The notes below the pieces were generated by a model, which saw only the letters and a list, made by a program, of their open reading frames with translations, was not told the origin of the DNA and did not search any database. From positions 444,001-508,000 of the forward strand of contig NZ_LR134378.1 of NCBI RefSeq assembly GCF_900637555.1: a stretch of DNA of 64,000 bases, given 5' to 3'. Source of the stretch: Lautropia mirabilis (lineage in GTDB: Bacteria > Pseudomonadota > Gammaproteobacteria > Burkholderiales > Burkholderiaceae_E). The position numbers were made by a program, and so were the translations under genes. The number at the start of each line of letters is the position of its first letter. Within the stretch, counting starts at the first letter, position 1. Shown piece by piece: positions 1 through 64,000 of this stretch.

Positions 1-2445
1 ACCCAGGCCCGTCGCCGTGGCCGCGCCGTCACCGTCAGCCACCAGACCCCGCCACTGCGCCCGGCCGGCCTGCACCAGCGACTGACCGAGCTGCACGACC
101 TGCTGCACCAGTGGCTCTCGCAGGAAGAAGGCGCCGTCAAGGACCAGATCAGGACCGATATCCTGGCTCGCGCAAAACAGGAACGCCTGCTGGCCGACCT
201 GGAATGGACCGAAGAACGCGCCCGCACCGATTTCGCCGCGTTCCTCGACACGCTGCACGCCCACCTGCACGAGCTGGCCGAGACCATCCAGCCCGTGGGC
301 CTGCACACCTTCGGGCAGAACGCCCAGGAAGAGCACCGGCTGGCCACCGTGATGATGATGCTGGGCAAGCCTTTCCTGGAAGCGGCCGCCCGCCACATGG
401 GCGAACCGCAGACCGAACTGGACGAGACCCTGGCCGTCGACTACCAGCAGATGATCGACACCTCACCCTACCGGCTGCTCAAGCGCTACCTGCAGCCTGA
501 CGCCGATCTGCGCGAGCTGCCCGAGCCCCTGCAGGCGCATCTCGCCCAAGCGCGCCAGTGGTGGCAGGCGCTGGATGCCGGCGGCGAGACCCTGGGGCTC
601 ATCGCTGCCCTGCAGGGACGCTACCGCCCCACCGCCTACGGGGGGGATCCGGTGCGCAACCCCGACGCCCTGCCCACCGGTCGCAACCTCTATGGCTTTG
701 ACCCTTCCCGCGTGCCCACCCGCCACGCCTGGGAAGCCGGCAAGCAGGCCGCCGAGAAACTCATCGCCGCCCACCGCCAGCAGCATGGCAGGACACCGGC
801 CAAGCTGGCCGTGTCGCTGTGGTCGGTGGAGACCATGCGCCACCAGGGCCTGCTGGAGGCCCAGGCCCTGTGGCTGATGGGCGTGGAACCCATCTGGGAT
901 GAAGGCGGTCGCGTCATCGACGTGAAGCTCGTGCCGCGCGAACAGCTGGGCCGCCCGCGCGTGGACGTGGTGCTCTCGGCCACCGGCCTGTACCGCGACC
1001 ACTTCCCCAACGCCATCCAGCAACTGGCCCGTGCAGCCCAGCTGGCTGCCGAAGCCGATCGTGAGCCCGACAACGCGGTCGCCACCCATACCGCCCGCAT
1101 CCGGGCCCTGCTGAAAGAGCGTGGTCTGGACGAGGACAGCGCCCGTGACGCGGCCCAGACCCGCATCTTCTCGTCCGAGCAGGGCCTCTATGGATCGGGC
1201 CTGGACGATGCAGCCCTGGCCACCGACACCTGGGAGGGCAAGGAGGAAGGCGACCACAAGCTGGCCCGCCTCTACCTGTCACGCATGCAGTACGCCTACG
1301 GCCCTGATCCCCGCCGCTGGGGCAAGCGTCTGGCCGACATCATGTCCCAGCCGACCGGTGGCAGCGCCCAGGCCGCATCAGGCGGCAGCACGGCAGCAGC
1401 CCCCGGCGCCAGCCCCGACGGTACAGCTGCCAGCACAACAGCCAACGCCCCGGGGGCCCCCGCCGAAGCGCTGAACCTCTACGCCGAGCAGCTGCGCGGC
1501 ACCGAGGGCGCCGTTCTGTCACGCTCGTCCAACCTGTACGGCATGCTCACCACCGACGATCCATTCCAATACCTGGGTGGCATCGGCCTGGCCGTGCGCC
1601 ACCTGGACGGCAAGGCACCCGAGCTCTACATCAGCAACCTGCGCACCCCGGGCAGCGGCCGTGTGGAGCGCGCCAGCCAGTTCCTGTCGCGGGAGCTGGC
1701 CACCCGCCAGTTCCACCCCGGCTACATCCAGGGCCTGATGGCCGAAGGCTATGCCGGCACCCTGGAAGTGCTGGACGCCACCAACAACCTGTGGGGCTGG
1801 ACCGCCGTTGCCCGCGAGATCGTGCGCGACGACCAGTGGCAGGAAATGGTGGACGTGTATGTGCGCGACAAGCACCAGCTGGGCCTGAAGGACTGGTTCG
1901 AGCAGCACAACCCGCACGCACTGGCCCAGACCATCGAGCGCATGCTGGAAGCTGCCCGCCAGGGCTACTGGCAGACCGATGCGCAGACACTCACCGAACT
2001 GAAGGAACGCTGGCAGGATCTGGCCCAGCGCTTCGGGGTCCGTTCCGAGAATGCGCGCTTCATGGCCTATGTGCAGAACGGTACCGGCACCGCGCCGAAA
2101 GCAGCCCCCCAGGCTCCAGCCGATGCACCATCAGCCGCCAGCAACGCGCCCGGCTTTGGCCTGCAGGCCCCCAGCCAGCCCGCTGCCGCCACCGCGCCTG
2201 CCACGCCCCCAAGCAGCCAGACAAGCGCGCCACCCGCCGAGCCGCCCCAGCAACCGCCTCCGCAACCGGCCAGACCGGTCGAAACGGTGCGCGGTCAACG
2301 CCTGGAACCCGTCAAGCAGACCGACACCCAGCCACCGACGCCCACCGACGACTCGTCCTGGCTGCACTGGCTGGGCGCACTGGGCATCATGCTTCTGATC
2401 CTGTCGGGTGCGCGGCATCAGAAGCGTCGCGCCTGGGACGCCTGA
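1..2445 (+). CDS. CobN-like chelatase subunit, membrane-anchored (HmuS-type), 5' partial
   Basis: The frame is open from base 1, so the N-terminal part lies outside the window; about 814 residues are visible. CobN-family landmarks are present: GLHTFGQ near 285-315, PTGRNLYGFDP near 673-705, the MGVEPIWD segment near 880-900, and GRPRVDVVLSATGLYRDHFPN near 950-1010. In cobalt chelatases CobN is the metal- and tetrapyrrole-binding subunit. Here the C-terminus differs: a long Pro/Ala/Gln-rich linker (about 2090-2350) leads to one hydrophobic helix (about 2362-2412) and a short basic tail, so the protein is probably membrane-tethered. The next two genes encode an ExbB/TolQ-like protein and a DUF2149 protein, and no cobS, cobT or cob pathway gene is visible. 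That context fits the HmuS branch used in haem metabolism better than cobalamin synthesis. Family is certain; substrate is inferred. Confidence 0.85.
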   Translation, partial: TQARRRGRAVTVSHQTPPLRPAGLHQRLTELHDLLHQWLSQEEGAVKDQIRTDILARAKQERLLADLEWTEERARTDFAAFLDTLHAHLHELAETIQPVGLHTFGQNAQEEHRLATVMMMLGKPFLEAAARHMGEPQTELDETLAVDYQQMIDTSPYRLLKRYLQPDADLRELPEPLQAHLAQARQWWQALDAGGETLGLIAALQGRYRPTAYGGDPVRNPDALPTGRNLYGFDPSRVPTRHAWEAGKQAAEKLIAAHRQQHGRTPAKLAVSLWSVETMRHQGLLEAQALWLMGVEPIWDEGGRVIDVKLVPREQLGRPRVDVVLSATGLYRDHFPNAIQQLARAAQLAAEADREPDNAVATHTARIRALLKERGLDEDSARDAAQTRIFSSEQGLYGSGLDDAALATDTWEGKEEGDHKLARLYLSRMQYAYGPDPRRWGKRLADIMSQPTGGSAQAASGGSTAAAPGASPDGTAASTTANAPGAPAEALNLYAEQLRGTEGAVLSRSSNLYGMLTTDDPFQYLGGIGLAVRHLDGKAPELYISNLRTPGSGRVERASQFLSRELATRQFHPGYIQGLMAEGYAGTLEVLDATNNLWGWTAVAREIVRDDQWQEMVDVYVRDKHQLGLKDWFEQHNPHALAQTIERMLEAARQGYWQTDAQTLTELKERWQDLAQRFGVRSENARFMAYVQNGTGTAPKAAPQAPADAPSAASNAPGFGLQAPSQPAAATAPATPPSSQTSAPPAEPPQQPPPQPARPVETVRGQRLEPVKQTDTQPPTPTDDSSWLHWLGALGIMLLILSGARHQKRRAWDA

Positions 2446-2490
2446 TGAACACGACTCCCTGCACCCGTCACTCATTTCACCGAAAAGACC

Positions 2491-2994
2491 ATGTCCTCTC
2501 TTGAACAGCTTCTTTACGGCATCAGCCAATTGTTCCTTGGCCCAGTGCTGCTGGCCGTCCTCCTCCTGTTCGGCTACGCCTTTCATGCACTGGGCGCCTT
2601 CCTGATGCAGGCGCACCAGCGCAGCCGCGCCAGGCGACTGGGCAGTCTGGAAGGCCACGAGCTGCTGCTGGCTCACGCGCGCGACACCAGCCTGACCGAC
2701 GACGAGCTGGAAGCACTGGCCCTGAAGCGCATGGAACGCGCGCGCATCGTCTCGCGCGTGGCACCGATGCTGGGCCTGGTGGCCACCATGATCCCCATGG
2801 GACCGGCGCTTCAATCTTTGGCAGATGGTCAGTTTGCCGACATGTCGCGCAGTCTCACCGTCGCGTTCTCGGCCGTCATCCTTGCGCTGATTGCTGCCGC
2901 CATCACCTACGCGACCGTCCATGTCCGCCGGCGCTGGTATGCCCAGGACCTGCTGGCCGTGCAACGCAAGCGCACCGGAGATTCACAGAAATGA
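2491..2994 (+). CDS. MotA/TolQ/ExbB-family proton channel protein (HmuU-like)
   Basis: This 167-residue inner-membrane protein has an N-terminal hydrophobic segment (about 10-38), a charged cytoplasmic stretch with LTDDELEALALKRMERARIVSR, and two closely spaced hydrophobic segments (about 88-105 and 122-145) with the PMLGLVATMIPMGPAL motif typical of MotA/TolQ/ExbB proteins. These proteins convert proton flow into work on a partner, such as TonB or a chelatase/porphyrin handling system. It starts 45 bases after the CobN-like gene. Its stop overlaps the next start as ATGA, so the two are probably translationally coupled. It is shorter than a standard ExbB. The family call is solid; the partner protein is inferred from the operon. 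Confidence 0.88.
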   Translation: MSSLEQLLYGISQLFLGPVLLAVLLLFGYAFHALGAFLMQAHQRSRARRLGSLEGHELLLAHARDTSLTDDELEALALKRMERARIVSRVAPMLGLVATMIPMGPALQSLADGQFADMSRSLTVAFSAVILALIAAAITYATVHVRRRWYAQDLLAVQRKRTGDSQK

Positions 2995-3314
2995 AATCCG
3001 GAAAATCACGTCTGCTCGAAGACCTGGAAGATGACGACCCGATCCTGTCAGTTGTCAATTTGATCGACGTCTTTTTGGTCATCATTGCGGCTCTGCTGCT
3101 GGCCGTGGCCAACAGTCCGGTCAACCCCTTCTCGTCCGACACGCTCACCGTCATTCGCAATGCGGGCCAGCCAAACATGGAAATCCTGGTGAAAAACCCT
3201 GAAAAACTGGAACGCTATCAGTCACAGGGCAAGATCGGTGAAGGCCACGGAACCAAAGCTGGCGTTGCCTACCGCATGAAGGACGGCAGCATGGTCTACG
3301 TTCCGGAAGACTGA
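2991..3314 (+). CDS. DUF2149 family membrane protein (HmuV-like)
   Basis: This 107-residue protein has an acidic N-terminus (LLEDLEDDDPILSVVNLID), one transmembrane helix (about 22-42) and a small soluble domain ending in GVAYRMKDGSMVYVPED. That layout matches DUF2149, whose members commonly sit beside CobN-like and ExbB-like genes; it resembles an ExbD/TolR subunit in topology (one helix plus periplasmic domain). It overlaps the preceding channel gene by four bases. It probably completes a two-protein energy-transducing complex serving the CobN-like enzyme. No terminator with a U-run was found after it. Confidence 0.85.
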   Translation: MKSGKSRLLEDLEDDDPILSVVNLIDVFLVIIAALLLAVANSPVNPFSSDTLTVIRNAGQPNMEILVKNPEKLERYQSQGKIGEGHGTKAGVAYRMKDGSMVYVPED

Positions 3315-3351
3315 ACATCAGGGCCATTCAATTCCGCATTTCGAGAGCTGC

Positions 3352-3357
3352 TATAAT
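3352..3357 (+). promoter_or_regulatory. candidate -10 box (TATAAT)
   Basis: A perfect sigma-70 -10 hexamer lies about 315 bases upstream of the BCCT start. The best -35 candidate (TTCAAT, 3327-3332) has a 19-base spacer and is weak, so this is only a candidate promoter. Confidence 0.35.
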
Positions 3358-3436
3358 CGTGGGCTGCCCGGCGAAGCAACAGGCAACACGGTTTCGCCAA
3401 TTTCCATCAAATAGCCTAGGGCACTCTCACGGAAGC

Positions 3437-3463
3437 CTGACGCAGCCACGCATCGTGCGTCAG
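3437..3463. repeat. inverted repeat CTGACGCA-N11-TGCGTCAG
   Basis: Perfect 8-bp arms are separated by 11 bases, about 80 bases downstream of the TATAAT and 210 bases before the BCCT start. It could be an operator or a leader hairpin; the sequence does not decide between them. Confidence 0.4.
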
Positions 3464-3672
3464 TCATGCCGGGATAGATCCGAACAGCCTCCTGCAATGA
3501 ATGCATCCTTCGGATGAATTCATCGCGGCGCAACTTTTTCAGGACTTCCCGGCTTCCCCGCAGCATCCGGCGACTTCGCTTTCCCCTGTCGCCCGCCGCG
3601 CATTCACGCGCAGCACATTCGCGCCCACGCCCCGCTGGTGCGCCTGCCCTGGCCCTGCCTTTCAGGAGGAGG

Positions 3673-5706
3673 ATGAATTTGTCTTTGCCTGCATTCATCG
3701 AAAAACGTTCGTCATTCAATCCTTTCGTCATTTCGGTGACGCTGCTGTTCGTCGTGGCGCTGGTCGCCATGATCCTCATCGCCCCCGAGAAAACCCAGGT
3801 CCTGCTGGATGCCACCAAGGCCGGCATCTTCAACCACTTCAGCTGGTTCTATGTCCTGGCGTTTTCCATCTTCATCTGCTTTCTGGTGATCCTCTCCGTC
3901 AGTAGCCTGGGCAGCATCAAGCTGGGCAATGACGAGGAAGAGCCCGAATTCGGCGTGCTGTCCTGGCTGGCCATGCTCTTTGCGGCCGGCATGGGCGTGG
4001 GCCTGATGTTCTTCGGCGTGGCCGAACCGCTGTCCCACTATCTGTCCGACATCACGGTCGGGGCCCCCGAGCAGCGCGAGCAGCAGGCGCTGCTGCATTC
4101 GATGTTCCACTGGGGCATCCACGCCTGGGGCGTGTACGGCATGATCGCCCTGGCACTGGCCTATTTCGGCTTCCGCTACAAGCTGCCGCTGGCACTGCGT
4201 TCCTGCTTCTATCCGCTCTTCAAGGAGCGCATCAACGGCCGCCTGGGCGATGCCATCGACATCATGGCCCTGCTGGCCACGCTGTTCGGCATCATCACCA
4301 CGCTGGGCTTTGGCGCCACCCAGATGGGCGCCGGTCTGGAACAGCTGGGCTGGATCAGCGAGAACACCTTCACCCTGCGCATCGTCGTCATCGCCGTGGT
4401 CATGGCGCTGGCCGTCACCTCGGCCATCTCGGGCGTCGGCAAGGGCGTGAAGCTGCTCAGCGAGATCAACCTGTGTCTGGCCATCGCACTGCTGGTGTTC
4501 GTGCTGGCCACGGGCCCCACGCTGCACCTGCTGGCCGCCTTCAGTGACAACATCGGCACCTATGCCAGCAACATCCTGCAGCTCAGCTTCAAGACCTACA
4601 CCTACGAGCATGAGCACACCGAGTGGTTCACCGGCTGGACCATCCTGTACTGGGCCTGGTGGTGCTCGTGGGCGCCGTTCGTGGGCCTGTTCATCGCCCG
4701 CATCTCGCGCGGCCGCACCATCCGTGAATTCATCTTCGGTGTGCTGGTCATCCCGTCGCTGTTTGGCGTGCTGTGGTTCACCGTGTTCGGCAACACCGCC
4801 ATCTGGATGGACGCGCACGGCGCTGCCGGCGTGCTGGGCAGCATGACGGGCACGCCCGAGAAGCTGCTCTTCAAGTTCCTGGAGTTCCTGCCCATGCCGG
4901 CGATCACGGGCATCGTCAGCCTGGCGGTGATCGCGCTCTTCTTCGTCACCTCGGCCGACTCGGGCATCTATGTGCTCAACAACATCGCCTCGCGCGACAA
5001 GAGCCTGAGCTCGCCTCGCTGGCAGGCCATCATGTGGGGCGTGCTGATGTCGGTCGTGGCCGTGGTGCTGATGCGCGAAGGCGGCCTGGGCAACCTGCAG
5101 ACCATGACGCTGATCGTGGCCCTGCCCTTTGCCATGCTGATGCTGCTGATGTGCTTCAGCCTGTGGAAAGGCCTGAACGCCGACCGCCAGTACTTCTCCG
5201 CCAAGGTGCATCCGTCCAGCGTCTTCTGGTCCGGCAAGAACTGGCACGCGCGTCTGGAACAGATGATGAACCAGACCCAGGAAGAGGACATCCTGCGCTT
5301 CCTGAAGCACACGGCCCTGCCCGCCATGCGCGAGCTGCGTCAGGAACTCACCAGCAAGTACGGTCTGACCGTGCAGGTCAACAACCTATTCGACCAGCCC
5401 GAACCGGCCGTGGAACTGGTCATCCAGAAGGAGTCCCTGCGTGACTTCATGTACGGCATCAAGTCGGTCAAGCGTGAAGTGTCCGAGCAGCTGATCAACG
5501 ACGAGCATCTGCCGCACATCCAGCACAGCGTCACCTATGAGCCGTACACCTACTTCTTCGACGGGCGTACCGGCTATGACGTGCAGTACATGGACCACAA
5601 CGAGCTGATTGCCGACATGCTGAAGCAGTATGAGCGCTACCTCAGCCTGCTGGGCGGCGTCGGTCAGGAGCTGATGTCCCACGAGCAGACGGACCTGGCC
5701 GAATGA
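3673..5706 (+). CDS. BCCT family transporter, BetT-like (choline/glycine betaine uptake)
   Basis: The start at 3673 follows an AGGAGGAGG tract; the 677-residue product has the same length as E. coli BetT. Twelve hydrophobic segments occupy about residues 13-500. The BCCT signature WAWWCSWAPFVGLFIARISRGRT lies near 320-345, and a glycine-rich GMGVGLMFFGVAEPLSHY stretch near 110. The last roughly 150 residues form a cytoplasmic C-terminal domain, a BetT trait linked to osmotic activation. BCCT proteins take up quaternary amines with Na+ or H+. Choline is the likeliest substrate by length and domain layout, but betaine or carnitine cannot be excluded. No betA, betB or betI genes are nearby. Confidence 0.9.
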   Translation: MNLSLPAFIEKRSSFNPFVISVTLLFVVALVAMILIAPEKTQVLLDATKAGIFNHFSWFYVLAFSIFICFLVILSVSSLGSIKLGNDEEEPEFGVLSWLAMLFAAGMGVGLMFFGVAEPLSHYLSDITVGAPEQREQQALLHSMFHWGIHAWGVYGMIALALAYFGFRYKLPLALRSCFYPLFKERINGRLGDAIDIMALLATLFGIITTLGFGATQMGAGLEQLGWISENTFTLRIVVIAVVMALAVTSAISGVGKGVKLLSEINLCLAIALLVFVLATGPTLHLLAAFSDNIGTYASNILQLSFKTYTYEHEHTEWFTGWTILYWAWWCSWAPFVGLFIARISRGRTIREFIFGVLVIPSLFGVLWFTVFGNTAIWMDAHGAAGVLGSMTGTPEKLLFKFLEFLPMPAITGIVSLAVIALFFVTSADSGIYVLNNIASRDKSLSSPRWQAIMWGVLMSVVAVVLMREGGLGNLQTMTLIVALPFAMLMLLMCFSLWKGLNADRQYFSAKVHPSSVFWSGKNWHARLEQMMNQTQEEDILRFLKHTALPAMRELRQELTSKYGLTVQVNNLFDQPEPAVELVIQKESLRDFMYGIKSVKREVSEQLINDEHLPHIQHSVTYEPYTYFFDGRTGYDVQYMDHNELIADMLKQYERYLSLLGGVGQELMSHEQTDLAE

Positions 5707-5723
5707 GGCCCGTCTGACGAATC

Positions 5724-5787
5724 GGCCGAGGAGCCCTTCCTCGGCCTGCGGTACCTGGGGGCGCCTTTGTGGCGCCCCTTTCTATTT
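5724..5787 (+). terminator. tandem hairpins ending in a T-rich tract
   Basis: Two perfect stems follow the BCCT stop: GGCCGAGGA/TCCTCGGCC (5724-5746, 5-base loop) and GGGGCGCC/GGCGCCCC (5758-5778, TTTGT loop) followed by TTTCTATTT. The second looks like an intrinsic terminator. It also faces the 3' end of the convergent RND gene. Confidence 0.75.
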
Positions 5788-5933
5788 CTGGAAAGCCGCT
5801 GCGTGGCCTGATGCCCGGTACCGCTCGGATACGCTGCGTCGTTCCATGCAGATGCACAGCACCGCTCGGATGCCAGCGCGGCTCAGATGCGCAGTGCCGG
5901 GCTGCAGCACGATGCGCTGCGCCCGGACACGCA

Positions 5934-8900
5934 TCAGGCCTGCTTGCGATGCCACAGCCGTGCCACCCACTGACCGAAATCGTCGATGTAGGTGAAGACG
6001 GCCGGCACCACCAGCAGGCTCAGCGCCGTGGAGGTGATGAGGCCGCCCAGCACGGCCATGCCCATGGGGGCCGTGAATGTTGTGTCGGTGGAAGGCGATC
6101 CGATGATGACCGGCAGCATGCCGGCCCCCATGGCCACGGTGGTCATGATGATGGGTCGTGCCCGCTTGTGGCAGGCATCCATCAGTGCATGCCAGCGATC
6201 CATGCCATGCTCGCGCCGCGCCATGATGGCGTATTCCACCAGCAGGATCGAGTTCTTGGTGACGATGCCCATCAGCATGATCAGCCCGATCAACGCCGGC
6301 ATGGACATGTCGTAGCGCCCCAGCAGCAGGGCAATGAAGGAGCCCCCCAACGCCAGTGGCAGTGCCGACAGGATGGTGACCGGATGCAGGAAGCTCTTGA
6401 AGAGCAGCACCAGCACCATCCAGATGCACAGCACGCCAGCCAGCATGGCCATGGCAAAGTCGCTGAACATGTCGGTCATCAGTTCGGCATCCCCTGACTG
6501 CTCGATCTTCACGCCCTCCGGCAGCTGCTTGATGGAAGGCAGGTTCATCACCTGCTGCTCGATGCTGCCCAGGTCCTGGTCACCCAGCTCGATGGTGAAG
6601 GTGATGTTCCGGTCACGGTCACGACGGGAAATGATGGCCGGCCCCCCACCCAGCTCCAGCGTGGCCACCTGGCCCAGCATGACCGGATCACTGGCCCCTG
6701 CAATCACGATGCGCCGCAGGGCATCCAGGCTTTCGCGTGCCGGCCTGGCCAGCCGCACCACGATGGGTACCTGTCGTGCCTCCAGGTTCAGCTTGGGCAG
6801 CATTTGCTCATAATCGCCCTGGGTGGCCAGACGCAGCGCATCGCTGATGGCCTGCGGCGTGATGCCCAGCGCCGCGGCCTTGGCCGCATCGGGCCGCACG
6901 ATCACTTCGGTGCGCACCAGGTTGGCCGATGACGTGATGTTGCCCACCCCCCTGATGCGGCGCAGGTCGCGCTCGATGTCCCGGGCTGCCGAGGTCAGGC
7001 GTGCGCCATCACTGCCCGAGACGACAAATTCATATTTCGCGCCCGAACTTCCTTCCATGCCCACGCTCACCCGCATGCCCGGCATGTCCTCCAGAGCCTT
7101 TCGCATCGATTGCTCGATTTCCGTCTTCTTCGGGCGTTCCGCACGCGGCGCCAGCGTGACCGTCAATGCGGCATAGTTGGTGGAGGTCAGGCCCGAGAAC
7201 TGATTGCCCGAGCCCGCGCCGATGGCGGTATATATCCGTGCGATGTGCGGCAGCTTCGCCAGCTGCTGTCGCGCCGTCTCGGCGGCCTGCTCGGTCTGCT
7301 GCAACGTGGCACCCGGCCCCAGCGTCAGCGTCACCTGCGTCTGCTCATAATCATCTGGCGGCATGAACGCCGATGGCAGATGCGAGGCCAGGACCAGCGA
7401 CCCCACGAAGAACAGCACTGCATAGACGGCGGTCTGCCGCCGGTGCGCCAGCACCCAGCGAACCAGACGCAGATAGGTGCGCAGCCAGCGCGGATCCTGC
7501 CCTTCTTCCCGCCCCTGGCGTGGGGCCAGCATGTAGGCGGCCATCATGGGCGTGAGCATCCGCGCCACCACCAGCGACGCAAACACCGCAATGGCGGCCG
7601 TCCAGCCGAACTGCTTGAAGAAGCGCCCCACAAGACCCGTCATGAAGGCCGTGGGCAGGAACACGGCAATCAGCGTGAAGGTGGTGGCGATCACCGCCAG
7701 ACCGATCTCGTCGGCAGCCTCCATGGCAGCCTGGTAGGGCGTCTTGCCCATTTCCAGATGTCGTTCGATGTTCTCGATCTCCACGATCGCATCATCGACC
7801 AGCACGCCGATCACCAGCGTCAGCGCCAGCAGGGAAACACCGTTGAGCGTGAAATCGAGCAGATGCATGCCCATGAAGGCTGGCAACACCGACATGGGCA
7901 GCGCCACGGCTGCCAGGAAGGTGGCACGCCAGTTTCGCAGGAAGAACCAGACCACGACGACGGCCAGCAGGGCCCCCTCATAGAGGGTGTGCATCGTGTT
8001 GTTGAAGCTCTCCTGCGCCGGCGTGGCCAGATCCATCGTTTCGGTCAGCTTCAGATACGGACGGTCCTGTTGCAGCTTCTGCGCCATCTCGCGCACGCGC
8101 CGCCCCACGTCCACTTCGCTTTCGCCACGACTGCGGCTGATCTCGAAGCCCACGATCTCCTTGCCATCCAGCCAGGCCGAGGTGGTCGGCTCCTCGATGG
8201 TGTCGGAGACGGTACCGAGATCGCCCAGCATGAGCCGTCGGCCATCGCCGCTGGTGATCTGCACCTTCTTCAGCTGCTCGGCCGACTTCACACGCGCCAG
8301 TACCCGCGTGGGCTGCTTGCCCCCGGCGATGTCGGCATGGCCACCCGCACTCTCGATCTGGTTGTTGCGCAGCTGCTCGGAAATGGCTCCCACCGTCAGC
8401 CCCAGCGCCCGCAGCCGGGTCGGATCCAGATCGACATGCACCTGGCGTGTCACGCCGCCCACGCGTGTCACCTTGCCCACGCCCTTCAGACCCAGCAACA
8501 TGCGGTTGAGGTCATTGTCCACAAACCAGGACAGTTCCTGGATGTCCATCCGGTCGGACTGGATGGCATAGGCCAGCACCGGCTGGCTGGCCAGCTCCAC
8601 CTTGTCCACCACCGGTTCAGGCAGCGCGCTGGGCAGGTCGGCACGCACGCCCTGCACCTTGGAGCGCACCTGGTCCAGCGCCTCCTGAATGGGCTTGTCC
8701 ACCTCGAACTGCACCATCAGGGAGACGGTCCCGTCACCCAGCGTGGAAGACATGTGACGTATGCCCTGCAGGTCCACCAGCGCGTTCTCGATCTTTCGCG
8801 CCACGTCGTTTTCCAGCTGGTCGGGCGTGGCCCCGTCCAGCGACGCCGAGACGGTCACCACCGGGTAATCCATGTCCGGCATGTTCTGGATCCGCATCTT

Positions 8901-8990
8901 CCCGAAGCTCACCAGACCCGCAATCGTCAGCGCCAGGAACAGCAGGATCACCGCAATCGGGTTGCGGATCGACCAGGACGAGAAATTCAT
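5934..8990 (-). CDS. RND efflux transporter permease (AcrB/HAE1-like)
   Basis: This 1018-residue inner-membrane pump starts MNFSSWSIRNPIAVILL; the first helix is followed by a large periplasmic domain, and the pattern repeats in the second half. The conserved proton-relay motif VLVDDAIVEIENIERHLE (TM4 aspartates) is present. The start at 8990 was chosen because its ATG overlaps the stop of the adaptor gene (ATGA) and is preceded by GGGAGG. It works with the upstream adaptor and an outer-membrane channel not found in this window. Sequence features fit the HAE1 drug/hydrophobe class rather than heavy-metal RND pumps. Substrate is unknown. Confidence 0.92.
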   Translation of the reverse strand: MNFSSWSIRNPIAVILLFLALTIAGLVSFGKMRIQNMPDMDYPVVTVSASLDGATPDQLENDVARKIENALVDLQGIRHMSSTLGDGTVSLMVQFEVDKPIQEALDQVRSKVQGVRADLPSALPEPVVDKVELASQPVLAYAIQSDRMDIQELSWFVDNDLNRMLLGLKGVGKVTRVGGVTRQVHVDLDPTRLRALGLTVGAISEQLRNNQIESAGGHADIAGGKQPTRVLARVKSAEQLKKVQITSGDGRRLMLGDLGTVSDTIEEPTTSAWLDGKEIVGFEISRSRGESEVDVGRRVREMAQKLQQDRPYLKLTETMDLATPAQESFNNTMHTLYEGALLAVVVVWFFLRNWRATFLAAVALPMSVLPAFMGMHLLDFTLNGVSLLALTLVIGVLVDDAIVEIENIERHLEMGKTPYQAAMEAADEIGLAVIATTFTLIAVFLPTAFMTGLVGRFFKQFGWTAAIAVFASLVVARMLTPMMAAYMLAPRQGREEGQDPRWLRTYLRLVRWVLAHRRQTAVYAVLFFVGSLVLASHLPSAFMPPDDYEQTQVTLTLGPGATLQQTEQAAETARQQLAKLPHIARIYTAIGAGSGNQFSGLTSTNYAALTVTLAPRAERPKKTEIEQSMRKALEDMPGMRVSVGMEGSSGAKYEFVVSGSDGARLTSAARDIERDLRRIRGVGNITSSANLVRTEVIVRPDAAKAAALGITPQAISDALRLATQGDYEQMLPKLNLEARQVPIVVRLARPARESLDALRRIVIAGASDPVMLGQVATLELGGGPAIISRRDRDRNITFTIELGDQDLGSIEQQVMNLPSIKQLPEGVKIEQSGDAELMTDMFSDFAMAMLAGVLCIWMVLVLLFKSFLHPVTILSALPLALGGSFIALLLGRYDMSMPALIGLIMLMGIVTKNSILLVEYAIMARREHGMDRWHALMDACHKRARPIIMTTVAMGAGMLPVIIGSPSTDTTFTAPMGMAVLGGLITSTALSLLVVPAVFTYIDDFGQWVARLWHRKQA

Positions 8991-10375
8991 GCTGCCTCCC
9001 GTGCCGACCACACCGTGTTGCGCATGGACACACGCACCCCGAATGCGGCGCTGCCCGAGACCTTGTCAGCCGGTGCCCTGCCAGTGGTCTCTGGTGCAGC
9101 ACGCCCGGCGGCATCATCCGCCTTCACGTCAGTGCTTCCCGAACCGACGTCATTGCCCGTCGATTGACTGTTTGCTGACGAACCATCGGACGCACCTTCC
9201 CCGACGGCTGGCTTGCTCACTACCCGAACCAGGTCGGCATCGGACAGGAAGGCAGCCCCTTCCACCACCAGGCGATCACTTTCGGACAGCTGCTCGCCGC
9301 GGGCCGGCATCACCTCGATCCGGTCGGCGGCCTGGCGTCCGGTGGTCACCCGCACCCGCTCAACATGGTTGTCAGGCTTGAGGCGATAGACATAGAGAAA
9401 ACCGTCGCTGGAAACCACCGCATCCAGCGGCACCGTCAGCCCCGGGCTCTGGCCCAGCTCGAAGGTGCCGTGCGCGAACATGCCGGCCCACAGTCCGGGG
9501 CCGGCCGGCACATCCACATAGACCAGCGTGGTGCGCGTCTTGGTGTTTGCCGAAGGTGCCACCGCACGCACCCGGGCCGCCACCTTGCGACCATCGGCGG
9601 CATTCACCACGACAGCATCGCCCGCCTTCACCTTCATCAGATCGGCATCACCCAGCTCGGCCTGCCATTCCAGCCGTCCCTGCCGGATGAGCTTGAACAG
9701 CTCGGTGCCCGCTGCAGGCACGGATCCTTCGGTCGCCGTGCGCGACGAGATGACGCCATCGTCGGGTGCCCGCAGCTCGACGTTCTGCCAGTTCTGCCGG
9801 CGCGACGCCAGTGCAGCCTGAGCGGAACGCACCCGAGCCTGGGCCGAACGGTCGGCCGCGAAGTACTGGTCCGCCTGCTGCTTGCTCATGGAGTCCGTGC
9901 GCAACAGACGGCGGGCACGTTCGGCGTTGGCACGCGCCTCCACGGCATTGGCCTGCGCTTCCACCAGCGACGCCTTGGCCTGGGCCACATCCTCGGCCAC
10001 GGTCCTGCCGTTGAAGCGCGCCAGCACCTGCCCCCGCTTCACCGTGTCCCCCACATCGACCAGCACCTCGGCCAGCGTCAACGAATTGGATTCGGACGCG
10101 ATGCTGGCCTCCTGCCAGGCCACCACGTCACCATCGGCCACCACCTGCACCGGCAGAAGCTCGCGCTTCGGCGGGGCCACCGTCACCACCATGGCAGGCC
10201 GCACCTGGCTGGCATCACCCTCCGGAGCGGACGGTTGCTGCGATGACGATGCGCTCTTTCCGCCGGAAGGAGACCCGGACGACATGAGCAGGTCGGGCCG
10301 CATCAGCATCAGGCCTCCCACCACCAGCAGCACCAGCAGGCAGCCCCCCAGAAAGATACGCACAGAAGTCGACAT
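8987..10375 (-). CDS. RND efflux periplasmic adaptor (membrane fusion protein)
   Basis: This 462-residue protein starts MSTSVRIFLGGCLLVLL, an N-terminal membrane anchor, then has a biotinyl-lipoyl-like half (VVADGDVVAWQEASIASE; VDVGDTVKRGQVLARFNG), an alpha-helical hairpin (about 125-190: AKASLVEAQANAVEARANAERARRLL), the second lipoyl half (NVELRAPDDGVI) and a beta-barrel domain. It bridges the pump and the outer-membrane channel. The last roughly 75 residues are a Ser/Ala/Gly-rich extension not needed in this family, and its final codons overlap the pump start. An upstream in-frame start at 10594 would add an unrelated basic leader and was rejected. Confidence 0.9.
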   Translation of the reverse strand: MSTSVRIFLGGCLLVLLVVGGLMLMRPDLLMSSGSPSGGKSASSSQQPSAPEGDASQVRPAMVVTVAPPKRELLPVQVVADGDVVAWQEASIASESNSLTLAEVLVDVGDTVKRGQVLARFNGRTVAEDVAQAKASLVEAQANAVEARANAERARRLLRTDSMSKQQADQYFAADRSAQARVRSAQAALASRRQNWQNVELRAPDDGVISSRTATEGSVPAAGTELFKLIRQGRLEWQAELGDADLMKVKAGDAVVVNAADGRKVAARVRAVAPSANTKTRTTLVYVDVPAGPGLWAGMFAHGTFELGQSPGLTVPLDAVVSSDGFLYVYRLKPDNHVERVRVTTGRQAADRIEVMPARGEQLSESDRLVVEGAAFLSDADLVRVVSKPAVGEGASDGSSANSQSTGNDVGSGSTDVKADDAAGRAAPETTGRAPADKVSGSAAFGVRVSMRNTVWSAREAA

Positions 10376-10652
10376 ATACAGCAACGAGAAGAAAGGATGA
10401 ATGACGGCTGAAGCAGACCATACCGTGCCACAGGGGCACTTTCGGCAGCCCCGCCCGGACGACACCGCAACGGACCGATGGCGACAGCAGACGCCGCCCT
10501 GTCCGGCATGATCGGGCGCAACCTTCGAGTCTAACGGCAAACCCCTTTCACCGACCCGGCGCGGGCTATCACAATTTCGGGGGCAACCGTACAATGCCCC
10601 TTTGTGCTGGCGCCTTCTTTCTATCGTTCTTCCCGCCCCTTACAGGTTTCCC

Positions 10653-11444
10653 ATGCCCGACTCTTCCACGGCCGGCGTGCAACGCCAGGCCCAGACCAAG
10701 CGCTCGCCCAAGCAACAGCAACCGTTGCAGCTGCCCAACGGCGAGACCCGCGTGCTGCTGCATTCGTGCTGCGCCCCCTGCTCGGGCGAACCCATGCAGA
10801 AGCTGGTGGATGCCGGCATCGACTTCACCATCTTCTTCTACAACCCCAACATCCACCCGGTGCGGGAATACGAGATCCGCAAGGAAGAGAACATCCGCTT
10901 CGCGCAGAAGCACGGCATCATCTTCATTGATGCCGACTATGACTCGGACAACTGGTTCACGCGGGTCAAGGGGCTGGAGCACGAGCCCGAGCGCGGCGAG
11001 CGCTGCACGGTCTGTTTCGACATGCGCTTCGAGCGCACCGCCCTCTATGCGCACGAGCATGGCTTTCGGGTGTTCACCAGCTCGCTGGGCATCTCGCGCT
11101 GGAAGGACATGAACCAGATCAACGGCTGCGGCCACCGCGCTGCCGCCCGCTATCCGGACATGGTCTACTGGGACTACAACTGGCGCAAGGGCGGCGGTTC
11201 AGCCCGGATGATCGAGATTTCCAAGGCCGAGCACTTCTATCAGCAGGAATACTGCGGCTGCGTGTATTCGCTGCGCGACACCAACCGCTACCGTGTCGAG
11301 CAGGGCCGCGAGCGCATCCAGATCGGCGAGCTGTACTACGGCCTGCCGCCGGGCGAGAAGCCCGACCTGGAGGCCGAACGCGCCGCGCTGGCCGACAAGC
11401 CCTCGGTCGTGCGCTCCGAACACGAACCGCCCACCCATAACTGA
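10653..11444 (+). CDS. queH: epoxyqueuosine reductase QueH
   Basis: The 263-residue product carries the QueH (DUF208) pattern: [11 protein letters not shown] near residue 33 with adjacent cysteines plus CxxC-type spacing, [16 protein letters not shown], the GERCTVC pair, [16 protein letters not shown], and a later CGC. QueH is an iron-sulfur enzyme that reduces epoxyqueuosine to queuosine in tRNA, replacing the cobalamin-dependent QueG. The start at 10653 removes an unconserved 17-residue upstream extension. It is divergent from the RND adaptor gene, and a 10-base gap separates it from the downstream esterase, so the two may be co-transcribed. Confidence 0.93.
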
Positions 11445-11454
11445 TACCCCGACC

Positions 11455-12120
11455 ATGTCCCAAACCCTCGAAGCCCTGGAATTCGTCACCGGCCCCGAAC
11501 CGACAGCCTCCATCATCGTGCTGCACGGCCTGGGGGCCGATGGCAACGACTTCGTGCCGGTGGCCCAGATGCTGGACCTGGGCGTGCCTGTCCGGTTCAT
11601 CTTCCCGCATGCGCCACAGATGCCCGTCACCATCAACAACGGCTATGTGATGCGTGCCTGGTACGACATCCTGGGCACCGATCTGGCGCGGCGCGAGGAC
11701 GAGGCAGGGTTGCGCCGCTCACAGGCCGCCATCGAGGCCCTCATTGCCCGTGAAGTGGAACGCGGCATCCCGGCCGAGCGCATCGTGCTGATGGGCTTTT
11801 CGCAGGGCTGCGCCATGACGCTGATGACCGGCCTGCGCCATAAGCAGCGGCTGGCGGCACTGGTCGGGCTATCAGGCTACCTGCCACTGGCCGACAGCAC
11901 GGCCTCCGAGCGCAGCGCCGACAACCAGAACACCCCCATCTTCATGGCCCACGGCCAGGACGATCCGGTCGTGGTCATCGAACGTGCCACGGCTTCGCGC
12001 GACCTGCTGCAGTCACTGGGCTACACGGTGGACTGGCATGAGTACCCGATGCCCCATTCGGTCTGCCCCGAGGAGATCGGCGACATCGCGGCCTTCCTGC
12101 GTCGTGTGCTTGTTTTGTAA
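11455..12120 (+). CDS. carboxylesterase / phospholipase family alpha/beta hydrolase
   Basis: This 221-residue cytoplasmic hydrolase has an oxyanion-loop HGLGADGND (about 24-32), nucleophile motif GFSQG with Ser116, an acid in HGQDD (Asp169/170) and His201 in MPHSV. This matches the EstB/carboxylesterase-2 family of small esterases and acyl-protein thioesterase-like enzymes acting on short acyl esters. The start follows the queH stop by ten bases. The natural substrate cannot be told. Confidence 0.88.
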   Translation: MSQTLEALEFVTGPEPTASIIVLHGLGADGNDFVPVAQMLDLGVPVRFIFPHAPQMPVTINNGYVMRAWYDILGTDLARREDEAGLRRSQAAIEALIAREVERGIPAERIVLMGFSQGCAMTLMTGLRHKQRLAALVGLSGYLPLADSTASERSADNQNTPIFMAHGQDDPVVVIERATASRDLLQSLGYTVDWHEYPMPHSVCPEEIGDIAAFLRRVLVL

Positions 12121-12317
12121 AAAAACCGGTTGGTCCCTTGGTTTTCCCCAATCCTGACCAGACATGGGGTGATGAAGCTGGCACACTTGTCTGTCGGCTT
12201 GGCCGATTTCCGCCTGGGTGGAAGGCAGATGCCTCCACCGGTCGGAACCCCAGGAAGGCGCTTGGCGGCTTACGCAGGCGCATCTCCGACTTTCACAGAC
12301 TCTTTGAGGAAACCAAG

Positions 12318-12707
12318 ATGGCTGACGATATCACCGAAAAACTGGCTGCCCGCCTGGAAGAACTGGAGCGCGGCCTGAAAAAGAGCCGCCGGCAGTTCGG
12401 CCGTACCGCCGAGCGTTCGCGCGACCACCTGGAGCGTGAGTGGGATGCCCTGAAAGCCGACATCTCCGATCTGCTGGACAGCGACTCGCTGGCCGACCGC
12501 CCGGAAGTGCGTGCCGCGCTGAACCATGTGCGTGACTCCATCCAGCGCATGTCCGACGTGGCCTACGACACGGCCCAGGAAGTGCACCGCCGCGCCCGCG
12601 AAGGCGCTGCCCGTGTGGACGATTACGCCCACACCTCGCCGTGGCAGACGGCCGGCATGGCCGCCGCTGCAGGCCTGGTGATCGGCTTCCTGCTGTCGCG
12701 TCGCTGA
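12318..12707 (+). CDS. DUF883 family protein (ElaB/YqjD-like)
   Basis: This 129-residue protein is mostly charged amphipathic helix (about 1-100) with one C-terminal hydrophobic segment (TAGMAAAAGLVIGFLLSRR) ending in two arginines. This is the ElaB/YqjD/DUF883 layout: inner-membrane C-tail-anchored proteins that bind ribosomes in stationary phase in E. coli. The start is set by GAGGA eight bases upstream. The next two genes complete a trio resembling yqjD-yqjE-yqjK. Confidence 0.85.
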   Translation: MADDITEKLAARLEELERGLKKSRRQFGRTAERSRDHLEREWDALKADISDLLDSDSLADRPEVRAALNHVRDSIQRMSDVAYDTAQEVHRRAREGAARVDDYAHTSPWQTAGMAAAAGLVIGFLLSRR

Positions 12708-12759
12708 TCATCGCGCTTATGTAGCCGGGAAGCGCCTGAACGCACTTCCCGAGCCACTG

Positions 12760-12796
12760 CCCGCTGGCCGGTCTCTCCCTGCGACCGGCCAGCGGG
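12760..12796. repeat. 14-bp perfect inverted repeat (intercistronic hairpin)
   Basis: CCCGCTGGCCGGTC and GACCGGCCAGCGGG flank a 9-base loop between the DUF883 and holin-like genes. No U-run follows, so it is more likely an mRNA stabiliser or partial terminator than a full intrinsic terminator. Confidence 0.6.
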
Positions 12797-12852
12797 TTCC
12801 CATTCCCAGCGCAGGCACCGCCGGCGCTTCATGGCCCTGTGCCTCCTCACAC

Positions 12853-13263
12853 ATGCTCGGCAAACTCCTCGAACCCCGCATCCGACGGATGAAGCGGACT
12901 GCCGCCGATCTGGTGGCAGGCCTGGACGACCGCAGCCGTCTGCTGGCGCTGGAACTCGGCACCGAATCCCGCTGGCTGGCCAAGCTGGTGGGCACAAGCC
13001 TGGCTGCTGGTGTCGTCGCCATCATCTGCCTGGTGTGGCTGATGGCCACCCTGGTGGCCCTGGCCTGGGACACCCCCTGGCGCCTGCATGCGCTGGGCAT
13101 CGCCGCCGGCTTCTGGGTCATCCTCAGCCTGGCCTTGGTGCTGCGCATCCGCAGCCTGCTCAAAGGCCACCCCGAACCCTTCCCCCTCAGCCGTCAGGTG
13201 CTGGCCGATGATCTGCGCAGCCTGAAGGAAGACCTGGAACGTGAGCGTAATTCAGAATCATGA
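12853..13263 (+). CDS. phage holin family protein (YqjE-like membrane protein)
   Basis: This 136-residue protein has a soluble N-terminal helix (about 1-40), two transmembrane helices (about 48-72 and 78-102) and a charged C-terminus. It fits the family annotated as phage holin (Holin-X/YqjE), which in proteobacteria is chromosomal and not phage-linked. It follows DUF883 and its stop overlaps the next start (ATGA). Function is unknown; co-occurrence with ElaB-like genes suggests an envelope or stationary-phase role. Confidence 0.75.
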   Translation: MLGKLLEPRIRRMKRTAADLVAGLDDRSRLLALELGTESRWLAKLVGTSLAAGVVAIICLVWLMATLVALAWDTPWRLHALGIAAGFWVILSLALVLRIRSLLKGHPEPFPLSRQVLADDLRSLKEDLERERNSES

Positions 13264-13958
13264 ATGACGAACAACTGAACATGAGCCGTTCCAGCCGTAC
13301 CGACGAAACCGCCGAGGACATCTTCGCGCGCATCCAGCGACGTCGCACACTGGCCATGAACGGCAACAACACCGAACGCGGTGCGCTGCGACAGGAAGGG
13401 GCGTCCAGCGAGGCACGCCCGGCCGCCTTGGCGGGTGAGTCGCTGGCTGACATCCTGCGTCGTGCCGCAGCCAAGGAAGCCGCAGCGCCTCATGGTGCAG
13501 GACCGGCGCATGGCCTGGGACATGACCAAACCGGCGCAGCAGACCGTGGCAGCAGCCCCCGGAGCGCTGAAGGCAGGGCCACCACTGGCACCACCGAACA
13601 CACCGGAAGCAGCAGTAATTCTGCATTCAGTAATTTCAGGAGCAAAACAGCATCCGGGCCGCGCACTCGCCCGCCGGTGGACTACCCGTTGCTGGTGGAT
13701 GAAGACGGCACGCCCATTGACGAGGATGCGCCCGACTTCCGGGACAACGGCCGGCCTCGTGACAGTTTTCCGCGCAGCAAGACAATGCAGGCGCTGCTGC
13801 GTTACCCCACGCTGACAACGGCCGTGGGGCTGGCCGTGGCCGTGCCCATGGCCACCCTGGTGCTGCGCACACCGGCCGCCCGGCAGACACTGCTGCGCAT
13901 CGGCAAGTTTGCGGCGGAGCAGGAAGTGTGGAAGTACGTGCGCAAGCTCAGCAAGTAG
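13260..13958 (+). CDS. hypothetical protein, third gene of the YqjDE-like trio
   Basis: I do not recognise a domain. The 232-residue product has a low-complexity Ser/Gly/Thr/Ala-rich first half (about 1-130) and a conserved-looking end with DEDGTPIDEDAPDF, then one hydrophobic segment (LTTAVGLAVAVPMATLVL, about 183-200) and a basic tail. It overlaps the holin-like gene by four bases, so expression is likely coupled. By position it corresponds to YqjK in other bacteria, but similarity is not evident. It ends nine bases before the convergent ampG stop. Confidence 0.65.
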   Translation: MNDEQLNMSRSSRTDETAEDIFARIQRRRTLAMNGNNTERGALRQEGASSEARPAALAGESLADILRRAAAKEAAAPHGAGPAHGLGHDQTGAADRGSSPRSAEGRATTGTTEHTGSSSNSAFSNFRSKTASGPRTRPPVDYPLLVDEDGTPIDEDAPDFRDNGRPRDSFPRSKTMQALLRYPTLTTAVGLAVAVPMATLVLRTPAARQTLLRIGKFAAEQEVWKYVRKLSK

Positions 13959-13967
13959 AGCAAGCCG

Positions 13968-15455
13968 TCAGTCCAGATCCGGCAGCGCCTCGGTGCGGGT
14001 GCGGCGGGCATCCAGCGCCTGAACCTCGCGGCGCAGCCACCACAGCATCAGGAGGCCCGGCAGCGCCGCGGCCACCGTCATCAGGAAGAAGCTGGGCCAG
14101 CCCTGCTGCTCGACCACCACGCCGGCCACCGGCCCCACGTAGACACGGCCGATGGCCGCCAGCGCCGACAGCAGCGCGTACTGCGCAGCCGAAAACCGCC
14201 GGTCGGTCAGGGTCATGAGGAAGGCCACGAAGGCGGCCGTGCCCAGCCCCCCGCAGAGGTTCTCGATGCCGATGGCACCGGCCATCAGCAGGTAGCTCTT
14301 GGGCAGCACCGACAGCAGCCAGTAGCCCACGTTGGAGAACGCCTGCAGGATGCCGAAGAACATCAGCGACTGGTAGAGCGAGCGCGACGACAGCCAGGCC
14401 CCACCCAGCAGCGCGCCAACAATGGTGGCCAGAAGACCCAGCCCCTTGTTGATGGCACCGATCTCGGCCTGACTGAAACCTACACCGCGCAGCAGGAAGC
14501 TGGTGGACAGGCTGGCGGCAAAGGCATCGCCCAGCTTGTACAGCACGATGAGCAGCAGGAAGGCCAGCGCATGCGGCCGGGCAAAGAAGGCATCCCAGGG
14601 CGCCACGAAGGACGGAAAGCCCACGCGGCGCGCCACCAGCACGGCACCCACGCCGGTCAGCAGCATCACCAGGGTTTCGGCCAGCAACTGGCCCAGCGGC
14701 CCGGCCTGCAGCCACGCCAGCACCGGCCGGCTGGCCTGCGTGCACAGCCACCACAGCAGCGCACCGCCCAGCACCATGGCCACGAAACCCTTCAGCTCGG
14801 CCCCCGCGCCGCCACTGGCCTGCTGGGGCCGGGCAATGCGTGGGCTCCAGACCGTGGCCCCCATCAGCAGCAGCAGCATGACGCCCATGATGCGATAGGT
14901 GCCCGGCCAGCCCAGCCAGGTATCGGCCAGGATGAAGCTGCCGCCCCCCGAGACCAGCATGGCCAGGCGGTAGCCCAGCACCGAGACCGCGGCGCCGGCG
15001 CCCCGTTCCTCGGGCGAGAGCAGATCGGCCCGATAGGCATCGAAGACCACGTCCTGCGAGGCCGACAGCCACGCCACCACCACCGACAGCACGGCGATCA
15101 GATGGATATGGTGGGCCGGATCAAGCTGGGCCAGCCCCAGGCAGGCCAGCGCCATGGCCAGCTGAAACACCAGGATCCAGCCCCGCCGCCGCCCCAGCAG
15201 CCGGGGCTCGAAGCGATCGAGCAGCGGCGCCCAGACGAACTTGAAGGTATAGGGCAGCCCCACCAGCGCAAAGTAGCCGATGGTGTGCAGATCGATGCCA
15301 TTGACCGTGAGCCACGCCTGCAGCGCCCCCGCCGTGAGCGCCAGCGGCAGCCCGCTGGAAAAGCCCAGCAGCAACATCGCGGCAATGCGCCGCGACGCGA
15401 AGACTTGCCCATAGGTCTGCCACAACCCGGGCGCGGGCTTGGGGGAATCGCTCAT
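13968..15455 (-). CDS. ampG: AmpG-family muropeptide MFS permease
   Basis: This 495-residue transporter has 12 or more hydrophobic segments and AmpG landmarks: GFSSGLPLALTAGALQAWL near residue 30, YTFKFVWAPLLDR near 68-80, and SASQDVVFDAYRADLL near 125-140. AmpG imports GlcNAc-anhydroMurNAc peptides for peptidoglycan recycling and can feed beta-lactamase induction signals. The start at 15455 removes an unconserved 77-residue upstream extension. It is divergent from maeB and convergent with the hypothetical gene. No ampC or ampR is nearby. Confidence 0.85.
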   Translation of the reverse strand: MSDSPKPAPGLWQTYGQVFASRRIAAMLLLGFSSGLPLALTAGALQAWLTVNGIDLHTIGYFALVGLPYTFKFVWAPLLDRFEPRLLGRRRGWILVFQLAMALACLGLAQLDPAHHIHLIAVLSVVVAWLSASQDVVFDAYRADLLSPEERGAGAAVSVLGYRLAMLVSGGGSFILADTWLGWPGTYRIMGVMLLLLMGATVWSPRIARPQQASGGAGAELKGFVAMVLGGALLWWLCTQASRPVLAWLQAGPLGQLLAETLVMLLTGVGAVLVARRVGFPSFVAPWDAFFARPHALAFLLLIVLYKLGDAFAASLSTSFLLRGVGFSQAEIGAINKGLGLLATIVGALLGGAWLSSRSLYQSLMFFGILQAFSNVGYWLLSVLPKSYLLMAGAIGIENLCGGLGTAAFVAFLMTLTDRRFSAAQYALLSALAAIGRVYVGPVAGVVVEQQGWPSFFLMTVAAALPGLLMLWWLRREVQALDARRTRTEALPDLD

Positions 15456-15745
15456 CCACCGAGTGTAGCAGCGCGTGGCCCCCAGCTTCATGGCCGCCAT
15501 TCCACCCCCGTCCATGCTGCTGACGGCCGGGCAGCGACACGGCATGAATGAAGGCGGGATGCGTGAAATACGCGACACCGCTACCCGGACCCACCAGCCA
15601 CCACGACCTCTGCACGCACCGCCAGTCAGGCCGCCAGGGCCCAACACATGAGCCCCCCATGAAGCCCCCTCTGCCTTGTGCCCCACGAAACCGTGAAGGG
15701 TGTAATCTTCTGTGTTCCGCCGCCCCTCAACCCTTTACAGATTTC

Positions 15746-18070
<2,325 letters not shown>

Positions 18071-18150
18071 TGGCCCGGAGATCCTGCCTGACAGGCTGAC
18101 GCCCCAAGGCAGGACCGCTCATTACCCCGCAGCAGTACAGTCTGCCAATG

Positions 18151-18190
18151 ATCGCCCGATGGGTTTGCGCCTGTCGGGCGATTTTATTTT
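18151..18190 (+). terminator. intrinsic terminator after maeB
   Basis: A perfect stem ATCGCCCGA/TCGGGCGAT (18151-18159 and 18174-18182) with a 14-base loop runs into TTTATTTT. It separates maeB from the AT-rich islet. Confidence 0.8.
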
Positions 18191-18356
18191 GAAGGCCCCT
18201 ACCCAACAACGTAGCAACCACCATACACCAACACTACCAAACAAACCTTAATACAACCGAAATCATAACGTATGCGTTAGTGTAAAAACACACACACTTC
18301 CAAATCCCCAGCATCACGCGCATCATTCACAAACCAAAAGAACCAAAGGAAGAACC

Positions 18357-18857
18357 ATGCCAGCAATTGTCCCCGAACTCATCGAAATGGCAACGAAAGA
18401 AAACACTTCGACCACCGAATTGCTTAGAAAAGCCCTTATTGTTTCCGAACGCCTATCTCTACCAGACTTCTATCAATGGACAAATAACGAACTAAGCGGG
18501 TACACAGACAAAGTCCCGCCATACAGAATACACAAAGGAATCCCACAACTCGTAAACGGGTCAGGAACAAAACTCAATATCGACACAAAATTCGATATAG
18601 AAATAGAGCAACATCTGTACATCGCAGTAACGGAGTCAGTACCGGAAATAGAAGCAGCAATAGAATATAATGGAATGATATGCCGAACAATCAAGCCACT
18701 AGAGAAATCCATCTCGAATTTTCGCTCCAGCAACGGTTACCGCCCGACAGCTATTCTTGAAAAAACAAAATCCAAAAGCATATTAGAGGCAATCAAAAAC
18801 GAAGTCCTTAAATTTGCCCTAAACCTAGAAAAAATGGAATCAAAGGAGACGGGATGA
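18357..18857 (+). CDS. AbiTii-domain protein (putative phage-defence gene)
   Basis: This 166-residue protein matches the AbiTii domain pattern from memory: STTELLRKALIVSERLSLPDFYQWTNNELSGY (about 17-50), then VPPYRIHKGIP, and a closing segment SILEAIKNEVLKFALNLEKM. AbiTii domains are found in abortive-infection-type proteins. The ribosome site AAGGAAG is good. Its ATGA overlap with the next gene implies one functional unit. Base composition differs sharply from both flanks: many AAA, ATA and AAT codons and roughly 45% G+C by eye. In many AbiTii proteins this domain is fused to a C-terminal region like that of the next gene; here the two are separate proteins. No signal peptide or transmembrane helix is seen. 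Confidence 0.75.
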   Translation: MPAIVPELIEMATKENTSTTELLRKALIVSERLSLPDFYQWTNNELSGYTDKVPPYRIHKGIPQLVNGSGTKLNIDTKFDIEIEQHLYIAVTESVPEIEAAIEYNGMICRTIKPLEKSISNFRSSNGYRPTAILEKTKSKSILEAIKNEVLKFALNLEKMESKETG

Positions 18858-19216
18858 CTTTCAATAACAAAGAAAAGGAGATAGCCAAACACTACAAAAT
18901 AACAAACATAAACGGACAAATCCAAATCGACTCCCCTGGGTCAAGCCAATCTCAGACAAAGACAGTTGACACCGAGAAACTTTGTGAGCTGGTTTCAGCA
19001 CTACGCAAGGCCCTGGACAAAGACAACTCCATGAGCTCAGATGGGAGACTTGAACTTGAATCAGAACTCGCAGCTCTGGAAGCTCAAGCCAGATCACCCA
19101 AACCGAAATGGCCAATCGTCAACGCAGCAGCCCTCAGTCTCAAGTCGATTCTGGAGAATGCGGCGGGAAGCGCCCTTGCAAGCGCCGCCCTTCCTCTTCT
19201 TTCTCAATTTCTTTGA
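18854..19216 (+). CDS. AbiTii partner: C-terminal half-like small protein
   Basis: This 120-residue protein starts with a linker-like ITNINGQIQIDSPGSSQSQTK, then a helical, acidic segment with LELESELAALEAQARSPKPKWPIV, and ends in a hydrophobic/amphipathic helix (LKSILENAAGSALASAALPLLSQFL). The order (glycine/serine linker, helical pair, SPKPK, hydrophobic tail) is what I recall from the C-terminal part of single-chain AbiTii proteins. The tail could insert into membranes or oligomerise. It starts inside the stop of the AbiTii gene and ends six bases before the convergent xth stop. Function is inferred only. Confidence 0.6.
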   Translation: MTFNNKEKEIAKHYKITNINGQIQIDSPGSSQSQTKTVDTEKLCELVSALRKALDKDNSMSSDGRLELESELAALEAQARSPKPKWPIVNAAALSLKSILENAAGSALASAALPLLSQFL

Positions 19217-19222
19217 TGCCCC

Positions 19223-20002
19223 TCACCCCCTAGGCCAGTCATAGTCAATGATCAGCGGCGCGTGGTCCGAGAATCGCTCGTCCTTGTAGATCTCGGCGCG
19301 GGTGGCGGTGGCGGCGATGCCGGGGGTGGCGATCTGGTAGTCGATGCGCCAGCCCACGTTCTTGGCCCACGCCTGGCCGCGGTTGCTCCACCAGGTGTAT
19401 TGCTCGGGGCGGGGGTCCAGTTGACGGAACACGTCGACAAAGCCGATCTCGTCCAGGAGGCTGCTGAGCCACTGGCGCTCTTCGGGCAGGAAGCCGGAGT
19501 TCTTCTGGTTGGAGCGCCAGTTCTTCAGGTCGATTTCCTTGTGGGCAACGTTCCAGTCGCCGCACAGGATGATCTCGCGACCGCTGTCCTTCAGTTCCTG
19601 CATGTGGCGGGCAAAGGCTTCCATGAAGACGAACTTGCGTTGCAGGCGCTCTTCGGAGGAGGAACCGGAGGGGACGTAGACCGAGATGATGGCGTGGGTG
19701 CCGAAGTCCATCTCGATGTAGCGGCCCTCGGCGTCGAATTCGGGCTGGCCGAAGCCTTCGCGGATGGTCTGGGGGGTATGGGGGGTGTAGATGCCCACGC
19801 CGCTGTAGCCGCGCCGCTCGGCCAGGTGGAAGCGCCCGACGGCCGGGCCGATGGCCTGCATGGTGTCGTCCATGTCGGAGAGCTGGGCGCGCACTTCCTG
19901 CACGCAGATGGCATCGGCACCAAGGGTGGCAGCCCAGGGGAACCAGCCCTTGCGGGCGGCGGACCGGATACCGTTAAGATTCTGGGATACGACTCGCAAC
20001 AT
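19223..20002 (-). CDS. xth: exodeoxyribonuclease III
   Basis: This 259-residue enzyme has the exonuclease III/AP endonuclease motifs NLNGIRSA (about 8-15), CVQEVRA with metal-binding Glu, GDWNVAH and the terminal SDHAPLI with catalytic Asp-His. It repairs abasic sites and removes blocked 3' ends. The start at 20002 gives the usual MLRVVSQNLNG N-terminus. It is divergent from pyrE with start codons only ten bases apart, and convergent with the AT-rich islet. Confidence 0.93.
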   Translation of the reverse strand: MLRVVSQNLNGIRSAARKGWFPWAATLGADAICVQEVRAQLSDMDDTMQAIGPAVGRFHLAERRGYSGVGIYTPHTPQTIREGFGQPEFDAEGRYIEMDFGTHAIISVYVPSGSSSEERLQRKFVFMEAFARHMQELKDSGREIILCGDWNVAHKEIDLKNWRSNQKNSGFLPEERQWLSSLLDEIGFVDVFRQLDPRPEQYTWWSNRGQAWAKNVGWRIDYQIATPGIAATATRAEIYKDERFSDHAPLIIDYDWPRG

Positions 20003-20012
20003 GCAGGCACCT

Positions 20013-20720
20013 ATGATGAAAGATATTTCCCACGAGTTTATCCAGTTCGCGCTCGACACCGGAGCGCTGCGCTTCGGCGAGTTCAAGACGAAGGCGGGGC
20101 GGCTGTCGCCGTACTTCTTCAATGCGGGGCTCTTCCACGACGGCGAGGGGCTGGGCCGTCTGGCCGGTTTCTACGCCGACCGGCTGCTGCAGGTGGAAGA
20201 AACCGTACCGAAGTTCGATGTGCTGTTCGGACCGGCCTACAAGGGCATCACGCTGGCCTCGGCCATGGCAGTAGCCTGCGCGGCGCGGGGCCGCAACCTG
20301 CCCTTCTGCTTCAACCGCAAGGAAGCCAAGGACCACGGCGAGGGCGGCAACCTGGTGGGGGCGCCGCTCACGGGGCGGGTGGCCATCATCGATGACGTGA
20401 TCTCGGCCGGCACGTCAGTGCGGGAGTCAGTGGAGATCATCCGGGCGGCCGGGGCCGAGCCAGCGGCGGTGTTCATCGCGCTGGACCGGATGGAGCGCGG
20501 CGGCAACGCAGAAGTGGTGGCGGCGCAGTCAGCCGTGGAGGAGGTGCGCGAGCGCTGGGGGATCGAGGTATATGCGCTGGCCACGCTGGACGATCTGCTG
20601 GGCTATCTGGAGTCGGATGCCCGGCCGTCGACGGAACGCTACAGCGCCGAGGTGCTTGCCACTCATCGTTTGGCCATCGCCGACTATCGCAGCCGCTATG
20701 GCACGGGGCGTCGCCCCTGA
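20013..20720 (+). CDS. pyrE: orotate phosphoribosyltransferase
   Basis: This roughly 235-residue cytoplasmic enzyme converts orotate and PRPP to OMP in pyrimidine synthesis. The N-terminal FGEFKTKAGRLSPYFFNAG and the PRPP-binding motif VAIIDDVISAGTSVRES are clear, as is FNRKEAKDHGEGG. ATG codons at 20001, 20013 and 20016 are possible. I chose 20013 because an AGG lies six bases upstream and the longer form would overlap the xth start. Promoters for both divergent genes must lie within the opposite coding region. Confidence 0.93.
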   Translation: MMKDISHEFIQFALDTGALRFGEFKTKAGRLSPYFFNAGLFHDGEGLGRLAGFYADRLLQVEETVPKFDVLFGPAYKGITLASAMAVACAARGRNLPFCFNRKEAKDHGEGGNLVGAPLTGRVAIIDDVISAGTSVRESVEIIRAAGAEPAAVFIALDRMERGGNAEVVAAQSAVEEVRERWGIEVYALATLDDLLGYLESDARPSTERYSAEVLATHRLAIADYRSRYGTGRRP

Positions 20721-20734
20721 CTACAGTGGCGGGT

Positions 20735-21442
20735 ATGAGCCTCGATCATGCCCGTTTCGTGCTGTTAACCCTCTCCCTGGCCCTGGTGTCGGGGACGATG
20801 GCCATGGCGCATGCGCAGTCGATGCCGGTGTCGGACAACGCCCCCCGGGGCGGCACCTCCATCTACGTCTGCAAGGACGAAAATGGGCGGGTGATCTCGT
20901 CGGATCAGCCGATCGACGCCTGCGCGCGGCGCAACATGCGCGAGCTGAACCGTGACGGTTCGGTGCGCCGGGTGCTGCCGCCGCCGCTGACGCGGCAGCA
21001 GGAACGTGAGGCGGCCCAGCAGGCGCTGGTGCGCCAGGAACAGGAACGGGCGCTGAAGGCGCAGCAGGCGCATGATCGGCACCTGCTGCTGACCTACAAG
21101 ACACCGGAAGACCTGCGCAAGCGCCAGGAACAGCAGATCCAGCTGATCGACGAGGAAATCTCTGCGGCGATGCGGCGCATCCTGGTGCTGGACCAGAACC
21201 TGAAAGAGGAGCGCGAGCAGGCAGCCGAGTGGCAGAAGAAGCAGGACCGCCCCAATGCCCGCCTGCCCTATGCGGTGCAGCAACGCATCTCGTCGATTGC
21301 CAACGCGATCCTGGCCGAGGATGCGCTGATCCAGGAGCGGCGCAACGAGCGCACGCGCCTGAACCGCGATTTCGAGGCCAATGCGGCCCGACTGGCCGAG
21401 CTGCTGTCACACCTGCCGGGGCAACAGGAACCCACAGACTGA
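20735..21442 (+). CDS. periplasmic DUF4124-like coiled-coil protein
   Basis: This 235-residue protein has a signal peptide (hydrophobic 8-24, cleavage likely after AHA near 27), a short domain SIYVCKDENGRVISSDQPIDACARR (about 40-65) typical of DUF4124 proteins with two cysteines that could pair, then a long charged, Gln/Glu/Arg-rich coiled coil to the end. Function is unknown. A GTG at 20726 would add three residues; the ATG at 20735 fits the signal peptide better. It follows pyrE by 14 bases. Confidence 0.7.
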   Translation: MSLDHARFVLLTLSLALVSGTMAMAHAQSMPVSDNAPRGGTSIYVCKDENGRVISSDQPIDACARRNMRELNRDGSVRRVLPPPLTRQQEREAAQQALVRQEQERALKAQQAHDRHLLLTYKTPEDLRKRQEQQIQLIDEEISAAMRRILVLDQNLKEEREQAAEWQKKQDRPNARLPYAVQQRISSIANAILAEDALIQERRNERTRLNRDFEANAARLAELLSHLPGQQEPTD

Positions 21443-21450
21443 TCGGCGCC

Positions 21451-21470
21451 GCCCGGATCCCGTTCCGGGC
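21451..21470. terminator. hairpin between convergent genes
   Basis: GCCCGGA/TCCGGGC with a six-base loop lies in the 42-base gap between the DUF4124-like gene and gatB. It lacks a U-run but could end transcription from both sides. Confidence 0.45.
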
Positions 21471-21484
21471 AGCCCGTGTCGATC

Positions 21485-22963
21485 TCAGCCCAGTTTCTTC
21501 TTCAGCAGTTCGTTGACCTGCTGCGGGTTGGCCTTGCCCTTGCTGAGCTTCATGACCTGACCCACCAGGGCGTTGAAGGCCTTTTCCTTGCCGGCCCGGT
21601 ACTCGTCCACCGACTTGGCGTTGTTGGCCAGCACCTGGTCGATGATCGGACCCAGCACATCGTCGCCGCTGATCTGACGCAGGCCCTGACGGTCGATGAG
21701 GGCATCGACCACTTCCGGCCCGCCCTGCACGGGGCCTTCGGCCCACAGGGTGTGGAAGACTTCGCGCGCCAGCTTGCCCGAGAGGGTGCCGTCGGCAATG
21801 CGAATGACCAGCCCGGCCAGCTGCGGGGCGCTGACCTTGCTGTCGGCAATGTCCAGTCCGTCGCGATTGAGCTGGGCCGCCAGCTCACCCATCATCCAGT
21901 TGGCCAGGGTCTTGGCCTGGGCAGCGGCATCGGGCAGGGCCGCCAGCGCGGCCTCGAAGAACTGGGCGCTGGCCAGGCTGCTGGTCAGCGTCAGTGCGTC
22001 GGCCTGCGGCAGGCCCAGCTCGTCCTGGTAGCGGGCGCGCTTGGTGCTGGGCAGCTCGGGCATGTCGTTGCGCACGGCCTCGATCTGCGCCGGATCAATG
22101 ACGAGCGGCGGCAGGTCGGGCTCGGGGAAGTAGCGGTAGTCATCCGCGTCTTCCTTGGTGCGCATTGAGCGGGTCTCGTCGGCATCCGGATCGTAGAGCC
22201 GGGTTTCCTGGACCACGCGGCCACCGTCCTCGATCAGCTCGATCTGGCGGCGCACCTCGAACTGGATGGCCCGCTCCAGGAAGCGGAACGAGTTGAGGTT
22301 CTTGATCTCGGCGCGGGTGCCAAATTCCTTCTGGCCCAGCGGCCGGACCGAGACGTTGGCATCCACGCGGAAGGAACCTTCCTGCATGTTGCCATCGCAG
22401 ATGCCCAGCCACGTCACCAGACCGTGCAGCGCCCGTGCATAGGCCACGGCCTCGGCGGCGCTGCGCAGCTCGGGTTCGCTGACGATCTCCAGCAGCGGCG
22501 TGCCGGCCCGGTTCAGGTCGATGCCCGACATGCCGGCAAAGTCCTCGTGCAACGACTTGCCGGCGTCTTCCTCAAGGTGGGCGCGGGTGAGATTGATGGT
22601 GCGGATGCGCGGCGGATCGCCAGCCTTCTCGGCCGGAACGGCGATGTCCAGCGTACCGCCCAGCACCACCGGCTGCTCATACTGGCTGATCTGGTAGCCC
22701 TTGGGCAGATCAGGGTAGAAGTAGTTCTTGCGGGCAAAGATGGAGACCGGTGCGACCTGCGCGCCGATGGCCAGCCCGAAGCGGATGGCATGCTCGACCG
22801 CCTGCCGATTGAGCACCGGCAGGGTGCCGGGCAGACCCAGGTCCACGGGGCAGGCCTGGGTGTTGGGCTCGGCCCCGAATCGGGTGGAGGCCCCGGAAAA
22901 GATCTTGGACCGGGTCAAGAGCTGGGCATGGACTTCCAGCCCGATCACCACTTCCCATTGCAT
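21485..22963 (-). CDS. gatB: Asp-tRNA(Asn)/Glu-tRNA(Gln) amidotransferase subunit B
   Basis: This 492-residue subunit has [17 protein letters not shown] at the start, the zinc-site region [16 protein letters not shown], the [20 protein letters not shown] segment, and a C-terminal tail/YqeY-like domain (about 400-492). GatB phosphorylates and transfers ammonia to mischarged Glu-tRNA(Gln) or Asp-tRNA(Asn). It is last of the minus-strand gatC-gatA-lipoprotein-gatB series. Confidence 0.95.
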
Positions 22964-22979
22964 GAGCGTATTTCCCGTA

Positions 22980-23534
22980 TCAGCGGTTCAGACTGGCGCA
23001 GCGGCCGGTCTGCGGATTGAACATCACCGGCCAGGCTTCCTCAGCCACGCTGCGCGGCGTGCAGAACGACTGGCAGTTGGCGTGGGCCAGGGTCACGCGC
23101 CGGGCGTCCTGGTAGATGAGCAGCTTGCAGGCGCCGCGGCTGCGCGAGAGCAGCTCGATGTGCGGCGCATTCTTGGTCTGGCGGAAGTCACGCAGGTTGA
23201 AGTGGCACTGGCCACGCTTGCCCACCTTCACGTGCCAGTCCAGCTGCTGCACCTGGCCACCCGTCACGCGCAGCGTGGCGTTCTCGCCAAAGCCGTCAAT
23301 GTCGGTCTGCTGGCAGGTGCCCGCAAAGTTCTGCAGCGTGCCCTCGCCCGGCAGCGCCCGGGTGGCCGGCTGCTGTGCCGTCACCGGCGGCCTGGTCGCC
23401 GTTGCAGCCGGTTTCTTCGTGCGCTTGACCATGGGCATGGTCGTGCAGGCCGCCAGCGCCACGGCCGTCAGCAACAGGGCCGCCCGTTGCAGCCAGCGCT
23501 GGCGGGGGGCGTGATTCTGTAATTCAGCATTCAT
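22980..23534 (-). CDS. putative lipoprotein between gatA and gatB
   Basis: This 184-residue product has a signal sequence with lipobox LAAC (Cys30) and a Thr/Pro/Lys-rich linker, then a domain with six cysteines or so spread through the mature part (e.g. GTCQQ, RGQCHF, GACKLL, NCQSFCT, TGRCAS). The cysteine spacing suggests disulfides in the periplasm. I do not recognise the domain. It sits 16 bases upstream of gatB and 145 bases downstream of gatA, an unusual insertion in a gat operon. The product appears unrelated to amidotransferase function. Confidence 0.7.
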
Positions 23535-23679
23535 GATTGACTGTTCCTCGTTGTGTAGGGCTATCCATGGGCCTGCCGGATAAGTCCTTCGGCATGGCGC
23601 GCTTGCATGCGCCTGCCTGCAGGGTAGCCCCGGCGGCCGGATGTCATGGGAAAGCCCCGTTCCTCGGAAGGAAGATGCC

Positions 23680-25191
23680 TCAGGCCCCCTGCCCCGGCCG
23701 GCGCAGGTGCCAGTCGGTGTGCTGCTGGTAGGTGTGGCCGATGGACAGCAACCGCGCTTCGGTCAGCGCAGGCCCCACCAGCTGCAGGCCCACGGGCAGG
23801 CCGGCGGCGTCGAAGCCGCAGGGCAGCGACAGGCCCGGCAGGCCGGCCAGCGAGGCGGGCAGCGTGTAGATGTCGGCCAGGTAGTTGCGCACCGGATCAT
23901 CGGTCTGCTGACCGATGGGCCAGGCCGTCTCGGGCGAGACCGGACCGGCAATCACGTCCACGTCCGCAAAGACGCGCGTGAAGTCGTCGGCGATCATCCG
24001 GCGCAGCTGCTGGGCCTTGCGGTAGTAGGCGTCGTAGTAGCCGTGCGAGAGCACGTAGGTGCCGATCATGATGCGGCGCTTCACTTCAGGACCAAAGCCC
24101 TCGGCGCGGCTGTTCATGTAGAGCGACTTCAGGTCGGATGCATCAGCGCTGCGGTGGCCGTAGCGCACACCGTCAAAGCGCGCCAGGTTACTGGAGGCTT
24201 CAGCCGGGGCGATGACGTAATAGGCCGGGATGGACAGCTCGGTATGCGGCAGCGAGACCGGCACCAGCGTGGCCCCCAGGGCCTCGAAGCGGGCCAGCGC
24301 CGCCCGCACCGCGTCACGCACGGCCGGGGCCAGGCTCTCGCCCAGGAACTCGTCGGGCACGCCAACGCGCAGGCCCTTGAGCGGCATGTCGGCGTTGCCA
24401 CCCCAGTCAGCGGCGGGCACGGTGGCCAGGTCATCGGCCGGGGCGCGCAGGCTGGTGGCGTCGCGCTCATCGAAGCCGGCCATGGCCGACAGCAGCAGCG
24501 CGCAGTCGGCGGCCGAGCGTGCAAACACGCCGGCCTGATCCAGACTGCTGGCGAAGGCGATCATGCCGTAGCGCGAGACGCGCCCGTAGGTGGGCTTGAT
24601 GCCGGTGACGCCGCACATGGCCGCCGGCTGGCGCACCGAACCGCCGGTGTCGGTCCCGGTGGAGACCGGCACCAGGCCAGCTGCCACGGCAGCGGCCGAG
24701 CCACCCGACGAGCCACCGGCCACGCGGGACGGATCCCAGGGGTTCTTCACCGGGCCGAAGAACGAGTTCTCGTTGCCCGACCCCATGGCGAATTCGTCGC
24801 AGTTGAGCTTGCCGACGCAGACGGCACCGGCCTCGCGCACCTTGCGCACAACGGTGGCGTCAAAGGGGCTCTGGTAGTCCGCCAGCATCTTCGAGCCGGC
24901 AGTGGACTTCCAGCCGCGGGTGACGAAGACATCCTTGTGGGCCATGGGCACGCCCAGCAGCGGGCTTGCGCGCTCGCCGGACTGGCGGGCAGCGGCCAGC
25001 CGGGCATCGGCCTCGTCGGCCTGGGCCAGCGTCAGCTCGGGCTGCACGTCCACGAAGGCATTGATGTCGCTGGCGGCAGCGGCCGCCAGGCAGTGTTCGG
25101 CCAGTTCGCGGGCCGAGACGTCACCGGCCTGCAGGGCGGCGCCGATGGCGCCGAGGTTGCCGGTTTCCAGCAGGGTCTTGGTTGTGCTCAT
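23680..25191 (-). CDS. gatA: Asp-tRNA(Asn)/Glu-tRNA(Gln) amidotransferase subunit A
   Basis: This 503-residue amidase-signature protein supplies ammonia from glutamine. The catalytic triad is visible as Lys86 (PMAHKD), cis-Ser161 (GGSSGGS) and nucleophile Ser185 ([10 protein letters not shown]). Spacing equals the well-studied K79/S154/S178 of Staphylococcus GatA, shifted by seven. It begins two bases after the gatC stop. Confidence 0.96.
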
Positions 25192-25193
25192 GC

Positions 25194-25481
25194 TTACTCC
25201 ACCACCCGCGGGACGAGGTACAGGCCATCGGCCACGGACGGCGCGGAACGCTGGTTCTCGGCGCGATGATCGCTTTCGGTGACGACATCGTCACGCAGTC
25301 GCTGGCCGACATGGCCGGCGTGGGTCATGGGCTCGACGCCGGTGGTGTCGACGGCACGCAGCTTCTCGATGATGCCGAAGATGTCGTCGAGCTGGGCCAG
25401 CATGTGGGCGCGCTCCGCATCATCCAGCCGGATGCGGGCAAGTTCGCCGAGACGTGAAATGTCGTCGGACGTGAGTGACAT
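25194..25481 (-). CDS. gatC: Asp-tRNA(Asn)/Glu-tRNA(Gln) amidotransferase subunit C
   Basis: This 95-residue subunit starts [19 protein letters not shown] and contains the [12 protein letters not shown] and LRDDVV motifs of GatC, which holds GatA and GatB together. The start at 25481 is typical; a longer upstream frame (to 25595) encodes unconserved sequence. It is divergent from mreB across 235 bases that should hold both promoters. Confidence 0.94.
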
Positions 25482-25716
25482 CGGGGATCCCCTGGCGGAA
25501 CCGGGCGGACGGCGCGGCGCCCCGCTCCGGTACAAGAAACTTGAAAAGGCCCGCAGCCCGCAGGGGGCCCAGGCGGTGGTATGCCTGCAACGCAAAGGAA
25601 ACGTTTACCACGGGCCAGCGACCGGCAGTCCCCGGCCGAACCCATGGGCGGACATGCGCAGAAGTATAACGGTATGATCCTTCGGCCATTTCGGAAACAT
25701 AAAGCGACGTGTCGTC

Positions 25717-26760
25717 ATGCTCGGTTTCATCAAGAAATACTTTTCGAACGACCTGGCCATCGACCTGGGAACGGCCAACACCCTGATCTATGCCAAGGGC
25801 AAGGGCATCGTGCTGGACGAGCCTTCGGTGGTGGCGATCCGGACCGACACGGCCCCGGGCGGCAAGCGCACCATCACGGCCGTGGGCCGCGAGGCCAAGC
25901 TGATGCTGGGCAAGGTTCCCGGCAACATGCAGGCCATCCGCCCGATGAAGGACGGCGTGATTGCCGACTTCACGGTCACCGAACAGATGCTCAAGCAGTT
26001 CGTGCGCATGGCGCATCCGGGCACGGTGTTCGCGCCCAACCCGCGCATCGTCATCTGTGTTCCCTGTGGCTCCACCCAGGTGGAGCGGCGCGCCATCCGC
26101 GAATCGGCGCTGGGCGCAGGCGCTTCCGAGGTGTATCTGCTGGAAGAACCCGTGGCGGCTGCCATCGGTGCAGGGCTGCCGGTCTCCGAAGCCACCGGCT
26201 CGATGGTGATCGACATCGGCGGCGGCACCACCGAAATTGGCGTGATTTCCCTGGGCGGCATCGTGCACGCCAATTCGCTGCGCGTGGCCGGTGACCGCTT
26301 CGACGAGGCGATCATCACCTACGTGCGCCGCAATTACGGGATGCTGATCGGCGAAAGCACGGCCGAACAGATCAAGAAGGAAGTGGCGTCGGCCTTCCCT
26401 GACGGACAGAGCAAGGAAATCGAGGTCAAGGGCCGCAACCTGTCCGAGGGCATTCCGCGCGCCTTCCGCATCAGCACCAACGAGATCCGCGAGGCACTCA
26501 CCGCACCGCTGAACCATATCGTCTCGGCGGTGAAGATCGCGCTGGAAGAGGTGCCGCCGGAAATTGGCGCCGACATCTCGGAACGCGGCATCATGCTGAC
26601 CGGGGGTGGTGCGATGATCCCCGGTCTGGACCGGCTGCTGGCCGAGGAGACCGGGCTGCCCACCCTGATTTCCGATGAACCCCTCACCTGTGTCGTGCGC
26701 GGCTGCGGCCTGGCCCTGGAGCGCATGGACGAACTGGGTGGTATCTTCACCCACGAATGA
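25717..26760 (+). CDS. mreB: rod shape-determining actin homologue MreB
   Basis: This 347-residue bacterial actin has phosphate-1 motif [10 protein letters not shown] (about 13-22), phosphate-2 [17 protein letters not shown] (about 167-183) and adenosine motif [15 protein letters not shown] (about 293-307). It forms membrane-bound filaments that guide the elongasome. The stop overlaps the mreC start (ATGA). It is first gene of mreBCD-mrdA-rodA. Confidence 0.97.
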
Positions 26761-27764
26761 CTGCCCGCTACCACGCGCCGGATGCTCCAAAGCCCGGCAT
26801 CGCCATCCTCCTCTCGCTGCTGGCCCTGGCACTGATGTTTGCCGACGCCCGGCTGGGAGTGCTTGCGCCGGTGCGTCAGGTCCTGGGCGGTGCGCTGTAT
26901 CCGGTGCAGGCGGCGCTGGCCTGGCCCATGCAGCAGGTCGAGTCCTTCGAGGGCTACTTCGACGACATGGAGACGTTGCGCAACGACAACAGACTGTTGC
27001 GCACCGTCCTCATCCAGCAGGCAGGCGTGCTGGCCGCCACCGAGCGGCTGCGCCAGGAGAATGAGTCGCTGCGTGACCTGGCCGGACTGCGGCTGCAGAT
27101 CCCGCAGGCCGCCATCGTGGCCGAGACCGTGATGCAGCCGCGCAACGCGGGCACGCGCCGTCGTCTGCTGGACCGGGGCAGCCACCATGGCGTGGCCGCC
27201 GGACAGCCGGTCATCGACGCCCGGGGCGTCATCGGTCAGATCACGCGCGTCTATCCGTTCAGCAGCGAGATGACGCTGATCACCGATCCCGTGATGAGCG
27301 TGCCGGTGAGCGTTCGGCGCAACGGTCTGCACGCGCTGGCCTTCGGTACCCCCAGCCCGGCGCTGATGGAGCTGCGCTTCCAGAGCAAGGAAGCCGACAT
27401 CCAGATTGGCGACGTGCTGCAGACCTCGGGTCTGGATTTCCTGTATCCGCCCGGTGTTCCGGTGGGCGTGGTGGAGGACGTGACGCTGCCTGCCGATGAG
27501 CCCTTTGCGCAGGTGACAGTGCGGCCGCTGGCCAACCTGACCGACCCGCGCCTGGTGCTGGTGCTGCAACCCGATACCTCGGCCATTCCCGCCCAGGATG
27601 AAGCAGCCCCGCCCACCCGGCACACGCCGCAAGCGCCAACGCCGGACATGTCCTCCCCGGATACGTCTGCCGGGATGTCGCACGCACCGAGCCATGCGGC
27701 GGACGCTGCCGAGCAGAACGATGCCGATCCCACCGCATCCACACCAGGCGCTGCACTGCCATGA
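26757..27764 (+). CDS. mreC: rod shape-determining protein MreC
   Basis: This 335-residue protein has one N-terminal transmembrane helix (about 14-32), a coiled coil (about 65-112) and a two-barrel periplasmic domain containing [21 protein letters not shown] and the closing [14 protein letters not shown]. The last roughly 60 residues are a Pro/Ala/Thr-rich tail. MreC links MreB and MreD with PBP2 in the elongasome. Four-base overlaps bind it to mreB and mreD. Confidence 0.95.
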
Positions 27765-28570
27765 ACGCCCCTCCATCGCTCCACGGTGTGGCCGACTGGC
27801 CCCGAATGACCGTTTCACTGCTGCTGGCCACGCTGGTGGCGCTGGCCCCCTGGGGGCAGAGCCCGATCATTCCGGACGTGCTGGCGCTGGTACTGGCCTG
27901 GTGGGCACTGCATCGCCCGCAGCGCGGGCTGCTGGCCGCCGGTTTCATGCTGGGCGTGCTGATGGACACGCACACCGCAAGCACGCTGGGTGAACACGCG
28001 CTGCTCTACACCCTGATTGTCTGGATGACGCTGCAGTTCCAGCGACGCATTGCCTGGTTCCGGCTGGGCGGGCAGATGCTGCACATGCTGGGTGTCTTCC
28101 TGATGGCGCAGGCCGTGCTGGCCGGTGCCCGCTTCCTGCTGGGGCTGCCCTTCCTGGGGCCGGAGCAGTTCCTGCCCTGGCTGGGCACGGCCCTGCTGTG
28201 GCCGCTGGCCGACCTGCTGCTGCCGGCACGCCACGCCCCCCGCCGCACGACAACCGGTGCGGCGGCTTACGGCCCGCGCACCGCCCCCTTTGTCGATCCG
28301 GAGCGGGTGGCAGGTGAAGAAACCGGCAGGGACGCTGCGACACCGACTGGCGTACCGATCTACGCACACGCCGACGAGCCGGTTGCAGCCCGCGACAGCC
28401 ACGCCGCCCAGGCCGCGCCCACACCGCAGGTCCAGAACGCTTCGCCGACCTGGATCGATCCGGAAGAGCTGGTCATGCAGGGTACGGCCTCGCCCCAGCC
28501 CCAGCCTCAACACGCGGCGCGCCGGCGACCGGCCTACTGGCATTACGCGCCAGACGACCACGGCCACTGA
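27761..28570 (+). CDS. mreD: rod shape-determining protein MreD with long C-terminal extension
   Basis: The first about 158 residues are MreD: five or so transmembrane helices with GVLMDTHTASTLGEHALLYTL. This is the usual full length (about 160-170). A further roughly 110 residues are hydrophilic, Ala/Pro/Thr/Gln-rich and have no recognised fold. The extension is continuous in frame to a stop at 28570, with no alternative start inside it. It might bind elongasome partners or be a disordered spacer. It overlaps mreC by four bases. Confidence 0.93.
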   Translation: MNAPPSLHGVADWPRMTVSLLLATLVALAPWGQSPIIPDVLALVLAWWALHRPQRGLLAAGFMLGVLMDTHTASTLGEHALLYTLIVWMTLQFQRRIAWFRLGGQMLHMLGVFLMAQAVLAGARFLLGLPFLGPEQFLPWLGTALLWPLADLLLPARHAPRRTTTGAAAYGPRTAPFVDPERVAGEETGRDAATPTGVPIYAHADEPVAARDSHAAQAAPTPQVQNASPTWIDPEELVMQGTASPQPQPQHAARRRPAYWHYAPDDHGH

Positions 28571-28588
28571 GCGCAGAGCATCGTGGCC

Positions 28589-30451
28589 ATGCGTCGTCCG
28601 CCCCAGCCCCCCAGTCCGGCCCGCTTCAATCGCCGGCTGCTGATTGCCATGGCAGGCAGCCTGGCAGGCTTCGGGCTGCTGGCCGCCCAGGCCTGGAATC
28701 TGCAGGTGGCCAGCTACGACAAGTACCACGCGCTGGCCGAGGACAACCGCATCACCATGCTGCCGCTGGCGCCGCAGCGGGGCCGCATCCTGGATCGCAA
28801 CGGCATCGTGCTGGCCGAGGATGTGTACACGCCGGCCCTGGAAATCGCCACCAGCCAGGCGCGCAACGTGGACCGGCTGGTGCAGCAGCTCTCGAAGATC
28901 GTCCCGATCAGCCCGCTGGAAGTGCGCCGTTTCAAGCGACTGGCCGCCGGCAACAAGAACACCGACGGCACCATTCCGCTCAAGACCCGCCTGACCGACG
29001 AGGAGGCTGCCCGCCTGGCCGCGGTGCGCTTCCGCTTCGATGGTCTGGAGATCAAGGCACGGCCGCACCGCCACTACCCGCTGGGCACCACGGCGGCACA
29101 CGTCATCGGCCACATCGGGCGCATCTCCAACGCCGACAACGACATGCTGGCGCGGACCGAGCGGACCTCCGACTATGCCGGCAGCACCCACATCGGCAAG
29201 TTGGGGCTGGAGCAGAGCTACGAGACCCAGCTGCACGGCAAGGTGGGCCTGGAGGAAGTGGAGATCACCGCCAGCGGACGGCCCGTGCGCTCGCTGTCGC
29301 GGCAGCCGGCCACACCCGGCCAGGACATCCGGCTGGCGCTGGACATTCCGCTGCAGCAGCTGGCCGAAGAGTTGCTGGCCGGCTATCGGGGTGCGCTGGT
29401 GGCCATCGAGCCACGTACCGGTGAAATTCTGGCCTTCGTGTCGATGCCCAGCTTCGACCCCAATCTGTTTGTCGATGGCATCGATCACCGCAACTGGCAG
29501 GCCCTGAACGGCGATCCCGATCGGCCACTGCTCAACCGGCCGCTGCGCGGCACCTATCCTCCCGGCTCCACCTACAAGCCCTTCATGGCGCTGGCCGTGC
29601 TGGAAAACAAGGTCCGCAAACCTGAGGACACAATCCAGGACCCGGGTTACTGGATGCTGGGCAAGCACCGCTTCCGCGACTCCAAGCCGCAAGGACATGG
29701 CCGCGTGGATCTGTACAAATCCATCGTGGTCTCATCCGACACCTATTACTACGGCGCCGCCTACGATCTGGGCGTGGACCGCATTCACGACTTCATGGCG
29801 CCCTGGGGCTTTGGCCGTCTCACCGGCATCGACCTGCCGGACGAGCAGCCCGGCCTGCTGCCCTCGTCTGCCTGGAAGCAGCAGCGATTCAAGCAGCCGT
29901 GGTTCCCGGGCGAGACGCCATCGGTCGGCATCGGCCAGGGCTACAACGCCTTCACCATCCTGCAGCTGGCACACGCCACCGCCACGCTGGCCAACGATGC
30001 CGTGGCGCACCGCCCGCATCTGGTCACGCACGTCGGCTCCGTCATGCCCGACAACGGCGAAGCCCCCGACGGCAAGCCGATCCGCGTCTCATCCCAGAAC
30101 CTGAAGCTGGTGCAGCGCGCGATGACCGATGTCACCCGCAAGGGCACGGCGCGCACCGCCTTCCTGGAGGCCGAATACGAATCGGCCGGCAAGACCGGCA
30201 CGGCCCAGGTCATCGGCATCCGCCAGAACGAGAAATACGACGAGAAGAAAGTGGCGCACCATTTCCGCGACCACTCGCTCTATATCGGTTACGCCCCCGC
30301 GCAGAACCCGCGCATCGCGCTGGCGCTGGTGGTGGAGAACGGCGGCTTCGGCGCCCGCACGGCAGCCCCCATGGCCCGCAGGATCTTTGACTTCTATCTG
30401 CTGGGCAAGCGCACGCCGACACCCCCGGCCCCTGTGGAGGCCACCCCATGA
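28589..30451 (+). CDS. mrdA: penicillin-binding protein 2 (elongation transpeptidase)
   Basis: This 620-residue class B PBP has an N-terminal anchor (about 17-36), a pedestal domain and a transpeptidase domain with SxxK at Ser327-Lys330 (STYK), SxN-type SSD at 382-384 and KTG at 535-537. It cross-links peptidoglycan during side-wall growth with RodA. The start was set at ATG 28589; a GTG at 28583 would add two residues. Its stop overlaps rodA (ATGA). Confidence 0.95.
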   Translation: MRRPPQPPSPARFNRRLLIAMAGSLAGFGLLAAQAWNLQVASYDKYHALAEDNRITMLPLAPQRGRILDRNGIVLAEDVYTPALEIATSQARNVDRLVQQLSKIVPISPLEVRRFKRLAAGNKNTDGTIPLKTRLTDEEAARLAAVRFRFDGLEIKARPHRHYPLGTTAAHVIGHIGRISNADNDMLARTERTSDYAGSTHIGKLGLEQSYETQLHGKVGLEEVEITASGRPVRSLSRQPATPGQDIRLALDIPLQQLAEELLAGYRGALVAIEPRTGEILAFVSMPSFDPNLFVDGIDHRNWQALNGDPDRPLLNRPLRGTYPPGSTYKPFMALAVLENKVRKPEDTIQDPGYWMLGKHRFRDSKPQGHGRVDLYKSIVVSSDTYYYGAAYDLGVDRIHDFMAPWGFGRLTGIDLPDEQPGLLPSSAWKQQRFKQPWFPGETPSVGIGQGYNAFTILQLAHATATLANDAVAHRPHLVTHVGSVMPDNGEAPDGKPIRVSSQNLKLVQRAMTDVTRKGTARTAFLEAEYESAGKTGTAQVIGIRQNEKYDEKKVAHHFRDHSLYIGYAPAQNPRIALALVVENGGFGARTAAPMARRIFDFYLLGKRTPTPPAPVEATP

Positions 30452-31584
30452 ACGCTGCCGCCCTGTGGCGCTTCCTGCGTCATCGCGTCTTCATCTTCGA
30501 CCCCTGGCTGTCGACGGTGCTGCTGGCCATCTCGCTCATCAGCCTCGTCACCATGTATTCGGCGGCCGGCGACGGCAGTGAACGTCTGGTGGTGCATGCC
30601 CGCAATCTGGGCATGGCAGTGATGATCACCTGGCTGGTAGCCAGTCTGGACCCACGTCACCTGCGGGCCGTGGCCATTCCCATTTATCTGGTGGGGCTGG
30701 CGCTGTTGTTCGGTGTCGAACTGATGGGCATCACGGCCAAGGGCGCCAAGCGCTGGCTGGACCTGGGCTTCACCCGCATCCAGCCGGCCGAGCTGATGAA
30801 GATCGCCATCCCGCTGATGCTGGCCTGGTTCTTCCACATCAGCCAGAACCGGCTGCGCAGCCGCTACGTGCACCTGATGGCCATCATGCTGCTGGTGCTG
30901 CCGGTGGCGCTGGTGGGTCGCCAGCCCGACCTGGGCACCGCCATCCTCATCGGGTCGGCCGGCGCCTTCGTCATCTATTTTGCGGGCCTGAGCTGGCGGG
31001 TCATTCTGGGCAGTCTGGTGGTGGGCCTGGCCGCCATGCCGCTGCTGTGGCTGAACATGAAGCCCTACCAGAAAGAGCGCGTGCTCACGATGATCGATCC
31101 CACCAACGATCCGCTGGGCAAGGGCTTTCACATCATCCAGTCCACCATTGCCGTGGGCTCGGGCGGGATGCAGGGCAAGGGCTGGCTGCGGGGCACCCAG
31201 GCCCACCTGGACTTCGTGCCCGAACGCACCACCGACTTCATCTTCTCGGTCTATGCCGAGGAATTCGGCCTGGTGGGCACCGGCATCCTGCTGGCGCTCT
31301 ACACCGCCTTCATCGCCCGCGGCCTGATCATCGCCAGCCAGGCGCAGAGCCTGTTCTCACGCCTGCTGGCCGCCTCCATGACGATGATCGTCTTCACCTA
31401 CGCCTTCGTGAACATCGGCATGGTGATCGGCATCCTGCCCGTGGTGGGCGTGCCGCTGCCCTTCATGTCATACGGAGGCACCGCCCTGGTGACGCTGGGC
31501 GTGGGCTGCGGCATGCTGATGTGCATCGCCCACGAGAATGCCATGCAGCGGCATCGGGCGGGGCGGCAGTTCATCTTTCAGTAG
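30448..31584 (+). CDS. rodA: rod shape-determining SEDS glycosyltransferase RodA
   Basis: This 378-residue polytopic protein has about ten hydrophobic segments and the SEDS motifs KGAKRWLDLGF, PAELMKI, GRQPDLGTAILI, and the C-terminal GVPLPFMSYGGTALVTLGVGCGML. RodA polymerises lipid II strands for PBP2. It is last in the rod operon and its 3' end overlaps the convergent small gene at 31571 by 14 bases. Confidence 0.95.
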   Translation: MNAAALWRFLRHRVFIFDPWLSTVLLAISLISLVTMYSAAGDGSERLVVHARNLGMAVMITWLVASLDPRHLRAVAIPIYLVGLALLFGVELMGITAKGAKRWLDLGFTRIQPAELMKIAIPLMLAWFFHISQNRLRSRYVHLMAIMLLVLPVALVGRQPDLGTAILIGSAGAFVIYFAGLSWRVILGSLVVGLAAMPLLWLNMKPYQKERVLTMIDPTNDPLGKGFHIIQSTIAVGSGGMQGKGWLRGTQAHLDFVPERTTDFIFSVYAEEFGLVGTGILLALYTAFIARGLIIASQAQSLFSRLLAASMTMIVFTYAFVNIGMVIGILPVVGVPLPFMSYGGTALVTLGVGCGMLMCIAHENAMQRHRAGRQFIFQ

Positions 31585-31876
31585 GCCAGGGGTTGCATAT
31601 CTTGCATCTGAATAGCGGCCTACCGAATTCCGACTGGGACCAGCGTTCAAGCTCCTCCCTGTCTGTCGAACAAATCTTGAAGTACTGTCCCGTGGTGAAG
31701 TCACCTATCTTTTTGGAAGACAGGGACTTATGCGATGCCTTGTGGAGCATAGGATAGGTGTCCGGAAAGCGCTTACGGTCCTTGCAGAGATTCACGACAT
31801 AGCCATCCTTGTCGTGTGTATTGACCCAGCCCTGATACCCATCCTCGTCATCAAAGAACTGCTCAAGTCCCATCAT
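31571..31876 (-). CDS. small uncharacterised protein with YPMLHKA / CxxC motifs
   Basis: This roughly 101-residue protein is unrecognised by name, but its layout GYVVN-x-YPMLHKASH-x-KICSTDREELERW-x-FRCKICNP resembles a small domain I have seen standing alone or at the end of larger accessory proteins. The closing CxxC could bind zinc. Tandem ATGs at 31876 and 31873 follow a GGGGCAGG; either may be used. G+C is near 50%, well below the neighbours. It starts eight bases after the quinone reductase gene, so it may be translated from that message, and it overlaps rodA at the 3' end. Confidence 0.6.
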   Translation of the reverse strand: MMGLEQFFDDEDGYQGWVNTHDKDGYVVNLCKDRKRFPDTYPMLHKASHKSLSSKKIGDFTTGQYFKICSTDREELERWSQSEFGRPLFRCKICNPWPTER

Positions 31877-31883
31877 CCTGCCC

Positions 31884-32876
31884 CTATTCAATACCCGGCT
31901 TCACCGCCAGCAGGATCTTGCCCACGTGCTCGGAGCTTTCCATGCGGCGATGGGCCTCGGCGGCCTTTTCCAGAGGGAAGGCCCGATCAATGATGGGCTT
32001 CACCTTGCCGGCCTCCAGCAGCGGCCAGAGGTTGTCCTGCAGGGCCCGTGACAGCCGCTCCTTCTCTTCCGGCGAGCGGGCGCGCAGCGTGGAGCCGGTG
32101 AAGGTCAGACGCTTGAGCATCAGGCGCATCCAGTCCACCTCCACCTTCGAGGCCTGCAGGAAGGCGATCTGCACCAGCCGGCCCTCCACGGCCAGGCTCT
32201 TCAGGTTGCGCTCGATGTACGGGCCGCCCACCATGTCCAGGATCACGTCCACGCCCTGGCCTTCGGTCAGGCGCGAGACCTCCACCATGAAGTCGCGCCG
32301 CCGGTAGTCGATGGCCGCATCGGCCCCCAGCTTCAGCGCGGCCTCGGCCTTCTCGGGCGTGCCCACGGTGCAGAACACGCGCGCCCCCAGCGCCTTGGCC
32401 ACCTGGATGGCCATCACGCCGATACCCGACGTGCCGCCATGCACCAGCAGCGTCTCGCCCTCCGCCAGGCGGCCGCGCTCGACCACGTTGGCCCAGACCG
32501 TGAAGGCGGTCTCAGGCAGCGAGGCGGCCTGCGCCATGGAGAACCCGGCCGGCACCGGCAGCACCTGCCCGGCCGGCGCCGTCACGTATTCGGCATAGCC
32601 GCCACCATCGACCAGCGCGCATACCCGGTCGCCCTTCTTCCACTCGGGCACGCCCTGCCCCACGGCGGCCACCACCCCGGACACTTCCAGGCCCAGCCAG
32701 GGCGATGCTCCGCGCGGTGGCGGATAGCTGCCCATGCGCTGCAGCACGTCCGGGCGGTTCACGCCCGCATAGGCCACGCGGATCAGCACCTCGCCGGCCC
32801 CCACTTCGGGCATGTCGCGCTCGGCCAGCTGCAGCACGTCGGCATCGCCGCCCCGGCCGTGATCGATGTATTTCAT
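31884..32876 (-). CDS. zinc-type alcohol dehydrogenase-like NAD(P)H quinone oxidoreductase (PIG3 type)
   Basis: This 330-residue medium-chain dehydrogenase/reductase has VAYAGVNRPDVLQRMGSYPPP (about 35-55), GLEVSGVV, and the Rossmann motif VHGGTSGIGVMAIQVAKALGARV (about 143-166). It lacks the catalytic zinc cysteines of true alcohol dehydrogenases. It fits the PIG3/quinone oxidoreductase clade that reduces quinones with NADPH. The substrate is not determined by sequence. Confidence 0.87.
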   Translation of the reverse strand: MKYIDHGRGGDADVLQLAERDMPEVGAGEVLIRVAYAGVNRPDVLQRMGSYPPPRGASPWLGLEVSGVVAAVGQGVPEWKKGDRVCALVDGGGYAEYVTAPAGQVLPVPAGFSMAQAASLPETAFTVWANVVERGRLAEGETLLVHGGTSGIGVMAIQVAKALGARVFCTVGTPEKAEAALKLGADAAIDYRRRDFMVEVSRLTEGQGVDVILDMVGGPYIERNLKSLAVEGRLVQIAFLQASKVEVDWMRLMLKRLTFTGSTLRARSPEEKERLSRALQDNLWPLLEAGKVKPIIDRAFPLEKAAEAHRRMESSEHVGKILLAVKPGIE

Positions 32877-33056
32877 GAAAGATATCCCTGGTTACTGGGC
32901 AGGTCCGGAAGCCAACCCGTCCTTCGGGGCGCTCCGGACACGCACCTGGTTTTCATCATCGGCACGATTCTACCGAGCGGGCGACTGCCCCCCTCATGCA
33001 GGGCCTCCCCGGGGCACACGCTCCGCACATGCGCCCGATCGGGCAGTTGGGGTAGG

Positions 33057-33905
33057 ATGGCTGCCACTGCCCTTTATTCCAGACCCTTATCCAGACCCGT
33101 GTCCCACGCTGAAACACCTGACACTCCCGCCAGCACTTCCCACCCCACCGATGCCACCAGCCAGCGCCTGATCGATGCGGCCGCCCGGCTGCGCGACGAG
33201 CTGGAAGCGCTGCGCTTTGCCCCGCCGGTGGCGCACGTCTACAACCCGCTGCAGTACGCCTGGGAGGCCCACGCCGCCTATCTGACCCGCTATGGCCAGG
33301 GACACAAGAAGATCATGTTCCTGGGCATGAACCCTGGCCCCTTCGGCATGATGCAGACCGGCGTGCCCTTCGGCGAGGTCTCGGCCGTGCGCGACTGGAT
33401 GGGCATCGAGGCCCCGGTCCAGGCACCGCCTCATCAGCACCCCAAGCGTCCGATTGACGGTTTTGCGTGCACTCGCTCGGAAGTGAGTGGTCGCCGACTT
33501 TGGGGATGGATCGGTCGCCGCTTTGGCCACGCCGACGATTTCTTCGCCCAGGCCATCGTCATCAACTACTGCCCGCTGGTGTTCCTGGAAGCCTCGGGCA
33601 AGAACCGCACCCCGGTGCAGCTGCCGGCGGCCGAGCAGCGCGCGCTGGAAGCCCCCTGCGACCGTCACCTGGCGGCCGTCATCGAGGCGCTGCAGCCGCA
33701 GTGGCTGATCGGCATCGGCGGCTTTGCCGAGAAGCGCCTCAAGCACGTGGTCTCGGAGGTGCTGGACGACCGCCCCCTGGCCCGCCGCCTGCACATCGGG
33801 CACGTGCTGCATCCCAGCCCGGCCAGCCCTGCCGCCAACCGTGGCTGGGACGAAGTGGTGGACCGGCAGATGCAGGAATACGGGCTGCTGCCCGTCTCCA
33901 CGTAG
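33057..33905 (+). CDS. SMUG1-like uracil-DNA glycosylase
   Basis: This roughly 282-residue protein carries both SMUG1 catalytic motifs: GMNPGPFGMMQTGVPFGEV (motif 1, near residue 90-108) and HPSPASPAANRGW (motif 2, near 252-264). Such enzymes excise uracil and oxidised pyrimidines from DNA. ATG 33057 with a GGGG just upstream was chosen; GTG at 33099 is a plausible shorter start (268 residues) that begins nearer the conserved region. It is divergent from the quinone reductase gene. Confidence 0.85.
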   Translation: MAATALYSRPLSRPVSHAETPDTPASTSHPTDATSQRLIDAAARLRDELEALRFAPPVAHVYNPLQYAWEAHAAYLTRYGQGHKKIMFLGMNPGPFGMMQTGVPFGEVSAVRDWMGIEAPVQAPPHQHPKRPIDGFACTRSEVSGRRLWGWIGRRFGHADDFFAQAIVINYCPLVFLEASGKNRTPVQLPAAEQRALEAPCDRHLAAVIEALQPQWLIGIGGFAEKRLKHVVSEVLDDRPLARRLHIGHVLHPSPASPAANRGWDEVVDRQMQEYGLLPVST

Positions 33906-34133
33906 ACCTTAGCCCCCTGGCCCGGCCGTCGCTTCACCTCCGGCATGCCTGTCAGCCCCGGCACCAGCAGTCGCCCCTTTCCCCCGACATGCCGGCCAGC
34001 CCCGTTCATCCGACCGTCGTGCAGCGGCCCCACGGAAATGACCAAGGGCAAGAAAACCGGCTGCCGCGCGCTCTAGAATCGCCCCCGCACCGCCGCCCCC
34101 GTCGGGGCGCAGTCCGCAACCCAAGAAACCGAC

Positions 34134-34598
34134 ATGCTTTCTGAAGCCCTCCTTTCCTACTTCCATCTGGCCAGCATCCTGGCCATGGTCGTCTTCCTCA
34201 CCAGCGAAGGCGCACTCTGCCGCCCCGAATGGTTCAACGAGGCCGTGCTCAAGCGCCTGCAGCGCGTGGACATCATCTACATGATCTGCGGCGCCATGGT
34301 GGCCACCAGCGGCATCACCCGCATCATCCTGGGCTTCAAGGGCACCGACTGGTACATCGCCCAGCCCATGCTGCACATCAAGGTGCTCCTGTTCCTCGTC
34401 GTCGGCGTGATGTCGGCGCGCGTGTCCATGGCCCTGCAGTCCTGGTTACAGACCTGGGAAGAAAAGGGCACGCTGCCCGCCGAAGCGGACATCCGCCGCA
34501 TCCGCAAGTGGATCATGATCGAGGCCCACATCATCATGGTCATTCCCCTGTTCGCCGTGTTCCTCTCGCGCGGCCTCTTCGGAGCCGACGCCGGCTGA
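34134..34598 (+). CDS. DUF2214 family membrane protein
   Basis: This 154-residue protein has four predicted membrane helices (about 5-25, 48-70, 80-100 and 128-148). Members of DUF2214 share the LSYFHLASILAM-type start and KGTDWYIAQPMLHIKV-like segment seen here. Function is unknown. It is flanked by short intergenic regions and is probably monocistronic. Confidence 0.8.
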   Translation: MLSEALLSYFHLASILAMVVFLTSEGALCRPEWFNEAVLKRLQRVDIIYMICGAMVATSGITRIILGFKGTDWYIAQPMLHIKVLLFLVVGVMSARVSMALQSWLQTWEEKGTLPAEADIRRIRKWIMIEAHIIMVIPLFAVFLSRGLFGADAG

Positions 34599-34609
34599 CA
34601 CCCGAAGCC

Positions 34610-34636
34610 CGGACCCGGCACGAGAGCCCGGGTCCG
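34610..34636 (+). terminator. hairpin after the DUF2214 gene
   Basis: CGGACCCGG/CCGGGTCCG with a nine-base loop starts 11 bases after the stop. No U-run follows, so termination strength is uncertain. Confidence 0.45.
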
Positions 34637-34728
34637 CTCACAGGCCAAATCGCACACCCTGCCCGCCTGGCCGGCCGACATCGGCCGGCACGGCGCGCCT
34701 CGCGCTGGACGTCCACCATATTTGGTGA

Positions 34729-34750
34729 CAGTATTGACACATTGATACTG
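34729..34750. promoter_or_regulatory. inverted repeat around a TTGACA before the epimerase gene
   Basis: CAGTAT-N10-ATACTG encloses TTGACA (34734-34739), 36 bases upstream of the next start. A second small repeat CACCA/TGGTG lies just before it. A repressor site overlapping a -35 box is possible; no good -10 follows at 17 bases. Confidence 0.35.
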
Positions 34751-34785
34751 GGAAGCGGACCATCTGTCCACGCAAGGAAGCTCTC

Positions 34786-35715
34786 ATGGAACAAAAGCCC
34801 GTCGTCATCCTTCTGGGCGGCAGCGGTTTCATCGGCAGCCATCTGGCCCGTGATTTCGCACAGAAGAATTGGCGCGTCATCGTCGTCACCCGCTTCCCTG
34901 ACCAGACCCGCGACAAGCTCGGCCCCGGGATCGAGACCCTGGCCGCACTGGCCCACCTCGACCCCAGCGTCCAGCCCGACCTGCTCATCAACCTGGCCGG
35001 CGCCTCGGTGGGCGAAGGCCGCTGGAACACCGCCCGCAAGCGCACGCTACTGGCCAGCCGCCAGGGTCCCACCCAGCAGATCACCCAGTGGCTCAAGCGC
35101 CATGCGCACAAGCCACGCCTCATCATCCAGGCCTCGGCCGTGGGCTTCTACGGCAACGGCAGCCGCCAGCAGTGGCAGGCGCGCTGCAACGAAAGCTCGG
35201 CACCGCAGGACGTCTTCGTCTCGCGACTGTGCCAGCTGTGGGAGGCCAGCGCCCAGGAACTGCACCGTGAAAGCGGCGTGCCCGTGGCCATCTGCCGACT
35301 GGGCGTGGTACTGGGCAAGGGGGGCGGCATCCTGCCCCAGCTGCTCAAGCCCGTGCGCCTCGGCATCGGGCGTATCGGCAGTGGTCAGCAACCGGTGTGC
35401 TGGATCCACATGGACGACGTGGTGGCCGCCATCCAGTTCATCGCCCAGCAGCCGGTCGACCAGCCGTGGCGCGTCTTCAACCTCACGGCACCACAGGCCA
35501 CCACCCAGCAGGACTTTGCACAGACGGCCGCCCGGCTGCTGCACCGCAAGCTGTGGCTGTCGCTGCCGGCCGGTCTGATGCGCACCGCCATGGGCGAACA
35601 GGCCGACCTGGTGCTGGATGGCCAGTACGTGGAACCGGCCAGACTGCTGGCCGAGGGCTACAGCTTCCACTACCCCACGCTGGACGCAGCCCTGGAAAAC
35701 CTGCTCAAAGGCTGA
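34786..35715 (+). CDS. TIGR01777-family NAD(P)-binding epimerase-like protein
   Basis: This 309-residue extended SDR has the Rossmann motif LLGGSGFIGSHLARDF (about 9-24), NLAGASVGEGRW (about 71-82), SAVGFYG and a C-terminal DUF1731-like region. It belongs to the TIGR01777 (YfcH) family, whose physiological substrate is unknown. Compared with usual members, the ARKRTLLASRQGPT stretch varies at the KR-x-I-xx-SR motif. It is likely monocistronic. Confidence 0.85.
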   Translation: MEQKPVVILLGGSGFIGSHLARDFAQKNWRVIVVTRFPDQTRDKLGPGIETLAALAHLDPSVQPDLLINLAGASVGEGRWNTARKRTLLASRQGPTQQITQWLKRHAHKPRLIIQASAVGFYGNGSRQQWQARCNESSAPQDVFVSRLCQLWEASAQELHRESGVPVAICRLGVVLGKGGGILPQLLKPVRLGIGRIGSGQQPVCWIHMDDVVAAIQFIAQQPVDQPWRVFNLTAPQATTQQDFAQTAARLLHRKLWLSLPAGLMRTAMGEQADLVLDGQYVEPARLLAEGYSFHYPTLDAALENLLKG

Positions 35716-35759
35716 CAGGCAGGCTGCGGGGTACGCAGTTGGGCAGCAGAACTGACGGG

Positions 35760-35797
35760 AATACCTAGATGCAACAGGTTTTGTAGGTATTTTCTTA
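35760..35797 (+). terminator. AATACCTA/TAGGTATT hairpin followed by T-rich tract
   Basis: Perfect 8-bp arms (35760-35767 and 35784-35791) with a 16-base loop lead into TTTCTT, 45 bases after the epimerase stop. It may be a terminator; its AT-rich symmetry would also suit a regulator site for the downstream solute-binding gene. Confidence 0.5.
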
Positions 35798-35983
35798 CAG
35801 TTCTGACTAAAATTTCAGAAATGCATCATTCCGTTCCAAACGGTCGTCGTGATGCAGTTGCCGCGTGGCTGGACAGTCCTTGTCGTCGCCCCCAGCACCC
35901 GGCCATTCCGCCCCTGTACCCAACCTCGTGACCCCGCCGGTGCCGCCAACATGCCGGGATCGGGCCGTAAGCCATACCCACCC

Positions 35984-37099
35984 ATGAAGAAATATCTTGC
36001 CCTCGTCGCCGTCACGCTGGCCCTGTTCGGCCAGTCGGTCCGCGCCGCCGAGATTGAAAGCCGATCGCTTGATCAGATCCACAAGGAAGCCCTGAAGGAA
36101 GGCGGCACGCTGGTGGTCTATGCGGGCGGCGATACGCCCAACCAGCTCGACGGCATCAAGACCGCCTTCGAGAAACGCTTCCCGGGCATGACCCTGGAGG
36201 TGGTGGTGGACTACAGCAAGGTGCACAACGCCCGGCTGGACCAGCAGTTTGCCTATGGCAAGGTGGTGGCCGACGTGGTGCAGCTGCAGACGCTGCAGGA
36301 CTTTCCGCGCTGGCGCCGTGAAGGCCGTCTGCTGGCCTACAAGCCGCGCGGCTGGGATCACATCTACAGCAGCTTCAAGGATCAGACCGGCGCCTGGACC
36401 GGCGTCTTCGTGGATGCCTTCAGCAACCTGGCAAACACCAAGGCCCTGGGCAGCATCCCGGCCCCCAGCAACGCCCACGACTACCTGGACCCGGCCCTGA
36501 AGGGCAAGATCATCTCCACCTATCCCAACGACGATGATGCCGTGCTCTTCTGGTACAAGCAGACCATCGACCGCCACGGCTGGGAATGGATGGAGAAGTT
36601 CATGCAGCAGGAGCCGCACTTCGTGCGCGGCACCCAGGCGCCCGCTGATGCCGTCGCCAGCGGCAAATACCCCGTCACCTTCACGACCGACGGCAGCCTG
36701 AAGCACGATGCCAACAGCCCGGTCCGCTTTTCCATCCCCACCAACGACGGCTTCGTGGCCTGGGCCCAGCGCGCCGCCATCATCAAGGGCACACGCCGTC
36801 CCGAATCGGCCCGCCTGTACCTGAGCTGGCTACTGGACAAGGACACCCAGAAGAACGTCTGGTACATGTGGTCGGTACGCAATGACGTGCAGCCCCCGGC
36901 CGACTACCGGCCCATCTGGGAATACAGCAGCGCCAACCTCAGCAATTTCGAGCGCTTCATGGCTGACCGTGACGCCGTCGAACGCTTCCGCGCCCGCATC
37001 CAGCTCTATGTCGGCGAGGTGCAGGGACCGTCCTCGACGGGCGTGCTGGGCATGACGCCCACCAAGGCACTGGGCGCCACGGCGGCCGCCAAGCCTTAA
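35984..37099 (+). CDS. ABC transporter periplasmic solute-binding protein (iron-type family)
   Basis: This 371-residue periplasmic protein has a signal peptide (MKKYLALVAVTLALFGQSVRA, cleavage near 21-22) and an extracellular solute-binding fold with GTLVVYAGGDTPNQLDGIKTAFEKRFPG at the front, as in the Fe3+/spermidine-type binding protein cluster. No permease or ATPase gene follows, so it is an orphan here and must pair with a transporter elsewhere. The start at 35984 gives the signal peptide; longer in-frame ATGs do not. The next gene region is Fur-controlled, which favours an iron or iron-chelate ligand, but this is inference. Confidence 0.82.
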   Translation: MKKYLALVAVTLALFGQSVRAAEIESRSLDQIHKEALKEGGTLVVYAGGDTPNQLDGIKTAFEKRFPGMTLEVVVDYSKVHNARLDQQFAYGKVVADVVQLQTLQDFPRWRREGRLLAYKPRGWDHIYSSFKDQTGAWTGVFVDAFSNLANTKALGSIPAPSNAHDYLDPALKGKIISTYPNDDDAVLFWYKQTIDRHGWEWMEKFMQQEPHFVRGTQAPADAVASGKYPVTFTTDGSLKHDANSPVRFSIPTNDGFVAWAQRAAIIKGTRRPESARLYLSWLLDKDTQKNVWYMWSVRNDVQPPADYRPIWEYSSANLSNFERFMADRDAVERFRARIQLYVGEVQGPSSTGVLGMTPTKALGATAAAKP

Positions 37100-37233
37100 G
37101 CCTGTATTCCAGGTCTCCGGCCGTTTGCGCCCCCTCGGCACGGCCGGAGAGCATGTCCCGGACCGCGCAGGACATGCCGGACATGCCGGATCTGCAGACT
37201 CTGCCGGATCCGCCTGAACAGCGAGTCACCCGG

Positions 37234-37258
37234 AGGCCTTCCCACGAAGGCCTTTTTC
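37234..37258 (+). terminator. intrinsic terminator after the solute-binding gene
   Basis: AGGCCTTC/GAAGGCCT with a CCAC loop is followed directly by TTTT. It isolates the solute-binding gene from the receptor transcript. Confidence 0.85.
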
Positions 37259-37269
37259 ATATCCACATA

Positions 37270-37298
37270 TTGATAATGATTATCACAATTGATAGACT
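37270..37298 (+). promoter_or_regulatory. Fur box overlapping a sigma-70 promoter
   Basis: GATAATGATTATCACAATT (37272-37290) matches the 19-base Fur consensus at 15 positions. It overlaps a promoter with TTGATA (37270-37275), a 17-base spacer and TAGACT (37293-37298). Iron-bound Fur would block it, so the downstream siderophore receptor should be induced by iron limitation. Confidence 0.8.
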
Positions 37299-37562
37299 TA
37301 CCAATGCAACCCGATCAGAAGCAATCCGGGAATGGCGGACGCTCCGGACGTTTTCGCAGACGTTGCAGGCGAAAGACCTCCGGAAGATTTCACGGCAGCA
37401 CCCTTTCATCCGCTCATGATCCAGATACACAGGCCTCCTCCGCCCGTTGAAGGCACCTGCCGGACCATGCAGCCCCGTCCCGTCCCACGGGCCCGCTCCT
37501 GACTGGCACGCAATCAATCTCCGTCCGTGTCGTCCGCCCTGGTGCGGGGACACTCACTTTTC

Positions 37563-37590
37563 AAGGGTGTTGCAAGACACCCTTTTTTTT
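37563..37590 (+). terminator. strong intrinsic terminator inside the receptor leader
   Basis: AAGGGTGT/ACACCCTT with a TGCAAG loop is followed by T residues to 37590. It lies 60 bases before the receptor start and about 265 bases after the promoter, in the right orientation to stop receptor transcription. The 5' arm can also pair with 37395-37405 or 37595-37605. Confidence 0.8.
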
Positions 37591-37649
37591 GCCCGCAACA
37601 CCCTTATCGCGCTTCTTCCATCGCCCGCACTCAGGGCGGGATATGCATC

Positions 37650-39866
37650 ATGACCTCCTTCACCCTGCCCCTTCCCTTCGCCCGCCACGGCCTGGCCATC
37701 ATGGTCGCCAGTCTGTTTGTCATGCCCGCACTGGCACAGCAGACCGACAGCACCAGCGACGGCATGAGCAGCCCGCGGCCACGACCACCACAGAAAAGCA
37801 CTGTCACCTCATACCACGCCACGCTGGAGAGCCTGACCGTCACTGGCACGCGCGAGAATGCCAGCGTTCGGCTGCCGCTGAAGGCCCGGGAAACGCCGCA
37901 GTCGGTCAGCGTCACCACCCGCAAGCAGATGGACGATGAATCGTTGACCAGCGTGGATGCCGTGATGCGGCACATGACGGGGGTGATGACCTCGCTCTAC
38001 GACACCCAGCGGCCGCTCTATTACACCCGAGGCTTCGTGATCAAGGATTTCCAGGTCGACGGCATGCCCAGCTACAGCGGCGAGACCAACCAGGAATACG
38101 ACACCGCGCTCTACGAGCGGGTGGACCTGGTACGCGGCGCCAACGGCATCCTCACCGGGGTGGGCACGCCATCGGCCACGGTCAACCTGATCCGCAAGCG
38201 TCCCTCCCGCGAGTTGGGTGGCACCGTGGACGTGAGCGCCGGGCGCTGGGACTACTACCGGGCAGTGGCCGACGTGAACGTACCCATCACCGCAGATGGC
38301 TCGGTGCGCAGCCGCTTCGTGCTGGCGCCGCAGAAAAAGCACAGCTTCTACAAGCGCTACGAAGAGAACAAGCTGGCTTTCCTGGGCGTGGTGGAAGCCG
38401 ACCTGGGCCCAGCCACCGAAGTCTCCGTGGGCTACCAGCGCCAGAAGAACGCGCCCAAGGCGCCCGTCTGGGGGGCCATCCCCCGCTTCAATACCGACGG
38501 CACGCTGGCCAACCTGCCGGTTTCCACCAGCTTCTCGCCATCCTGGACACGATGGGAGCGCAGCTCGGGCACGGCATTCGCTTCAATCAGCCACCAGATC
38601 AATGACGACTGGACGTTCAAGGCCAACCTGGACCATACCACCGGCAAGACCCACAGCCTGATCACCTACGGCTATGGAGCCACACCTTCCGATGCGCCCT
38701 TCATCGACAAGGCTACCGGCAGCGGCGTCACCCTGTATGCCTATCCCGGGGAAGAGCGCGAGACCCGCAACAGTCTGGACGCCTATCTGGCCGGCAAGCT
38801 GCATCTGGGCGGGCGGGAACACGACCTGACCGTAGGCGTAAGCAGCACCCGCACCACCAGCAAGAGCGATGCCTTTGCCAGCATGTCCAACTGGCGCCAC
38901 GACATTGCCAACGTCCATACCTGGGACGGCACCGCTCCCAAGCCTGCCGTCAGCAAGACTGGCGCCCGCAACGACACCCTGGTGCAGCAGACCGGCCTGT
39001 ATGCCTCAGCCCGCTGGCGGCTGACCGAACCACTGTCGCTGCTGACCGGCGCTCGCGTCACGCGCTGGACCAGCAAGCAGAAGAACTACGACACCCGCGG
39101 CGCACTGTCCGGTGTCTCGGCGCGGCAGGAAGTGAAGCACAAGGTATCCCCCTACCTGGGCGTGGTCTACGACATCACGCCGTCGCTCGCTGCCTACGCC
39201 AGCCACACGCGCATCTTCAATCCGCAGAATCACCGCGACGTGAACAACGTTCCACTCAAGCCCGCCGTGGGCAGCAACAGCGAAGTGGGCCTGAAGATGG
39301 CACTGGCCCACGAACTGGACCTGAACCTGGCGATCTTCGAGACCAAGCAGGACAATTTTGCTGTGGTCAATGCCGACGCTGCGCCCAACAGCCTGCCTGA
39401 CGGATCCACCCCTTACCGCACGGTCGACGGCACCAAGGGCAAGGGTTTCGATGTGGAACTCATCGGCAAGGTACAGCCCGACTGGAACCTGAAGGCGGCG
39501 CTGACCCGGGCCAAGGTCACCCGTCAGGAAAGCGACCGGCTGTGGGCAAACTTCCCCACCTGGCAGCTGCAGCTGGGCAGCGACTACCGTTTCAGTGGCG
39601 AGCTGCGCCCGCTGCAGCTGGGCGGATTCCTGACCTGGCAGAGCAAGCTTGAGGCGTACAACGTCCCCTCGCCCAGCGGCCGCGTATACGTGACCGAAAA
39701 GAGCAAGCCGTTGCTGGATCTGTACGCCAGCTGGGACTTCACCGAGGCCTACCGCCTCACGCTGGCCGTCACGAACGCCCTGGACAAGAAATACTGGGCC
39801 AACCTGGACTACGCCAACTATGGCCAGCCACGCTTCTTCAGCGCCACGTTCCGGATGGCGTTCTGA
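37650..39866 (+). CDS. TonB-dependent siderophore receptor
   Basis: This 738-residue outer-membrane receptor has a signal peptide (cleavage near ALAQQ, residue 28-29), a plug domain with ETPQSVSVTTRKQMDDESLTSVDAVM and LYERVDLVRGANGILTGVGTPSATVNLIRKRP, and a beta-barrel ending in the classic terminal Phe (FRMAF). The plug motifs are those of ferric-siderophore receptors (FhuE/FpvA/FoxA group). It imports a ferric chelate using TonB energy. The Fur box upstream supports iron control. No siderophore synthesis genes are in the window, so a xenosiderophore is likely. Confidence 0.93.
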   Translation: MTSFTLPLPFARHGLAIMVASLFVMPALAQQTDSTSDGMSSPRPRPPQKSTVTSYHATLESLTVTGTRENASVRLPLKARETPQSVSVTTRKQMDDESLTSVDAVMRHMTGVMTSLYDTQRPLYYTRGFVIKDFQVDGMPSYSGETNQEYDTALYERVDLVRGANGILTGVGTPSATVNLIRKRPSRELGGTVDVSAGRWDYYRAVADVNVPITADGSVRSRFVLAPQKKHSFYKRYEENKLAFLGVVEADLGPATEVSVGYQRQKNAPKAPVWGAIPRFNTDGTLANLPVSTSFSPSWTRWERSSGTAFASISHQINDDWTFKANLDHTTGKTHSLITYGYGATPSDAPFIDKATGSGVTLYAYPGEERETRNSLDAYLAGKLHLGGREHDLTVGVSSTRTTSKSDAFASMSNWRHDIANVHTWDGTAPKPAVSKTGARNDTLVQQTGLYASARWRLTEPLSLLTGARVTRWTSKQKNYDTRGALSGVSARQEVKHKVSPYLGVVYDITPSLAAYASHTRIFNPQNHRDVNNVPLKPAVGSNSEVGLKMALAHELDLNLAIFETKQDNFAVVNADAAPNSLPDGSTPYRTVDGTKGKGFDVELIGKVQPDWNLKAALTRAKVTRQESDRLWANFPTWQLQLGSDYRFSGELRPLQLGGFLTWQSKLEAYNVPSPSGRVYVTEKSKPLLDLYASWDFTEAYRLTLAVTNALDKKYWANLDYANYGQPRFFSATFRMAF

Positions 39867-39883
39867 CGGCACTGTCCGGCTGT

Positions 39884-39914
39884 CTGGAAGCGGGGCCTGC
39901 CGCCCGGCTTCCAG
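39884..39914 (+). terminator. hairpin after the receptor
   Basis: CTGGAAGC/GCTTCCAG with a 15-base GC-rich loop begins 18 bases after the stop. No U-run follows; it may be partial, allowing read-through to the next gene. Confidence 0.4.
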
Positions 39915-40109
39915 CCCCTGCGGGGCCTGTACTTCCGCTTCGTGTGACGGACGACATCCTTCCCCCAACGGGGGCAAGGAGACCTGCAGTGGTGTCAAGA
40001 ATGAGTGGAACATCCGCCCCGCCAATTGCCGGTTGTCAAGTCTGCGTCCGGCACTGCGTGTTATCTCTATAGGCAGCCCATGACGGCCCTGCTTACAAGA
40101 GATGACACG

Positions 40110-40853
40110 ATGCCCGCTACCCTGACTCCGACTGCTCCCCTTGATGCCCCCGCCTTCCGGCCGGGGCAGCCTTCCCAGACCAACGGCCACCTGGCGCCGG
40201 CGTCCAACCCGCTGGCCTTCAACGCGGCAGGCTACCCGGCCTTCTTCGATCAGGCCCCCACGCTGACGGTGCAGGACGGTCTGGCCCGCTTCCTGGGCGC
40301 CACGCGTGACGGCATCCTCACCTATCGCTATCTGGATGCCGTGCGGCTGGCCGGCCACTCCTGCCCCACCGTGGCCGGCAGCTGGCTGATGGTCATCCGT
40401 GGCCTGAAGGCCCTGTATGGTGACGACATTCCCGAGCGCGGCAACATCGACGTGTTGATGCGCGACGAGCGCCACGAAGGCACCACCGGCGTGATTGCTT
40501 CCATCGCCACGCTGCTGACGGGTGCCGCCGCCGAGACCGGCTTCCATGGCATCGGCCCGGCGCACCGCTTCAAGCGACAGGACTTGCTGCAGTACGGCGC
40601 CGCTTCCATCGACGGCATGCTGGTGCTGAAGCGCCGCGACACGGGCGCCGCCGTTCAGGTGGAGCTGAATGCCGGCATCATCCCCTTCCACCCCGACATG
40701 CAGGCACTGCTGCCCAAGGCGGTCAGCGGCTATGCCACCCCGGCTGAAATGCAGCGCTTCGGGGAAGTGTGGCAGGAGCGTGTTCGCGCCATCCTCATCG
40801 ACCATGCCGATGACGACGAGCTGGTGCAGATCCGGCCCTGGTCCTCCGCGTGA
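40110..40853 (+). CDS. FmdE-like domain protein
   Basis: This 247-residue protein has the FmdE-type segment YLDAVRLAGHSCPTVAGSWLMVIRGLKALYGDD (about 64-96), in which His and Cys of GHSCP may bind metal. FmdE was named for an operon partner of formylmethanofuran dehydrogenase, but bacterial homologues have no proven role. ATG 40110 is preceded by AAGAGA; ATG 40080 is also in frame. It lies downstream of the siderophore receptor with only a weak hairpin between, so it may share iron control. Confidence 0.7.
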   Translation: MPATLTPTAPLDAPAFRPGQPSQTNGHLAPASNPLAFNAAGYPAFFDQAPTLTVQDGLARFLGATRDGILTYRYLDAVRLAGHSCPTVAGSWLMVIRGLKALYGDDIPERGNIDVLMRDERHEGTTGVIASIATLLTGAAAETGFHGIGPAHRFKRQDLLQYGAASIDGMLVLKRRDTGAAVQVELNAGIIPFHPDMQALLPKAVSGYATPAEMQRFGEVWQERVRAILIDHADDDELVQIRPWSSA

Positions 40854-41005
40854 TGTCCTGCCTCTGGGCATCTGCCCAACTATCCGGCCCCCAGGCGCCC
40901 GAACCGCTCCTGAACTCCGGCACCTGAGCCCTGGCTTCTGAACGCTGGCTCCTGACCCTTGGTCCAGAAGCGGTGCCAGTACCTGAAGCGGGTACCTGAA
41001 CAGCA

Positions 41006-41035
41006 GAACGGCCTCCCAAGGGAGGCCGTTCTTCT
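41006..41035. terminator. 12-bp perfect hairpin between convergent genes
   Basis: GAACGGCCTCCC/GGGAGGCCGTTC with a two-base loop is followed on the plus strand by TTCTT. It lies between the FmdE-like gene and the acnB stop and can serve both directions. Confidence 0.75.
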
Positions 41036-41117
41036 TGCATCAACAGCTGCAGGGTGCCCGGTTCGCCGTCAGGCCCCGGCTGACGCCGGGGCTCTGCCCG
41101 CGCACCGGGCAGGCATC

Positions 41118-43727
41118 TCAGGGATGCTGTTCCAGCGCGTTCTTCTGACCTTCGGCCACTTCCACGTACTCGGGAATCTGGTCGAAGTTCATGTAGCGGT
41201 AGATGCTCTCCTTGTCGGAATCCACCACGCCCATTTCCTTCAGGTACTCCTGCGGGGTGGGCAGCTTGCCCAGCCGCGACGCAATGGCCGCCAGCTCGGC
41301 AGAACCCAGGAACACGTTGGTGTTCTTGCCCAGCCGGTTGGGGAAGTTGCGGGTACTGGTGGAAATGACGGTGGCCCCTTCGCGCACCTGGGCCTGGTTG
41401 CCCATGCACAGCGAGCAGCCCGGCATCTCGGTACGCGCGCCGGCGGTACCGAAGGCAGCGTAGTGACCTTCCTTGATCAGCTCGTTCTGGTCCATCTTGG
41501 TGGGCGGTGCCACCCACAGCTTGACGGGGATGTCACGCTGGCCACCCAGCAGGCGGGCTGCCGCACGGAAGTGACCGATGTTGGTCATGCACGAACCGAT
41601 GAAGGCCTCGTCGATCTTGGTGCCAGCCACGTCGGACAGCAGCTTGGCGTCGTCCGGGTCGTTCGGGCAGCAGACGATGGGCTCCTTGATCTCGTTCATG
41701 TCGATCTCGATCACGGCCGCGTATTCGGCGTCGGGATCCGCTTCCAGCAGCTGCGGGTCGGCCAGCCACTGCTCGACCTTCTCGATTCGGCGTGCAAGCG
41801 TCTTGGCGTCCTGGTACCCGTCGGCGATCATGTTCTTCATCAGAATGATGTTCGACTTGAGGTACTCGATGATCGGCTCCTTGTCGAGCTTGATCGTACA
41901 GCCCGCCGCCGAGCGCTCGGCCGAGGCATCGGACAGCTCGAACGCCTGCTCGACCTTCAGCTTGGGCAGACCCTCGATCTCCAGGATACGGCCCGAGAAG
42001 ATGTTCTTCTTGCCGGCCTTGGCCACGGTGAGCAGCCCCGCCTTGATGGCATAGAGCGGGATGGCATGCACCAGGTCACGCAGCGTGACGCCGGGCTGCA
42101 GCTCGCCCTTGAAGCGCACCAGCACGCTTTCCGGCATGTCCAGCGGCATCACGCCGGTGGCAGCGCCGAAGGCCACCAGACCCGAACCTGCCGGGAAGCT
42201 GATGCCGATCGGGAAGCGCGTGTGGCTGTCGCCGCCGGTACCCACGGTGTCGGGCAGCAGCAGGCGGTTGAGCCACGAGTGGATGACGCCGTCACCCGGA
42301 CGCAGCGCCACGCCACCTCGGTTGCTGATGAAGGCGGGCAGCTCGCGGTGCGTCTTCACGTCCACCGGCTTGGGATAGGCGGCGGTGTGACAGAACGACT
42401 GCATCACCATGTCGGCCGAGAAGCCCAGGCAGGCCAGGTCCTTCAGTTCATCGCGAGTCATGGGGCCGGTGGTGTCCTGGCTGCCCACGGTCGTCATGCG
42501 CGGCTCGCAGTAGGAGCCCGGACGGATGCCCTGCCCCTCGGGCAGACCACAGGCACGACCGACCATCTTCTGCGCCAGCGTGAAGCCCTTGCCGGTATCG
42601 ACCGGTGCCTTGGGCAGGCGGAATGCGGTGGACGCCGGCAGGCCCAGCGCCTCGCGGGCCTTGGCCGTGAGCGAGCGGCCGATGATCAGGTTGATGCGGC
42701 CGCCAGCCTGCACCTCGTCCAGCAGCACATGGCTCTTCAGGGTGAAGTCGGCAATCTTCTCGCCGTTCTTCTCGATGCGGCCCTCGTAGGGGAAGATGTC
42801 GAGCACGTCGCCCATCTCCATCTTCGAGACATCCACCTCGATGGGCAGCGACCCGGAGTCTTCCTGCGTGTTGAAGAAGATGGGGGCGATCTTGCCGCCC
42901 AGCGTGACACCACCGAAGCGCTTGTTGGGCACGTAGGGGATGTCCTGGCCGGTGGCCCAGATCACGCTGTTGGTGGCCGACTTGCGGCTGGAACCGGTCC
43001 CCACCACGTCACCCACGTAGGCCACCAGGTGGCCCTTCTTCTTCAGGTCCTCGATGAACTTGATGGGGCCGCGCTTGCCGTCTTCCTCGGGCTTGAAGGC
43101 CGCGTCGGGACGGGTGTTCTTCAGCATGGCCAGGTAGTGCAACGGGATGTCCGGACGGCTCCAGGCATCGGGCGCGGGCGAGAGGTCGTCGGTGTTGGTC
43201 TCGCCGGGCACCTTGAAGACCGTGACGGTGATCTTCTCGGGCACCTTGGGACGGCTGGTGAACCATTCGGCGTCCGCCCAGCTCTGCATCACTTCCTGGG
43301 CCTTGGCATTGCCGGCCTTGGCCTTGGCGGCCACGTCGTTGAAGAAGTCGAACATCAGCAGCGTCTTCTTCAGGGCGTTGGCAGCCACCCCGGCCACTTC
43401 GGGATCGTCCAGCAGCTCGATCAGCGGGTGGACGTTGTAGCCCCCGAGCATCGTGCCCAGCAGCTCGGTGGCCTTGGCCCTGGAGATCAGCCCGACCTTG
43501 ATGTCACCATGGGCGACGGCAGCCAGGAAGCTGGCCTTGACCTTGGCGGCATCGTCCACCCCCGGCGGCACCCGGTAGGTGAGCAGATCCATCAGGAACT
43601 CTTCTTCGCCGGCAGGCGGATTCTTGATCAGCTCGATCAGCTCGGCGGTCTGTTTGGCATCCAGTGCCAGGGGAGGAATGCCCAGCGCCGCGCGCTCGGC
43701 AACATGTTGGCGATACTCATTCAGCAT
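41118..43727 (-). CDS. acnB: aconitate hydratase B
   Basis: This 869-residue enzyme interconverts citrate and isocitrate in the TCA and glyoxylate cycles. It has the AcnB N-terminal HEAT-like domain ([20 protein letters not shown]), the swivel domain, [21 protein letters not shown], and the iron-sulfur cysteines in GSCMTNIGH and [11 protein letters not shown] strong TAGGAGA ribosome site precedes the ATG. Together with aceK at 54.7 kb it points to a glyoxylate bypass. Confidence 0.96.
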
Positions 43728-44492
43728 GGACTTCTCCTAAGGCCATCATCAATCCGTAACGGGTATATGGGGACGATTCCGCGCAAGCCGGGATGCCATG
43801 CTCCGCCCTGTCCAGGTACGGAGAGCGCCCCACCTGCGGCAACTGCTGTCCGCCCGGTCGACGGAACCGGGGCGCACGATGGCCCCGTACAGCAGGAAAT
43901 CGCCCTGGCCCGACCAGACAGGAGTCGTCACCCGCCGGGAGCCCGAATGGCGCGCCGTGCGCCATCTCCGGGGCTTTCCGGGCGGTTGCGCCCTGCCTCG
44001 GGAGCGCCCGAGGCCTGGACCAGCCTGCAGCCCTGTTATTTCTGCAAGTGCTGAAATTGTACTCACCGCACCGCACCAGGGCGTAGCATGGACAGCAAAT
44101 GGTTTTCCCCTATATCCCCTGAAAACCCGCACCATCCGCCAGTCGGCAGCCATTCGCCCCTGAACGGCATGCCAAGAAAAGCAGTAACGAGAATGATTAT
44201 TTAATTCTTTTATGAAATGGATTGACTCGGATAATCGAGCACGCCGAACGAGCCCACGGAAGACGATGCGAGGGCTCCGCACAGCCCTCGCTGCCCACGG
44301 ACAGCACCGTGATACCTGAACAGCCCTCACGCCGACGTCTCCAGGCCCCTGACAGGCGTAGACCGTGGCCAAGGGGCGGGGCCCCCAAAAAACGAACAGG
44401 GCCGCCTCGCCCACCCGCACCTGGGTGAATGAGACAGCCCCTGAACGAAAGCAGCCCCTGCCTCGCCGGCAGACCCGGCAGACGCAGTCCGC
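43728..44492. other. 765-bp gap between the DUF1269 gene and acnB
   Basis: I see no convincing gene. The open frames here encode Arg/Pro/Trp-rich sequence without family resemblance. The gap holds a perfect hairpin GCGAGGGCT/AGCCCTCGC (44268-44291), an AT-rich stretch around 44180-44225 and, at its left end, the acnB ribosome site. It should contain the acnB promoter, possibly with a long leader. Confidence 0.5.
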
Positions 44493-45110
44493 TTACTTGA
44501 ACTTCTGCGCCAGCTCCTCGAACTTCTGCCGGATGGACTGCGCGAACTCTTCCAGCTTTTCCTTGCGCGCCTTGGTGTGCCGCGCCTTCAGCTCGGCGGC
44601 CGCACGGGCATGCAGGTCAGCCTGCACCTCCAGCGCATCCTCCATCTGCTGCTGGATGGTGGATGCGTCCCAGCGCACCACCAGCGACTTGAACCTGCCA
44701 AAGAACTGGTCCAGCGGCGCCTCGGACTTTTCCTGCACCAGCGCAATGATCGCCACATCGCCGTCATTGAGCTTGGCCGCCACCGTCTCGAGCAGCGTGG
44801 CCTGTGCCAGCGCCTCGTCGGTACTGCCCGTGCTGCCCACCCAGGCCCCCACGTTGGCGCCAAAAAGCATGCCCAGCGGGCCGCCCAGGATGCCCAGCAC
44901 CGAACCGATCAGCGTGCCGGTGATGGTGTCGTCATCCACCTGCCTCAGCGGATCGAAGGCATCCACCGGCGTGATGACACCGTTCTCGTTCTTGACCAGC
45001 GCCGCCTGGGCAATGCGCGTGTCGTCATTCTGCGGGAAGGCCTTCAGCTCCACGAAGGCCTGGTAGGCCTCGCTGGGTACCTCGAACAGGGTTGCCAGTA
45101 CGTGTTCCAT
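44493..45110 (-). CDS. DUF1269 family membrane protein
   Basis: This 205-residue protein has a central glycine-zipper-like hydrophobic segment (GTLIGSVLGILGGPLGMLFGANVGAWVG, about 65-92) flanked by soluble alpha/beta regions and a charged C-terminal helix. This layout and the VVRWDASTI ending of the core fit DUF1269, often annotated as general stress or permeability-related. The ribosome site AAGGAG is well placed. A TetR-type palindrome lies about 140 bases upstream. Confidence 0.8.
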   Translation of the reverse strand: MEHVLATLFEVPSEAYQAFVELKAFPQNDDTRIAQAALVKNENGVITPVDAFDPLRQVDDDTITGTLIGSVLGILGGPLGMLFGANVGAWVGSTGSTDEALAQATLLETVAAKLNDGDVAIIALVQEKSEAPLDQFFGRFKSLVVRWDASTIQQQMEDALEVQADLHARAAAELKARHTKARKEKLEEFAQSIRQKFEELAQKFK

Positions 45111-45250
45111 AATCGTGCTCCTTCTTGTGTGAATGATAGTCCCTGCCCATCAGCAGGCAGGCCGGATGGTACCAGGATCGCTGGCGCCTTTCCTGCCAAG
45201 GTACCCCATCCGTGAGCGGCCCATGGCCAAGGGCCTGCAGCCTTGCAGGT

Positions 45251-45272
45251 TTTATGACCGGTCGGTCATAAA
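45251..45272. promoter_or_regulatory. 22-bp palindrome resembling a TetR-family operator
   Basis: TTTATGACC-GGTC-GGTCATAAA has perfect 9-bp arms, and its GACCGGTCGGTC core is a common TetR-family operator form. It lies between the cupin stop and the DUF1269 start, so it would most likely control DUF1269. No TetR gene is seen in the window. Confidence 0.6.
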
Positions 45273-45306
45273 TCGTGCCACCGAAGGCGCGGCCGAAGCC
45301 GCACCA

Positions 45307-45666
45307 TCAGGCTGGCTGGAAACCAGCCGAAGGACGAATCACCGACAGCAGCACGCAGTCCTCATGGCCGACATTGATGGCACCGTGCGTCTGCTCAATG
45401 CCGACCACCACGCTTTCACCGGCATGGATGGTGCGCCGACTGCCAGCCGCATCATCTATCAGATCGGCCTCGCCGCGCAGCACCAGCCAGATGTCCTCAC
45501 CGCTCGGGTGCCGATGCGGCGGAAGGCTGCCCTGCGGCGGAATCTGCCACAGCACGAGATTCATGTCCGTACTCTGATGCAGCACGGTACGGACTGCCTC
45601 TGTCGGCCGCTCCTTCAGGTATTGGCTGATGTTCAGGATCTGCGGGACTTGAACGGTCGCGCTCAT
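45307..45666 (-). CDS. small cupin-domain protein
   Basis: This 119-residue single cupin has the metal-binding motif 1 (PPHRHPSGEDIWLVLRGEADL, about 47-67) and motif 2 (HAGESVVVGIEQTHGAIN, about 81-98). The His and Glu residues would hold one divalent metal. Activity is unknown; small cupins include isomerases, dioxygenases and binding proteins. The ribosome site GAAGGAGAA is strong. Confidence 0.85.
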   Translation of the reverse strand: MSATVQVPQILNISQYLKERPTEAVRTVLHQSTDMNLVLWQIPPQGSLPPHRHPSGEDIWLVLRGEADLIDDAAGSRRTIHAGESVVVGIEQTHGAINVGHEDCVLLSVIRPSAGFQPA

Positions 45667-45827
45667 GGTCGTTCTCCTTCATGGACGGCGGCGTCGTGAC
45701 CACCCCACCTGCATCTTGCCACACGACAATGCCGCGGGGGCTCCATGCGCCCAGCCACATGCGTCATGGCATGCAGCCCCCTCATCCAATCACGCACCGC
45801 GGCAGGCCTCCTGCCGCGCACCGGATG

Positions 45828-47420
45828 TCACGGCGTATCGGCCAGCTTCACTTCCTGCGACACCGGATAGCCGCGCATGGAGCCGCGCGTGCCGTAGCCG
45901 GCCACCGTGGTGCCCGTCATGCAGTCGTCGCCCATCATGCCCTCGGCATGGCAGTCGGCGTAGGCCAGCGTGTCGATCTGGGCCTGCGTCAGCGGCAGCA
46001 GCGGATCCTTCGTGTTCACGAAGATGCGGGCATAGGCGTTGCCCGGGTTGCTGGCTCGACGCTCACCGTGGTGGTAGCCCCAGTACTTCCAGCCTCCGGT
46101 GCCGGGTGTCCAGCCATCGGTGCCGGCATCACGCGGGTCGTCCGACAGCGTGTTGGTGTGCTCCAGCAGGAAGCTGGTCACCAACAGGCCATCACCCGCC
46201 GGTGCAGCGATGCTGGAGAGCTGATGCCGCAGCGACAGCAGCGGCATGCCATCCGGCCAGGGCTGGTTCGGCTGGTTGTTGCCGGCCATCACCTCGCTCA
46301 GCTCACCCGACAGGTCAGACACGGTCATGCGGGTGGCGTTGTAGCGGAAGCTGCCGTGGAACTCGGTCATGTCATGCGCATAGTCGGGTTCACGGAACTT
46401 CGCCACCACCGTGTAGCGACTGATGACATCAGCCGGCTCCGAAGCGGGTCCCGTGCCTGCCGCATTGGTGACGGACAGCGCAAAGGCATGTCCCGTGCAG
46501 CCACTGGCCGGACAAGGAACCGTCACCGGCAGGGTCTGCGCCTGCACCGTGATGCCGGCCGGAACCGACGTCACGGTATAGCCCGACACCGCCGCGCCAC
46601 CGCCCCGGACATGACCGGCCGTCACCAGCACGGTGCCGTCCTGCGTCCCCCGACGGGCCGTCACCTTTTCCGGTGCCACCGGCACCGTCACGGCACCGGC
46701 TGCGGCAATCTCGAAGCTCTGCGTCAGGCGCGTCCCCGTCTGCCCCGAGGCCGCATCACGCGGCTCGGCTGCCACGGTACAGGTCCCAGCCGCCAGCGCC
46801 GTCACCAGGCCACTGTCGGCATCGGCACGGCACACGGCTTCGGTCAGGCTGCTGTACCGCATCGGCCGATCGCTGCTGGCCGAAACCGTGACGGTGGCAC
46901 TATCCCCCACGGTCATTGATGGTACGGCGCCGAACTGTACATTAGACTGCACGGTGATCTGCTGCTGTGCGCTGGCAGAGGCCCAGGTGGTGTCGCCCGC
47001 CTGGCTGGCCGCGATGACGCAATTGCCTGCGGCACGTGCTGTCACCTCCCCGCTGTCGGCATCCACCGTGCAGACGCCGGTGGTCGAGCTGTTGTAGCGC
47101 ACGGCCAGACCCGAGCTGGCCGTGGCCGATACCTTGGCCGTGCCGCCAGGCTGCAGGGCAGGCGCTTCGGCAAACTGCAAGGATTGCGGACGTGAGCCGA
47201 TGACCGGCCCCCGCTCTCCGCCAGGCCCTTCTGCACCCCCGCAGGCTGCCAGAACGGCCAGCATCACCACGGAAGCTCCGGCCAAGGAAAACGTGCCGAC
47301 CGTGAAGCCATTCGGCCGACTTCCGGTTTCATGGTTTGCCAAGCGCGCCCCCGAAGACACGCCGACACCATCGTCATGCACTGCCCGGATGCGACCACCG
47401 GAACGATATGAATCCGTCAT
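45828..47420 (-). CDS. Ig-like repeat lipoprotein with Cys/His/Met-rich C-terminal domain (copper-cluster gene)
   Basis: I do not recognise the full protein (530 residues). A hydrophobic stretch ends in lipobox LAAC (Cys60), after an unusually long 45-residue n-region. Two Ig-like repeats follow (about 80-157 and 161-240), each with the pattern C-x-AD-SG-x-VTA-x-AAG-x-C. Next is a fibronectin-III-like segment (about 247-333). The C-terminal domain (about 335-530) is rich in His, Trp and Tyr and contains Cys490-His491, Met495-Met496, Cys500-Met501, a good ligand set for Cu(I). It starts ten bases after the copper-receptor stop, with GAGGG upstream, so it is in the same operon. It is probably cell-surface or periplasmic. 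A copper-handling role is inferred from ligands and context. Confidence 0.75.
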   Translation of the reverse strand: MTDSYRSGGRIRAVHDDGVGVSSGARLANHETGSRPNGFTVGTFSLAGASVVMLAVLAACGGAEGPGGERGPVIGSRPQSLQFAEAPALQPGGTAKVSATASSGLAVRYNSSTTGVCTVDADSGEVTARAAGNCVIAASQAGDTTWASASAQQQITVQSNVQFGAVPSMTVGDSATVTVSASSDRPMRYSSLTEAVCRADADSGLVTALAAGTCTVAAEPRDAASGQTGTRLTQSFEIAAAGAVTVPVAPEKVTARRGTQDGTVLVTAGHVRGGGAAVSGYTVTSVPAGITVQAQTLPVTVPCPASGCTGHAFALSVTNAAGTGPASEPADVISRYTVVAKFREPDYAHDMTEFHGSFRYNATRMTVSDLSGELSEVMAGNNQPNQPWPDGMPLLSLRHQLSSIAAPAGDGLLVTSFLLEHTNTLSDDPRDAGTDGWTPGTGGWKYWGYHHGERRASNPGNAYARIFVNTKDPLLPLTQAQIDTLAYADCHAEGMMGDDCMTGTTVAGYGTRGSMRGYPVSQEVKLADTP

Positions 47421-47429
47421 GTCTGTCCC

Positions 47430-49757
47430 TCAGAACTTGTAGTTGAAGCCGACGTAGACGGAACGCCCATGTCCGGGCACCGCCACGCCCCACGGCACGG
47501 TGTTGAGCATCATCGAACTGCCCTGGCCCACGTAGGCCCCACCCAGCGGCAGCGCATAGCCGCGGTCCAGCAGGTTCTCGATGCCCAGATCGATGCCCAG
47601 CTGGCCGATCTCGTAGCGCGTGCGCAGATGCAGCAGGCCATAGCCGGCCGTGCGGATCTCGTTGCGCACGGCAGAGCGCCGCGTCTTGGAGCGCACGCCT
47701 TCCCATTCCAGCGTGCCGCTCCATTCGCCCTCACCCACGGTGCGCCGATGCTCCAGCCCCATCCGAAGATTGGCCGGCATGGTGTTGTAGAGGCCACCAC
47801 CGGTATCCAGGTTCTTGCCATGCAGCCAGGCCAGCTTGCCGCTCAGCGTGAGGCTGCCAGCATGCGGACTCCGGGCCAGCAGCCAGTGGCCGGACACGTC
47901 GGTACCCAGCAGGCGCGCATCCTGGTTCACGTAGCGCAGCAGCACGAACTCGTTGTCGGCCGTGGTGTTGCCACTGCGGCACTGGCTGGCCGAGCAGCGC
48001 TCTGCATCCACGTAGTCCGAGATGCGGGTCAGGTGCGCGCTCACCGTCAGCCCCCAGCGTTGCTCATCCTCGGGATGATGCCAGTTGCCGCTGACACTCA
48101 GCGTGTGAGCCACTTCCGGCTTCAGGTCCGGATTGCCCAGATAGCCGTTGCCATCGCCCAGGAAGTTGTTCATGCCCGCGGCCATGGTGTTGGTGGACCA
48201 TGGATAGCGCTCGTACAGGCTGGGCGAACGGGTCTTGCGAGCCACGCCCATCTCGTAGCGATGACCCTTGGCCGGTTCATAGCTGGCCAGCGCGCTGAAA
48301 TCCCAGTGACGGTCATGCCGCCGGCGACTGATCGAATTGAAGGCCGACGCATCATCCGACCAGGTGGGCAGGCCGTTATAGCCCCGCACCGGACCGGCGT
48401 CGGTACGCACCTGCGTGTGCCGCAGCCCGATGACGCTGCTCCAGCGTGCATCCCAGCTGCGCTCCCATTCGGCATAGGCGCTCAGCCGGTTGCGACGCCC
48501 GTCGTCAATGTTCCAGAAGTCGTTCGGCGCCATGCCACCGCTGGCCCCGACCGGCGGCCACCAGTCATACAGCTGGTAGTACAGGGCCTCCAGCCCCAGA
48601 CGCACGGTATCCCGTTCGTTCAGCATCCAGCTGGCCTGGGCCGTGGCGCCATCGGTACTGGCGCGGGTGCGCATGGGCATGCCGGTACCGTAGCTGTAGC
48701 GGTCCTCACCCATGTCCATACGGTGGCGGATGCGCTGGTTCCACAGGCGCACCTTCAGGTCGCCCCAGGAGAACTGCCCCCGATAGCGCAGACCGGCCAG
48801 CGTGGCGCGGTTCTCCGTCATGTCCATGCGCTGGTTCGGGAACCCCTGGAAAGGCATGTTCTGCCAGCTGAAATCGGTCTCCAGCAGGTGCATGCCGCTG
48901 CGCCAGGCCGCTGCCATCCGGTGGTTCTGCACCCGGAAGCCGCTGGAGCCCACCTCGTCACCCGGCAGCACGCGCCCCTGTTCGCGGCCGGTCTCGGCCG
49001 GCTTGAAGTCATTGCCGGCGCGGTAGTTGCGTGCCCGCGCGTAGGAGCCTTCATATTCCAGATGCAGCCGCTCCGTGGCGTAGTGCGTGCCCAGGCTCAC
49101 ATCCACCCCATGGCCGTTGCTGCGGTAATGGGTGCCCACGTGGCCGCCCAGCAGGGGCTTGCCGTCAGGATCGGCAAAGCTTGGCGGTGCAGACTCCACC
49201 TGGATGCTGCCACCGATGCTGTCGCCGCCCGCGCTGACGGGCGAGATGCCGGCGTAGACACGGATGCTCTCCACCTTGGCCGGGTCGATGTAGGACAGCG
49301 CCGGGTTCATATGGTTGGCACAGGCCGCCATCAGGTCCATGTCATCCACCGTCAGGCGCAGCCGCTCGTCGGCCAGACCATGAATCACCGGCAGACCCGA
49401 CACGCCACCTGCCCCCTGCACGTCCACACCGGGCATGTCCTTCAGCAGGCCCGTGGTGTCCGGCGTGGTGGCACGACGGCGCGAGATCTTGCCCGAATCC
49501 GTCACGCCCGACCCAGGCAGCGACATGTTGGGGGGCTGCACCTCGAAAAGACGCAGCGCACGAACGCGCACCTGCGGCAACTGCACGGTTTCGTCCTGGG
49601 CCTGGGTCGTGTCACCCATCTGCCCGGCATCCTGCGCCCAGGCCGGCAGTGCGAGTGCACCCAGCGCCGTGGCCAGCAGCGCAGGCACCCGGGCCACGGA
49701 AAACCTGTGGCCCGCATCGCCCCTGCGTCTGGCGGCTTTCATCTTGTTCATTGTCAT
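47430..49757 (-). CDS. TonB-dependent copper receptor (OprC/NosA type)
   Basis: This 775-residue outer-membrane receptor has a signal peptide ending near PAWAQ, a plug with VIHGLADERLRLTVDDMDL, and a barrel ending in Phe (YVGFNYKF). The key feature is Cys146-x3-Met150 (CANHM) in the plug. In OprC of Pseudomonas aeruginosa the equivalent CxxxM (Cys143/Met147) binds copper. The AGISPVSAGGDSIGGSI segment is also characteristic of this group. The start at 49757 was chosen for GAGGA eight bases upstream. It lies 22 bases after the MbnH-like gene. Confidence 0.9.
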   Translation of the reverse strand: MTMNKMKAARRRGDAGHRFSVARVPALLATALGALALPAWAQDAGQMGDTTQAQDETVQLPQVRVRALRLFEVQPPNMSLPGSGVTDSGKISRRRATTPDTTGLLKDMPGVDVQGAGGVSGLPVIHGLADERLRLTVDDMDLMAACANHMNPALSYIDPAKVESIRVYAGISPVSAGGDSIGGSIQVESAPPSFADPDGKPLLGGHVGTHYRSNGHGVDVSLGTHYATERLHLEYEGSYARARNYRAGNDFKPAETGREQGRVLPGDEVGSSGFRVQNHRMAAAWRSGMHLLETDFSWQNMPFQGFPNQRMDMTENRATLAGLRYRGQFSWGDLKVRLWNQRIRHRMDMGEDRYSYGTGMPMRTRASTDGATAQASWMLNERDTVRLGLEALYYQLYDWWPPVGASGGMAPNDFWNIDDGRRNRLSAYAEWERSWDARWSSVIGLRHTQVRTDAGPVRGYNGLPTWSDDASAFNSISRRRHDRHWDFSALASYEPAKGHRYEMGVARKTRSPSLYERYPWSTNTMAAGMNNFLGDGNGYLGNPDLKPEVAHTLSVSGNWHHPEDEQRWGLTVSAHLTRISDYVDAERCSASQCRSGNTTADNEFVLLRYVNQDARLLGTDVSGHWLLARSPHAGSLTLSGKLAWLHGKNLDTGGGLYNTMPANLRMGLEHRRTVGEGEWSGTLEWEGVRSKTRRSAVRNEIRTAGYGLLHLRTRYEIGQLGIDLGIENLLDRGYALPLGGAYVGQGSSMMLNTVPWGVAVPGHGRSVYVGFNYKF

Positions 49758-49779
49758 CGGTCGATTCCTCGTCTGTCCT

Positions 49780-51081
49780 TCATGGGCGGGATGCGGCATC
49801 TCTCCGGAAAGGATCGGAAAATGCCGGATCGCTCAGGAACGTTTCATCCGTCAGCGCTTTCAGGAAGGCCACAATGTCTGCGCGATCCTGCGCCGACAGG
49901 CCCCGGTCGCGAACGAGCGGACTCTTGTGCGGGTTGGCACGTCCATCACCGGCCCGCGGACCACTGGTGATATTGCGTCCACCACCGGCCATGATGGCCA
50001 CCGCCTCTTCAAGCGTAGCCACCGAACCATCGTGCATGTAGGGCTCGGTCACGGCCACGTTGCGCAGGCTGGGCACCCGGAAGGCCCCCATGTCGGCCGG
50101 GTTGGCGGTGATTTCCTCGACGCCGGTGTTTTCTTTCGGGTAGTCGCCCCGACCGTTCAGGTTATAGAGTCCGATGTTGTGATACCGGACCTTCAGCGTC
50201 GTCGTCTCGACACTGACGAACTGGTCATCGAAATTCGGGGGTTGATGGCACTGCGTGCATTCGGCCTTCTCGAACAGCTGCCGGCCACGCAATTCCTGCT
50301 CCGACAGCGTGACCTTGCCCTGCAGGTAGCGGTCATAGCGGCTGTCGGCTGTGACCATCGTGCGCTCGAAGGCGCTGATGGCCTTGAAGATGTTCTCCCA
50401 GGTCAGCGGGTCGCCCTTGGCATCGGGAAACGCCTGCTGAAAGCGCACCGGATAATCCACATCCTTGGCACTGGCCAGGCGCTTCAGCACCTCCTGAACG
50501 GAACTGTCGTTCACGCCCATCTCCACGGGTTCGGTACCAAACACAGGGTTCGGGATCTGGGCCTCCAGCGACATCAGCACCGGATTGGACCACGTCTGTG
50601 TGGCATGCCAGGCCACGTTGCCCAGCCCCATGGAATTGCGGGGATGCTGCACATTGGTGATGCCACGCGGACGGTCCTTGCCGTCGGCAAAGGCACGCGC
50701 CTGTTCATGACACGAGGCACACGACATGGTGCCGTCACCCGAGAGGCGCCGCTCATGGAACAGGTAGCGCCCCAGCGCCACCTTGGCGGCATTCATGGGG
50801 TTGTTCGCCGGCACGCGGGGGGCTGGCATGTGCGAAGGAAGCTTCCATTCCCAGGCGTCAGGCGGGCTGTAGGCCGGATAGGTCCAGTCCAGCACGGTAG
50901 GCGCTGCGGCCTTCCCCTGGCTGCTACCTGCATCCGGTGTCGGGCTGCTGTCCGAAGAGCCTCCTCCACATCCCCCACAGCTCAGCAGCAGCACCAGCAT
51001 GGCACCCGCTGCACATCTGGACACCTCACGCCGACATCGGCGACTGCCATGCAAGGGCAGATGGACGGGCAGAGAATTCAT
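49780..51081 (-). CDS. MbnH-like di-haem enzyme (MauG/cytochrome c peroxidase superfamily)
   Basis: This 433-residue exported protein has a lipobox-like LLSC (Cys35) and two c-type haem sites: CASCH (121-125) and CTQCH (275-279). Motifs FADGKDRPRGI, HPRNSMGLGN and AFRVPSLRNVAVTEPYMHDGS fit the bacterial cytochrome c peroxidase/MauG superfamily. Position directly after an MbnP gene identifies the MbnH subgroup, which oxidises a tryptophan of MbnP to kynurenine. The start follows AAGGAGG. It acts in the periplasm and needs c-type cytochrome maturation. Confidence 0.87.
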   Translation of the reverse strand: MNSLPVHLPLHGSRRCRREVSRCAAGAMLVLLLSCGGCGGGSSDSSPTPDAGSSQGKAAAPTVLDWTYPAYSPPDAWEWKLPSHMPAPRVPANNPMNAAKVALGRYLFHERRLSGDGTMSCASCHEQARAFADGKDRPRGITNVQHPRNSMGLGNVAWHATQTWSNPVLMSLEAQIPNPVFGTEPVEMGVNDSSVQEVLKRLASAKDVDYPVRFQQAFPDAKGDPLTWENIFKAISAFERTMVTADSRYDRYLQGKVTLSEQELRGRQLFEKAECTQCHQPPNFDDQFVSVETTTLKVRYHNIGLYNLNGRGDYPKENTGVEEITANPADMGAFRVPSLRNVAVTEPYMHDGSVATLEEAVAIMAGGGRNITSGPRAGDGRANPHKSPLVRDRGLSAQDRADIVAFLKALTDETFLSDPAFSDPFRRDAASRP

Positions 51082-51130
51082 GAGAGACCTCCTTCAGTGA
51101 CACGGGCCACCCCGCAGGCAGCCCGGACAG

Positions 51131-51155
51131 GGGGAAGCGAGCCCTTCGCTTCCCC
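51131..51155. repeat. 10-bp perfect hairpin between MbnH-like and MbnP-like genes
   Basis: GGGGAAGCGA/TCGCTTCCCC with a five-base loop lies in the 136-base gap. No U-run follows on the minus strand. It could protect the mbnP-like message end and set unequal expression within the operon. Confidence 0.6.
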
Positions 51156-51217
51156 TCATCCCTCATGCAGCATGCCCCCACCGGGGTGAGCATGCCCGCA
51201 TGACGTTACAGCGACGC

Positions 51218-52276
51218 TCAGGGCGTGACGGCCTTCAGCACCTTCTGCGTCTTGCCGGCCACGGCCACACCGGTGCCGCTGCCATCGGCCTTCCAGTCCA
51301 GCGCCAGAGCATCGAAGGGCTTGGCGCAACCGGCATCGGTCGCACCGGACATGCAGCCGCCAGCACCTTCGGCCTTGCTGGCGATGTCATAGTTGAACAG
51401 CGCGCCGGCATCGAAAGCCACGACCTGGCTGGCGGGGTTGAAGCCGGCCAGCGTGACGGTGACCCGGTTGGGGGCCTTGCAGCTGGAGATCGGCGTGCCT
51501 GCGGCCGGATTGCCCACGCAGCCGGTGGAACCCAGGTGCAGGCGCACGGAACCCTCTTCGGCCTTGCCGTCCTTCACCTCGGCCGATTCCCAAGCCGAGG
51601 GATCAACGTTCTCGTTCTGGTCAAACTGGATGTTGGTGAACTTGCGGCCACCGCGCCAGTTCCAGGACATGGACGGATGCACGGCGTTCTGCAGCACGCG
51701 CGGCGTGGTTGCGTCAGCCGCATTCAGGTGGTTCAGCTCGAAGGGCACGCCCAGCGTCATTTCCACGCCGGTGTAGCTGCCTGCCGGCACCGTGCCTTCG
51801 ATGGCGGCGTTGGTGGCGGCGGAACCGTCGCACTCACCCACGCCCTTCTGCTCCAGGTCGATCAGGCTGACGGTGTTCTTGCCGTCGTTGCTGGTGTAGT
51901 TGTAGTCGTTGGCCTGCTTGAGCTTGAGGGGCTCGCGGGTGCCATCGGCCTTGATCAGGCTGACGTTGGAGATGTAGAAGCGGAAGTCCTCGATCTGCAC
52001 GGCACGTTGCTTCGTGCCCAGCTTCGTCGTGCTGTTGCAATCGATCTTCTCGGCGCCGTTGTAGGCGGCAAACTTGATGCTCACGTCACCCGTGGTGCCG
52101 GTCTGCCAGGCGCCACCGGTCGTGCCGGTGGTGCCCGTCGTACCGGTGGTGCCGGTCGTGCCGCTGTTGCTGGTGGCGGTGCTGTTGTTGTTGTCATCGC
52201 CGCCGCAGGCAGTCAGGCCGACGGCGCAGGCCAGCAGCAAGCCGGCGTAGACGGGGGTCTTGGCAAAGCGTTTCAT
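51218..52276 (-). CDS. MbnP-family copper-binding lipoprotein
   Basis: This 352-residue lipoprotein has lipobox LTAC (Cys24), an Asn/Thr/Gly low-complexity linker (about 28-60), and an MbnP domain with DFRFYISNVSLI (about 97-108), GVPFELNHLN, and HPSMSWNWRGGRKF (200-213). His200, Met203 and the tryptophans 205 and 207 are the candidate metal site and kynurenine precursor. MbnP proteins bind copper in the periplasm in and outside methanobactin operons. The start is set by AAAGGAG. A five-unit 9-bp DNA repeat encodes part of the linker. Confidence 0.88.
   Translation of the reverse strand: MKRFAKTPVYAGLLLACAVGLTACGGDDNNNSTATSNSGTTGTTGTTGTTGTTGGAWQTGTTGDVSIKFAAYNGAEKIDCNSTTKLGTKQRAVQIEDFRFYISNVSLIKADGTREPLKLKQANDYNYTSNDGKNTVSLIDLEQKGVGECDGSAATNAAIEGTVPAGSYTGVEMTLGVPFELNHLNAADATTPRVLQNAVHPSMSWNWRGGRKFTNIQFDQNENVDPSAWESAEVKDGKAEEGSVRLHLGSTGCVGNPAAGTPISSCKAPNRVTVTLAGFNPASQVVAFDAGALFNYDIASKAEGAGGCMSGATDAGCAKPFDALALDWKADGSGTGVAVAGKTQKVLKAVTP
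52118..52162. repeat. five 9-bp tandem repeats in the MbnP-like gene
   Basis: Five near-identical 9-base units encode five Gly-Thr-Thr triplets in the linker after the lipobox. Being in frame, copy-number change would only lengthen or shorten the tether. Confidence 0.8.
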
Positions 52277-52452
52277 GAAGAAGCTCCTTTCCTTGGAAGG
52301 ATGAGAATGGATGGAAGCAATGCGAGCGAGAATGGCAACAGCCTGCGGATGATCCATTTCGCGCTTGCGAATACGGAATCCGACCAAACGACAGACAAGC
52401 GATCAGGACACGCCCGGGGCGGTGCTCATGCCCCGAAAAGGGTGCAGATGCT

Positions 52453-52926
52453 TCAGGCAGCCGAAGCAGGCTGCCCGGCGGGAGGCCCACGCGGGTGCGC
52501 GGGCGCGATCTGACGGGCGACGAGCGTCACCCGGACGACAGGCACCTGCACCATGGCAGGCGCCGTGACAGCGTCGAAGGCAGCCGCCGGCGTGGGCGGC
52601 GCCAGAAGATGAACCAGGACCACGCACAGCGCGCAGTGATCCAGATGCAGCCCGTCCTCATGCGACCCCTGGGAAACGGGCTTTACCGGGCCATGCACTG
52701 CCCGATGATCAGAAGGAGCGTCCGGGAGTTCGGCAGGCTGCCCGGATGCTTCGTGCGGCATGCAGTGATCCATCCATGCGGCCTGCACGGCATGCGGGTG
52801 GGACAGACCCTGGCCGGCTTCATGGGCTGCCAGTGCCCGCGACACCGTAGGCGCGAGCAGGGCCAACCCGAAGACCCACAGGGTAAGCCAGACCAGCCCA
52901 CGATGACAAAAGCCGCGACGGTTCAT
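52453..52926 (-). CDS. DUF2946 family protein, CruR-like copper-responsive upstream reading frame
   Basis: This 157-residue protein has an N-terminal hydrophobic segment (about 10-30), His-rich stretches, Cys55-Met56-x-His58, and the DUF2946 hallmark HLDHCALCVVLVHL with CxxC at 98-101. In Bordetella pertussis, a DUF2946 reading frame named CruR lies upstream of a TonB receptor gene and makes its expression respond to copper through the CxxC. Here it is the first gene of the copper cluster, 176 bases before mbnP. The start at 52926 gives a normal signal-like N-terminus; an in-frame ATG at 53025 is possible. Confidence 0.8.
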   Translation of the reverse strand: MNRRGFCHRGLVWLTLWVFGLALLAPTVSRALAAHEAGQGLSHPHAVQAAWMDHCMPHEASGQPAELPDAPSDHRAVHGPVKPVSQGSHEDGLHLDHCALCVVLVHLLAPPTPAAAFDAVTAPAMVQVPVVRVTLVARQIAPAHPRGPPAGQPASAA

Positions 52927-53028
52927 GCCGATGATGCCGATGGAAACGGCGCGGGACGCGGGGCGCCCGGCCAGCCTGCAATACCTGAACGATGCACTGC
53001 CTGCCAAGCCATGTGACATGGCCATGCG

Positions 53029-53061
53029 TCAAGCCCCTTGACGCGGCATGACAGCTTTCAT
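53029..53061 (-). CDS. possible 10-residue leader peptide
   Basis: ATG at 53061 follows a near-ideal AAGGAGG and encodes MKAVMPRQGA before a TGA. The stop lies three bases before the in-frame ATG at 53025 that could start a longer DUF2946 protein. It contains no Cys or His. Translation here would carry ribosomes to the DUF2946 start. It may be a true leader or an accident of sequence. Confidence 0.35.
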   Translation of the reverse strand: MKAVMPRQGA

Positions 53062-53384
53062 GAGCCTCCTTGGACGAAAGCCGGATACAACATATCAGCC
53101 TTCTGATGTGAAAGATTATATACAGCTTATGAACTTGCACCAGCCCGGCAGCCATAATGACATTCGTTTCGGGCCAGGCAACAGAAAAACACCCGAAGAA
53201 TGTCACGAAAATTATGGTAATGAAAAGCGGGGCGACACCCCGTCGATATAAATGGCAGGGTAAACCCTTAGACTTCGGATCCGAAAACCCCTTGCAGGAC
53301 AGGCCTGAACGCCATCCCCGGAAGAGAGGCATACAAAATAGAAGCGTCCGTTCGGACATATTCCATCACGGACGCGTAAGCCAG

Positions 53385-53418
53385 AAAAAGCAAGGCCCGA
53401 TCCTTTTCGGAACGGGCC
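53385..53418 (-). terminator. intrinsic terminator of the DHH-family gene
   Basis: Read on the minus strand, GGCCCGTTCC-GAAAA-GGATCGGGCC (one mismatch) is followed by TTGCTTTTT. It lies about 70 bases after the DHH gene stop and would insulate the copper cluster from read-through. Confidence 0.75.
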
Positions 53419-53486
53419 ATCGGATTGCCTCCACGGCTGTCGATCGATTTTGCGCCTTTTAAATTGATAATGCGCAAATTAAGATA

Positions 53487-54458
53487 TCAGGCCGTCTGAC
53501 TCACCTTCGACGTCCTGGGCGATGCGTTCTCGCTCTCGATGCGGACCAGCACCTCGGCCAGTCGCTGCTCGGCCCATTCATTGCCGATCTGGCAGGTACC
53601 GGCATACTGGTGACCACCACCGCCGAAGCGCGTGCACAGGTCGCCGATGTCGATCGTCGAGGCCGTGTTGAAGATGGAGCGGCCCAGGGCAAACACCGTG
53701 TTGGCCTTCTCGCGCCCCCACATCACATGCAGCGACATCGTGCAGTTGGGGAACAGCGCATAGACCAGGAAGCGGTTGGCCGCGTAGATGATCGACTCGT
53801 TGCGCATGTCCAGCACCACCGTGCTGCCCTGCACGTGGGCGCAGCGGCGCAGCTGTTCGATGGCCTTCGATTCATGCTCGTGGTAGCAGCGCACGCGTTC
53901 GGCCACGTCCGGCAGCGCCAGGATGCGACCGATGTCCATGGAGCGGCAGGCATCGACCAGCATCATCATCAGCTGAAGGTTGGAGATGCGGAAGTCATGG
54001 AAGCGCCCCAGACCGGTACGCGGGTCGGCAAGGAACCCGAGCAGCGTCCAGTCACGCGGATGCAGCACGTCGGCCAGCGTGTACGAGGCGCTGCCTGCCT
54101 TGTCGACGGCAGCCATCAGCGCCGGCGAGAAGTGAGGGAAGCGACTCTCGCCTCCGAAGTGATCGTAGATCACGCGGGAGACCGAGGCCTCGCCCACCCC
54201 CATGACCAGGTTGCTGTAGCCCACCCTGGGCAGCACCCGCGACCCCGGCGCCTGGTAGTCGAACACCTGACCGGCCGTGGCCACGTAGGGCAGGTTCACC
54301 AGCATGTCGTCCTTGTCCACGTGCACCTTGCCGTCCTGAACATCCTTCGGATGCACGAACATGACGGCATCGACCACGCCGATGTCTCGCAGCATGGCGG
54401 CGCTGACCAGACCATCGAAGTCGGAACGGGTAATCAGGCGGTAGGGTTCGGTACGCAT
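53487..54458 (-). CDS. DHH-family phosphoesterase (exopolyphosphatase-related)
   Basis: This 323-residue cytoplasmic protein has the N-terminal SDFDGLVSAAML metal motif, VFDYQAPGSR, and the DHHA1 motif FGGGGHQYAGTC near the C-terminus. The classical DHH triad is degenerate: a clear Asp-His-His is not seen in the middle (VFDYQ in place of FDHH). It fits the exopolyphosphatase-related group rather than NrnA or RecJ. It is divergent from aceK across about 220 bases. Confidence 0.8.
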   Translation of the reverse strand: MRTEPYRLITRSDFDGLVSAAMLRDIGVVDAVMFVHPKDVQDGKVHVDKDDMLVNLPYVATAGQVFDYQAPGSRVLPRVGYSNLVMGVGEASVSRVIYDHFGGESRFPHFSPALMAAVDKAGSASYTLADVLHPRDWTLLGFLADPRTGLGRFHDFRISNLQLMMMLVDACRSMDIGRILALPDVAERVRCYHEHESKAIEQLRRCAHVQGSTVVLDMRNESIIYAANRFLVYALFPNCTMSLHVMWGREKANTVFALGRSIFNTASTIDIGDLCTRFGGGGHQYAGTCQIGNEWAEQRLAEVLVRIESENASPRTSKVSQTA

Positions 54459-54677
54459 GGGAAAAACCTGCTTCTGCTCACGGTGCAGCAACGTGCACCA
54501 CCAATTGGGCAGTATCTTCCCTCTCGGGCAGGCTGAATGCTCCTGGCCGATATGCGGCCACCCCGTCCGTACCGGCGGCCCGGCATGGTGCACCGCCACA
54601 AGCGCCAGGGCCCGCCCTCTCCGGGTTTTCACCGATAGGGCACGCTCCGTGCTGCAGAGCACCGTTAAGATTGTCCA

Positions 54678-56498
54678 ATGCCCAAGCACGCCATCCCCCA
54701 CCCCCCTTCCGCCACGCCATCCAGCATGCTGGATGGCGACAGCCTGCCTGCCACCCTGGCACGCACGATGCTGGCCGGCTTCAATCGGCACTACGGTCTG
54801 TTCCGCTACAACGCGCAGCAGGCCAAGACCTGTTTCGAGAATGCCGCCTGGCACCGGATGCGACGGCTGGCCAGCGAGCGCATCACCTTCTACGACCAGC
54901 GCGTGAACGAGGCGGTCGAGAAGCTGCGCGCCCAGTTCAACACTGACAGCCTGGCCGATGACGTCTGGGCCGAGGTGAAGCAGTACTACGTGCTGCTGCT
55001 GGCCGAGCACCAGCAACCCGAGCTGGCCGAGTCCTTTTTCAATACCGTCAGCACCCGACTGCTGCAGCGCCAGTATCTCCACAACGACTTCATCTTCGTG
55101 CGGCCGGCTGTCTCCACCGAGCACCTGGACGGCACGCCACCCTCCTTCCGGGTCTATTACCCGGAGAACAGGCCCTGGAAGGAGGTCCTGCGCCAGGTTC
55201 TCATCGACATGGGGCTGGCCTGCGGCTACCGGGACATCGAGGATGACCTGCAGAAGGTGATCGAGGCCGCCCCCACCCTGTTCGGCGAGCAGGCAACGCG
55301 GGCCATGGATTGCCAGGTGCACGTGCTGCGCTCGCTCTTCTACCGCAACAAGGGCGCCTACCTCATCGGTCGCATCGTCAATGACGGCGAGGTGCAGCCC
55401 TTCTCGCTACCGCTGCTGCGTAACGGCCATGGCCGGGTGTTCATCGACACGGTGCTGTTCGCGCCCGAGCACATCGAGGGGCTCTTCAACTTCTCAAGGG
55501 CCTACTTCATGGTGGACATGGCGGTGCCGTCAGCCTACGTGCGCTTCCTGCGATCGCTGATGCCCACCAAGCCGCAAGCCGAGCTCTACACGATGCTGGG
55601 CCTGCACAAGCAGGGTAAGACGCTCTTCTACCGCGACCTGCTTCAGCATCTGCACGAATCCACCGATCATTTCATCGTGGCCCCCGGCATCAAGGGTCTG
55701 GTGATGGGCGTGTTCACGCTGCCCTCGTTCCCGTATGTCTTCAAGTACATCAAGGACGTGCGCCGCAAGGACATCAGCCGTGAGTTCATCGAGGACCGCT
55801 ACCACCTGGTGAAGAACCACGATCGTGCCGGCCGGATGGCTGACTCGTGGGAATACTCGGACGTGCCCTTCCCCAAGAGCCGGCTCTCCTCCGAGCTGCT
55901 GACCGAGCTGCAAGCCACCGCCCCCTCGCTGCTGGTCGACGAGGGCGACTGCATCGTCATCCGTCACCTGTACATCGAGCGGCGAATGACGCCACTGAAT
56001 CTCTACCTGGAGCAGCAGCCCGACGAGGCTGCACGCGACTACGCCGTCTATCAGTACGGCATGGCCATCCGCGACATGGTGGCGGCCAACATCTTCCCGG
56101 GGGACATGCTCTACAAGAACTTCGGCGTCACCCGCCAGAACCGGGTGGTCTTCTACGACTACGACGAAGTGCAGTACCTCACCGACTGCAACTTCCGCAA
56201 GGTACCCGAGCCGCGCACCCCCGAGGACGAGATGGCGTCCGAGCCGTGGTATCCGGTGGCACCCAATGACGTGTTTCCGGAAGAGTTCGGCACCTTCCTG
56301 CTGGGCAACCCCCGGGTACGCAAGCCCTTCCTGAAGCACCATGCCGAGCTGCTGGATCCCGTCTGGTGGCAGAACCAGCAGGCCCGCATCCGGCAAGGCA
56401 TCCTGGACGATGTCTTTCCCTATCCCCGGCGACTGCGCTTTTCCCGGGCCGACGAGGATCCCGGCCGGCCCTCATCGCCCCAGAAGCCCGGACGCTGA
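54678..56498 (+). CDS. aceK: isocitrate dehydrogenase kinase/phosphatase
   Basis: This 606-residue bifunctional enzyme phosphorylates and dephosphorylates isocitrate dehydrogenase, directing flux to the glyoxylate bypass during growth on acetate or fatty acids. AceK landmarks are present: FRVYYPENRPWKEVLRQVL, DCQVHVLRSLFYRNKGAYLIGRI, PGIKGLVMGVFTLPSFPYVFK and YDYDEVQYLTDCNFR. The length is slightly above E. coli AceK (578). It is followed within 40 bases by a thiolase gene, a sensible partner in fatty acid use. Confidence 0.95.
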   Translation: MPKHAIPHPPSATPSSMLDGDSLPATLARTMLAGFNRHYGLFRYNAQQAKTCFENAAWHRMRRLASERITFYDQRVNEAVEKLRAQFNTDSLADDVWAEVKQYYVLLLAEHQQPELAESFFNTVSTRLLQRQYLHNDFIFVRPAVSTEHLDGTPPSFRVYYPENRPWKEVLRQVLIDMGLACGYRDIEDDLQKVIEAAPTLFGEQATRAMDCQVHVLRSLFYRNKGAYLIGRIVNDGEVQPFSLPLLRNGHGRVFIDTVLFAPEHIEGLFNFSRAYFMVDMAVPSAYVRFLRSLMPTKPQAELYTMLGLHKQGKTLFYRDLLQHLHESTDHFIVAPGIKGLVMGVFTLPSFPYVFKYIKDVRRKDISREFIEDRYHLVKNHDRAGRMADSWEYSDVPFPKSRLSSELLTELQATAPSLLVDEGDCIVIRHLYIERRMTPLNLYLEQQPDEAARDYAVYQYGMAIRDMVAANIFPGDMLYKNFGVTRQNRVVFYDYDEVQYLTDCNFRKVPEPRTPEDEMASEPWYPVAPNDVFPEEFGTFLLGNPRVRKPFLKHHAELLDPVWWQNQQARIRQGILDDVFPYPRRLRFSRADEDPGRPSSPQKPGR

Positions 56499-56537
56499 AG
56501 ATCCGCAGGCTCCCGACACAGGAGACAAGAACACACC

Positions 56538-57737
56538 ATGGATTCCGACCCGATCGTCATCGTATCCGCTGTCCGAACCCCCATCGGTGCCATGCTGGGC
56601 GCCCTGTCCGGACTGGAGGCCACCGACCTGGGCGCTGCTGTCATCAAGGCTGCGGTCGAGCGCGCCGGCATCGCCCCCGACCAGGTGCAGGAAGTGCTGA
56701 TGGGCTGCGTGCTGCCCGCCGGCCAGGGCCAGGCACCGGCCCGGCAGGCCACGCTGAAGGCGGGGCTTCCGCCATCCACTGGTGCCACCACGCTCAACAA
56801 GGTGTGCGGCTCCGGCATGAAGGCCGTGATGCTGGCCCATGACCTGATCAAGGCTGGCAGCCAGGACGTGGTGGTGGCCGGCGGCATGGAAAGCATGTCC
56901 AACGCCCCTTACCTGGTCCCCAAGGGGCGCACCGGCTACCGCTATGGCCACGGCACGCTGCTGGACCACATGGCCTACGACGGTCTGGAAGACGCCTACA
57001 GCAGGATGCCCAATGGCGGCGGCAAGTCAATGGGCCTGTTTGCCGAAGACTGCGCCAGCAAGTATCACTTCACCCGCGAAGCGCAGGACGCCTACGCCCT
57101 GGAGTCCTCGCGCCGTGCCCGCACCGCCAATGAAGACGGCAGCTTTGCCTGGGAAACGGTGCCCGTCACCATCCCTGGCCGCAAGGGCGACGTGGTGGTG
57201 GAACGCGACGAGAGCCCGTTCAAGGTCGACCCGTCGAAGATCCCTACCCTGCGCCCGGCCTTCGTGAAGGACGGCACCGTCACCGCCGCCACCTCGTCGT
57301 CGATCTCCGACGGTGCGGCCGCACTGGTGCTGATGCGCCAGAGCGAAGCCCGAAAACGCGGCCTCAGCCCCATCGCCACTCTGGTGGCCCATGCCACCTT
57401 TTCGCGTGAGCCCGAGTGGTTCACCCTCGCGCCGGTGGGCGCCATCGGGAAGGTGCTGGCCAAAGCCGGCTGGCAGACCGCTTCTGTGGACCTCTATGAG
57501 ATCAACGAAGCCTTCGCCGTGGTGACGATGGCCGCCATGAAGGAACACGGCATCCCGCACGACAAGGTCAACATCCATGGCGGTGCGGTCGCCCTGGGGC
57601 ACCCCATCGGCGCCTCTGGCGCCCGCGTGCTGGTCACGCTGCTGGGCGCCCTGAAGAAGACGGGCGGCAGGCGTGGCGTTGCCTCGCTGTGCATCGGCGG
57701 CGGCGAAGCCACTGCCATCGCGGTGGAGATGGCCTGA
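56538..57737 (+). CDS. acetyl-CoA C-acyltransferase (thiolase)
   Basis: This 399-residue cytoplasmic thiolase has the acyl-enzyme cysteine in VCGSGMKAV (Cys90), GGMESMSNAPYL, NEAFAV, HGGAVALGHPIGASGARV with the catalytic His, and the second cysteine in SLCIGGGEATA. Length and motifs fit acetyl-CoA acetyltransferase (AtoB/PhaA-like), making or cleaving acetoacetyl-CoA. The ribosome site AGGAGA is clear. Whether it is biosynthetic or degradative cannot be told here. Confidence 0.92.
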   Translation: MDSDPIVIVSAVRTPIGAMLGALSGLEATDLGAAVIKAAVERAGIAPDQVQEVLMGCVLPAGQGQAPARQATLKAGLPPSTGATTLNKVCGSGMKAVMLAHDLIKAGSQDVVVAGGMESMSNAPYLVPKGRTGYRYGHGTLLDHMAYDGLEDAYSRMPNGGGKSMGLFAEDCASKYHFTREAQDAYALESSRRARTANEDGSFAWETVPVTIPGRKGDVVVERDESPFKVDPSKIPTLRPAFVKDGTVTAATSSSISDGAAALVLMRQSEARKRGLSPIATLVAHATFSREPEWFTLAPVGAIGKVLAKAGWQTASVDLYEINEAFAVVTMAAMKEHGIPHDKVNIHGGAVALGHPIGASGARVLVTLLGALKKTGGRRGVASLCIGGGEATAIAVEMA

Positions 57738-57795
57738 ACGCCGCCCCCCGTTTGGGGATCACGCCCGCCGGGGCCGTTCACGCCCGGGCCATCCT

Positions 57796-57823
57796 GGCTG
57801 CCGCCAGGCACCTGGTGGCAGCC
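57796..57823. terminator. 13-bp hairpin between convergent thiolase and coaA genes
   Basis: GGCTGCC-g-CCAGG pairs with CCTGG-t-GGCAGCC around a two-base loop, ending three bases before the coaA stop. It may act for both genes; no U-run. Confidence 0.6.
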
Positions 57824-57826
57824 GGA

Positions 57827-58831
57827 TCAGATCATCCGCAACAGGATCTCGCCGACACGGTGGTCGGCCTGCTTGCCCACCACCAGGTTGGCCCGCCCCC
57901 GCGTCGGGGCGATGTTCTCGCGCAGGTTGCGCAGATTGATCTCGCGCCAGATGTCGCTGGCCACCTTCATCGCCTCGTCCTGCGACAGGTGCTGGTAATG
58001 ATGGAAATAGGAGTCCGACCGGCGGAATGCCGTCTGCTGCAGCGACAGGAAACGATGCTGATACCAGCGCTCGATGTCGGCCTCGGCAGCATCCACATAG
58101 ATGGAGAAGTCGAAGAAGTCGGACACCACCACGCTGGCCTGGGGCGTGCCGGCACTGCGCTCTACCCCCCAGGTCTGCAGCACGTTCAGCCCCTCGAAGA
58201 TGAGGATGTCAGGCTGCTCGACCCGCTGCACCTCACCGGGCACGATGTCATAGGCCTGGTGGGAGTACACCGGCGCTTCCACCACCGGCTCACCGGCCTT
58301 CAGCGCCCCCAGGAAGGAGATCATCCGCTTGCGGTCGTAACTCTCCGGGAAGCCCTTGCGCTTCATCAGTCCGCGCGCCTGCAGCACCCGGTTGGGATGC
58401 AGGAAGCCGTCCGTGGTGACCAGTGCCACCCGGGGGTGATCGGGCCAGCGGGCCAGCAGCGCCTGCAGCACGCGCGCGAAGGTGCTCTTGCCCACCGCCA
58501 CGCTGCCTGCAATGCCGATCACATAGGGGCGCGCCCCCACCGGTCGGCCCAGGAAGTCGTCGCACACGCCCGAGAGCGCCTTGGCCGAACGGAAGTGCAG
58601 GTTCAGAAGCCGCGAAAGCGGCAGGTAGATTTCCACCACCTCGGGCAACGAGACTTGGTCGTTGACGCCGCGCAGGGCGATCAGCTCGGACTCGGACAAT
58701 GTCAGCGGCGTGCTGGAGCGCAGGCCAGCCCATTCCGCACGGCTGAAGCGCTGGTAGGCGGAAAAGCCATCCCCGGCCTTCCCCGGCACCACGGCATGAA
58801 ATTGCGCCGCGAGCTTCTCGATGCTGTCCAT
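57827..58831 (-). CDS. coaA: type I pantothenate kinase
   Basis: This 334-residue cytoplasmic kinase catalyses the first step of coenzyme A synthesis. It has the P-loop [12 protein letters not shown] (about 105-116), [27 protein letters not shown] and the terminal [15 protein letters not shown]. This is the long-chain CoaA type, not the CoaX type more common in Burkholderiales. ATG at 58831 gives the usual start; GTG at 58837 is possible. Confidence 0.93.
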
Positions 58832-59537
58832 GGTCACGCGATGCTCTCCTCGATCACCCTGTCTGGCCCGTCCCTGGGTATCGGCCCCAGGGAGCAGCAG
58901 CCTGCCGGCAACGGCCCGGGTGATTTCACTCGGCCCGAACGGGCGCCCTGTCGACTGTCTGCACAAAACGACACCTGCCGGCAACAGCCCCCTTGTTACC
59001 GACGCCCCGACCTACCCGAAACATCAGGGTTGGGCCCCAACGATCCGGGCCGGCCTGCTGGCGACCAGGCGGAGGGCCAACCTTCGGCAAGATGCTGATG
59101 ATACTGGGCCGATGGCCATGAAACAGGCCCTGAAATGCCCATTCGGGTATCTCCCGGGCCGTTTTTGGCCACGATGCCCGCCATTTTAGTAATTATTATC
59201 GACAGTGATGCGATTCAACGACACGTGTAAATCGAATCTACATTTCCTTGCACAATAGCCGGTAAGGCGTCGACGCAGGCCTGCAGCCCACGTGGCACCT
59301 GTCGCCAGACAAGGAGACTGACGACTCATTCACAAATGGATACGAGTTTGAATCAAAAGTTACGGCCATAGATCACATTGAGCCGATCATTCTGATGGAA
59401 TGGCGCCCCGGGTCCACGCTAGAGTAACAGCCTGGCCGTCGTTTTCCGTATGCGTGGCCGGCCCTTCGACCGGCAGCGGCCCCAGGCACCCCACCAGACC
59501 GGCACAGGTTTTCTGTAACACAACCGCCCTTTTCGCC
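58832..59537. other. 706-bp region between coaA and the exopolysaccharide locus
   Basis: No convincing gene. It includes an AT-rich stretch at 59186-59260, imperfect stems around 59125-59167 ending in TTTTT that could terminate transcription, and should contain the exopolysaccharide promoter. I found no certain sigma-54 or sigma-70 site. Confidence 0.5.
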
Positions 59538-60146
59538 ATGACCACGATACGTTCCCTGTCAGCCCTGGTACTGGCCAGCTTCCTGGCCGCCTGCGCCAAC
59601 ATGAGTTCCCTGCCGCCGGCACCCGACAAGGCGCCCAAGCACAACTACGTCTACCAGATCGGCCCCGGTGACGAGCTGGACCTGAAGGTCTGGCGCAACC
59701 CCGACCTGTCGGTGAAGGTCCCGGTGCGCCCCGACGGCAAGATCACCGCGCCGCTGATCAAGGACATCGTGGCCGTGGGCAAGACGCCCCAGGTGCTGGG
59801 CCGCGAGATCGAGGACAAGCTGGCCACCTACATCCGCGACCCCAGCGTGTCGGTGGTCGTGACCAAGATCGTGGGTGACCCGCTGTCGGTGGTCCGGGTC
59901 ATCGGCCAGGCGCAGAGCCCTGGCGCCGTGCCCTATCAGAACGGCACCACGCTGCTGGACGTGATGACCAAGGCCAACGGCCTCACCCGCAAGGCGGCCG
60001 GCAACCAGGCCATCCTGATCCGCGCCATCGAGAACAACAAGCAGTACCGTGTCCGGCTGGAAGACCTGCTCAAGCGCGGCGACCCCAGCGCCAACGTCGA
60101 GATCGCCCCGGGCGACTCGATCATGATCCCGGAAAGCCTGCTGTAA
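59538..60146 (+). CDS. polysaccharide export lipoprotein (Wza/EpsE-like, XrtA type)
   Basis: This 202-residue outer-membrane lipoprotein has lipobox LAAC (Cys19), the export domain (YQIGPGDELDLKVWRNPDLSVKVPVRPDGKITAPL, about 41-75), and a SLBB-like segment (VRVIGQAQSPGAVPYQNGTTLLDVM). It is shorter than Wza, as in PEP-CTERM/XrtA-linked export proteins. It forms the outer-membrane pore for exopolysaccharide. It is first gene of the locus. Confidence 0.88.
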   Translation: MTTIRSLSALVLASFLAACANMSSLPPAPDKAPKHNYVYQIGPGDELDLKVWRNPDLSVKVPVRPDGKITAPLIKDIVAVGKTPQVLGREIEDKLATYIRDPSVSVVVTKIVGDPLSVVRVIGQAQSPGAVPYQNGTTLLDVMTKANGLTRKAAGNQAILIRAIENNKQYRVRLEDLLKRGDPSANVEIAPGDSIMIPESLL

Positions 60147-60242
60147 CGTCCGGCTGGCCGCCGGGCAGCCCCCGCATGGCGCCCGGCCGCCCCGAACGCG
60201 CATACTGCCCGACGCGACGAAGCATCTTCTGCACAGAATTCC

Positions 60243-61838
60243 ATGCTTGACCTCCTGAAGTCCTACAAAACCTACCTGTCCGGCCTGTGGAAGTATCGGG
60301 TCTCAGGTCTGGTGGCCATGCTCATCACCGGCGTGCTTGGCATCATCATCACCGTGGTGCTGCCCGGCAACTACGAGGCCACGGCACGTGCCTATGTCGA
60401 CACCAAGTCGATCCTGCAGCCGCTCATGCAGGGCATGACCGTGCAGCCCGACATGCAGGGCCAGATCCAGATGATGGCCCGCACGCTGGTCAGCCGCCCC
60501 AACCTGGAAGCCATCGTCCAGGCCACCGGCATGGACCACGATGTGCAGACCCAGAAGGGGCGCGAGGCGCTGATGCAGACGCTGGAGAAGAGCATCCAGT
60601 TCAAGCCGGCGGGCGGTACCAACTTCTACAGCATCGAGTACCGCAATCAGTCCCGGGAAACGGCACTGAAGGTGGTGACGATGCTGCTGGACCTGTTCGT
60701 CAAGTCCACCCGCACGGGCAAGACGGCCGACACGCAGCAAGCGGTGCAGTTCATCGACCAGGAGATCGCCAAGGCCCGGGACCTGCTGCTGCAGACCGAG
60801 ACCGCGCTCAAGGAATTCAAGATCAAGCACATCGAGGTGATGCCCAACCTCGCGCAGGACTATGTGGCCCGCTCGGCCGACATCCAGCGTGAACTGCAGA
60901 CGGCCCGCCTCGAATATCGTCAGGCCGTCAACTCGCGCACCGCCATCCGCACCCGCCTGGAGGCCGTTCCCGAGTACGTGCCGGTGGGCGGTGGCCAGGC
61001 CGACGGTGGCGGCAGCGAGACCGAGCGCCGCCTGGAATCGGCCCGCAAGCGCCTGGACGACCTGCTCACCCGCTACACCGACGCACACCCGGACGTGATC
61101 AACACCCGTCACTCCATCCGCGAGCTGGAAGTCCAGCTGCAGAAGGAAGCCCTGCGGCCGGTGGACTCGCGCCCGGGTCGGGGCAAGATCCCCAACCGGC
61201 TGTACCAGGAGATGTCCATCGCCATGGCCGAGGCTGACGCCAAGGTCGCCTCACTGGCCGCCCGTGTGGCCGAGGCCGAGGCGCAGGCCAAGCGAGCCCG
61301 CGAGATTGCGCTGGCCATCCCGAAGGTCGAGGCCGAGTACATCCAGCTCAACCGCGACTACGACTCCAACAAGCAGAACTACGAGAAGCTGCTGCAGCGC
61401 CGTGATGCCGCCCGCCTGGCCGGCAGCATCGAGGAAAACACCGGCACGCGCGAGTTCCGCGTGGTCGATCCCCCGCGCGTGAGCCCGCGCCCGGTCTCGC
61501 CCAACCGGCCGCTGCTGCTGGGCATCTTCTTCGTGGTGTCGCTGGTGCTGGGCCTGGCCGTGGCACTGGTGCGCGAGCTGGCCAACCCGGCCTTCTACGA
61601 GCCCAACGCCCTGAAGGCCGCCACCAAGGTGCCGCTCTTTGGTGCCATCACCCGCTATCGTGATGAAGCCGCCCAGAAGCTGGCCCGCAAGCAATCGTTC
61701 CGCTTCACCGCCACCCTCGTCGGCTACACGCTGGTGTTCGTGGTGCTGATCCTCATCTACGTGATTGATGCAGGCCAATCCAGCGAAGCAGCACCGGCAC
61801 CCACCGCACAACACACCCAGCAGAAGGTGATGTCATGA
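60243..61838 (+). CDS. XrtA-type polysaccharide chain length determinant (Wzz-like)
   Basis: This 531-residue inner-membrane protein has two transmembrane helices (about 22-42 and 425-445, with a further hydrophobic segment near 493-513) around a long coiled-coil periplasmic region. Motifs [22 protein letters not shown] and [22 protein letters not shown]-like [17 protein letters not shown] fit the PEP-CTERM chain-length family. It sets polymer length with the following kinase. Its stop overlaps the kinase start. Confidence 0.9.
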
Positions 61839-63007
61839 ACAAGCGACTCGTTCAGCGGGCGATGCAGAAGCTGGTGGACCAGAATCCGTCCCGGCCGCTG
61901 CACCAGCACACCACCATCACGCCCACCACCACCATCACCCCCAGCACGACCACGCCGCGGACCCTGAGTCAGGGCAGCGCCACGCTGATGGCTTCCTCGG
62001 CCGAGGCCGAGGAGGCGATGGCCGCCGGCATCCGGGCCGACATCGCCCGTGCCGAAGCGCTGCGGCAGGCCCGCGAGCGCGGCGAGCAGGTCAACGGCCG
62101 GCTGGACACGGCAGCGGGTGGTGCCAGGATCGACACCCAGGCTTCGGCCGGCGCCTCCTTCCCGGCCGCACAGGGCCAGGGCTCGGCAGACCGGCAGGAC
62201 GGCGCGGCCAACAGCGCGTCCTCCGCGAGCGAAGCACACGGCAGCAATGCCCATTCCGCGACCGGACACATCCCCTCGTCCGGCCGCGCCGTCATCCAGC
62301 TGGATTTCGATTACCTGAAGGGACGTGGCTTTCTGGTACCGGACGACAAGACCTCCAAGATTCACCAGGAGTTCCGTCTGGTGAAGCGGCGCCTGCTGGA
62401 CAACGCCTTTGGCCGCCTGCGCCCCGTGGTGGGCAACGGCCGGCTGATCATGGTCACCAGCTCGCTGCCCAGCGAGGGCAAGACCTTCTCGGCCATCAAC
62501 CTGGCCATCAGCATCGCCATCGGGGGTGAACACCCGGTGCTGCTGATCGATGCCGACATCGCACGTCCCAGCGTCTCCAACACGCTGCAGCTGGACATCC
62601 CCGACGAAGTCGGCCTGACCGATTACCTGGAAGACCCCACAATCCCCATCAGCGAGCTGCTGCACGAGACCTCCGTGCCCGGGCTGTCGCTGATGACGGC
62701 CGGCCACCTGAATCATCGTCCGGTGGATCTGCTGGCCTCGAACAACATGGCGCAGCTGGTCGAGCGGCTCAAGACCATGCTGCCGCACCATGTGATCATC
62801 TTCGATACGCCCCCGCTGCTGCCCGTCACCGAGACCCGCTCGCTGTCGGCCCTGGTGGGGCAGGTGATGCTGGTGGTCGCTGCCGGCGAGACGCCGCGCA
62901 GTGCCGTCAACGAGTCGTTGCTTCAGCTTGAGAATTGCGAGGCTGTCGGCCTGCTGTTCAACAAGGCCCCCGTACAGCCCAAAGCACCCGCTTACTACGG
63001 ATACTGA
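61835..63007 (+). CDS. XrtA-associated tyrosine autokinase
   Basis: This 390-residue BY-kinase has Walker A SSLPSEGKTFS (209-219), Walker A' LLIDADIARPS and Walker B-like VIIFDTPPLLPVT. The C-terminal PAYYGY gives a tyrosine cluster for autophosphorylation. The first about 150 residues are unusual: a Thr/Pro/His tract (about 23-44) and a Ser/Ala/Gly-rich spacer. It regulates polymer export with the chain-length protein, with which its start overlaps (ATGA). Confidence 0.88.
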   Translation: MNKRLVQRAMQKLVDQNPSRPLHQHTTITPTTTITPSTTTPRTLSQGSATLMASSAEAEEAMAAGIRADIARAEALRQARERGEQVNGRLDTAAGGARIDTQASAGASFPAAQGQGSADRQDGAANSASSASEAHGSNAHSATGHIPSSGRAVIQLDFDYLKGRGFLVPDDKTSKIHQEFRLVKRRLLDNAFGRLRPVVGNGRLIMVTSSLPSEGKTFSAINLAISIAIGGEHPVLLIDADIARPSVSNTLQLDIPDEVGLTDYLEDPTIPISELLHETSVPGLSLMTAGHLNHRPVDLLASNNMAQLVERLKTMLPHHVIIFDTPPLLPVTETRSLSALVGQVMLVVAAGETPRSAVNESLLQLENCEAVGLLFNKAPVQPKAPAYYGY

Positions 63008-63009
63008 GC

Positions 63010-63981
63010 ATGTACAAATCATTTTTCGGATTGAAGTCCAAGCCGTTCCGACTGAATCCGCACCTGCGCTTCCTCTTCAACAGCGAGGCCATCCAGCGCG
63101 CAGTCAACACCCTGAAGTACGGGCTGTATCAGCGTGAGGGGCTGGTGCTGCTGACCGGCGCCCCGGGCTGCGGCAAGACCATGCTGGTGCAGAACGTCAG
63201 CCGCCGCCTGCCCGACGCCGGCATCCAGGTCTTCACCATCGCCACGCCCCGTGCCAACGGCCATTCGCTGCTGCTGCAGATCTTTGCCGCCCTGGGGCTG
63301 GACGTGCCGGCCGACGCCGACACGGCGCAGCTGCTGCGCACGCTGCAGAAATACCTGCTGGGTGAAGTCCAGGCCAACCGCCGGCTGCTGCTGGTCATCG
63401 ACGAAGCCCACAACCTCGAGGACGATGCGCTAGAGGTGGTGCGGCTGCTCTCGGACATGCAGCTCAACGGCAACCTGCTGCTGCAGATCTTCCTGGTGGC
63501 GCAGCCCGTGCTGCGCGCACGCCTGGCCACGCCCCGTCTGGATGCCCTGCGCCAGCGCTTCCTCGTCACCGATCACATCGACGGCCTGACGCCCGAGGAA
63601 GTGCCCCAGTACATCCAGAAACGGATGCAGCAGGCCGGCTGGCAGGGTGACACCCCGTTCGACGCCGAAGCGATCGAGCGCATCCAGCAGGCCACCGACG
63701 GCAACCCCCGCCAGGTGAACATCCTGTGCGAGCGGCTGCTGACGCAGGCCTACGTGGAAGAGAAGACGCGCGTGACCCTGACCGACGTGGACAACACGCT
63801 GCAGGACATGGAAGACGAATGGCGCACCTCGGTCACCGTGGCCGACAACCCCAGCGCCTCGAAATCCGCCCGGCTGCAGGACATGGAACGCCGGATGGCC
63901 TCGCTGGACGCCTCGCTGGATCAAATCTCGCAGGTGACCAACACCATTCTGGTACGACTGGACGGACTGCGGCAGGGATGA
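63010..63981 (+). CDS. XrtA-associated AAA ATPase
   Basis: This 323-residue ATPase starts MYKSFFGLKSKPFRLNP, has Walker A TGAPGCGKTM (about 47-56), Walker B LLLVIDEAHN, and a C-terminal coiled coil. This matches the ExeA-like ATPase of PEP-CTERM exopolysaccharide loci. It begins two bases after the kinase stop. Its role in export is not known in detail. Confidence 0.88.
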   Translation: MYKSFFGLKSKPFRLNPHLRFLFNSEAIQRAVNTLKYGLYQREGLVLLTGAPGCGKTMLVQNVSRRLPDAGIQVFTIATPRANGHSLLLQIFAALGLDVPADADTAQLLRTLQKYLLGEVQANRRLLLVIDEAHNLEDDALEVVRLLSDMQLNGNLLLQIFLVAQPVLRARLATPRLDALRQRFLVTDHIDGLTPEEVPQYIQKRMQQAGWQGDTPFDAEAIERIQQATDGNPRQVNILCERLLTQAYVEEKTRVTLTDVDNTLQDMEDEWRTSVTVADNPSASKSARLQDMERRMASLDASLDQISQVTNTILVRLDGLRQG

Positions 63982-64000
63982 CGATGGACATGGGGTGCCG
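63978..64000 (+). CDS. possible start of the next exopolysaccharide gene (3' partial)
   Basis: An ATG overlaps the ATPase stop (ATGA), with GGCAGGG upstream, and stays open to the window edge. Only seven residues are visible, so no product can be named. ATG 63984 and 63990 in the same frame are alternatives. Confidence 0.4.

Follow-up and report, generated by a model that had tools for sequence, protein, structure and literature searches.

A probable copper acquisition operon of Lautropia mirabilis joins cruR, mbnP, mbnH and an OprC-like receptor gene to a lipoprotein of an undescribed family

Five genes of Lautropia mirabilis probably form a copper-responsive operon for copper acquisition, in which a CruR-type regulator would control an OprC-like receptor, a surface partner of this receptor and an MbnP/MbnH pair. 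The genes are located on the minus strand at 45828–52926 of the window, the whole 64,000-nucleotide stretch that was analysed (444001–508000 of a 3.17-Mb genome made of one contig), in the order cruR, mbnP, mbnH, receptor and lipoprotein. The original prediction of copper acquisition by a CruR-headed operon is strengthened, at the level of sequence and gene order, by the RGPP of the CruR-like protein, the HxM half-site of the receptor and the recurrence of the five-gene order. The RGPP and the half-site had both been missed earlier and are reported here.

The genes had been described as a minus-strand series with short gaps; the series stands, while two of its four gaps are not short. The intergenic distances are 176 nt between cruR and mbnP, 136 nt between mbnP and mbnH, and 9 nt between the receptor and lipoprotein genes. 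The mbnH and receptor ORFs overlap (gap of −20), and 22 nt separate them if the receptor starts at 49757. No Rfam family matched at its gathering score between 44000 and 55000, and a consensus search for sigma-70-type promoters found none (1.6 expected). The operon is about 7 kb from an XrtA-type exopolysaccharide locus.

The upstream ORF (52453–52926, minus strand) encodes a CruR-like protein of 157 aa, matching DUF2946 (PF11162, 32.5 bits; cut-off 23.7). It has the predicted CxxC, as CALC at residues 98–101, and an RGPP at 146–149, which stands eight residues before the C-terminus; 44 residues separate the two motifs. In Bordetella pertussis CruR, the CxxC and an RAPP are 45 residues apart, the leader has 162 bp, and high copper makes CruR turn its own operon off, according to excerpts of PMC9426467. 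Excerpts of PMC12992588 report ribosome stalling in vitro for this RAPP, and stalling at RGPP in other peptides. By its length and its B. pertussis counterpart, the 176-nt leader between cruR and mbnP (52277–52452, minus strand) is the expected site of copper-dependent Rho termination.

Three other loci share the five-gene order: L048, L007 of a Pseudomonadota MAG, and L100 of an Ideonella plasmid. The CruR relatives at these loci all score above the PF11162 cut-off, L100 narrowly so (24.8 bits against 23.7), and carry the motif pairs CALC/RAPP in L048 and CPLC/RGPP in L007 and L100. Since the order recurs in other genomes, and since the CruR pattern arose in only 3 of 200,000 shuffles of the CruR-like protein, the arrangement is more than chance. 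The neighbourhood comparison of MbnP/MbnH homologues that had been suggested finds the receptor and DUF2946/CruR linked in L048, L007 and L100. In L047 (genome G014) the other four genes are present, the receptor included, with no recognisable CruR-type ORF before mbnP. Elsewhere, of 41 receptor loci read (40 of the receptor places found in the order, chiefly those with the best scores, plus L044), only 3 have a CruR-type ORF immediately before the receptor (L077, L079 and L087). By pattern, such an ORF occurs in 6 of the 17 MbnH loci outside the genus (L032, L036, L037, L043, L045 and L046, among L030–L046, several of which end at contig edges). One of these, L046, has CruR, another type of TonB receptor, MbnP and MbnH in one row; with E 7e-07, its receptor fell outside the receptor alignment and tree, both limited to 1e-60.

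The second gene (51218–52276, minus strand) encodes the expected MbnP-family lipoprotein, with a lipobox, 219.9 bits on TIGR04052 (cut-off 140) and a match to PF20243. It aligns with PDB 7l6g (E 1.8e-29), and a WNW motif stands at residues 205–207 in that alignment. In Methylosinus MbnP, the first Trp of the WxW motif is converted to kynurenine. The third gene (49780–51081, minus strand) encodes the two-haem MbnH-like enzyme also anticipated, with CxxCH at residues 121 and 275, 425.4 bits on TIGR04039 (cut-off 362.85) and an alignment to PDB 6e1c (E 4.8e-121). At the five loci checked (window, L047, L048, L007 and L100), WxW and the MbnP lipobox are present in all, and a lipobox pattern in MbnH in two. 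These five loci also form one clade in the MbnH tree (27 rows, support 100/99), from which the weaker MbnH matches L013 and L014 were left out. MbnH was found above the model cut-off in 19 of 399 sampled genomes of the order. The 'MbnM' of the Ideonella plasmid is not a MATE pump; it is an MbnH with two CxxCH and 406.4 bits on TIGR04039 (cut-off 362.85).

Neither mbnA nor mbnB appears among the genes that were identified, or in the annotation of the Ideonella stretch, and a methanobactin-independent system fits the loci read. According to excerpts of PMC3621798 ('Genome mining for methanobactins'), MbnPH pairs are conserved far outside methanobactin producers, and isolated pairs in Methylosinus are near MbnT-like receptors. 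The present pair resembles the known one, and functionally MopE/SACCP and CorA/CorB, in having an MbnP with WxW beside a two-haem MbnH; CorA, a surface Cu(I)-kynurenine protein in the available text of PMC3912023, is a functional parallel to MbnP. It differs from the known pair by its coupling to an OprC-like receptor, with no recognised methanobactin biosynthesis genes adjoining in the loci read.

The fourth gene (47430–49757, minus strand; ORF open to 49799) encodes a TonB-dependent receptor with matches to PF00593 and PF07715, whose only PDB relative by phmmer (E ≤ 0.001) is OprC (best E 5.6e-15). The copper ligands of OprC are Cys143, Met147, His323 and Met325 according to excerpts of PMC8610252, and all four are present, as residues, in the window receptor. 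The CANHM codons (49308–49322) align with the plug half of the OprC site, and the HRM codons (48717–48725) correspond to the barrel half in the receptor alignment. The CxxxM is at residues 146–150, as predicted, when counted from the ATG at 49757, and at 160–164 from the ATG at 49799. The HLM or HVM of three receptors recovered with TIGR01778 falls in the HxM column, and one of the three (L102) scores above the cut-off of that model; L101, whose longest frame is the wrong one, was left out of this comparison.

Receptors of this kind (E ≤ 1e-60) were found in 73 of 399 genomes of the order. Among 50 aligned receptors of the branch, C160 is kept in 49, M164 in 48, H359 in 48 and M361 in 49; all four are present in 48. 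The second receptor of L047 lacks all four, and that of L088 lacks M164 and H359; both exceptions have thus lost residues from both halves of the site. Seven further methionine columns (325, 374, 376, 423, 539, 543 and 674), kept in 49–50 of the 50 receptors, recall in a general way the methionine track of OprC. At position 363, Met (HxM-x-M) is found in nine receptors, all of them paired with the C-terminal domain of the fifth protein described below, and Phe in 36 of the 50, none of them so paired. The structural model of the receptor was unusable (pLDDT 30.7, from a 3-row alignment).

The receptor thus resembles OprC and NosA in carrying both half-sites, the CxxxM of the plug and the HxM of the barrel, but it belongs to a separate branch, part of which is paired with the new protein, and on TIGR01778, the OprC model, it reaches 85.8 bits against a cut-off of 472.45. 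Its best NCBIfam score, 143.8 bits, is on a haem/haemoglobin receptor subfamily, and the three relatives scanned and the Ideonella receptor rank the models alike. This ranking would fit a receptor for haem or another chelate, in an operon supplying haem or iron, with MbnH as a user of the haem. That function is improbable, because both scores are far below the cut-offs (316.85 for the haem subfamily), OprC is the sole PDB relative by sequence, the four OprC ligands stand in 48 of 50 receptors and a CruR-like ORF heads the operon. A CrtA/BfrG type was ruled out for the receptor by the conserved C160, M164 and other methionines, and by the lack of PepSY_TM among the five genes. According to excerpts of PMC12914433, CrtA belongs to a different receptor family; these copper receptors have no conserved Cys or Met, and more than 75% of them have a PepSY_TM gene next.

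The fifth gene (45828–47420, minus strand) encodes a lipoprotein of 530 aa with a lipobox (LAAC, Cys60), an Ig-like (Big) stalk (PF02368, 24.9 bits; cut-off 22.8) and a C-terminal domain of about 195 residues that matches no Pfam or NCBIfam model; PADLOC gave no match for the protein. The domain, residues 334–530 (45828–46421), is proposed as a partner of the receptor. The protein had been called rich in Cys, His and Met, which is not true of it overall (9 C, 11 H and 12 M in 530 residues); conserved Cys and Met are found in the C-terminal domain, most of them in one block, YADC-x4-MMG-x2-CM...GSMRG (residues 487–517, 45870–45962), which holds putative Cu(I) ligands. In an alignment of 22 copies, from which the remnant L049 was dropped, M496 and M515 are invariant, and C500, M501 and M378 are kept in 20; C490 is kept in 20 and is Met in the other two. 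Of the His residues of the window domain, H399 alone is shared by a majority of the copies (14 of 22). The two Cys of the domain could pair as a disulfide. The second copy of L098 and that of L099, however, have other residues in place of both Cys and retain several Met, and this does not favour a plain disulfide; judged from these columns, the block appears to match a soft-metal site better. L098 and L099 are sister genomes, and their Cys replacement counts as one event. The structural model of the domain, from a 3-row alignment, is weak (mean pLDDT 59.4; block means of 45 and 30 for model residues 161–180, within the Cys/Met block) and matched no PDB fold at E ≤ 0.001. The copper reading has against it the score of the receptor below the OprC cut-off and its higher score on the haem subfamily, and the domain fold model lends it no support.

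Copies of the domain carry different anchors. PEP-CTERM ends were found by Pfam in the five copies of L050, L054 and L075, and by eye in both copies of L118; VPxP-type tails, similar to PEP-CTERM by eye, occur in one copy each of L097 and L119 and in both copies of L098 and L099. A tail of this kind is lacking in the window protein, L047, L048, L007, L100, L116, L117 and one copy each of L097 and L119. These are apparently lipoproteins, the lipobox being found by script in the first five (5/5) and by eye in the others. Ig-like repeats exceed the Pfam cut-off only in the window; those of L007 and L100 score below it.

The 22 copies occur at 15 intact loci, and some of the genomes are closely related (G529/G658 and G866/G918 share a genus, G802/G928 a family). 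The domain was found in 4 of 74 genomes of the family (single-sequence search, one of them a remnant), 5 of 398 of the order and 4 of 369 of the class. In four families selected for containing it, the counts were 2 of 12, 4 of 111, 2 of 54 and 2 of 2 genomes; these genome sets overlap. It occurs in one of 72,556 plasmid records, and viral contigs gave 46 pattern matches, none of them related. L007 entered through the MbnH search, and L006, on the same contig as L048, was dropped throughout.

At all 15 intact loci, a receptor of the same branch directly adjoins a domain copy on the same strand (that of L117 ends at a contig edge), and L075, L098, L099 and L118 have extra copies in tandem after the first. 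The converse fails, as only 3 of the 41 receptor loci read have the domain. In the receptor tree (53 rows, quick method, unrooted), 38 domain-less receptors form one group, and all 14 domain-paired receptors are on the other side together with the second receptor of L047. Pairing changes label twice on this tree, against a shuffled mean of 12.4, and none of 500 shuffles was as low. The receptors of L116, L118 and L119 are in the tree and outside the 50-row alignment; that of L117 (361 aa) was left out of the tree. MbnPH stands beside the domain-receptor pair at 5 of the 15 loci (window, L047, L048, L007 and L100), a count that covers partial neighbourhoods at L098, L116 and L117, whose stretches are short. 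In the stretches read, the remaining loci, among them L050, L054, L075, L097, L118 and L119, have the pair and no MbnPH. Together with the missing CruR of L047 and the few receptors preceded by CruR, these pairs without MbnPH count against the integrated system proposed below, as the parts are not everywhere interdependent.

Gene linkage, a shared phylogeny and the conserved residues lead us to propose, tentatively, that the domain protein captures Cu(I) as a dedicated partner of the receptor, a reading in which our confidence is a little less than even. It could instead be a structural surface protein, or one linked to exopolysaccharide, that has a disulfide and plays no part in metal handling; its gene would then adjoin that of the receptor through co-regulation. 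PEP-CTERM proteins are tied to exosortase and exopolysaccharide; some relatives are of this class, the XrtA-type locus is nearby, and H and C positions of the domain vary. This structural role is unlikely, though well worth keeping in mind, given that the receptor adjoins at 15 of 15 intact loci, that paired receptors are confined to one side of the tree, and that, in one event, the L098/L099 second copies lost both Cys while retaining several Met. Moreover, excerpts of PMC10957091 describe ZepA of Anabaena as a PEP-CTERM exoprotein that mediates zinc uptake, so this class can handle metals. That precedent would also allow zinc as the metal here, with Zur-linked regulation as for ZepA. The chance of zinc is very slight, since the ZepA motif H-X2-9-H-F/Y-H is in 0 of 22 domains, and CruR, MbnP and the CxxxM-HxM site all indicate copper. 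The motif count also ruled out the domain as a ZepA. Some domain copies are like ZepA in being PEP-CTERM exoproteins; the domain differs in its conserved Cys/Met and lack of the His motif, in having lipoprotein forms, and in CruR, not Zur, heading this operon.

The probable copper acquisition operon is most likely on at copper scarcity. By analogy with B. pertussis CruR, scarce exported copper would stall the ribosome at the RGPP of CruR, keep Rho off the 176-nt leader and allow transcription of mbnP, mbnH, the receptor and the lipoprotein genes; copper on the CxxC of nascent CruR would release the stall and shut the operon off. The receptor would carry ionic copper across the outer membrane through its OprC-type CxxxM-HxM site. 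The fifth protein, lipid-anchored and raised on its Ig-like stalk, would capture Cu(I) with the Cys/Met block and hand it over to the receptor, in analogy to TbpB and HpuA with their iron receptors. In the periplasm, as membership in the MbnP and MbnH families suggests, MbnH would oxidise the first Trp of the WxW motif of MbnP to kynurenine. The resulting site would bind copper with high affinity and serve to receive or store it.

The same parts might serve copper defence, with MbnP and the lipoprotein sequestering toxic Cu(I) and the receptor secondary. MbnP-type proteins bind Cu(I) tightly, and Cys/Met blocks can buffer copper. This function has a small chance, slightly smaller than that of haem import: TonB receptors import, and the shut-off of the CruR operon at high copper (excerpts of PMC9426467) is opposite to what defence would require.

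For the first four genes, most of the ground has been covered before. Section 10 of Roy 2022 (PMC9426467), as far as its available text goes, names OprC-type receptors and MbnPH-like genes as members of CruR operons, leaving their joint presence in one operon unstated. The novelty claimed for the combination of CruR, MbnP, MbnH and OprC is therefore weak; the real novelty is the lipoprotein of the fifth gene, whose family is undescribed. No description of the domain or its receptor link was found in the open-licence literature, in which an unnamed family is hard to search for. The cruR operons of B. pertussis (cruR-bfrG/crtA-bp2921) and relatives are similar to the present one in the OprC-type receptors and MbnPH-like genes already reported for them in the excerpts. 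In contrast to the B. pertussis operon, there is no PepSY_TM among the five genes, the fifth is of an undescribed family, and the receptor has the OprC site, where CrtA has no conserved Cys or Met in the text of PMC12914433 available.

In TbpB/TbpA and HpuA/HpuB, a surface lipoprotein feeds the TonB receptor encoded beside it. The logic proposed here is shared, with copper as the ligand, and the likeness is one of logic alone. Tentatively again, and a little short of an even chance, the fifth gene may found a family of surface copper-capture proteins, each tied to one OprC-like receptor branch. These would form a two-part, chelator-free copper receptor, whose Cu(I) site is displayed outside the cell on a lipid-anchored Ig stalk or through exosortase-type sorting, and which has been joined to CruR and MbnP/MbnH in Lautropia and Ideonella. 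If so, one operon in these two would encode every step from capture at the surface to binding in the periplasm. Copper import into Gram-negative bacteria is poorly known and the role of MbnP/MbnH outside methanobactin producers is open; this operon puts the pair in one row with a copper-site receptor and a copper-type regulator. The receptor partnership of the new family is directly testable with purified proteins, and one domain on PEP-CTERM-type or lipoprotein anchors offers a handle on the function of exosortase substrates.

Genome G019 holds a 49-residue piece of MbnP and residues 445–524 of the lipoprotein, about 160 nt apart; across the 19 kb read, tblastn at E ≤ 1e-4 detected no piece of MbnH or of the receptor. 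These remnants, without the genes between, are most simply explained by an operon once present and lost by deletion. The gene annotated ahead of cruR on the Ideonella plasmid encodes a transposase/integrase.

Genes of one cluster, represented by the locus L060 (10843-11535) and assigned as TonB-like by eye from one sequence, occur close to the receptor at nine loci. All of these genes (12/12) share the receptor's strand, which suggests that they encode dedicated energisers. At L047, an operon relative with no recognisable CruR, a second receptor (3883-6456) is encoded just upstream of the operon and belongs to the same branch as the operon receptor. It has lost the four copper-site residues, with PVRAL and NHL at those places, and presents a long branch in the receptor tree; a new substrate or decay is possible.

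In the Ideonella plasmid locus L100 (NZ_CP088082.1), the gene at 4564-5835 is annotated as "methanobactin export MATE transporter MbnM". This is ruled out by a TIGR04039 score of 406.4 bits and two CxxCH motifs; the label is a naming error, and the product is an MbnH di-haem enzyme.

The operon appears decayed in genome G019 (L049, 8852-9395), where an MbnP fragment of 49 residues lies next to a lipoprotein fragment (residues 445-524), and no MbnH or receptor sequences were found at this locus. The window's own genome contains an additional di-haem peroxidase-like match (L029, G000:C1:2975803-2976573), which has one in-frame TAA and could be a decayed gene.

Near the operon, plus-strand XrtA/exosortase-type exopolysaccharide genes (window 60243-63981) run on into the stretch L120. 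By NCBIfam scores, the chain-length determinant passes its cut-off (TIGR03007, 444.6 vs 278.85); the tyrosine autokinase (219.1 vs 230.65) and the ATPase (254.5 vs 324.5) fall below theirs. After these come genes for glycosyltransferases, for amidotransferases of the XrtA type that score below cut-off, for deacetylases and for a Wzy_C protein. No exosortase model matched in the nine following ORFs that were scanned (NCBIfam, E <= 1e-15). In the window, the fifth-gene domain of the operon belongs to a lipoprotein, though it is PEP-CTERM-anchored in some genomes.
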